Assembly (NCBI GenBank): GCA_026387455.1
Contig: JAPLLR010000048.1
Span: forward strand, 1 to 34,523
Length of the DNA stretch: 34,523 nt
Direction of reading: 5' to 3'
Source of the DNA: Candidatus Omnitrophota bacterium
GTDB lineage: Bacteria > Omnitrophota > Gorgyraeia > Gygaellales > Profunditerraquicolaceae
The notes beneath the pieces were generated by a model that saw nothing but the letters and a program-made list of their open reading frames with translations, did not search any database and was not told the DNA's origin. Shown piece by piece: positions 1 to 34,523 of this stretch (positions are counted from its first letter, which is position 1; the number at the start of each line of letters is the position of its first letter). The translations under genes were made by a program, and so were the position numbers.

Positions 1-785
1 GTATATTGATGGATCTTAGTCATTGCCGCGATGATCTCTTTGGGGCCACAGGCATACCCCACGCGCCATCCGGTCATAGCATAGCTCTTGGAAAAACCGT
101 CCAGATAAAGAGTGTTATTTTTTGCCCCCGACAATGCCGCAAAATGGGTATGGTTAAAATCGTAAGTAAGGTCTCCGTAGACTTCATCCGAAATGCAAAT
201 AATTTTATGCTTCAGAAGAATCCTGTTGATCTCTTCCAACTCTTTCTTTTTATAAGAAACCCCCAAAGGATTGGAAGGATAATTGAGCAACAACGCCTTG
301 GTCTTCTTATCAATGTACTTCTCCAGCAATTTGGGGGTGAGCTTAAAGCCGGTCTTTTTCATATCTATGAATACAGGCATTCCTCCTGCCAGCTCTGTCA
401 TCGGGCCGTAAGAAACATAGCAAGGTGTGGGAATCAAAATCTTATCTCCGGGATTAATCAGTGAACGCATCGCCAGATCCACTCCCTCACTCACGCCTAC
501 GGTAATGAGTATCTCTTCATCAGGATCATACCCTAAGCCGCATTTATCTTTTAAATAACGAGCAATAGAAAGGCGCAGCTTATAAAGGCCCTTATTTGAG
601 GTATATGAGGTAAAGCCCTGCTCCAGAGATGTTATCCCTGCCTCGCGGACTTGCCAGGGAGTGACAAAATCCGGCTCTCCCACTCCGAGGGAAATAACCT
701 CCTTCATGCCGAGCACCAGGTCAAAAAATGCCCGGATACCGCTGGGCTGCATCTCTTGTACTTTCTTTGAAATTAAATTCTGCAT
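1..785 (-). CDS. Class I/II PLP-dependent aminotransferase (3' end cut by window edge)
   Basis: The first 261 residues of a fold-type I aminotransferase are visible; the remaining roughly 120-130 residues lie beyond base 1. Family signatures seen: SLGVGEPDF (about residues 32-40), NYPSNPLG with the PLP-contacting Asn172, SDEVYGDL with Asp200 and Tyr203, and the Schiff-base lysine K233 in GFSKSYAMTGWRVGY. This places it with the aspartate/aromatic/LL-diaminopimelate aminotransferase group (AspC subgroup I-gamma or similar). The amino donor cannot be read from sequence. The ATG lies one base after the TAA of the upstream Lrp/AsnC-type gene and has no clear Shine-Dalgarno of its own, so translation is probably coupled to that gene. 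The pairing suggests the regulator senses an amino acid that this enzyme makes or consumes, which is an inference. Confidence 0.9.
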   Translation of the reverse strand, partial: MQNLISKKVQEMQPSGIRAFFDLVLGMKEVISLGVGEPDFVTPWQVREAGITSLEQGFTSYTSNKGLYKLRLSIARYLKDKCGLGYDPDEEILITVGVSEGVDLAMRSLINPGDKILIPTPCYVSYGPMTELAGGMPVFIDMKKTGFKLTPKLLEKYIDKKTKALLLNYPSNPLGVSYKKKELEEINRILLKHKIICISDEVYGDLTYDFNHTHFAALSGAKNNTLYLDGFSKSYAMTGWRVGYACGPKEIIAAMTKIHQY

Positions 786-786
786 T

Positions 787-1272
787 TTAATACGAAATCG
801 CTATCCTTTTGTTTGCTTCTTTGTGTTTCAAGATCACACCGTCTTCTTTGTATTTCTTCAGCATAAAGTGCGTCGCCGTGCCACGCACGTTCTCTAAACA
901 TGACAATTTCTCCGCCACAAAATTAGCCACCATTTGAATATTCTTACCCTCTACCACCAGCAAAAGATCATAGGTCCCGGAAAGCAGATAGCAACTGGCG
1001 ACTTCCGGAAAGGAATAAATACGCTCAGCTATCCTATCAAAACCAACATCTTTCTGAGGAGTAATCTTCACCTCGATGATCGCGCGAACACTGAATTCTT
1101 CGCTCTTAAGCAACCCCTTGTTGATTACCGCTTTATATTTTAAGATGACCCCATCTTTTTCTAATCTTTTTATCGCAATCCTTACATCCTGCGGCTTCTT
1201 CTTCAGCATCTTAGCGATATCTTCAGGAGAGGTGCGCGCGTCTTTTTCCAGTATCTCTAATATTTCTTCCAT
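787..1272 (-). CDS. Lrp/AsnC family transcriptional regulator
   Basis: A 161-residue protein with an N-terminal winged helix-turn-helix (about residues 1-55: EILEKDARTSPEDIAKML, then RLEKDGVI) followed by an AsnC/RAM ligand-binding ferredoxin-like domain (about residues 60-150, including VASCYLLSGTYDLLLVVEG). Lrp-type proteins form dimers to octamers and bind amino acids. An upstream extension of the frame begins at 1311, but the ATG at 1272 is chosen because AAGGAGG lies about five bases before it and the extension has no family similarity. It is read after nadE and is coupled to the downstream aminotransferase. The tail beyond residue 145 (KEDGVILKHKEANKRIAISY) is basic and not part of the core fold. 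Confidence 0.9.
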   Translation of the reverse strand: MEEILEILEKDARTSPEDIAKMLKKKPQDVRIAIKRLEKDGVILKYKAVINKGLLKSEEFSVRAIIEVKITPQKDVGFDRIAERIYSFPEVASCYLLSGTYDLLLVVEGKNIQMVANFVAEKLSCLENVRGTATHFMLKKYKEDGVILKHKEANKRIAISY

Positions 1273-1299
1273 TTTTCCTCCTTGTGCAGAAAGCGCACA

Positions 1300-1321
1300 C
1301 CGGCCACTCAAATAAGGCCGG
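1300..1321 (-). terminator. GC-rich hairpin between nadE and the Lrp-type gene
   Basis: CCGGCC at 1300-1305 and GGCCGG at 1316-1321 form a perfect 6-bp GC stem with a 10-base loop, between the nadE stop and the Lrp-type start. No T-run follows on the minus strand, so it is not a textbook intrinsic terminator. It could be a weak terminator, attenuator or RNA-stability element. Confidence 0.3.
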
Positions 1322-1329
1322 GTGGCTTC

Positions 1330-2046
1330 TTATAGGTGGCAGATTTTCGGCCCTTGCCTCTTATGCTCAGACCGTTGCATCATCATTTTTACTTTATTGA
1401 CCGTCTTTTGCGGCAATACCTGCTTTTTCTTATCGGCAAAGCGCTGCAAAATATCGTCCAAATTGTTATAAGTAATACCCATTTCTCCTTCATCAGTCTG
1501 TCCCGGCCAAAGCCCGGCAGTCGGCGGCTTAAGAATGATATGCTGCGGAATATTCAACTCTTTAGCCAATTTACGCACGTCGCGCTTTAAGAGGCTGGCA
1601 ATAGGCAATATATCCACGCCTCCGTCGCCATACTTAGTAAAATAACCGGCCATTAGCTCAGATTTATTTCCTGTTCCACTAACCATATAATTAAATTTAT
1701 TGGCGAAATAATACAGAGCCAGCATCCGTAGGCGCGGCCGCAAATTTGCCTTAGGCAGAGTCCCGGCAGAAGGTAGAATCTTTAACAAAGTGTCATATGC
1801 GCGGGTCAAATCTACAAGCTTAGTCTTTATTCCTAACTGGCGTACGATGATCCTGGCATCAACTAAGTCCTGCGGCTGGCTGTGGCAGGGCATAAAAAGT
1901 CCCAACACCTTATCTTTACCAACCGCTTCCTTAGCTAAAGCCGCTACCACGCAAGAGTCAATACCCCCGGAAAGGCCCAAAACAACGCCTTTTGATCCGG
2001 AATCCTTGACCTGCTGCCTGATCCAGCTTACAATTTTACTCTTCAT
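1330..2046 (-). CDS. nadE: NH3-dependent NAD(+) synthetase
   Basis: This enzyme converts nicotinic acid adenine dinucleotide, ATP and ammonia to NAD+, the last step of NAD synthesis in the cytoplasm. The 238-residue length fits the short ammonia-dependent form: there is no N-terminal nitrilase/glutaminase domain as in the roughly 550-residue form. Visible motifs are the PP-loop LGLSGGIDS (about residues 23-31), GTGNKSELMAGYFTKYGDGG in the middle (NaAD and metal contacts), and PPTAGLWPGQTDEGEMG, the usual NadE loop. A promoter-like pair lies just upstream (2067-2095), so it probably starts its own transcript after greA. No strong Shine-Dalgarno precedes the ATG at 2046. Confidence 0.95.
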   Translation of the reverse strand: MKSKIVSWIRQQVKDSGSKGVVLGLSGGIDSCVVAALAKEAVGKDKVLGLFMPCHSQPQDLVDARIIVRQLGIKTKLVDLTRAYDTLLKILPSAGTLPKANLRPRLRMLALYYFANKFNYMVSGTGNKSELMAGYFTKYGDGGVDILPIASLLKRDVRKLAKELNIPQHIILKPPTAGLWPGQTDEGEMGITYNNLDDILQRFADKKKQVLPQKTVNKVKMMMQRSEHKRQGPKICHL

Positions 2047-2066
2047 AGATTCAACTTTATTAGTGA

Positions 2067-2095
2067 ATTATATACCATCAACACCATACAATCAA
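2067..2095 (-). promoter_or_regulatory. Sigma70-type promoter for nadE
   Basis: On the minus strand TTGATT (2090-2095) and TATAAT (2067-2072) are separated by exactly 17 bp, and the -10 lies about 20 bases before the nadE ATG. The -10 is a full consensus match and the -35 matches 4 of 6. Confidence 0.6.
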
Positions 2096-2141
2096 GGACA
2101 TAATCCAAGCTGAATCAATCTGATCAAAAAGTTATTAAAAC

Positions 2142-2615
2142 CTAGCCCCTAGCTATAGAAAGGATCTTATATCTAAGTATTCCGGCGGGGATCTTAATCT
2201 CAACTACATCGCCGACTTTGTGATTCAAAAGACCGCTGCCAACGGGAGAGGCAATTGAGATCTTATTTTGAACGTAATCCGCTTCTTCGCCTGAGACCAG
2301 CATATACTCAAGCTCCTCATCGGTATCCATATCTTTAAGCTTCACGATAGCTCCGATCAGGACCTCATCACTTGAAATATCATGATCGTCTAGAATGTGA
2401 GCCCCCGCCAACTTATTCTCTAGTTCCGCAATACGCTTCTCATTCATACCCTGCGCATCTTTTGCCGCGTCATACTCGGCGTTTTCCGAAATATCTCCCT
2501 GAGCACGGGCAGCTCCGATCGCCTTAGACAGCTCGCGGCGCTTGACGGTTTTTAGATGCTCTAGATCTTCCATTAACTTCTGATAGCCCTTCTTTGTCAG
2601 ATATATTTCGCCCAT
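2142..2615 (-). CDS. greA: Transcription elongation factor GreA
   Basis: GreA enters the RNA polymerase secondary channel and stimulates cleavage of backtracked transcripts. At 157 residues it has the usual length. The N-terminal antiparallel coiled coil covers about residues 1-75, with the family motif GDISENAEYDAAK at about 41-53 carrying the acidic tip residues. The C-terminal FKBP-like domain ends with VGSGLLNHKVGDVVEIKIPAG and the typical ILSI strand. It follows the DUF47 gene by 12 bases, so it is probably the last gene of the apgM-mnmG-pit run. Confidence 0.96.
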   Translation of the reverse strand: MGEIYLTKKGYQKLMEDLEHLKTVKRRELSKAIGAARAQGDISENAEYDAAKDAQGMNEKRIAELENKLAGAHILDDHDISSDEVLIGAIVKLKDMDTDEELEYMLVSGEEADYVQNKISIASPVGSGLLNHKVGDVVEIKIPAGILRYKILSIARG

Positions 2616-2627
2616 ATCTATTTTCCT

Positions 2628-3296
2628 TTATTTGGACTTGATTGCCGCTACCTTAATAAAATCAGCCGCGTCTTCCAGCTTATCAGTTACCCCTTCCAAA
2701 TAACCCGCCAGCTCATAACTCAACAAGAGACTTGTCGGCTCAAGCTTTACGTGAATAATTGACTCAATAAGTTGCTGCTTTTGCTCATCCGCTTCATGCT
2801 CAAGGCGGTCGATCTCTTCACAGTCAAGAAGTACTTTCTGCAAATCATTCTTACCCAAGCCACCGATAGCTTCTTTTAACTTGGTCACAGACTTAAGGAT
2901 GACTTCCGTGGCAGTAGAAATATTCTTAAGAATATTATCCGGCAACCTTTCTTCAATGAACCCGAGGATTTGCGCCGCGCCTTTTGTCCAATCCGCGATC
3001 TTATCAAGCGTCCTGACAAAATGCATTAGATCCTCTCTATCAGGCGGTACCAATAGGCTTTCGGAAAGCTCCTTTACCATTTTCGAGCGTATCAGATCAG
3101 CCTCGTGCTCCCCATCCTTCACCTTATCAATAGCGATAGCCTTAGCGCTCAAATCACCTTTTACAAAAGCGCGCACTGCCTCGACAAAACACTCCACGGT
3201 CCTATAAGTCACATCTACATGCTTTTGGGCATCCTGAATAATATGCTGCTCTTCTGCCATACCCAACCAACCTAAAATATTCCTCATTTCTCTCAT
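2628..3296 (-). CDS. DUF47/PhoU-like Pit accessory protein
   Basis: A 222-residue all-helical protein of the DUF47 (TIGR00153, PhoU-related) family. These proteins are usually encoded next to Pit phosphate transporters and are thought to modulate them. Visible features are repeated amphipathic helices with acidic metal-binding-like patterns: DKVKDGEHEADLIRSKMVKEL (about residues 57-77), RTLDKIADWTKGAAQI, DCEEIDRLEHEADEQKQQLI and GVTDKLEDAADF. The two E-H-E-A-D motifs are the characteristic PhoU-type repeats. The start lies one base after the pit stop codon, which indicates tight operon coupling. Met4 is an alternative start. The partner role is inferred from family and gene order. Confidence 0.9.
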   Translation of the reverse strand: MREMRNILGWLGMAEEQHIIQDAQKHVDVTYRTVECFVEAVRAFVKGDLSAKAIAIDKVKDGEHEADLIRSKMVKELSESLLVPPDREDLMHFVRTLDKIADWTKGAAQILGFIEERLPDNILKNISTATEVILKSVTKLKEAIGGLGKNDLQKVLLDCEEIDRLEHEADEQKQQLIESIIHVKLEPTSLLLSYELAGYLEGVTDKLEDAADFIKVAAIKSK

Positions 3297-3297
3297 C

Positions 3298-4281
3298 TTA
3301 GCCTCCCGTTTTTACAAATAATAGGATCCCTTTTAAAACCAGAAAACTGATCACCCCGGAAATAAATGGCGTAGCCAGCCAGCAGATAATAATCTCCTTC
3401 ATAATATGCAGGTTAACCACGCGTACCCCCCTGACTAACCCCACTCCAAAAATAGCCCCTACAATAGAATGGCTCGTAGACACCGGTATGCCAAATAGCG
3501 TATAGACATGGACATTGATCGCGCTGGCAAGCTGCGCGGAAAATGCCATTATCGGCAATAGGTTCGTAATCTCCGAACCTATTGTTTCAATCACTTTGTA
3601 ACCCCAGGTCATAACACCTAATACTATAGCCAAACCTCCTATGATTAAGCTGGTATTTACCGAAATTATCCTTGCCCCCGCGATAACCCCCACGGAATTA
3701 GCCACATCATTCGCCCCCCAGGAATAGGCCATGTAACAACCGCTGGTAATTATTAAAATAGTCATAACCACCCTTAAATGCTTACGCGGTATGATCCGGT
3801 AAAGAATATTCTTAAAAAGACGATAGAATATGTAACCCAAAACTGCAGCACCAACCGGCGTAAAAATCCAGCAGATAAAAATATCCCCAAGGACAAGCCA
3901 TTTTACCGGGGCTCCTATGGCCAAGCCCGCTCCCGCGACAGCCCCCACAATAGAATGACTCGTAGAAATAGGCATCTTCCAGTAAGTTGCTAAAACCACC
4001 CAGGCGCAAGCTGCAAAAGAAGCTACAAGAGCAATATATAAAGATATATCCTTGGCTAAGGTGTCCAGAGGGACAACGCCCTTGCCGATAGTCTTAATCA
4101 CATTAGCCCCCTGAAAATACGCCCCCAGGAAACCGAAAATCACAATCAGGACTATAGCCCGGCGCAGAGTAATAACTTTTGAGCCAACGGCAGTCCCCAG
4201 AGAATTTGCGGCGTCATTGGCTCCGATGGACCAGCCAACAGCAATACCCATTATTAAAGTAATACTGACTAATAAAAACAT
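3298..4281 (-). CDS. pit: Inorganic phosphate transporter, Pit family
   Basis: A 327-residue inner-membrane carrier of the PiT family (cation-coupled phosphate uptake). The family's internal duplication is clear: GANDAANSLGTAVGSKVIT near the N-terminus is echoed by WGANDVANSVGVIAGARII in the second half, and STSHSIVGAVAGAG is echoed by PVSTSHSIVGAIFGVG. About eight to ten hydrophobic segments are visible. The length is that of the compact bacterial/archaeal form. It lies three bases after the QueG-like gene and is followed at once by its DUF47 partner. The transported ion (free phosphate or metal phosphate) and the coupling cation cannot be read from sequence. Confidence 0.94.
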   Translation of the reverse strand: MFLLVSITLIMGIAVGWSIGANDAANSLGTAVGSKVITLRRAIVLIVIFGFLGAYFQGANVIKTIGKGVVPLDTLAKDISLYIALVASFAACAWVVLATYWKMPISTSHSIVGAVAGAGLAIGAPVKWLVLGDIFICWIFTPVGAAVLGYIFYRLFKNILYRIIPRKHLRVVMTILIITSGCYMAYSWGANDVANSVGVIAGARIISVNTSLIIGGLAIVLGVMTWGYKVIETIGSEITNLLPIMAFSAQLASAINVHVYTLFGIPVSTSHSIVGAIFGVGLVRGVRVVNLHIMKEIIICWLATPFISGVISFLVLKGILLFVKTGG

Positions 4282-4284
4282 GAA

Positions 4285-4953
4285 TTACTTTCCTTTACAG
4301 ACATTCACACAGACTCCGCAGATATATTGATCGACGAGTTTTTGTTTCTGGAATTCCTTTAGCTTTTCCAAACACTTGATGCGGTCAAAACTTGCAGAGT
4401 CATCCTTAATCGCCTTAGCCGGGCAGGCTGAAACGCAAAGCCTGCAGGTATTACAACTATTTCTTACCGGCTTATCCAGCTTTAACGGCATATCCGTAAG
4501 TATAGTAGCCAAACGGAACTGGCTGCCCAGTTTCTTACTCACCAAAAGATTGTTCCTGCCTATCCAGCCAAGACCGGACAAAACTCCCAAATGCCGGTGG
4601 GATAGGTGTGCTGTCTGATTCTCCCAGTCCACAATAATAGAAGCCGGAATTTGCAAAGCTCGGAAACCTTTACTCTGAATATAATTACTCACCTTGAGCG
4701 CGGACTGATCCAAAAAAGCATTCACTGTACGATAATGATGAAAATAAAGCCTAGTAGGAGCGCTAGTGATTTCTTCCAGGATACTTGAGGAAAGCCTGAC
4801 ACCTAAACATACTGCCATATCTAGCTTTTCTAAGACATCCTTAGAAACCTTGATGTGCTCTTTTATGCCGGATATATCCCCAACCCCAAAAAGCTCTATG
4901 CCTAAACCCTGGCAGTATTTTTTAAGCGAATTATACGCGATGACCTTACTCAT
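4285..4953 (-). CDS. QueG-like 4Fe-4S double-cluster protein (short epoxyqueuosine reductase homologue)
   Basis: A 222-residue protein resembling the core of epoxyqueuosine reductase (COG1600), the cobalamin and Fe-S enzyme for the last step of queuosine synthesis at tRNA position 34. The segment GLGWIGRNNLLVSKKLGSQF (about residues 127-146) is characteristic. Two 4Fe-4S sites are visible: C167-x2-C170-x2-C173-x3-C177-P, and C194 with C212-x2-C215-x3-C219. It lacks the C-terminal HEAT-like tRNA-binding region that makes classical QueG about 350-380 residues long, so it may be a minimal QueG or a different reductase. Its start overlaps the mnmG stop by 4 bp. MnmG also modifies wobble uridine 34, so a tRNA role is plausible but inferred. 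Confidence 0.75.
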   Translation of the reverse strand: MSKVIAYNSLKKYCQGLGIELFGVGDISGIKEHIKVSKDVLEKLDMAVCLGVRLSSSILEEITSAPTRLYFHHYRTVNAFLDQSALKVSNYIQSKGFRALQIPASIIVDWENQTAHLSHRHLGVLSGLGWIGRNNLLVSKKLGSQFRLATILTDMPLKLDKPVRNSCNTCRLCVSACPAKAIKDDSASFDRIKCLEKLKEFQKQKLVDQYICGVCVNVCKGK

Positions 4954-6809
4954 TTTCCTGACTTTCTTAAAATAACCATCAACATCGAGATTGCCGCGGG
5001 AGTGACTCCTGAAATGCGCGAGGCCTGCCCTAAATTCATCGGCTTAAACTTCTCCAGCTTCTCCCTTATCTCGCGGGAAAGGCTTAATAGATTTTTATAA
5101 TCCAAATCCTCAGGTAACCGGATCTTCTCCAGATTCTTAAACCTCTCTACATCCTTAAGCTGCCTCTGAATGAACCCTGAATATTTTACCTCTATTTCAA
5201 TCTGGCGCAAAGAAGATTCTGGGATATCTAAACAGCCGTAATCAATACCCTGCAAGTCGGCATAACAAACCTGCGGCCTCTTCAACAGCTCAACAAGCGT
5301 CGTATCTTTCTTAAGCCGAGCAGTGCCCAGCGACTCCAGCCATTCATTGATCAGCTTATCCGGCTTTATGCGCGTTATACCCAAATAACGCCTACCTTCT
5401 TCTATCGCTTTCTCTTTCTCCATAACTCGCTTATATTTTTCTTCGCCCAAAAGCCCGACATTATACCCTATTTTACATAAGCGCAAATCCGCATTGTCCT
5501 CCCGTAAAATCAGGCGGTATTCCACGCGCGAAGTGAACATCCGGTACGGCTCATTGGTCCCTTTTGTGGTCAGGTCGTCAATGAGGACGCCGATATAGCT
5601 GCTGGAACGATCCAGAATCAACGGCTCTTTACCTTTTAGGCGCAAACCCGCATTGATTCCCGCGACCAAGCCCTGCGCTGCCGCCTCTTCATAACCGGTT
5701 GTGCCATTGATCTGTCCGGCCAAATATAGATTCTTAATCAATTTAGTCTCTAAGGTTAGATTTAGCTGCGTAGGTTCAACCACTGAATGTTCGATCCCGT
5801 AGCCAAAACGGATAACTTTGGCATTCTCTAACCCTTCGATGGAATGGATCAAATCCAGCTGCACATCTTCAGGCAGGCTGGTAGATATTCCGTTAGGATA
5901 TATTTCGTTTGAATCCAGACCCTGCGGCTCAAGGAATATCTGGTGCCTCTCCTTGTCGGCGAATTTTACGATTTTATCTTCAATAGACGGGCAATAGCGC
6001 ACACCCGTAGACTTAATCAATCCGGCGTAAAGTGGAGAACGGTCAAGGTTATCGCGGATGATCTTATGAGTACACGGATTAGTATAGGTAATATAACAGG
6101 GAACCTGCTCCTGTGCCAGGCGAGGTGTAAAAAACGAGAAAAGCTTTGGCGGTTTATCCCCCTCCTGGATAATAAGCTTTGAGAAATCTATCGAATTCTT
6201 ATCCAAACGAGGGCAAGTACCGGTTTTAAAACGCAAAAGGTTAAAATTTAATTCTTTAAGATTTTGAGCCAGACTTACAGAAGCAGGTTCATTGATGCGG
6301 CCTCCGGGGTGGTGATTTAAACCGACATGAATCAGGCCGTCCAAAAAGGTTCCGGCACAGATAATCACGCAGGAAGCGGTGATTCTCTCGTTATCCTGTG
6401 TCAGGACCCCGCGTGCCCGACCGCCTTCTACTATTAATTCTTTTACCTGCGCCTCTTTTACGCTTAAGCCATTAGTTATTCCGGCAAGCTCCACCATGTA
6501 ACGGTTATACTGATACATATCTATCTGGGCACGCGATGACTGCACTGCCGCGCCCTTGGAAGCATTAAGAATCCGAAACTGTATCCCACAGGCATCTGCC
6601 GCTAAACCCATTTCACCGCCCAAAGCATCGATCTCCTTGACCAGCTGGCCCTTGCCCACGCCTCCGATAGCCGGATTACAGCTCATAGCACCTATGGTGC
6701 TCTTATCAAGTGTCAGCATCAGGGTCTTACAGCCCAAGCGCGCACTTGACAACGCCGCTTCTATGCCGGCGTGGCCTGCACCAACCACTATAATATCGAA
6801 ATCATTCAT
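4950..6809 (-). CDS. mnmG: tRNA uridine-34 carboxymethylaminomethyl modification enzyme MnmG (GidA)
   Basis: With MnmE, this FAD- and folate-dependent enzyme installs the cmnm5 group on wobble uridine 34 of several tRNAs. At 619 residues it has normal length. The FAD-binding dinucleotide motif VVGAGHAGIEAALSSARLG lies at about residues 8-26. The MnmG signatures CNPAIGGVGKGQLVKEIDALGG (about 44-65) and, later, LYLAGQINGTTGYEEAAAQG are present. The C-terminal helical domain ends with ASRISGVTPAAISMLMV, as in the family. The ATG overlaps the apgM stop by 4 bp, and the stop overlaps the QueG-like start by 4 bp. No mnmE is in the window. Confidence 0.97.
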   Translation of the reverse strand: MNDFDIIVVGAGHAGIEAALSSARLGCKTLMLTLDKSTIGAMSCNPAIGGVGKGQLVKEIDALGGEMGLAADACGIQFRILNASKGAAVQSSRAQIDMYQYNRYMVELAGITNGLSVKEAQVKELIVEGGRARGVLTQDNERITASCVIICAGTFLDGLIHVGLNHHPGGRINEPASVSLAQNLKELNFNLLRFKTGTCPRLDKNSIDFSKLIIQEGDKPPKLFSFFTPRLAQEQVPCYITYTNPCTHKIIRDNLDRSPLYAGLIKSTGVRYCPSIEDKIVKFADKERHQIFLEPQGLDSNEIYPNGISTSLPEDVQLDLIHSIEGLENAKVIRFGYGIEHSVVEPTQLNLTLETKLIKNLYLAGQINGTTGYEEAAAQGLVAGINAGLRLKGKEPLILDRSSSYIGVLIDDLTTKGTNEPYRMFTSRVEYRLILREDNADLRLCKIGYNVGLLGEEKYKRVMEKEKAIEEGRRYLGITRIKPDKLINEWLESLGTARLKKDTTLVELLKRPQVCYADLQGIDYGCLDIPESSLRQIEIEVKYSGFIQRQLKDVERFKNLEKIRLPEDLDYKNLLSLSREIREKLEKFKPMNLGQASRISGVTPAAISMLMVILRKSGK

Positions 6810-8086
6810 TTTGCGAAATTTTTCAGGAGGGGCATAATATCTGTTCCGTTGATCTGACCGATGGAACCGAGCTTTGCGGCTTTCTCAGAAAAGCTCATCG
6901 AGCCGTCAGGCAATATACTCCCCCCACAGACCAGTAAAGGAACAGGGTCTGCGGTGTGAGCCCTGGCTTTGCAGCTGGTAGAGTGGTCCGCGGTCACCGC
7001 GATGATCGCGTTTTCCAGATCCAGACCCGCCAGCAAGGGACCAAAGAAATGCTTGTCGATGGCTTCGATCACTTCAATTTTGCGCTTACAATCTCCGTCA
7101 TGCGAGGGGTCATCCGGGCCCTTAATATGGATATACAGTCCGTCAAAACTCTTGATGCACTCAACTGCCAGCTTCCCCCATACCGGATAATCCACATCAA
7201 AGTGGCCGCTCGGCTGCGGCACATCAATGACTTCTATACCGGTCAAAAGAGCGATTCCCTTCTCTACCGGCATCTGCACAAAGGAAGCGAATTTAAGGCC
7301 GAAGTTCTTTTCTACGGAAGGAAATTTCGGTAAAGAATCTCCGGCATCGCGAGTCAAAATAAGATTACCGGGAAGCTTTCCCTCTGAGATCCTTTTTTTA
7401 TTCAGCGCTGAATCATTTAAGACCTTGCTAGACTTAGTGATAAACTCATTTAAAAGATCTGCTGACTCCTGGGCCTCGATAGAATCCTCATGGCCGGGCA
7501 TGGGCATGGAGTCTACGACTTTATTTTCGAAACTAGCTTTGGCTATCCCGAATACGCCCTGCCTGACATAAGCCGGGTCAGTGTTGGTAATCCAGCCGGA
7601 CAACTTCGTTCGCACGCCGCGAATGACCAGTATGCCGCGGTGTCCGATAGTACTCTTAAACTCGAAAGTGGCACTACTTAAAGTCACCTTTTGATTTATC
7701 TCTTTGGCGAGCATTGCCGCCTCATCGGTCGCCAAGCCTCTATCTACCCGCCGATCAAGTATAGTGCGGCCGTCGTCAGCAGCCGTGGCAAAATTAACCC
7801 GCAAAGCCACATCCCCGTCGTTAACGTTTAAACCTTCGGCAAAAGATTCCAGCGGCCCTCGGCCGGTATAATACTTAGCCGCGTCATACCCGAGCAAACT
7901 AATCACTGCGATGTCGGATTCAGGAGCAATACCCTTTGCCACCGGATAAACCACGCCGGTTATACCTCTCTGCGCAAGCCGATCCATATTAGGCGTAACT
8001 GCCGCCTCAAGAGGAGTCTTGCCTTTAAACTCTTTTAAAGGCAGGTCCCCCAAACCATCCAGCACCACATAAAGTATTTTCTTCAT
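6806..8086 (-). CDS. apgM: 2,3-bisphosphoglycerate-independent phosphoglycerate mutase, archaeal type
   Basis: This enzyme interconverts 3- and 2-phosphoglycerate in glycolysis and gluconeogenesis. The 426-residue protein belongs to the alkaline-phosphatase superfamily but to the ApgM branch, which is shorter than the roughly 510-residue bacterial GpmI. Metal- and phosphate-site motifs: VLDGLGD (about residues 8-14), PLEAAVTPNMDRLAQRG (about 25-41), PESDIAVISLLGYD with the likely phospho-accepting Ser, IKGPDDPSHDGD in the middle, and VTADHSTSCKARAHTADPVPLLV near the C-terminus with paired His/Asp metal ligands. It heads the tight gene run leading to mnmG. A perfect hairpin sits between it and nrdJ. 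No good Shine-Dalgarno is visible. Confidence 0.93.
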   Translation of the reverse strand: MKKILYVVLDGLGDLPLKEFKGKTPLEAAVTPNMDRLAQRGITGVVYPVAKGIAPESDIAVISLLGYDAAKYYTGRGPLESFAEGLNVNDGDVALRVNFATAADDGRTILDRRVDRGLATDEAAMLAKEINQKVTLSSATFEFKSTIGHRGILVIRGVRTKLSGWITNTDPAYVRQGVFGIAKASFENKVVDSMPMPGHEDSIEAQESADLLNEFITKSSKVLNDSALNKKRISEGKLPGNLILTRDAGDSLPKFPSVEKNFGLKFASFVQMPVEKGIALLTGIEVIDVPQPSGHFDVDYPVWGKLAVECIKSFDGLYIHIKGPDDPSHDGDCKRKIEVIEAIDKHFFGPLLAGLDLENAIIAVTADHSTSCKARAHTADPVPLLVCGGSILPDGSMSFSEKAAKLGSIGQINGTDIMPLLKNFAK

Positions 8087-8111
8087 AAATTCTTAACAGC
8101 CTATTTAGCGT

Positions 8112-8148
8112 TTAGCCCGTTTGTCAAATTTTCTGACAAACGGGCTAA
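8112..8148 (-). terminator. Perfect 15-bp hairpin between nrdJ and apgM
   Basis: Arms at 8112-8126 (TTAGCCCGTTTGTCA) and 8134-8148 are exact reverse complements around a 7-base loop. The hairpin lies in the 88-bp gap after the nrdJ stop. Neither strand has a T-run after it, so it is not a standard intrinsic terminator. It could still end or stabilise the nrdJ transcript, or act in the apgM leader. Confidence 0.5.
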
Positions 8149-8174
8149 CCGGTTTACCTATATATATCAGGGCT

Positions 8175-10463
8175 CTAACACTTTGAATAGCCGCAGGCCT
8201 GGCATTTAACACAGCCTTCTTCGTGGCGCAGGGCTCCTCCGCAATCAGGACACATTCCCACGATATCGCCCAGGTCATTTAGATCCGCCACAGCTGACTC
8301 ATCAAAGCTAGAATGTTTCATCGCTGCCTGCGATATCTCAATAGTGGCACTCACCGGACTGACGTTCACCAGACGCTTCTCCACCACCCGCGCGATAGCA
8401 TCAGCGCAAGAAAATATCCTCTGGCCCTTTTCCCAACTAGGAGAGGGACAGCGAATATTACGCAGCTGCTCAATTATAGACTTGACTTCAATCCCAGAGC
8501 GAAATCCCAATGAAACCAGACGGCCTAAAGCCTCAAGCTGGCTGGCTGCACATCCACCGGCCTTACCCATCTGGGTAAAAAGCTCAAAAGGCTTACCCTC
8601 TTCATCCACATTAATAGTGATATAAAGATTCCCACACCCCGTAGCCACCTTAGTTGTGGTTCCGATAGTAACCTCCGGACGCGGCCGGGGAGCGATCTCT
8701 TTCTTACCACCCACAGTCACAGAATCTTTCTTACCCTCGGCGCGGCCAATATTCAAAACCTGCTCCTCACGACTCTTATCACGGTAAATAGTAATACCCT
8801 TGCACCCTAATTCAAAAGCCACAATGTAAGCCTGGCGGACATCTTCCAGAGTAGCCTCATGCGGAAAATTAATAGTCTTTGAAGTAGCGTTATGTACGTA
8901 TTTCTGAAACGCCGCCTGCATGCGCACATGCCACTCGGGAGTTATATCGTGGGCAGTCACAAAGACCTTCTTTACGTCCTCAGGTATCGCTTTTAAATCA
9001 TGCAAAGGCGTACCATCAGCGATTTTCTCCATTAGCTCGCGACTGTAAAAACCCCGTGCCTTGGCCACTTCCTCGAATAACGGTTCCACTTCCACCAGCT
9101 TGTCATTATCCATAACGTTGCGAAAGAATGACAACGCAAACAAAGGTTCAATTCCCGATGAACAGGGCCCGGCAATGATGCTAATAGTACCGGTAGGGGC
9201 GATAGTGGTAAGAGTGGCGTTACGCAGTTTTAGACCATCTTTTTTATCATAGATGCTTCCCTTAAATGCCGGGAAAGTCCCTTTTTCCTTGCCCAGCTCC
9301 AAAGACTTCTTAACCGACTCATCAAGCACAAAAGACATTACCTTTTCCGCCAAAGCCACTGCCTCATCACTATTATACGGAATACCTAAGCGAATCAGGA
9401 GACTGGCCCATCCCATCACCCCTAAGCCCACCTTACGCGTAGCCTTGGTAGCTTTCTCGATCTCAGCTAGAGGAAATTTATTTACGTCGATGAGATTATC
9501 CAGGAAGTGTGCTGCCAGACGGGTAACCTCGCGTAACCTGTCCCAGTCCACTTCATAACGCGTTCCTATCTGCTTATACAAAACCGTCAAGTTAATAGAG
9601 CCTAGATCACAGCTTTCATAAGGAAGCAACGGCTGCTCACCACAAGGATTTGTGCTTTCAATGGCTCCCAGTTTAGGCGTAGGATTATGCTGGTTGATAC
9701 GGTCGATAAAGATTATTCCCGGCTCTCCGTTCTTATGCGCCTGTTTAACGATAAGATCAAAGACATCCCGAGAATTAAAACGGCCCACCGGCTTATGGGT
9801 ATGCGGGTCGATCAAATCGTAATCTTCGCCTGCCGCAAGTTTTTGCATGAAATCATCGGTCACCGCAACCGAGATATTGAAGTTATTAATCTTCTTGGAA
9901 TCATCCTTACAGCAGATAAACTCCATGATATCCGGATGGTCCACCCGAAGAATCCCCATATTCGCGCCGCGGCGGCTCCCACCCTGCTTGACTGCTTCGG
10001 TGGCAGAATCGTACACCTTCATAAATGATATCGGGCCCGAGGCAACTCCTCCGGTAGATTTTACAACTGCATTCTTAGGACGAAGACGGGAAAAAGAAAA
10101 CCCTGTGCCGCCGCCCGATTTGTGAATAAGGCTGGTGATCTTCAGGGTTTCAAAAATAGATTCCATGGAATCATGAATGGGCAACGTGAAGCAGGCGCTT
10201 AGCTGTCCCAGATCCTTGCCGGCATTCATCAGGCACGGTGAGTTCGGCAGAAACTCAAGTTGGGTCATGATATCATAAAAAGACTGCGCTAGATCGAGGA
10301 CCTCTTTATCGGTTTTGCCGTAGAGCTTGTCCGCGCTGGCAATTGCCTCCGCGACACGGCGAAAGAGTTCCTCAGGAGTCTCTATCACCTTGCCCTGATC
10401 ATCTTTCAAAAGGTACCTTCTCTCCAGCACCTTCAGGGCGTTTGCGTTAAGTTTCAATCCCAT
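8175..10463 (-). CDS. nrdJ: Adenosylcobalamin-dependent (class II) ribonucleotide reductase
   Basis: This cytoplasmic enzyme reduces ribonucleotides to deoxyribonucleotides using an adenosylcobalamin-generated thiyl radical. The 762-residue protein shows LPNSPCLMNAG (about residues 72-82), the redox cysteine C91 in SACFTLP, and the active-site motif N272-P-C274-G-E276, where C274 is the expected radical cysteine. C285, 11 residues later, is the likely disulfide partner of C91; the same spacing is known in class II enzymes. The C-terminus ends in a Cys-rich zinc-ribbon-like tail (CPDCGGALRHEEGC, then CVKCQACGYSKC), as in many NrdJ proteins. There is no ATP-cone at the N-terminus. GGAGG precedes the ATG, and a strong promoter with paired NrdR boxes lies upstream. 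No cobalamin riboswitch is seen. Confidence 0.96.
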   Translation of the reverse strand: MGLKLNANALKVLERRYLLKDDQGKVIETPEELFRRVAEAIASADKLYGKTDKEVLDLAQSFYDIMTQLEFLPNSPCLMNAGKDLGQLSACFTLPIHDSMESIFETLKITSLIHKSGGGTGFSFSRLRPKNAVVKSTGGVASGPISFMKVYDSATEAVKQGGSRRGANMGILRVDHPDIMEFICCKDDSKKINNFNISVAVTDDFMQKLAAGEDYDLIDPHTHKPVGRFNSRDVFDLIVKQAHKNGEPGIIFIDRINQHNPTPKLGAIESTNPCGEQPLLPYESCDLGSINLTVLYKQIGTRYEVDWDRLREVTRLAAHFLDNLIDVNKFPLAEIEKATKATRKVGLGVMGWASLLIRLGIPYNSDEAVALAEKVMSFVLDESVKKSLELGKEKGTFPAFKGSIYDKKDGLKLRNATLTTIAPTGTISIIAGPCSSGIEPLFALSFFRNVMDNDKLVEVEPLFEEVAKARGFYSRELMEKIADGTPLHDLKAIPEDVKKVFVTAHDITPEWHVRMQAAFQKYVHNATSKTINFPHEATLEDVRQAYIVAFELGCKGITIYRDKSREEQVLNIGRAEGKKDSVTVGGKKEIAPRPRPEVTIGTTTKVATGCGNLYITINVDEEGKPFELFTQMGKAGGCAASQLEALGRLVSLGFRSGIEVKSIIEQLRNIRCPSPSWEKGQRIFSCADAIARVVEKRLVNVSPVSATIEISQAAMKHSSFDESAVADLNDLGDIVGMCPDCGGALRHEEGCVKCQACGYSKC

Positions 10464-10517
10464 TTTTCCTCCACTTAGTAAAAAAAATTAAGACGAAAGT
10501 TCTAACATTAGCAAAAA

Positions 10518-10546
10518 ATTATAACCCGGCAACATTTTATTGTCAA
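10518..10546 (-). promoter_or_regulatory. Consensus sigma70 promoter for nrdJ
   Basis: On the minus strand TTGACA (10541-10546) and TATAAT (10518-10523) are both perfect consensus hexamers with a 17-bp spacer. Transcription would start near 10511, giving a leader of about 48 bases before the nrdJ ATG. Confidence 0.85.
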
Positions 10547-10554
10547 GACAAAAA

Positions 10555-10570
10555 TACAACAGGTTGTGTA
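10555..10570 (-). promoter_or_regulatory. NrdR-box-like palindrome, promoter-proximal
   Basis: On the minus strand this reads TACACAACCTGTTGTA, an imperfect palindrome matching the known NrdR consensus (acaCwAtATaTwGtgt) at about 12 of 16 positions. It lies 8 bp upstream of the -35 hexamer of nrdJ and is paired with a second copy 31 bp away. NrdR is the usual repressor of ribonucleotide reductase genes; nrdR itself is not in the window. Confidence 0.65.
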
Positions 10571-10585
10571 TCTCTTTGGCAAGCA

Positions 10586-10601
10586 TACTACAAATTGTGT
10601 A
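10586..10601 (-). promoter_or_regulatory. NrdR-box-like palindrome, promoter-distal
   Basis: On the minus strand this reads TACACAATTTGTAGTA, matching the NrdR consensus at about 13 of 16 positions. Its centre is exactly 31 bp from the other box, about three helical turns, which is the usual tandem arrangement for NrdR. Confidence 0.68.
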
Positions 10602-10614
10602 GGAACCGCTGTTC

Positions 10615-11649
10615 TTATCGAGGAGCTTGCAACGCTTTACAGGACTCGCGGATGACTAACTCAGCAGGCAAAAATATTTTCTTAAACGCGCTCTTTTTCT
10701 TGGCGTTCATCAATTGGTTCAGCTCTTTCACTGATTCCTCAGCCATTTTTATCAGCGGTTGCCTTACGGTAGTCAACGCCACCGGACCATACAAGCCAGA
10801 AGGATTATCGTCAAACCCCACCACAGACAGATCATTGGGAATATTCTTCCCCGCCTCTCTTACCACGGCCATCACTTCAAGCGCCATGGCATCAGAGGCC
10901 ACAAAAACCGCAGTCGCGGGATCCGGCATCTTGATCAATTTCTCAGCTGCCTGCCTGGCTTGTCCACGAGAGTAGTCCGTCTTGAATACCAACTTTTCAT
11001 TAAAAGGAATCTTGTTCTTGGCCAGCGCGCTCTTATAACCCTCGAAACGCTGGGCAGCAGCCTGGGTGACTGTGTCTCCTGCGATATGCGCGATTTTTCT
11101 GTGCCCCAACGACACCAGATAATTCACCGCGTTCTCAGCGCCTACGGCGTTGTCGATAGCGATACAGGGTACATCCAAATCCTCGATATAATTATTGATC
11201 ACCACGCAGGGAATCTTAGTCTGGAGAGCCTCTTCAAGCTGATGCCGATTACCGATGATATCGGCGAAGATTATCCCGCCTACGCCTTTAATATTCAAGG
11301 GAGCCCTGGTGTCAGTAAGGTGCAGCAATAGATCCAGCTTCAACGCGTCGCAAAGCGTACCCACGCCGCGGATCAGCTCCAAAACGTAGAAAGAATAAAA
11401 CACACCCTCGTAGCGCGGCACGACCAAAGCCACAACATTGCTTTTTCCGGTCGCCAGCCGCTGAGCAAAAATCGAAGGCTGGAACTTAAGCTCTTTAACA
11501 GCATTCATCACTCTTACACGGTTTTTCTCTTTTACCGTGTTCATCTTGTTGATCACGCGCGAAACGGTAGTAATAGATACACCGGCGAGTTTTGCTACAT
11601 CCTCTATGGAAATTGCTCTGTTTGCTGCGAGGTTTCTGGTGCGAGTCAT
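10615..11649 (-). CDS. LacI family transcriptional regulator
   Basis: A 344-residue LacI/GalR-type regulator. The N-terminal helix-turn-helix spans about residues 14-33 (SIEDVAKLAGVSITTVSRVI), followed by the hinge helix region ending in QRLATGKS. A periplasmic-binding-protein-like sugar-sensing domain follows (about residues 68-340), with the family segment GHRKIAHIAGD and, further on, AVFVASDAMALEVMAVVREAGKNIPNDLSVVGFDD. It comes 22 bases after the coiled-coil gene and is probably the last gene of the ROK transcript. It ends just before the nrdJ regulatory region. Its closeness to the sugar locus (14,395-25,744) makes that locus a candidate target; the ligand is unknown. Confidence 0.93.
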   Translation of the reverse strand: MTRTRNLAANRAISIEDVAKLAGVSITTVSRVINKMNTVKEKNRVRVMNAVKELKFQPSIFAQRLATGKSNVVALVVPRYEGVFYSFYVLELIRGVGTLCDALKLDLLLHLTDTRAPLNIKGVGGIIFADIIGNRHQLEEALQTKIPCVVINNYIEDLDVPCIAIDNAVGAENAVNYLVSLGHRKIAHIAGDTVTQAAAQRFEGYKSALAKNKIPFNEKLVFKTDYSRGQARQAAEKLIKMPDPATAVFVASDAMALEVMAVVREAGKNIPNDLSVVGFDDNPSGLYGPVALTTVRQPLIKMAEESVKELNQLMNAKKKSAFKKIFLPAELVIRESCKALQAPR

Positions 11650-11671
11650 ATATAGAAAAGCTATTAAAGCT

Positions 11672-12961
11672 TTATTTGATTAAATCGCCGATCTTGATAG
11701 GCACATCCTGCTTCTTAATATCGCAGGCAGTTACGTTTTTGCTTATCTTAATAACTTCAATAATACCTATCTTTTTCTCGTACCTATTCACTGAGAAGAT
11801 ATCACCCATCTTTATTCCGGCTCCGGAAGCATCGCCTATATTAATAATTACAAAGTTATTTACTTTGTTCACTGCGATGACCTCACCCAAAGAGGCTGGA
11901 ACAAGAATAGGAGCCGCAGGTGCGGGTGCGGGTCTATTCATCAACTCCAACCCCGCGCCTTGAGGCCTCACAACTATCGCGGGAAGCTCAATAGAACTTT
12001 TTCTAGACGGAACCTGTGCAGCCTGAAAGCGCGCAGCAGGCCTTGGCATTTCATCGCTAGAGCCGCCCTTACCATCCAATCTGCCTTTCAGCTCATCCAG
12101 CTGGGATAAATTATTATTAAGCAGCGCCTCCATATCCTTGAATTTAATTTCAAGGCCGGACCTGTCTTCCTGCGCCTGCTTGAGCTTCTCTTCAAGTTGT
12201 GTCTTACGCGAATTAAGGTTCTCAATCTGGCGGATTAATGCGGCATTCTCATTCTTGATTGTCTTAAAATTCTCCTCGATTTTCATCTTATCGTTTTTCT
12301 CGATAACCAGGTCCTGAGAAATGCTGTTTATCATCCTCTTATTGTCTTCCAGCTGCTGCTCTATCTTCCTCTTTTCGTCATCCAACTGGCGCTGCATCAT
12401 CTTTTTATCATATTCCATCTGACGCCTGGCATCTTCATTCTCGCGCTTCAGGCTCTTTATCTGAAGGTCTAATGTGCCTTTATCCATCTCCAGCTGTCCA
12501 TTGGCGATAGCTGTAGATTTTAATTCTTTGCGCACATTAGCAAGCTGCATCTCGAGATCCATCTTTTCCTGCAAGATGCCTGCCCAGTAAGCGTCATTTG
12601 TCTGAGGCGCCGCCTGCTGAACCGGCGTAGTAACCTTAGGCCTCGAGGAGCTAGCCTCCTTCAATTTCTCGACCAGCTCATCCTTTGCCTTATTAACTAA
12701 CTCGTATTTACTCTGAAGTTCCTCTTTTTCCTTCGAAACCTTCCTCAGGTCATTATTCAAAGAGGTGATCTTGGTTTCATAAGAACGTAGACTAGTTTCA
12801 AGGGAACCGACTTTATTTTCAAAGGAGATCTTCTCTTTTTGCAGATCATTGCGCTCGCGAATCAGATCCTGTTTGGCTTTTAAAGCTTGGGCAAGAAAAA
12901 CTGCGCAAATAAGGATAATACCAACCAATCCGAATAACATAAATTTCGCTTTTTGTTCCAT
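11672..12961 (-). CDS. Membrane-anchored coiled-coil protein with small C-terminal beta domain
   Basis: A 429-residue protein I do not recognise as a named family. It has one N-terminal transmembrane helix (about residues 7-27: FMLFGLVGIILICAVFLAQA) and a long charged heptad-rich coiled coil (about 27-305). An Ala/Pro-rich linker with PAPAPAAP (about 310-355) follows. The C-terminal domain of about 72 residues starts LGEVIAVNKVNNFVIINIGD and contains GIKMGDIFSV, resembling small beta-barrel domains of the FlgT-C type. The likely topology is N-in with the coiled coil in the periplasm. GGGAGG precedes the ATG by three bases. It sits between a ROK and a LacI regulator, so it may be a constitutive envelope-structure gene carried along, or part of the sugar system. 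Function unknown. Confidence 0.8.
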   Translation of the reverse strand: MEQKAKFMLFGLVGIILICAVFLAQALKAKQDLIRERNDLQKEKISFENKVGSLETSLRSYETKITSLNNDLRKVSKEKEELQSKYELVNKAKDELVEKLKEASSSRPKVTTPVQQAAPQTNDAYWAGILQEKMDLEMQLANVRKELKSTAIANGQLEMDKGTLDLQIKSLKRENEDARRQMEYDKKMMQRQLDDEKRKIEQQLEDNKRMINSISQDLVIEKNDKMKIEENFKTIKNENAALIRQIENLNSRKTQLEEKLKQAQEDRSGLEIKFKDMEALLNNNLSQLDELKGRLDGKGGSSDEMPRPAARFQAAQVPSRKSSIELPAIVVRPQGAGLELMNRPAPAPAAPILVPASLGEVIAVNKVNNFVIINIGDASGAGIKMGDIFSVNRYEKKIGIIEVIKISKNVTACDIKKQDVPIKIGDLIK

Positions 12962-13001
12962 GGTCCTCCCTTCAAAGTATCTTATAAATAATCCCCTGGA
13001 A

Positions 13002-14237
13002 TTACCAAAGCCTTCCGAACGCCTTTTGCATCACAAGGCTTGCCGCGCCCAACGCCACCGCGTTCTCCCGCAACTGAGAATAAACTATTCTTATGTCATC
13101 AGTGGCTTCTCTAAAAGCCCATTCTTTAACCGTAGCGGCTACGTCTTTCAAGAATTCCTCTCCCGCCTCCTCGAACCCACCGCCAATAACCACTGCCTGC
13201 GGATTAAGCAAATTCACCAGATACGCAATCCTTACTCCCATGCGCGTCGCCGCTTTTTTAAGAACTGCCCTTGCCAACGCGTCATTTGCCCGGCCTGCCA
13301 TGAATATGCTTTTTAAATCCAAAGTATCGGCAGTCGTCGATGTAAGAGTATAGAAATCCTGCGCCTTTATTAATTCTCGCGCCAGGACCGCCTTCATGTC
13401 CGCGGTAATCCCAAGATCTATATCCCAGCGTTTTAGAAAGCAGGGATTTCCCGCCTCACAATTAAAGGCGGTATCTTCTTTGTAATTGTAAACCGACAGC
13501 TCTCCGGCATACCCTTGGGCCCCGCGGTAAACCTCGCCGTTAATCATAATCCCGCAGCCCACACCCGAAAACATATAAAGAACGTTTTTAATATTGCTAT
13601 CTAAATTATGCCAGTGCTCTCCGAAACAGGCACTGGTCGCGTCATTCTCGATAAGAGCAGGCAGATCGAATTCCTTTTCCATCAATTCGCGTAGCGGCAA
13701 ATCCACCGACTCATAAGTATAATACCCGCCTACGCGCTGCGGCCAGTGGATAGTGCCGCTTACCTTATGGATCAGTCCGGCGATGCCCACGCCCACGCCG
13801 ATAATATCGGACGTATAATCTTTAGAGCGCCGTAAAATTTCTCTGACAATCTCTAAAAGGCAATCACCAATCTCTCTGACTGATGCATTGGGGCGGGCGA
13901 TCTGAGTCTTGGTGACGATATTGCCTTTTAAATCCACCAGCAGACCGACCATGTTCATCAGGTTCAAGCCAACCCCAACCACGAATCCGGCGCGCGGATT
14001 CAGATCCAACAATACCGGCCTTCTGCCGCCTTCCGAAACATCAAGCTCTTTCTCGTACACCACATTACGCTTGATGAACTCATCGATGTAATTAGAGATG
14101 GTGACTACATTTATGCCCATCTCTTTGGAGATATCAGGACGGCTTATAGGCCCGTGCTTGCGTACAATCTCCAATATGTCAATATTACGCCGCTCTTTCT
14201 CGGTATAGTCTTCTTTCTGTAAATCTATCTCGCGCAT
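13002..14237 (-). CDS. ROK family transcriptional regulator (NagC/XylR-like)
   Basis: A 411-residue protein with an N-terminal winged helix-turn-helix (about residues 15-70: RKHGPISRPDISKEMGINVVTISNYI) and a C-terminal ROK sugar-kinase-like domain (about 85-405). ROK signatures are VGVGIAGLI (about 148-156), the END motif at 197-199, and GVGCGIMINGEVYRGAQGYAGEL (about 225-247). The kinase-type zinc site is degraded: only C260 and C266 remain of the usual CxCGxxGCxE, and the zinc-binding His after GEI/GEL is replaced (GELSVY). A repressor with an allosteric sugar site and no kinase activity is most likely. It has its own promoter (14344-14372) and probably leads the transcript ROK, coiled-coil protein, LacI. 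The ligand is unknown. Confidence 0.92.
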   Translation of the reverse strand: MREIDLQKEDYTEKERRNIDILEIVRKHGPISRPDISKEMGINVVTISNYIDEFIKRNVVYEKELDVSEGGRRPVLLDLNPRAGFVVGVGLNLMNMVGLLVDLKGNIVTKTQIARPNASVREIGDCLLEIVREILRRSKDYTSDIIGVGVGIAGLIHKVSGTIHWPQRVGGYYTYESVDLPLRELMEKEFDLPALIENDATSACFGEHWHNLDSNIKNVLYMFSGVGCGIMINGEVYRGAQGYAGELSVYNYKEDTAFNCEAGNPCFLKRWDIDLGITADMKAVLARELIKAQDFYTLTSTTADTLDLKSIFMAGRANDALARAVLKKAATRMGVRIAYLVNLLNPQAVVIGGGFEEAGEEFLKDVAATVKEWAFREATDDIRIVYSQLRENAVALGAASLVMQKAFGRLW

Positions 14238-14296
14238 CCGGCTTTATTCAAGTCTTTCCCCGTGGCAAATCTTTTAGAATTTTAACGCTAAACTTT

Positions 14297-14321
14297 GTAT
14301 TTGTAACCCTGCGATAAATAC
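14297..14321. promoter_or_regulatory. Inverted repeat in ROK leader, possible operator
   Basis: GTATTT (14297-14302) and AAATAC (14316-14321) form a 25-bp inverted repeat downstream of the predicted ROK-gene promoter. Its position would suit autoregulation, but no second copy near the sugar operon was found, so the role is tentative. Confidence 0.25.
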
Positions 14322-14343
14322 GAATATATTGTGGCTTGAATCA

Positions 14344-14372
14344 TTTATACTACTAAATACTGCGTAAGTCAA
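14344..14372 (-). promoter_or_regulatory. Sigma70-type promoter for the ROK gene
   Basis: On the minus strand TTGACT (14367-14372) and TATAAA (14344-14349), each 5 of 6 to consensus, are spaced 17 bp apart in the 157-bp gap after the TPR gene. The rest of that gap shows only the inverted repeat noted at 14297-14321. Confidence 0.65.
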
Positions 14373-14394
14373 GTAAATTTAACGATTAAGAGAA

Positions 14395-16032
14395 TTAACG
14401 CACATCGACCATGCTGAAATCGCGGTCGATGATGTCTGGGGGAGAGACGATGACAATGAAAACCTCTTTTGTCCCGGTTTCACTGTAGGCAGTCTTAAAT
14501 CCAACTTTGTCCGAGCCGGGCTTAGCCGAGCCGGTATTACCTGACCAGTAATATTCCATGATTACCTGCATGCATCCGGCAGTGTAAGATACGGCACTGG
14601 ATAAAATATCCACTTCTTCTTCAACATTTACCTCTGAAGGCCCGTAGTGCAGGCCTACCTTGGTCATATCAAAACGACTGTTCTCCGGCTTGAGAGAAGC
14701 ATCAAGAAAAGTCTTGAGGTTTAATTCAATGGGTAAATTTCCGCTAAGCTCCTGCTGACGGGCATTGACCAAAGCAATAGTTTCCTTGTAAAGCCCCGCG
14801 GCAAGAGTCAGAGCTTTTGCGTAATAGTCTTTTGCCTTTACCGATTCCTCCTGCCACTGGCTCAACAATCCTAAATGATACATTGCCGAAATCACCTGAG
14901 GCGATACTTTTTCCTTATTGGCCAGCTTCTGAAAATATTCTTTTGCCCTCTCCTTATCGCGCAGGGCATAAGCGCTGATCAATCCGATCTTATACAATGA
15001 TTCATCAGTATGCGGGGTCTCGGGGAAACGTTTGAGCAGCTCGATATACATTTCACGGGCCTGTTTCCAAAGCTTGCCTTTTTCAAGATTCCAAGCGCGT
15101 ATATACAACAACTCTTCATCAAATACCTGCGGGCCTGCGGCAACCTCAAGCTTCGTGAACATCTTTTCGGCATATTCCGGATCGCTCATGGAAGTATCAT
15201 TATAGCTGAAAGACTTGGCAATATTTTTTAAAACCGCGACTATTGCCTCAAGGTTACCCTCTTTGATTAACCGCTGGACATAGGCGTTATATACCTCTTC
15301 CGATAAATCAAGGTTCGCTTCTTTATAGAAACTTTCAGCAAGCTTTGACAGCTCTTCGGTCTTAACCTCAGCTCCGGTCACTTTGCTGATATAGATTCGA
15401 TAAAGCTCTCTTGCTCTGGCTTTCTCTCCAGCGGCAAGCAGTTTATCGGCGGATAATTTCACCGGCTCTAGATCTACGGCACTTTTAGCGTATTCGGTGG
15501 CTGACTGCATCAAACCAGTTAGCGCATCCATGCTGGAGACATCTTCCTGGGCACTATAATACCGCCACAAAAGCAGACGGGAATAAACATGCACCGGGTC
15601 ATAGACCGCGGTAGCCTTGACCGCAGCAAAGGCACTAGCCGTTAATTCCTCGCGATACGCGCTTCCCTGATTAAAATACTCATCCCAAGCCTGGCTTCTT
15701 TCAAGACAGGCTAGCTGATAATAACGGGTAAGCGCAGCATAATAATGTAACGGCGCGGCAGCCAGCTGTTTCTTGGCCAGCAGACTCTTTAAGAAACCCA
15801 CTATCTCGTTATACTTACCTTCGCAGCAGCAGCAATCCTGAAGCTCATCAAACCTATTAGTTATATCAGTAACCGACTTTGTCTCAGCGATATCAGTCTT
15901 TAAAACCAAGTCGCATTTGGACTGGGGATCCTGACTACACTTTTTATCACAAGGTAAATTCTCGGCAAAACAAAAACTCGACGTAAGAAACATCACCGCA
16001 AAACAGGCAAAAGTTCTCTGTATGTAATTCAT
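14395..16032 (-). CDS. Secreted TPR-repeat protein with N-terminal cysteine cluster
   Basis: A 545-residue exported protein of unknown function. The signal peptide covers about residues 1-23 (cleavage near FCFA/EN). The next segment is cysteine-rich: C28, C32 and C40, then four consecutive cysteines C67-C70. Helical tetratricopeptide-like repeats fill about residues 80-440 (for example REMYIELLKRFPETPHTDESLYKIG and RAKEYFQKLANKEK). The last 100 residues look like a separate beta-rich domain. The ATG overlaps the stop of the TIM-barrel gene by 4 bp, so it belongs to the same transcript and is its last gene. It may be a scaffold holding enzymes of the locus in the periplasm, but that is inference. 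No catalytic motif is visible. Confidence 0.8.
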   Translation of the reverse strand: MNYIQRTFACFAVMFLTSSFCFAENLPCDKKCSQDPQSKCDLVLKTDIAETKSVTDITNRFDELQDCCCCEGKYNEIVGFLKSLLAKKQLAAAPLHYYAALTRYYQLACLERSQAWDEYFNQGSAYREELTASAFAAVKATAVYDPVHVYSRLLLWRYYSAQEDVSSMDALTGLMQSATEYAKSAVDLEPVKLSADKLLAAGEKARARELYRIYISKVTGAEVKTEELSKLAESFYKEANLDLSEEVYNAYVQRLIKEGNLEAIVAVLKNIAKSFSYNDTSMSDPEYAEKMFTKLEVAAGPQVFDEELLYIRAWNLEKGKLWKQAREMYIELLKRFPETPHTDESLYKIGLISAYALRDKERAKEYFQKLANKEKVSPQVISAMYHLGLLSQWQEESVKAKDYYAKALTLAAGLYKETIALVNARQQELSGNLPIELNLKTFLDASLKPENSRFDMTKVGLHYGPSEVNVEEEVDILSSAVSYTAGCMQVIMEYYWSGNTGSAKPGSDKVGFKTAYSETGTKEVFIVIVSPPDIIDRDFSMVDVR

Positions 16033-17327
16033 TTTTTATTCTTCTTTTTTACGGACGCGATGCTAGGATTCTTCCAGAACTCGCGCACCACGTAGTAGGC
16101 CTTGCGGGGAATGCGCTGATTCAGGCCGCTTTCCAGTTTTTCAGAGATGGCTACAATCCCAAACCACTCCTCGTTCATATTCTTGTTGCCTTCGACGTCG
16201 ATATCGAAATAATAACTGCCGTTAGACCAGTTGCTCTCGGTGTCATGCACCTTCCAGCTCTCTTCGGAATCCTGATTGTGCTTCCACCACTCATCTGTCC
16301 ATTCGAACATCGTGCCGCCGATACAATTGCCGGAACCCTTAAGGTTATTAGCTATATTCTCATAAATCTGACGCCACTGAAACTCTAGAAAATAAGCCTG
16401 CATATTCTGGTCTTCTTTTCTTAGTTTTGCGTCGTAGCAATCGGCGCCGAACTCCGCCATCATCACCGGCTTGTCAAAAGTAACTTTTAGCGAGCGGAAA
16501 AGATTGCCGAAAGTCTTACCTCTATATATAATGCAAGCTACCAAATCCACATCCTGGCAGTATTTATTGGCGCTATCAAGTCCAGCCAGCTCTCCGTTAC
16601 CCAGCGCCACCGGGTGATTCTGGTCTATTTTATGGATCTCTTTAGAGATATCATTGATATAGGAATAATAAATGCGTAGGCGGATATCTTTTTTCTTTGC
16701 CGGATCTGTTTCTTTATCCACTTCATCGCCTGTCCAGGGATTTACCCGGCCAAGGCAGGAATAATTATTTTCATTGCCCAATATCCACAATAATAGCCCG
16801 GGCTCATCCTTATACTCATTGACCATCTCCAAGACATCTTTCTTGATCCTCTCCTGGAACTTCTTGTCGCCGTAAAAAGGACACGGATACTCCCAGAAGC
16901 CCAGCCAGTGCCCAAGGATAGTGCGGATGCCGTAGTTATTATAAAGATCCCTGATTACCTGATGCACTTCTTGTTTATTCTCATGCGATTGATAAAGACG
17001 GATTGTATTGATGCCCATCTCCTTCATCAGCTTGCCGTCGATCATCCAGGGCTTGGCCGGATCAGACCACCAGTCATACTCATGATTTGTGCCGATAGTG
17101 ATGGGGTTATAACAGACCCCCTTAATAAGATAAGGTTTATTGTCCACTATAAGCTGGTAGTGGTTATTCTTAAGCTTCTTGATAAACACTTTTGCCCTGG
17201 GCCTCAAGGCCATACCCATGGCCAAAACCAGGCTTGCGGAAAATAGCACACAGGCCGCAAGAAAGATTATCTTGCGGCCCGTGAGCTTTACTTTTGAATT
17301 TGAGCTATTATTCGTACTTGATCTCAT
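16029..17327 (-). CDS. Membrane-anchored TIM-barrel glycoside hydrolase-like protein (GH2/GH5 clan A type)
   Basis: A 432-residue protein with a short cytoplasmic N-terminus and one hydrophobic helix (about residues 18-40) that anchors or exports it. After a small strand region (HYQLIVDNKPYLIKGVCYNP, about 56-75) comes a TIM barrel of the clan GH-A type. Expected acid/base Glu186 lies in WILGNEN at the end of strand 4, and the expected nucleophile is Glu292 in VMMAEFG. The barrel resembles the catalytic domain of GH2 without the beta-sandwich domains; the specificity cannot be predicted. It is a paralogue of the C-terminal half of the 782-residue protein at 18572-20920. The start overlaps the preceding gene by 20 bp and lacks a clear Shine-Dalgarno, so coupling is likely. 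Exact family assignment is uncertain. Confidence 0.82.
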   Translation of the reverse strand: MRSSTNNSSNSKVKLTGRKIIFLAACVLFSASLVLAMGMALRPRAKVFIKKLKNNHYQLIVDNKPYLIKGVCYNPITIGTNHEYDWWSDPAKPWMIDGKLMKEMGINTIRLYQSHENKQEVHQVIRDLYNNYGIRTILGHWLGFWEYPCPFYGDKKFQERIKKDVLEMVNEYKDEPGLLLWILGNENNYSCLGRVNPWTGDEVDKETDPAKKKDIRLRIYYSYINDISKEIHKIDQNHPVALGNGELAGLDSANKYCQDVDLVACIIYRGKTFGNLFRSLKVTFDKPVMMAEFGADCYDAKLRKEDQNMQAYFLEFQWRQIYENIANNLKGSGNCIGGTMFEWTDEWWKHNQDSEESWKVHDTESNWSNGSYYFDIDVEGNKNMNEEWFGIVAISEKLESGLNQRIPRKAYYVVREFWKNPSIASVKKKNKK

Positions 17328-18522
17328 CCAGATAGAACGTTATGCCACCGTTTTCATCCAGCGCTTCGGGAGCCTGCGATTCCATGTTAGTGGTCCAGCT
17401 GAAGCCGCCGAAGACATATGACATGTCCTTCCCAGCAAGGTCGATGATATACTGCTTCCATTCCTTGGTCAGGATCACCGGACCGATCTCTGCCGCGTCT
17501 GAATCCGCGAACTCCTTAATCAGGCCGCCTACTTTAAAAGTCTGGATATTTTCTCCGCCCTTTAAACCGCGCGCCCAAAAGGTGACTTTGGTCGCCTTGG
17601 AAAGGTCATATCCACCGTCAACATCTCCCCAGTTATTTGCCGGATTCTGCCAGTAAATACCTGCCCAGCCGTTTCCGGAATTGTCTTTATAAGTAACTTT
17701 AATGCAAGTCTCACCCAGGTAAGGATTATCCTTGGATTTGGAGTCAAGCTTTAAGTCTTTGCCTGTCTCTGCTCCAGGCATCCAGCCAGAGGGAATAAAG
17801 TGATTCCCCACTGAACGGCTGTCCGAATAGACATAGAACGGCATAGCTTCCTGTTTCTTGCCTTCCGGCTTTAAGGTTGCATCTGCTTCAAACTTCACGT
17901 CGTCAATATAAAAAGTCGCGCCCTCGGGATTCAGGTCGGCGTTTGCCACCCACGCGAAACCGCCGCTGACATAAGACAGGTCTTTTCCGGAGAGATTTAC
18001 CGTATACTGTTTCCAATCATTGGTAAGCTCGATAGGGCCGATCTCAACGCTCAATGAATCCGGATAGGGCTTTTTGCCGTCACTGCCGATACCGCCGACC
18101 TTTACTTTGTCAATAACCTCTCCACCTTTAGCACCCCGCGCCCAGAAGGTAAGCTTGGTCATGCCGGTAAGATCAAACCCACCCTTTTTGGTTCCCCAGT
18201 TCTGCGCGGGATTCTGCCAAGTGACGCCTGCCCAACCCTGATTCTGCGATTTCTTGGCGCTGTAAACGAACTCAATACAAGTCGTCCCGGAATGGGGATT
18301 TTCCGCATACTGATCGTTCATTTTTATATCGCTTGTGTCGCCCATCCATCCCGAAGGAATATAATGGTTGCCTCTTGCGCTCTTGTCAGCATATACCACA
18401 AATTCCTTTGCTTTCTCCGCTGGTGCTGCTGCTTCACTTGTTCCAGCTGCCTGCTCCTGCGCCATCGCCACCATCGGCAACGCCAGAACCAATGCTGCCA
18501 CTACTGCCAATAACTTCTTCAT
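17308..18522 (-). CDS. Secreted protein with two tandem carbohydrate-binding-like modules
   Basis: A 404-residue exported protein. The signal peptide ends near AMA/QEQ (residue 21), followed by an Ala-rich linker. Two homologous modules of about 175 residues follow (about 40-212 and 228-404). Each starts with (F/Y)VVY-type strands and NH(Y/F)IPSGWM, contains GWAG(V/I)(T/Y)WQNPA, then KLTFWARG or KVTFWARG, and ends with TFYIDDVK or TFYLDEIK. The beta-rich, Trp-rich pattern with an invariant ending is typical of jelly-roll carbohydrate-binding modules; no catalytic residues are evident. It lies between two glycosidase-like genes. A good Shine-Dalgarno (AAAGGAG) precedes the ATG. A glycan-binding role on the surface or in the periplasm is inferred. 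Confidence 0.82.
   Translation of the reverse strand: MKKLLAVVAALVLALPMVAMAQEQAAGTSEAAAPAEKAKEFVVYADKSARGNHYIPSGWMGDTSDIKMNDQYAENPHSGTTCIEFVYSAKKSQNQGWAGVTWQNPAQNWGTKKGGFDLTGMTKLTFWARGAKGGEVIDKVKVGGIGSDGKKPYPDSLSVEIGPIELTNDWKQYTVNLSGKDLSYVSGGFAWVANADLNPEGATFYIDDVKFEADATLKPEGKKQEAMPFYVYSDSRSVGNHFIPSGWMPGAETGKDLKLDSKSKDNPYLGETCIKVTYKDNSGNGWAGIYWQNPANNWGDVDGGYDLSKATKVTFWARGLKGGENIQTFKVGGLIKEFADSDAAEIGPVILTKEWKQYIIDLAGKDMSYVFGGFSWTTNMESQAPEALDENGGITFYLDEIKYE
17311..18405 (-). repeat. Intragenic duplication of a ~175-codon module
   Basis: Codons 40-212 (17887-18405) and 228-404 (17311-17841) encode the same module twice. Conserved blocks shared by both copies include IPSGWM, WQNPA.NWG, FWARG.KGGE and KQY...L.GKD.SYV.GGF.W. 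Confidence 0.85.
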
Positions 18523-18571
18523 TGCTACTGCTCCTTTCCTTTATACATCTACTGCTCTTTTTTCTTTTTCT

Positions 18572-20920
18572 TTATTTCCTATTCCAGGCCTTTTTGTACA
18601 TGTAGTACGACTTGCGCGGTTGTCTCAGGAACGGACTCATACTTCCGTCTCCCTGGCCGCTCAGCCCAAGCCATTCTTCATACATGTAGCCATCCGGAAA
18701 GGGCCCGGCCCACAGGCCCTTTGTGTCGTGGATCCTAGGCTCATACGCCTTCCACCACTCATCCAGATATTCAAAGGCTATCCCGCCGATGGAGTTACCC
18801 GCGCCGCCGCGAAAAGCCGTATTGGCAACAATATCTTCCCAGGAGCCGCGGTGATACTCCGCCTGCCCCTCTTCAGCCTGATCAGGAGTCCCGCTTTCCA
18901 TATACGCCCCGCAACCGTATTCGGTGATAAACACCGGCTTGCTTGTCTCTTCCTTTATGCCCTGCCAGAAACGGCCAAAGCCGTAATTCCCGCGGTAGGC
19001 ATTGGCTCCAAAAATATCCACTTCAGGCGCGGACTTACCGAATTTATCCAGATATAGAATGTCGCCGTTACAAATGGCCACCGGATGATCCGGATCAATG
19101 GCCTTAATGGCTCTTGCCGCCTCATTGGCAAAGGCAAAAAAAGCCTCCGGCTCTTTATCCGCGTTACAGCCGTAGCCGTAGATATTTTCATTTCCCAGGA
19201 GCCAGAATAAAATAAACGGTTCATCCTTATAAGCTTTCACCATCGAGGTGACCGACTCAATCATCTTCTTTTTCTGCTCTTCATTTTTATAATCCGTCCC
19301 CGGATTCCAAGCGGCACCCGAACCGATGGCGTATTTGCCAAGGAAGTCCCCCATGATCACCCGGATCCCGTATTTCTTATACAGGTCGCGCAAAAGCTCC
19401 TTATTTACTTTTTGCGGATGATGATATACCCTGATCGCATTCACACCCATCTCTTTCATTAAACGGAAATCTCCGACCGTTGGCTCATTAGTATCCTGCT
19501 TATTATTTTTGTTCTTATCCACAAACGCCTCATACGGCCCGTCGATCTTTCCGTTGTGGTTAAAATCATCATACATCCAATCCGACATTGAACCATCATC
19601 GGGAGATTGACCAACTTTTGTCGGAGTATAGGTGACGGCCTTGACCACAAATGGCTTATTATTCACCATTAACTGCCAGTCTCCGGTTTCATACTGGATC
19701 AAATGCACCTTGCCTTTCCCGAGGCGGCGCCGGATGCTTAAAAAATCCGTAGAGGGCTGCCTGGGCTTAAATTTATCAAAGATACTCGGTTTACCCACCT
19801 TGACGAACTTCCCGGGATTGGTGACGGTGATATCATCGCCAACATCATTATCGTAACCGTTAATGACTTTAATATCCGCATCTGCCAGCTTATAACCTAT
19901 TTGCGGATTATTGCGTAGGAGATAATTGATCTTTGTGATGGCTGCCTGGCCCACATACCATGGCGTATGCCAGTAAGTCAAGCCGTAGGAGCCCGGATAA
20001 TGCACGACTATTGCGTAATAACATTTCAGCGCATGCTTTATAAGGCCCGATTTTTCCAAAATCAAACCCGTATAAAACATCCGTATCCCCGGAGGTTCGG
20101 GCGCTGTGGCCCATTTTAAAAACGCAACCTCCAAGTCCGGTGACTGAAGAAAGTCCCAGTGTGAGCCCTCCAGGCGCTTGGCTTTCAGCGCTTTCTTAAA
20201 TTCCGGATCCTGGCGCACGGCGGAGGTATTCGGATATATTGCCTCCCCCACCGCGGCGATCAACCCTGCCTGGTCAGTGATCGCATACCGATAATCTTTT
20301 GTTCCGACATTCTTAAACTCGCCGTATTTTTCATAGTCCACGATTTCTTCTGTGCCGGGGTCATGTAAAATTACTTTTGTCACAAGCTGTGAAACTCTTG
20401 CCGCAGGCTTCTCTACCGCGACCTCGGTTTCAGGACAGGGTTCCGGCAGCGGCTCCCCAGGATTTAACTTAACGATACTTTCCCTGGAGATGCGGGCAAT
20501 GGACCAGAACCAGCCGCGCGGATCCCAGGCTTGCGCAAAACAATATTTCGTTAAGACGGTTTTAAAAGCCCCGATCGCTGCTTCACTCTTTCCCTGGTCC
20601 CGGTAGATCTCCCCGAATATAAAGTAGGCGGTGGCGACATCGTTTAATATTGACACTGCCTCTATCTCCGGCCTTGACTTAGGCAAAACCTTTAAAGATG
20701 CCTGCTCTTTATCAGCCTCATCCTTGTAAAGATCGATACACTGCTGGAGAATGGCTACAGCCGCATCGGTATCCTTTCTATCCCGCGCATCCCGTGCTTT
20801 AGCGATCAGCTCCGAGGAAGCGGATTGACCTTCTGCTGCGCACAAGCCATAAGTCGCAAGTGCTAAGCAGGTAAAAAAAGCAAAACTAAAAAACAAATTT
20901 GTTAATTTCCTATGCTTCAT
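18572..20920 (-). CDS. Exported two-domain protein: helical repeat N-half and TIM-barrel glycosidase-like C-half
   Basis: A 782-residue protein with a signal peptide (about residues 1-29). The N-half (about 33-350) has helical repeats of TPR type (AAVAILQQCIDLYKDEADKE, TAYFIFGEIYRDQGKSEAAI, HALKCYYAIVVHYPG). The C-half (about 400-782) is a clan GH-A TIM barrel paralogous to the protein at 16029-17327: WQLMVNNKPFVVKAVTY, then Glu578 in WLLGNEN as likely acid/base and Glu667 in VFITEYG as likely nucleophile. Between barrel entry and first helices there is an insertion (about 452-476) with two calcium-loop-like motifs, D-x-N-x-N-G-x-I-D and D-x-N-x-N-x3-D. It lies 6 bases after the symporter gene. 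The substrate is not predictable. Confidence 0.83.
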   Translation of the reverse strand: MKHRKLTNLFFSFAFFTCLALATYGLCAAEGQSASSELIAKARDARDRKDTDAAVAILQQCIDLYKDEADKEQASLKVLPKSRPEIEAVSILNDVATAYFIFGEIYRDQGKSEAAIGAFKTVLTKYCFAQAWDPRGWFWSIARISRESIVKLNPGEPLPEPCPETEVAVEKPAARVSQLVTKVILHDPGTEEIVDYEKYGEFKNVGTKDYRYAITDQAGLIAAVGEAIYPNTSAVRQDPEFKKALKAKRLEGSHWDFLQSPDLEVAFLKWATAPEPPGIRMFYTGLILEKSGLIKHALKCYYAIVVHYPGSYGLTYWHTPWYVGQAAITKINYLLRNNPQIGYKLADADIKVINGYDNDVGDDITVTNPGKFVKVGKPSIFDKFKPRQPSTDFLSIRRRLGKGKVHLIQYETGDWQLMVNNKPFVVKAVTYTPTKVGQSPDDGSMSDWMYDDFNHNGKIDGPYEAFVDKNKNNKQDTNEPTVGDFRLMKEMGVNAIRVYHHPQKVNKELLRDLYKKYGIRVIMGDFLGKYAIGSGAAWNPGTDYKNEEQKKKMIESVTSMVKAYKDEPFILFWLLGNENIYGYGCNADKEPEAFFAFANEAARAIKAIDPDHPVAICNGDILYLDKFGKSAPEVDIFGANAYRGNYGFGRFWQGIKEETSKPVFITEYGCGAYMESGTPDQAEEGQAEYHRGSWEDIVANTAFRGGAGNSIGGIAFEYLDEWWKAYEPRIHDTKGLWAGPFPDGYMYEEWLGLSGQGDGSMSPFLRQPRKSYYMYKKAWNRK

Positions 20921-20926
20921 TTTTCT

Positions 20927-22441
20927 CTAATCCTGGTGTCTTCTTTCCCTTTTGCGCCTTTCTTCTTCTATCCGTTCTTCCTCTGCCCTTCTTTCCCCTC
21001 TTCGCTGCTCTACCTGCGCGCGGATATCATATGCCCTATCCTCTGAGATATCAAATTTCATAATAAAGAAAATGGCGATCAAAGAGGTTACGATCGGAAT
21101 GCCGATATCATAGATCCTCATCCACAATAAAGTCCCGGTCGGTTGGGCCAAGCCGATCTCCTGCCGAAAACCGGTTGAGTTGATAAGCACCCCTGAGATA
21201 AGCGATGAAAGCGCTACTCCCAGTTTGACCATCCACCAGTATACGGCGCTGAACATGCCTTCGCGCCGGGTGCCGGTTTGGAGTTCGTCAAAGTCGCAAA
21301 CATCGGCAACCATGGAGCTCATGAGCGTGAAGAGCGATCCTAATCCGAACACGATGAAAGGAGCGGCGATGAAAAGTAAATAGGGATGGTCGGGATTGTA
21401 TCCTATCCATTTTAAGGCGTAACCGACGATTGAAATAGGGATAGTGATAAAAAACGTGTTCCTTTTCCCTAGCTTTCTGGATAGCCATGTGGTTAACCAA
21501 ATGACGCCCATAGTACAAATAGCGCAGAACGTTCCATAGAAGCCAAGCAATAGGCCCCCTTGCGCATAGGCCTGGTCAAGCACGGGGGCATTCTTAAAGA
21601 CATAGAAGAAAACGACATAGATGGTAAAAGCTGACGCGCACATGAATCCGCCAAAGATCAGCAAGGTGGCCAGGCAAAGCTTGACAAATGGCTTGCATTT
21701 AAGGGTAATGAAAGCCCCGCCAAAGAAGTCTTTCGTGATATTCCAACCGCCCCTGATATCAGGCTTTGGCAAGGTCTTGAAGTATTCTTTATTGAAGATT
21801 GCCGGCATGATTCCGCACCCAATGATAACGGCACCGATGATGATCGCTAGAGCTCTTCCGCCTTCAACGATATCCGAAAACCAGCCCTGGTTGTGCATAA
21901 TCGCCCAACACCAGGGAGCGATCAGCCAGGGCAATTGACCGACAAGATTGCTGGCTGCCTGCAGGCGCGTGCGCTCATGATAATCAGGCGTCATTTCATA
22001 TCCTAAAGCGATCCAGGGTATGGAAAAACAGGTGAATCCGATGAAATAGAGGGTTTGCAGTATTAAGAAGTAGCTGAAATAAAAGATTTCGCTATGCCCC
22101 TTATATAACTGGAACATGAGGGCATAGCAAATCCCCCCGGTTATCGCGCCGAAGAAGATAACCGGCTTGCGGCGCCCCCAGCGGGTGCGGATATTATCTG
22201 AAATGTAGCCGGTAATGGGGTCTGATATAGCATCTACGATCCGGGGAAGGGCTCCTACCAGGCCCACTAAAGCGGGATTCACGCCTAATCCGAGGTTTAA
22301 AACAATGACCATCTGTCCAATGAAAGCAGCCTGAGCAGTATTCGCAAACGCACCTATACTGTATATGAGTGTTTGAAAAAAGGGAATGCGGTCTTGGGGG
22401 GCTGTAACATGGTGTTTTGGCTTACCGGATGATTGATCCAT
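20927..22441 (-). CDS. GPH-family (MelB-like) sugar:cation symporter
   Basis: A 504-residue inner-membrane protein with about twelve hydrophobic segments. The signature of the glycoside-pentoside-hexuronide family is clear after helix 2: RIVDAISDPITGYISDNIRT followed by RWGRRKP, with the Asp residues used for cation coupling in MelB. ADVCDFDELQTGTRREGMFSAVYWW in the second half is also typical. The C-terminus carries an unusual cytoplasmic tail of about 30 residues made almost only of Arg and Glu. AAGGAGG precedes the ATG. Encoded between the ABC permeases and the exported glycosidases, it would import mono- or disaccharides released outside; the substrate is unknown. Confidence 0.9.
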   Translation of the reverse strand: MDQSSGKPKHHVTAPQDRIPFFQTLIYSIGAFANTAQAAFIGQMVIVLNLGLGVNPALVGLVGALPRIVDAISDPITGYISDNIRTRWGRRKPVIFFGAITGGICYALMFQLYKGHSEIFYFSYFLILQTLYFIGFTCFSIPWIALGYEMTPDYHERTRLQAASNLVGQLPWLIAPWCWAIMHNQGWFSDIVEGGRALAIIIGAVIIGCGIMPAIFNKEYFKTLPKPDIRGGWNITKDFFGGAFITLKCKPFVKLCLATLLIFGGFMCASAFTIYVVFFYVFKNAPVLDQAYAQGGLLLGFYGTFCAICTMGVIWLTTWLSRKLGKRNTFFITIPISIVGYALKWIGYNPDHPYLLFIAAPFIVFGLGSLFTLMSSMVADVCDFDELQTGTRREGMFSAVYWWMVKLGVALSSLISGVLINSTGFRQEIGLAQPTGTLLWMRIYDIGIPIVTSLIAIFFIMKFDISEDRAYDIRAQVEQRRGERRAEEERIEEERRKRERRHQD

Positions 22442-22510
22442 TAATTGAGCCTCCTTAATTTCCCGCTCTTACAAATCGGGGTAAATCGTATGTCCTCAAG
22501 TAAATATTTT

Positions 22511-23359
22511 TTATCCGTATATGGCTCCGGAAGTTACGCCCTTGACAATGTACTTCTGCATTACTAGGTATACAATTATAACCGGCAAGGCGGCAATGGT
22601 CAGGCCTGCCATTAAAAGCGGATAGTTAGTCACAAACTCTCCCTGAAACAGCTTAATTGCCACTTGAAGCGGCATAAATTGCCGTGAATCAAAAATAATC
22701 AGGGCCAGGATATATTCATTCCAGACCGCTAATGTATTGAACACCACCACAACTGCTAAAACAGGCTTGGCCAAAGGAAGCGCTACGTGCCACCAGATAC
22801 CCAACTTTGAACAGCCGTCCATGCGCGCGGCATCTTCAAGCTCTTTAGGCATCTTATCAAAAAATGTTTTCAATAAGAAAATGCTTACGGACAGCCCCAC
22901 ATTTATCATCGCCAGGATATAACCGACCGGAGTGTTTCTTAAATGCAGCTTATTCAGTAAAACATACAAAGCCACGAAACTGCCCGGAATCGGTATCATC
23001 ATTGCGGCTATAAACATGATGAATAAAACGTTTTTCCCCGGAAACTTTAGCCGGCTAAACGCGTAAGCAGCAAGAGAGGCAATGATAACTATGCCGACTA
23101 CGACTGTGGCAGTATAAAATATGCTGTTCAAGAAACACCTGCCAAACCCGCCCTCTTGCCAGGCAAGCACATAATTATTCAGGTGCAGTTGGTGCGGTAT
23201 CAGGGAAAAATCTTTGAATACCGTCTCCTGCGTTTTAAGGCTTGATGAAACCATCCAGAGCAAAGGATAAAGGCAAATAACCGTAACGCTGATCAAAAAA
23301 AGATGGATCAGGGTGTTTATTGTGCTTTTCTTGATTTTATAATAAATTGCTGCTCTCAT
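22511..23359 (-). CDS. Carbohydrate ABC transporter permease, MalG type
   Basis: A 282-residue inner-membrane protein with six predicted helices, of the binding-protein-dependent transport family (COG0395). The EAA loop that contacts the ATPase is visible as EDAARMDGCSKLGIWWHVALPLAKP (about residues 167-191). The typical N-terminus (LISVTVICLYPLLWMVSSSLK) and C-terminal QKYIVKGVTSGAIYG are present. Its ATG overlaps the stop of the MalF-type gene by 4 bp, so the two are translated together and should form the permease heterodimer. No ATP-binding subunit gene is in the window. Confidence 0.94.
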   Translation of the reverse strand: MRAAIYYKIKKSTINTLIHLFLISVTVICLYPLLWMVSSSLKTQETVFKDFSLIPHQLHLNNYVLAWQEGGFGRCFLNSIFYTATVVVGIVIIASLAAYAFSRLKFPGKNVLFIMFIAAMMIPIPGSFVALYVLLNKLHLRNTPVGYILAMINVGLSVSIFLLKTFFDKMPKELEDAARMDGCSKLGIWWHVALPLAKPVLAVVVVFNTLAVWNEYILALIIFDSRQFMPLQVAIKLFQGEFVTNYPLLMAGLTIAALPVIIVYLVMQKYIVKGVTSGAIYG

Positions 23360-24252
23360 GCTGTTTTAGGCTGCCGTTCTTTTGAAAAACGGTACTGGAT
23401 AAAAGAAATTATAACTAAAATCGTGCCAAAGCTGATCCCCTGCGCGCAGGCATAGCCAAACCGCGATGAGTCGCGCATCACAGCAAGGATCCTTAAGACC
23501 GGGACCGATGTATGCCCGGCAAATTCTCCGCCCACAAGACCGATGATCAATACGAACGCCTGCATTGTGCCCAGGACCGTAAGAATGCTTACCAATATGA
23601 TCACCGGCATCATTAAAGGGACGGTGATATTCTTGAATGACCGCCAGGCATTTGCGCCGTCAATATGCGCTGCTTCGTAAAGCTCACTGGGAATAGCCTG
23701 CAGGCCGGCTAAGAAAATAAGGAAACCCCAACCAAAACCCTTCCAGCTGTGCACAATGGCAACGGTAGTCAGCGCGGTGTTGGGGTCATTGAGCCAGCTG
23801 TGCACCAGATTCGGCAGGCCGATAGCTGTCAGCATGCGGTTGATCATATTGGCGCCTTCCACGTCGTTGATAATGAAGCGCCAGACCATGCCCACCACGA
23901 TCTCGGACAATACCGGCGGGATAAAGAATATCACCCGGTAAAAGTTCTTCATCTTGATTTCGCGGTCGCATGCCCATGCCAGAAGAAAGGCGATGGCGTT
24001 TTGGAAAATAAGCGCGATAATCGTGACCCATCCGGCATTACGCATTGCCTGCCACCAGCTGGGATCCTGAAATAGCATCTCCTTAAAATTAGCAAAACCC
24101 ACAAACACCGCATCTTTAAGAGGCACTATCCCATCCCAGTCGTAGAAACCCAACCTGAATACATAAATAAAAGGAATAATGTAGAATATGGCAAAGATCA
24201 AGACTGCGGGAGTGATGAATAAGTAGTTTTCTAGAATATTTTTTATGCGCAT
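23356..24252 (-). CDS. Carbohydrate ABC transporter permease, MalF type
   Basis: A 298-residue inner-membrane protein of the MalF/UgpA-like family (COG1175). It shows the N-terminal LFITPAVLIFAIFYIIPFIY helix and the EAA loop ELYEAAHIDGANAWRSFKNITVPLM (about residues 190-214). It lies 6 bases after the binding-protein gene and overlaps the MalG-type gene by 4 bp. It partners that protein to import an oligosaccharide delivered by the lipoprotein encoded upstream. Confidence 0.94.
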   Translation of the reverse strand: MRIKNILENYLFITPAVLIFAIFYIIPFIYVFRLGFYDWDGIVPLKDAVFVGFANFKEMLFQDPSWWQAMRNAGWVTIIALIFQNAIAFLLAWACDREIKMKNFYRVIFFIPPVLSEIVVGMVWRFIINDVEGANMINRMLTAIGLPNLVHSWLNDPNTALTTVAIVHSWKGFGWGFLIFLAGLQAIPSELYEAAHIDGANAWRSFKNITVPLMMPVIILVSILTVLGTMQAFVLIIGLVGGEFAGHTSVPVLRILAVMRDSSRFGYACAQGISFGTILVIISFIQYRFSKERQPKTA

Positions 24253-24258
24253 GTGGAT

Positions 24259-25635
24259 TTAACGCTTCTTAGCCAGTTCGCGAACCTTAACCTTTTGCAC
24301 TTCAGAGGCTACCTGTTCCGGAGTCTTCTCGCCAATTATAATCGATTGAATTCCCTTGTCCCGGGCCTCGATTACTGTAGACGCCTCCCAGACCTCCCAG
24401 GCATTGGGATGCGTTGCATTATCCATGCCCTTGGAAAATTGGGCAAGCAGTTCCGGGGCAAGGCTCAAGCAATTCTTATTGGCAGGCAGGTTATTTGTGG
24501 CTTCCACAAGATACGCCTGCTGGTCACGGTCAGTCAGCCACCTCAGGAATTTGACCGCTTCTTCTTTATTTTTTGAGCGAGCGTTCACCATGAATGACGA
24601 TCCCGCGCCTCCCCAGATAGCCATCGGGTAGATATCTGAAGCCTTGGGCGGCAGCATAACCCCGTAATTTAATTTAGGATTCATCCCATGATAAACATTC
24701 ACGCCCCAGGAGCCGTTAAAGGCAAACACCGCCTTATCATTGGCAAAAAGCTGCTCTGCGGTTTTATTGATCATAGTCACCAGGCCCCTGGCAAAAACAC
24801 CTGAATCCTGCATCTGTTTAAAGAGGGCAAAAACCTTGATCCAGTCAGGGTCGGTGTAAGGGACTTGGCCCTTGATAGTGGCGATTACCTTATCCTTTCC
24901 CATGATGTTAAGGGCATAATTATTGGCAAAACAGTCTATCATCCAAATGTCGCCCCAACCTGAAACCATGCCCTGCATATTCGCCGCTTTTCCGCCATAA
25001 TCCATGGCGGATCCGCCGCGATTTGTGGAGGAGATCTTCTTGCCTATATCCAATAATTCGACAAAGGTCCGAGGCGGCCTATCGGGATTAAGCCCTAATT
25101 GTTTGAATAAATCCTTATTATAGAGCATCTGAATGGTCATGATGTCTATCGGGACAGCGTATATACCGGGAGTAACTGCGTAGCTATTGCCTTGGGCAAA
25201 TTCATTAACAGCCAGGGCTTCGGGAAAAAAGTCATTTTTCCAGGAAGCGCTATTCTCTTCCATGTAAGGCTCAAGAGCCAAAACATATCCAGCTTTGACA
25301 AAAGAAGCAAAATCCCGCTTTTCTCCTAAGATTCCGAAAATATCAGGAAGATTCGCGCCTTGCGCAGCAGCGCGAACTTTCTGTGAGTAAATATCGGAGG
25401 GAGCGTATAATTCGAAATTTACTTTTATTCCGGTCTGAGCCTCATATCTTTTGGCTAATTCCTGAAAGGCCGGTTCGCGATCAGTCATCCAGTGCCAGAT
25501 AGTGATAGTGGTTTTTGCGTTTGATTTATTTGCGGGAGAACATCCTGCGGAAAGGCTTAACAGAAATAATACAGGAATGATGAATACTGACAGAATGTGA
25601 AAACGTTTTCCTTCAGAAAGCATAAAACCTCTCAA
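24259..25635 (-). CDS. Lipoprotein sugar-binding protein of the ABC importer (family 1)
   Basis: A 458-residue extracellular solute-binding protein (COG1653, UgpB-like). The signal sequence ends in a lipobox, LSAGC (Cys about residue 32), so the mature protein is lipid-anchored. Family features are ITIWHWMTDREPAFQELAKRYEAQTGIKVNFE near the mature N-terminus, FAFNGSWG in the middle and EAVKFLRWLTDRD towards the C-terminus. It is the first gene of the locus. GAGAGG lies about 5 bases before the ATG at 25635, favouring this start over Met5. A promoter is predicted at 25716-25744. A 12-bp palindrome (25599-25610) lies inside its early codons. Confidence 0.93.
   Translation of the reverse strand: MRGFMLSEGKRFHILSVFIIPVLFLLSLSAGCSPANKSNAKTTITIWHWMTDREPAFQELAKRYEAQTGIKVNFELYAPSDIYSQKVRAAAQGANLPDIFGILGEKRDFASFVKAGYVLALEPYMEENSASWKNDFFPEALAVNEFAQGNSYAVTPGIYAVPIDIMTIQMLYNKDLFKQLGLNPDRPPRTFVELLDIGKKISSTNRGGSAMDYGGKAANMQGMVSGWGDIWMIDCFANNYALNIMGKDKVIATIKGQVPYTDPDWIKVFALFKQMQDSGVFARGLVTMINKTAEQLFANDKAVFAFNGSWGVNVYHGMNPKLNYGVMLPPKASDIYPMAIWGGAGSSFMVNARSKNKEEAVKFLRWLTDRDQQAYLVEATNNLPANKNCLSLAPELLAQFSKGMDNATHPNAWEVWEASTVIEARDKGIQSIIIGEKTPEQVASEVQKVKVRELAKKR
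25599..25610. promoter_or_regulatory. Perfect palindrome GAAAACGTTTTC, possible LacI-type operator
   Basis: A 12-bp perfect palindrome with the central CG typical of LacI-family operators. It lies about 100 bp downstream of the predicted transcription start of the sugar operon, inside codons 9-13 of the binding-protein gene. A LacI-family gene lies in the same window. It may be a chance product of the codons for Gly-Lys-Arg-Phe, and a 10-bp version also occurs inside the MalG-type gene (23025-23034). Confidence 0.3.
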
Positions 25636-25715
25636 GGTTATGGTCAGTCCTTACCTATATTATGAATAGGGTTTTGTTCCGGGGGTTGATTCCGGAGGCA
25701 ATTAAATAATACTAA

Positions 25716-25744
25716 AATGTAACATATTTCAGGGCCTTGGTCAA
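25716..25744 (-). promoter_or_regulatory. Promoter for the carbohydrate operon
   Basis: On the minus strand TTGACC (25739-25744; 5 of 6) and TACATT (25716-25721; 4 of 6) are 17 bp apart, in the 136-bp gap before the binding-protein gene. The predicted leader is about 75 bases. All genes from 25635 down to 14395 follow with gaps of at most 70 bp. Confidence 0.5.
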
Positions 25745-25771
25745 GGAAATTTGTGCTTGCCCCGGGTGAAA

Positions 25772-26464
25772 TTATGACCTTAAAATACGCGACAATCCCA
25801 TCAGGTCAGCTTTCTCAAGGCTCACCCCGGCGCGATATTCATTCTCTCCTGAAGACTTTGTCCAGATGACCTCGCCTCTGGTATAAACAGGCTCTCCCTT
25901 GTCAGGTATCTGCAGCCAGATCTCAACCGTCGTTCGCGGCTTTAATTCTTCTTTGGTGCTAAAACCTATACCCTTGGCGCTCACATCCTCAGTAAGAGCC
26001 GAGCTTTCTTTGCCGCTGTTTAAATCCAATAACCGCACAGGAAGCTTTGCCACAAATCTCTGGAAAATCCTTTTATCTTCCACGGGCTCATCTGCTGTTT
26101 CTTCAGGTTCAAAATCCTGCCACCAGATCTTCTCCACTGCCTCGCGGTGATTCTCGCATATGTAGCGGTAAATCTTCTCCTTATCACTGTCAGCGATCCG
26201 GGTAAAATACAGACCGTAAGTATTCACCCCTTCGCTATGTTTATGCCAGCCTACCCAGGCCTCAATATTCAGCACAAAAGTATCTGTTAACGCTAGGGTT
26301 AGCTTAATGAACTTATCTTCCGGCAACTTAAGCGGCAGGGAAAATTTGACCCCCATCATACTAATATCATCAACATAACAGTTGACGAACTTCTCAGCCC
26401 CGGCCAACTTCATCTGCGCCGGGAGACCGACTTTCCATCTGGCAAAACGCCTGCGGATCTCCAT
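25772..26464 (-). CDS. Tandem PilZ-domain protein
   Basis: A 230-residue cytoplasmic protein with two PilZ-like domains. PilZ domains bind cyclic di-GMP through an RxxxR motif and a D/NxSxxG motif. In domain 1 these are the R4-R6/R9 cluster (RRRFAR) and D33-I-S35-M-M-G38; in domain 2 they are R132-I-F-Q-R136 and D160-V-S162-A-K-G165. Both appear intact, so both may bind ligand. Domain 1 is clearly homologous to the single-domain neighbour at 26554-26922 (the A.V.W...SEG.NTYGL.F segment is shared). AAAGGAG precedes the ATG, and a promoter lies in the 89-bp gap upstream. The output (motility, polysaccharide or adhesion) is not evident. Confidence 0.88.
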   Translation of the reverse strand: MEIRRRFARWKVGLPAQMKLAGAEKFVNCYVDDISMMGVKFSLPLKLPEDKFIKLTLALTDTFVLNIEAWVGWHKHSEGVNTYGLYFTRIADSDKEKIYRYICENHREAVEKIWWQDFEPEETADEPVEDKRIFQRFVAKLPVRLLDLNSGKESSALTEDVSAKGIGFSTKEELKPRTTVEIWLQIPDKGEPVYTRGEVIWTKSSGENEYRAGVSLEKADLMGLSRILRS

Positions 26465-26512
26465 CTGACTTACTCCTTTGCATCAGCAGCGCATGCGCGC
26501 CCCGACGCTTTT

Positions 26513-26540
26513 ATCTTACCAAAGATTAATAATTTGTCAA
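26513..26540 (-). promoter_or_regulatory. Promoter for the tandem PilZ gene
   Basis: On the minus strand a perfect TTGACA (26535-26540) is followed after 16 bp by TAAGAT (26513-26518; 4 of 6), in the gap between the two PilZ genes. A GCGCATGCGC palindrome also lies in the gap. Confidence 0.5.
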
Positions 26541-26553
26541 AACTCTAATTATG

Positions 26554-26922
26554 CTAAACATCTCTCCACCACTGCTTATTTAGCTGTTCTCTCTCCTGTT
26601 CAGAAAAATTAGCATTAATATACTGCTCGACCTTTTTCCTCTGAACTTCATCAGCTTTGCTGAAAATCAACCCATAAGTATTCTTCCCCTCACTCTTCTC
26701 TTGCCAGGCCACATGAGCGCCTACATCAAAAGTAAGAGCATCTCCTAAGACAAGACTGGCGTCAGAGAAAACCTCAGGAAAAAGATCCCTCCTCAAAGAG
26801 ATCCGCATCCCCTTTGTACTGATATCCTCAACTACACAAGGAATGAAATTGGGATGATCCCCAACCTGCAACTGCGCTTCTTTGCTTACCGTCCACCTTG
26901 GTACACATCTGCGTTCACCCAT
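26554..26922 (-). CDS. Single PilZ-domain protein
   Basis: A 122-residue protein consisting of one PilZ domain with a short helical tail. The c-di-GMP motifs are ERRCVPRW (R4, R5, R9) and D33-I-S35-T-K-G38. The motif spacing is identical to that of domain 1 in the adjacent double-PilZ protein, and both end in a WW(R/Q)D segment, so the two genes are probably related by duplication. AAGGAG lies about 8 bases before the ATG. It follows a secreted orphan protein by 28 bp and may share its transcript. Confidence 0.87.
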   Translation of the reverse strand: MGERRCVPRWTVSKEAQLQVGDHPNFIPCVVEDISTKGMRISLRRDLFPEVFSDASLVLGDALTFDVGAHVAWQEKSEGKNTYGLIFSKADEVQRKKVEQYINANFSEQEREQLNKQWWRDV

Positions 26923-26950
26923 ATTCCTACTCCTTCTCCGTGGCCTTGCT

Positions 26951-27955
26951 TCAAAATATCTTTCTTACAGGCTCAAAAATAACCTTGTAGTAATAAAACT
27001 CCAAATCATTCTCATCAATAAAATTATTTATTTCCCTAAAAGCAATTATTTTATATTCGTAATTTAAAGGATAATTTTTGAAAAGACTTGTTGCACCACC
27101 AGGCACCATAGTTTTTTTCGCAAAAAATAATCCTATCTTTATCTCACCTACTACCGGCCCTCCTGAATCAGGCAACCATTCATTCCCATGTTTATAGCAA
27201 CAAATATAGCCAATGTAATTTTTGCCAATCTTCATATCGGCTATCTCTTCATTTGAAGAACCAAAGATCTGCTTGGACAAATAAGGATGATTCAAAGCAT
27301 TAAATAATAATTCGCCCTTTATATCCCCCTCTTTATAAAAGGCCATTAACATTAGTGTGACAACCGGGATATTCTCTCCTCCTAAGCTAAGTATATGATT
27401 TATTCTATCTAAAGATAATACTAGCTCACTTTCAGGACGACTAAAGACAACATCAACGTTTTCCTTGTCTTCTATTTCTTGTATAGCCTCAAGAACAAAC
27501 CTGCTTTTCTGACTGTAATCTAGCTCTCTCCAGTCACTATTTAATACTTCATACCCATTCCATTTTGCTTTCTCCAAAGGAAAAAAATAATTTTCTATAA
27601 ATTCGGACCCTTCATATTTGAAATCTTGCTTTAAGTTATATTGGTCTTCCCTATAATTCCCTGAAACTTTTCCGTCTAAAGCTGATAAATATTCTTTCTC
27701 GTCATCAACTCTTTGAGAATTTGCGCTATCGTCTTTTATGTTTTCTATCTCATCATAATAATATATTAATGGGACGCCACAAAAATCTATCTTGATATAC
27801 TTATTTGTCTTCTCAATCAGCTTGCCTTCCACAGACTTACCGGATTTAAGAACGATAGTGGTAGCAAAAATAAGTGACGGAGAGCTTAATAAAAACATTA
27901 GCATTAGCGCTAAAATAATAACCTTTTTATTCGCCTTCCTGATATTCTCAATCAT
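26951..27955 (-). CDS. Exported protein of unknown function with small N-terminal beta domain
   Basis: A 334-residue protein with a signal peptide (about residues 10-31, cleavage near IFA/TT). Right after it comes a short beta-rich segment, IVLKSGKSVEGKLIEKTNKY through GVPLIYYYDEIENI (about residues 34-72). This pattern is common at the mature N-terminus of envelope proteins in some PVC-type bacteria and may be an Sm-like small barrel; that is from memory, not a search. The rest is unrecognised and has no catalytic motif. The coding sequence is visibly richer in A+T (many Lys, Asn, Ile, Tyr) than the sugar and housekeeping genes, which could mean relaxed selection or acquisition from elsewhere. 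Confidence 0.72.
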   Translation of the reverse strand: MIENIRKANKKVIILALMLMFLLSSPSLIFATTIVLKSGKSVEGKLIEKTNKYIKIDFCGVPLIYYYDEIENIKDDSANSQRVDDEKEYLSALDGKVSGNYREDQYNLKQDFKYEGSEFIENYFFPLEKAKWNGYEVLNSDWRELDYSQKSRFVLEAIQEIEDKENVDVVFSRPESELVLSLDRINHILSLGGENIPVVTLMLMAFYKEGDIKGELLFNALNHPYLSKQIFGSSNEEIADMKIGKNYIGYICCYKHGNEWLPDSGGPVVGEIKIGLFFAKKTMVPGGATSLFKNYPLNYEYKIIAFREINNFIDENDLEFYYYKVIFEPVRKIF

Positions 27956-28037
27956 TTTATCCCCGCATCAATAGGAAATACTTCTACCCTTTGTAACCGA
28001 AGAAATTCTTTCCGACATTAGTAACTCTTAGCCGCCC

Positions 28038-28072
28038 GAAGGTTTCGGAGAAGGAAGCACTCCTAAACCTTC
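28038..28072 (-). terminator. Imperfect hairpin after the four-helix membrane protein gene
   Basis: GAAGGTTT (28038-28045) pairs with AAACCTTC (28065-28072), and GGAG (28047-28050) with CTCC (28060-28063), around one mismatch and a 9-base loop. It starts at the stop codon of the 136-residue gene on the minus strand. No T-run follows, so it is a weak terminator or processing site at best. Confidence 0.35.
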
Positions 28073-28482
28073 TAAGCATTATTAATATTTCGCGACGAAA
28101 CAAGATTCTTGGCTATAAGCTTTATAAGAAAATAAATAGCAGAGATAGAGACTACAAATGTAGAAATATAAACTACGCAATGAAGAAAAGAAACAAAATA
28201 ATCATATAAATTCATTCTACTATCTGGCATTGTAAAAGTTAATACCCATACAAAAAAAATTGATAAAATAATAATGCAAGCGAAAGCTATACAAGCCCAT
28301 TTCTCAAGAAAATATAACCTTAAGCACATTATCAAATAGCCAAACATAACAGGCAAAATGATTAAAGTAACAGTTATTTCAAATCGAAAGAGGTAAAACA
28401 AAAATTTCTGACCAAGAAATAATGCAACTAGTGTTGGCATCGCTCGAACATAATATCTAATTATAGAATTAAAATTAGTCAT
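28072..28482 (-). CDS. Small four-helix membrane protein, unknown function
   Basis: A 136-residue protein made almost entirely of four hydrophobic segments (about residues 14-32, 35-55, 63-88 and 98-125) with short charged ends. No conserved motif is recognised. GAGGAAAA lies about 6 bases before the ATG, which supports a real gene. The coding sequence is A+T-rich like the neighbouring orphan gene. It lies 38 bp after the preceding gene, so cotranscription with the giant protein is possible. It could be an accessory subunit or an orphan; nothing in the sequence decides. Confidence 0.6.
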   Translation of the reverse strand: MTNFNSIIRYYVRAMPTLVALFLGQKFLFYLFRFEITVTLIILPVMFGYLIMCLRLYFLEKWACIAFACIIILSIFFVWVLTFTMPDSRMNLYDYFVSFLHCVVYISTFVVSISAIYFLIKLIAKNLVSSRNINNA

Positions 28483-28520
28483 AATCTTTTCCTCTCACTT
28501 TACGCTATATCCAAGCGGCA

Positions 28521-29348
28521 TTACGGCTGCACATACGGTACATAAGGCTGCGCAGGTGTCGTCATTTTAATACCCTGCGGAATTACAAATTGTGAATTAA
28601 TTTGATTAATAAAATAATTTCTCTCCCAAACACGGGGGACCTCTGCTTTATATAGTTGCGTGCCTAATGGTTTATACTGAATGCCTGGTAATTCTACAGA
28701 AGGAACCCTAAATAATTCCTGTCGGGTAAAGGTTGGCTTAGATTGGTTAACATTATGAAAATCTTGCCTACTAGGCATAAGAATATCTACCTTATTGGGC
28801 GTATACAAGTTATTAATCTGTTCAGAAAAATAACCTATCTTTAATAGCGGTGGCGGGGTTAACCCCATATTATTCATAATTGCTTTGACAGAGGCCGGGT
28901 TGTCAAAATATCCCATCTTACCTGCGTGCCTCACGCCAGAGAATATTTCATAGTGAGCTGTTAGGTCTTTTGCTATGGAATATGGGATCTTAAAGAAAAT
29001 CAAGTCAGAAGAAGATCCAATAATAACCGGCTCTCTTATTGATGCTTTTCTGAGATGCTCTGTTGTTGCACCAATAGCAAATCCCGGATCGCCGGTTCCA
29101 ATATAAAGATCAGCTTTGATTGTAGGATCCAAATATTTATTTTGAGCCCATTCACAGGCTAATGGCACAAGTCTATTAGCATAACTATTGCCTACAACAA
29201 ATAACTGACGATGAGACAAGTTAGCATCAATACGAGCTTTTCGTATATCTTCTCCCATCCTCTCCACGTCCTTTTGAGTGCCAATAACAAGATTACCTGA
29301 AGTATTGCCTTCTCTTATTTCAATCTTACCGTAAGATAACTTATTCAT
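28521..29348 (-). CDS. Unrecognised protein, possibly alpha/beta-hydrolase-like
   Basis: About 275 residues from the ATG at 29348. The frame stays open upstream to a TTG at 29411 (296 residues), overlapping the giant gene by 50 bp. A TTG at 29372 with AGGGG before it is another option, so the start is uncertain. No family is recognised with confidence. Counting from 29348, FVVGNSYAN (Ser55) resembles a nucleophile elbow, GTGDPG (Asp87) could supply the acid, and SGVRHAGKMGYF (His141) the histidine, in the order seen in lipase-like hydrolases. This is a weak motif argument. The C-terminus is Pro/Gln-rich. No signal peptide is visible, although the neighbours are envelope proteins. Confidence 0.6.
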   Translation of the reverse strand: MNKLSYGKIEIREGNTSGNLVIGTQKDVERMGEDIRKARIDANLSHRQLFVVGNSYANRLVPLACEWAQNKYLDPTIKADLYIGTGDPGFAIGATTEHLRKASIREPVIIGSSSDLIFFKIPYSIAKDLTAHYEIFSGVRHAGKMGYFDNPASVKAIMNNMGLTPPPLLKIGYFSEQINNLYTPNKVDILMPSRQDFHNVNQSKPTFTRQELFRVPSVELPGIQYKPLGTQLYKAEVPRVWERNYFINQINSQFVIPQGIKMTTPAQPYVPYVQP

Positions 29349-29361
29349 CAGATTCAAGGTA

Positions 29362-31644
29362 TCAGTTAACAAAAGCCCCTGGGACAACCCGGGCTGATGG
29401 GTAATCGACAATTTTGCTCGCTAACACAAACTTAGCTGCTTCGCGGACAACAGGTGAATCATCTTTAAAACTTAGAAGTAACGGCCTTACTACTTCTTTT
29501 CCAGTAACCCTACCTAAATTCTCAACTGTAGCCTGCCGCACAATTGCCGATTGATCACTCAACTTCGGTATCAACATCTCCGGGATCTGCGGCGACTTCA
29601 CCCTACCCGCAACCTCAACCGCAGCCTGGCGCACCTGCCAATGATTATCATTCAACAAAGGCTTGATATGCTCAAGGAGATTTGGCTGCTTAACCACTCC
29701 ATCTGCAAACCCTAAAACCGCAGCCTGACGTACCTGCCAGTGGGCATCATTCAATAAAGGCTTAATATTCTCGACGAGATTAGGCTGTTTAGTAATTCTT
29801 CCCGCAAGACCCGCAACCGCTGCCTGACGCACCATAAAATTATTGTCTTTTAATCCCGTAGTCAAAACCCCTAGACAATCGGGAGAGTTAACCATACTTA
29901 GATTAAATAACGCTATGCCGCGCACATACGGACTAACATCAGTCTGCGCCATTTTTTTTATCGGTTCAACTGCTGCCGGAGTAATTTGATTGCGGCCCAT
30001 TACCTGAAGCGCGCCAAACCTGATTTCCCAAACCGGATCTTTTAGAAGCGGCTCAACCATCTGAGCGCCAATCGCGCTGTTTGCCTGCGCAAAGCCGGAT
30101 AAAATTCCTAAACGCGTATTCAAATCTCCTTTGGAGAGAATTTTTCCCAGCGGTTCTTGTAATTGCGGATAAGTGTCTATGTGCTGGGAAAGTAAAATTG
30201 CCGCACAAGAAGAAACCCCGGCCGAACTGTCGCTAATTTTTCCATTAATTCTATCAAACAACCAGGGATTTTCTCCGACACGGCCCCCAAGCACAGCAAC
30301 TGCGGTCTGCCTTATCTCTGCGCTCTTATCATCCAACATATCTGCAATCCAGCCCATTTTTTCTTTATCTAAATTTTGCGCGAGCGCCAAAATCGCTGCC
30401 TGCTTTAAAGTTAAATCTTTGCCGCTTAAAAAGCTTTTAACTGCTTCCTTCACAACGAGTTGCTCACTTACGCCTAGAGCATCAAGGCAATATATTCTAA
30501 CATTATTATCCTGTTCTTTAGCCAATTGTTCAATGATTAAATTAGATATTTTCAAATCCTCATCTTGTTTTGCCGAAAGCGCTTTAATTGCCCCGATACG
30601 CACCAAAGGCTCGCTATCAGCTAACCCTTCTTTAAGTATTTGTGTTACTCTTGGATGATCGACCTGACATATAACTAGCATCACCACCTGCCGCACCGAT
30701 GGATCCGGATCATTTTTCTCTCTTACTGCCAGCTCAAAAAGATTTTCACTTTCGATTTGCGATAAAGCCACCAGTATCCTGATCTTTCTCTCCGCATCTA
30801 TGCCTTTTTTTAGAGCGCCTTCTAAATATGGCGCTGCCTGCTTATCTTGCAATATCCCTAGCGCGGTTATCGCCTGGTTAACAACTGAAACATTATTATC
30901 ATTAAGAGCATTTCTTAATGTTTCAAATATGCGCTGGCCTTTAAAATTTCTTAACGCGGCAATTGCATATGTTCGCACTTCATCGTTTTGATCATGTGCA
31001 GCCGTAACTAGCGCATCAACTACTTCCTCGCCTTCTAAAGACATTAAATAAGAAATCGCGGCACAGCGTTTCAGCTCCGGAGAGTTCTTTGCATCTTTTA
31101 AAACTTGAAGCAGAAAACTTGTAGCCAGGGGATCATTCAACTGCGCCAATGAAAACGCGGCATTACAACTTATCAAAGTTATAGTCTTTGCATCCGGATC
31201 CTGATCACCTATTTTGTAATCTCCATTAAGCCCTTTGACTAAAATATCTTTTCCCGAAGGATCCCCCATCCTCGCTAAGACTCTGGCCGAGTGAATTGCC
31301 AGTTTAAAATCGCTAACGCTTAAGAGCCGTTGATAAGCCCTTAAAAAATCTTCTCTAGTTATATCGAATCCACGGCAAAATTCATCCGGCACTAATACGG
31401 CGTTGCTGTCAAAATCATAGTGGTTTTTTATATATACTTCTGCTATTTTCTTCCTTACTTCATTATCCGGATTTTTATAATTTTGCATGCGCACCGGCAA
31501 CCAGCAATAAGCGAGGCCTTTGGCAAATCTTGCTTCCGAATATGAGGTACAGCCTGAGTTAAACAACGCAGTAACAAATAAAACCACAACCAGCAAAAAT
31601 CTAGGCATGTAATTCAAGAATCTTATCCGCTGGGGACTCTTCAT
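29362..31644 (-). other. Possible independent HEAT-repeat lipoprotein inside the giant frame
   Basis: An in-frame ATG at 31644 starts MKSPQRIRFLNYMPRFLL, followed by a hydrophobic core and a cysteine (FNSGC), much like a lipoprotein signal peptide, although the -3 residue is Asn rather than Leu. GGGG lies about 5 bases upstream. From here 760 residues, mostly HEAT repeats, could be a separate exported lipoprotein. No stop codon separates it from the upstream reading frame. Confidence 0.4.
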
Positions 31645-34523
31645 AAAATCCCCGCCGTTGTCGCGGTTGCCATTTACGCTCACCACTGCGCCTAACGCGC
31701 AGGCGCCGAGAACCCCTATTCCACCTACGAGGTGAAATAGGGTTACGCCAATCCCCACCAGCCCAAGTAGCGCGATAAGGTTTTGGCCGGAACCGTCCCC
31801 ACTCCCGCGTTTTCTTGATTTCTTTTGCGCTTTCGCGATTTCCTGCTCGAATTTCTTCAGTTCTTTCTGCCGGTGCGCCGCGCGCTTATTGCGTATCTTC
31901 TCAAAACCAGGCATCTCAAATAGGTCTTCTGAATCCAAATCTAGCGTAGTCCTCTTTATCCCGTCTAAGGATAAGGAACGGTTCTTTATTCTGACAGTAG
32001 GCATAGCAGGGACTATTTCTACCGGCTTCCCTGCGACAACTTTACCCGGAGTTTGCGGCTGCTTAGTGTTATCTTGCGATTTTTGGGAGAGCTTTGCAAA
32101 TCTTTCTCTAAGTATGGACAGCTGTAAAATGAGCACCCCGATTATACCTACCATGGTAATGATCGCTACCCCAATAACAAGCCACAATACAGCAGAGAAA
32201 CTAAGCACAGCAAGGTGCGGCGCAATAGCGAATGCGGACGGGCTGGCCCTTGAAAACGGCAAGTAAGGCTTATCTGCGAGAGGATATTCTTTAATTCCCG
32301 GCGCCGCCAAAGCGCAGCCTAATATAGATAAAGTTGCAACAAACGATAGAAAACCGAGCAGACCGATAAAGGTATAACCGCTAGCAACCTTTGTATCCCT
32401 AATATAACGTTGATCGGGGATCGTCCTCCCGTCGCTAAGAGCATTGCGCAGCCGGCTATCTATTGCAGGGCCATGATGTACCGGGCTGTCCAGCCCTTTG
32501 GTCGCCGACCAGAAAAGAATATCCTTGGTCGATCTTATAAAAATAGAACGGTAGGTATTCTCTCCTACGAGAAAAGTTATCTCTACAAAATTATACTCGG
32601 CATTAGTATGGACAATTTTATAATGGGCATTGATGATGATTCCCAGCGCCGTCTTCAGGGGTATACCTGTCCCGCTTAAATCCTTTTCGATTAACCCGCC
32701 TCTGATAAAATCTTGAGTGATTCTTTTCTCTGATTCCCCTGTAGCCCTGGCAAGCTCTTTTATCAAAGAATGTTGCATAAGCATGTCTTCAAAAGGAAGT
32801 TGCGTTTTGGCCTTACCTGATCCTTGCTGCGGATTCGCCTTGGTTTTTCTTGCTGCTGCAACTACTGCAAAAATCAACCCCGCTACCACTAATACGCCAA
32901 CACCTACCACTAGCCAGAACGGGAATCCCATAATGGTGGATGGAATCACTACGGAAAAAAGCCCTTCTGCGCGAGGCTGGATTTGCGCGTATGCACCTTT
33001 ATCAAGCGGAACATTTATATTTGCAAGATGCTTGTTTGAAAAAGCCCCGAAACAAAGACGAGGGAATACGGTTATGTCAAAACTATCTTTCAGTAAAAAC
33101 AGGGCGCCACCTACACAGCCTAACCCCGGCCCGATATCCTCCAGTATAGTTCCGTCGTCGAGGAACCTAGCTTTTTCCCCGCCGAATGGCGATAAAAACT
33201 TGACTTGCAACTCGCGCAGCATATTGATTACCGGCTTCCAAGAGCAAGTGTTATCTACGCAAGGCCTGGGTTCACCTGCGACCGATGGGATATCGATTAT
33301 AATCGCCCTGGTTTTTACATCCCGCAGCTTCTCAAAATTAGCCCCAAGGATAAAAACTACCCCGGCGGCGCTCTCTAAGTAATTTTTGATATTTCCTAAA
33401 TAAATTTCCGCGGCCTCCATGTCAAGCCTAAAAATATCCCCTTCGTTGTTTTCATTATATACCGCTCCTACATGCACAAAAAACGGTACCTTCCCGTACT
33501 GCCTAGCAATTATCCTGGCTAATGACTCTCTATGTTTTGCGATATCTTGCCATTTGATTGATCTTTGCGAAACCTCACCATACCTGCCTTCTTCAATACC
33601 GCGAATTTCCACCTGTTTGCTGAAATCTCTCTCTTTAATTAAGCTATCCGCGCGGAAAAGGTAACCACCATCTTTCAAATAAGCTAAACCTCTATCGTAT
33701 TCACGAGAGTTCACTTCATCTGTCCGCTCATAAGTATCGCACTCATCATCATAAGGAGCGATATCCCTTTCTCCCCATTTCTCTGTAAGTACCAAATATT
33801 GAAACGGGATATCTTCTGCCTTGCGAAACATCCCTATAAGCTCGGCCTTCTCTCCTAGGGCCCTTAGAAAATAAATAAGCATGGCAGCATTAGCGAAGCA
33901 TGTCTTAAACCTGAAATCTCTTACCGCTGCCTCAACCCTTAGGATGTCTATTTCAACTTTGCTTTCTGTTGACAGATGAGATGTGTTCGAAATGACTGCA
34001 CCAAGACCAAAGGTAACAAGAATTAATGCAGGGGGGGCATGAATCAATCCGGCGATAAGTATCGGTGCTAAAATAAACACAAGCACCGCCAGCCCAAGGA
34101 ACAAGAGTAAGCCTTGGGCATGATTCGCCATTATCTTCTTAGCTATTCTACTAAAGAGAACACTCCGGTTTGTTTCCCACTCCAAAACAGTACCCTGCTC
34201 TATTAAAGGTAAGAGGTTGAATGCGCCTGTGTCCGGGACAAAATCAGCAGTTATTCCCGCCCAAGGATAGGCCTCGATACTCTTAAAGTAAAATCGGCCT
34301 GAATCAGCATAGTAATTGGCTGCCACGATCCCCTCAGGCGTAACACACAGATCTGCGACCTGGCCGGGATCATCTATGATCCGACGGATCTTTATATCGA
34401 TCCCTTTCCGCCTCTTTATTCCATTAATACTTTCTTCCAGCTTCTCCTCTTTCAGGTTATTGGGATACTCGAAAGCTATTGCCTGTATATCCGTCACCTG
34501 ATTATCGGAAATCACTTTTAAGA
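29362..34523 (-). CDS. Giant multi-module membrane protein with C-terminal HEAT repeats (5' end beyond window)
   Basis: At least 1719 codons are open to the window edge. The GTG at 34515 has no visible ribosome site and is probably internal. Residues are counted from that GTG. Hydrophobic segments lie at about 134-178, 531-555, 712-735, 768-800 and 911-945. Segment 195-262 resembles a transglutaminase-like core (C206, LRALG), though the catalytic His appears missing. Residues 810-910 are low-complexity and basic. Residues 958-989 look like a new lipoprotein-type signal (C989). HEAT repeats fill about 1050-1717, with recurrent V-R-Q-A-A-V. HEAT superhelices usually bind proteins. I do not recognise the whole architecture. 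It may be one giant polypeptide or two in-frame genes (see 29362-31644). Function unknown. Confidence 0.8.
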   Translation of the reverse strand, partial: LKVISDNQVTDIQAIAFEYPNNLKEEKLEESINGIKRRKGIDIKIRRIIDDPGQVADLCVTPEGIVAANYYADSGRFYFKSIEAYPWAGITADFVPDTGAFNLLPLIEQGTVLEWETNRSVLFSRIAKKIMANHAQGLLLFLGLAVLVFILAPILIAGLIHAPPALILVTFGLGAVISNTSHLSTESKVEIDILRVEAAVRDFRFKTCFANAAMLIYFLRALGEKAELIGMFRKAEDIPFQYLVLTEKWGERDIAPYDDECDTYERTDEVNSREYDRGLAYLKDGGYLFRADSLIKERDFSKQVEIRGIEEGRYGEVSQRSIKWQDIAKHRESLARIIARQYGKVPFFVHVGAVYNENNEGDIFRLDMEAAEIYLGNIKNYLESAAGVVFILGANFEKLRDVKTRAIIIDIPSVAGEPRPCVDNTCSWKPVINMLRELQVKFLSPFGGEKARFLDDGTILEDIGPGLGCVGGALFLLKDSFDITVFPRLCFGAFSNKHLANINVPLDKGAYAQIQPRAEGLFSVVIPSTIMGFPFWLVVGVGVLVVAGLIFAVVAAARKTKANPQQGSGKAKTQLPFEDMLMQHSLIKELARATGESEKRITQDFIRGGLIEKDLSGTGIPLKTALGIIINAHYKIVHTNAEYNFVEITFLVGENTYRSIFIRSTKDILFWSATKGLDSPVHHGPAIDSRLRNALSDGRTIPDQRYIRDTKVASGYTFIGLLGFLSFVATLSILGCALAAPGIKEYPLADKPYLPFSRASPSAFAIAPHLAVLSFSAVLWLVIGVAIITMVGIIGVLILQLSILRERFAKLSQKSQDNTKQPQTPGKVVAGKPVEIVPAMPTVRIKNRSLSLDGIKRTTLDLDSEDLFEMPGFEKIRNKRAAHRQKELKKFEQEIAKAQKKSRKRGSGDGSGQNLIALLGLVGIGVTLFHLVGGIGVLGACALGAVVSVNGNRDNGGDFMKSPQRIRFLNYMPRFLLVVVLFVTALFNSGCTSYSEARFAKGLAYCWLPVRMQNYKNPDNEVRKKIAEVYIKNHYDFDSNAVLVPDEFCRGFDITREDFLRAYQRLLSVSDFKLAIHSARVLARMGDPSGKDILVKGLNGDYKIGDQDPDAKTITLISCNAAFSLAQLNDPLATSFLLQVLKDAKNSPELKRCAAISYLMSLEGEEVVDALVTAAHDQNDEVRTYAIAALRNFKGQRIFETLRNALNDNNVSVVNQAITALGILQDKQAAPYLEGALKKGIDAERKIRILVALSQIESENLFELAVREKNDPDPSVRQVVMLVICQVDHPRVTQILKEGLADSEPLVRIGAIKALSAKQDEDLKISNLIIEQLAKEQDNNVRIYCLDALGVSEQLVVKEAVKSFLSGKDLTLKQAAILALAQNLDKEKMGWIADMLDDKSAEIRQTAVAVLGGRVGENPWLFDRINGKISDSSAGVSSCAAILLSQHIDTYPQLQEPLGKILSKGDLNTRLGILSGFAQANSAIGAQMVEPLLKDPVWEIRFGALQVMGRNQITPAAVEPIKKMAQTDVSPYVRGIALFNLSMVNSPDCLGVLTTGLKDNNFMVRQAAVAGLAGRITKQPNLVENIKPLLNDAHWQVRQAAVLGFADGVVKQPNLLEHIKPLLNDNHWQVRQAAVEVAGRVKSPQIPEMLIPKLSDQSAIVRQATVENLGRVTGKEVVRPLLLSFKDDSPVVREAAKFVLASKIVDYPSARVVPGAFVN
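29621..29818 (-). repeat. Two tandem 99-bp units within the HEAT region
   Basis: Two adjacent 33-codon units (29621-29719 and 29720-29818) are highly similar at both DNA and protein level. Both encode KQPNL(V/L)E(N/H)IKPLLND, then HWQVRQAAV. Flanking units continue with the same or a nearly equal period but more divergence, so these two look recently duplicated or homogenised. Confidence 0.8.

Follow-up and report, generated by a model that had tools for sequence, protein, structure and literature searches.

The window analysed here (34,523 nucleotides, the complete contig C25 of a 1.68 Mb Candidatus Omnitrophota genome in 72 contigs) carries a minus-strand frame of 1,719 stop-free codons that is most likely the tail of a giant gene of at least 41.7 thousand residues, headed by a frame that lies on a different contig of this genome, C62. 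Taken as a whole, the reading that we consider likely is of a C62-headed gene whose product would be a membrane-threaded chain, of which the window holds the last part.

The window frame and its modules

The frame (29365-34521, minus strand, with its stop codon at 29362-29364) has an open 5' end, the window being the complete contig, in agreement with a sequence-only reading that had described more than 1.7 thousand residues open at the window edge; the contig cannot be read past that edge, and the frame was not found to end shortly upstream with every module in a known family. The membrane segments, soluble modules of no recognised family, basic linkers and HEAT tail listed in that reading are all present (Table 1), with eight hydrophobic segments in a hydropathy scan, and most modules indeed lack a Pfam family match. 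Its doubt as to an artefact does not hold for the frame itself and does hold for the 3' end, where an assembly or mutational fault is seen. The modules are 31-65% identical to giant frames in related genomes and those tested show pN of 0.29-0.41 against pS of 0.67-0.86, which is purifying selection; the frame is thus a coding gene rather than a chance open frame. It is open in translation table 11, and a recoded stop is unneeded.

Table 1. Features of the giant frame at the window edge (aa, residue numbers within the 1,719-codon frame)
Feature	Coordinates	Strand	Remarks
3'-terminal part of giant frame, 1,719 codons	29362..34521	-	open at contig edge
aa 1-130, C-terminal module part	34132..34521	-	first 41 residues 61% identical to C68 3' end; CheD-like by eye only
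aa 138-181, membrane hairpin linker ILAPILIAG..HAPP..LGAVIS	33979..34110	-	same style as C62 and C68 hairpins
aa 187-301, module only in giant or large Omnitrophota frames	33619..33963	-	Cys..His/Gln..Asp pattern
aa 318-513, module of unknown family	32983..33570	-	homologues in G145 and G009
aa 524-575, membrane segment, then basic low-complexity linker	32797..32952	-	
aa 575-700, soluble module without match	32422..32799	-	
aa 712-800, membrane hairpin	32122..32388	-	
aa 800-912, basic linker	31786..32124	-	
aa 913-949, membrane hairpin	31675..31785	-	best held-out match to C62 hairpin model, 10.7 bits
aa 960-991, internal signal-peptide-like segment, lipobox-like LFNSGC	31549..31644	-	
aa 992-1116, conserved pre-HEAT region	31174..31548	-	
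aa 1117-1700, HEAT repeats	29422..31173	-	PF13646, E=1.3e-61
Frame break between HEAT end and last domain, about 125 nt shorter than in relatives	29362..29411	-	
Former C-terminal domain with Pro-rich tail, no longer in the HEAT frame	28521..29411	-	GNS..VRHAG motifs

In the Pfam scan of the window frame the HEAT repeats (205 bits, seven stretches) stand out, and outside HEAT-type families nothing reached the cut-off. An assignment of the first module to CheD is not supported, as PF03975 has no match in window aa 1-135 or in the C68 end, its sole match, weak and below cut-off, lying in the relative G008. By eye, the aa 187-301 module resembles the transglutaminase/papain group, with the window keeping Cys and Asp and carrying Gln in place of His; fold searches with this module and with the last domain gave no significant match. 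A segment similar to the lipobox-like one precedes HEAT in five relatives (G006, G008, G010, G024 and G031). We also considered and rejected a separate HEAT lipoprotein starting at Met960, ahead of which there is only a weak Shine-Dalgarno-like GGCGGGG, most relatives being in frame upstream. Near the tail, two adjacent genes encode PilZ domains, one of them two (window 25772-26922, minus strand).

Of the 40 related genomes searched, 23 have a match to the window frame, most through HEAT, in open frames of up to 42,913 aa. The aa 187-301 module was encountered in large frames only, among them one of 18,187 aa in G190 (65% identity), a closed one of 3,515 aa in G145 (50%) and one of 45,379 aa in G111 (37%); together with the aa 318-513 module it is 40% identical over 341 aa to the G145 frame, with a match in G009 also. 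The G145 frame further contains the HATPase module of contig C68, described below, in the same order relative to the window module, and has neither HEAT by Pfam nor a head match. Across relatives, module order is little conserved.

Compared with these relatives, the stop region at 29362 is evidently not the ancestral end of the gene. In G005, G009 and G031, the HEAT repeats are followed without a frame change by a domain that bears REGNWSGN, GNS and VRHAG-type motifs and then by a Pro-rich tail; the window keeps the same motifs nearly unchanged in a frame different from that of HEAT, since about 125 nt present in relatives (a length estimated from translations) are absent at the junction, which puts the last domain out of frame. 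The break may be a recent mutation or an assembly fault. G010 differs in sequence at the equivalent place, where it has a GHSAGN elbow. Judged from its retained GNS elbow and VRHAG motif, the last domain is possibly an alpha/beta hydrolase; its structure model (pTM 0.70) has monoglyceride lipase as a match at TM 0.48 with an E-value that is not significant, as is true of every PDB fold match. Named matches to the domain come from Omnitrophota (Ca. Gygaella obscura and a Lac Pavin MAG). A third, SBBM01000015.1 (L050), is labelled 'Planctomycetales bacterium Bin_37_1_1', and its genome (G005) falls in the window's own family, so that the label is likely wrong.

A candidate head on contig C62

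A HATPase-domain search of the window's own genome led to contig C62 and a 39,957-aa frame (13060-132930, 119.9 kb) that runs off the contig 3' end. It begins with a signal peptide, recognised by eye, and a head that is, by profile and by its Cys and His, of the Peptidase C39 type and hence a predicted peptidase: PF03412 scores 35.2 bits against a cut-off of 22, in a match spanning only the second half of the profile, and Cys135 and His222 are invariant in all 35 aligned heads. Of 285 Omnitrophota genomes, 128 have this head; among its strongest matches, at least 33 lie in frames that reach or exceed 5,000 aa, with a maximum of 57,756 aa. Downstream, a hydropathy scan of the C62 frame gives 96 hydrophobic segments, and its modules include response regulator, histidine-kinase ATPase, phosphoribosyltransferase, phosphoglucomutase and glutamate-dehydrogenase types, as well as protein kinase, phosphoesterase and sigma region 4 domains.

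Head and tail can be followed into one another in the relative G010, in which the head contig C2 (57,756 aa), contig C21 (7,365 aa, with neither end closed) and the HEAT-tail contig C23 (2,642 aa) share an overlap of exactly 127 bases at either join, with the frame kept throughout, yielding a joined frame of 57,756 + 7,365 + 2,642 - 83 = 67,680 aa (about 67,700). In seven further genomes (G000, G005, G008, G009, G020, G024 and G031) the head frame is cut by the 3' end of its contig, and the tail or module frame is open at the 5' end of another; no head-to-tail contig overlap was found in G005, G008, G009, G011, G020, G024 or G031. Nor could C62, C68 and C25 be joined directly, as their contig ends show no exact overlap, and codon usage provides no link to the window frame, C62 not being clearly separable from bulk genes. 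Among held-out sequences, the window hairpins score highest with a model of the C62 hairpins built from a hand alignment (10.7 and 9.7 bits; the best of 40 local shuffles reaches 9.5), and weakly suggest a link between the two frames. On this evidence, C62 and C25 are very probably parts of one gene.

Contig C68 carries a 1,036-aa frame that shares one module and the ILAPIL hairpin with C25 (dS 0.48 at the 61% identical C68 end), and its first 60 or so bases contain stops in all frames. Window positions 34397-34523 align with the C68 end (L003 3046-3172) over exactly 127 bases, the length of the G010 overlaps, at only 80% identity. At that identity the two ends look like paralogous modules rather than an assembly overlap, and by its sequence C68 would be a paralogous or intermediate piece.

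Module mosaics and competing readings

The frames of relatives are mosaics of enzyme domains whose motifs are mostly kept (SNF2 DEAH, radical SAM CxxxCxxC, kinase HxD and DFD, SecA Walker A), with a DnaJ module that has HPS instead of HPD. The modules are joined by genome-specific repeated membrane hairpins or by SSP[LVAI] linkers. Very similar hairpins repeat many times within one frame in G006 (L035-L036, GEVCTMLG..SGGLNLRY..LAPP-TM) and in G010 (L037-L038), the type differing per genome, and such repeats could serve as recombination sites between modules. The SSP[LVAI] motif occurs 59 times in the 18,187-aa frame of G190 (L066-L069) against about 1.5 expected, mostly in linkers, 24 times in 13,333 aa of G111 and 23 times in G009; the window frame has none. 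Between giant-gene modules, G009 has a frame change (L040 12053-12059) and G031 an in-frame TAG (L043 5562-5564), from which it follows that a single chain is not universal.

C25 may instead end a second, smaller gene, since the closed G145 frame shows that such genes exist. In that case C68 and C25 would together form a separate medium-sized giant gene, several thousand residues long, in addition to the C62 gene, as suggested by their shared module and hairpin, by the order of their modules in G145 and by the stops at the start of C68. We regard this as rather unlikely, given that the HEAT tail of G010 is joined to a head in one frame and that G145 has neither of these two elements. A decaying collage of captured gene pieces, an open frame devoid of function, is highly improbable: the 3' frame break of the window gene, the stop and frame change in G031 and G009 and the little-conserved module order speak for it, but pN lies well below pS, the SNF2, radical SAM, kinase and SecA modules keep their catalytic motifs, and the head is conserved across the phylum.

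The main mechanistic rival to a membrane-tethered mosaic is a polyprotein, cut by the C39-type peptidase of the head (together with an M50-like module) into modules that act separately. The invariant Cys135 and His222, the unrelated nature of enzymes with mostly intact motifs, the position of the G009 and G031 breaks between modules and the recurring SSP[LVAI] linkers, which could be cleavage sites, are all compatible with such processing. Against it, double-glycine leaders are the normal substrate of C39 peptidases, SSP is a candidate site only and is missing from the window frame, and the accessible part of one study maps peptides to a giant ORF and says nothing on processing (PMC10066038). 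We therefore consider cleavage of this kind unlikely for the giant frame. The proposal in its general form is a distinctly long shot: Omnitrophota giant genes would encode self-processing polyproteins, membrane-threaded chains 40-70 thousand residues long out of which the C39-type head frees dozens of enzyme modules or brings them to maturity.

In the preferred reading of a membrane-tethered mosaic, the C62 frame with its signal peptide and C39-type cysteine peptidase would be the gene start and the window frame the gene end, with an unassembled gap between them. One long chain would enter the membrane at the head and cross it back and forth by way of many short hairpins, such that the soluble modules, many of them enzyme-like, would be arrayed along the membrane, and the last lipobox-type segment would place the HEAT and hydrolase-like tail outside as an anchor or contact surface. 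The product is probably, if by no means securely, an envelope protein; the sidedness of the modules, and any part played in attaching to other cells or attacking them, can be proposed only tentatively.

Relation to known giant genes

The gene had been suspected to exceed the window, and the head frames in its own genome and in G010 point to a length of tens of thousands of residues; its appearance of several proteins joined in frame is likewise borne out. The sequence-only reading erred in holding that it fits no known class, as giant multi-module ORFs are a known Omnitrophota trait (PMC10066038), and the window gene is a member of this group. In that study, ORFs of more than 20 kb are common in the phylum (Seymour et al. 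2023, PMC10066038), with a 39,678-aa protein with 42 transmembrane helices in Ca. Velamenicoccus archaeovorus, whose giant-ORF peptides are up 3-fold in attached cells (PMC10066038). The largest known bacterial genes, of up to about 85,800 aa, are the Omnitrophota genes of West-Roberts et al. 2023, as cited in PMC12057145. The ORFs of PMC10066038 and the gene described here are alike in phylum, size class, many transmembrane helices and few annotated domains; what sets the present case apart is a conserved head (signal peptide and C39 type) and, in this family, metabolic and regulatory enzyme mosaics with a HEAT tail. As to size, the window part is 5.2 kb and open, the C62 frame alone reaches the giant class, and head and tail are joined only in G010. 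Adhesion and polysaccharide-degrading domains, proposed for some Omnitrophota giant ORFs and not defining, were found neither in the window part (Pfam, E<=1) nor in the approximately 98% of C62 that was scanned (E<=0.001). With HEAT-repeat proteins (PF13646) the gene shares the tail domain, which in this case is fused downstream of an internal lipobox-like segment and, in relatives, upstream of a hydrolase-like domain.

What is possibly new is the widely shared head with its invariant Cys and His. The accessible parts of PMC10066038 mention neither a conserved head nor an enzyme mosaic, and West-Roberts et al. 2023 may already describe both. Contigs of metagenome-assembled genomes cut giant genes, with the consequence that tail pieces pass for orphan proteins. 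Giant Omnitrophota genes are known, of unknown role, and have been called poorly conserved, with stress on their adhesion domains, in PMC10066038; a shared head, and enzyme mosaics set between hairpins, offer handles by which to recognise these genes, join their ends and test their function.
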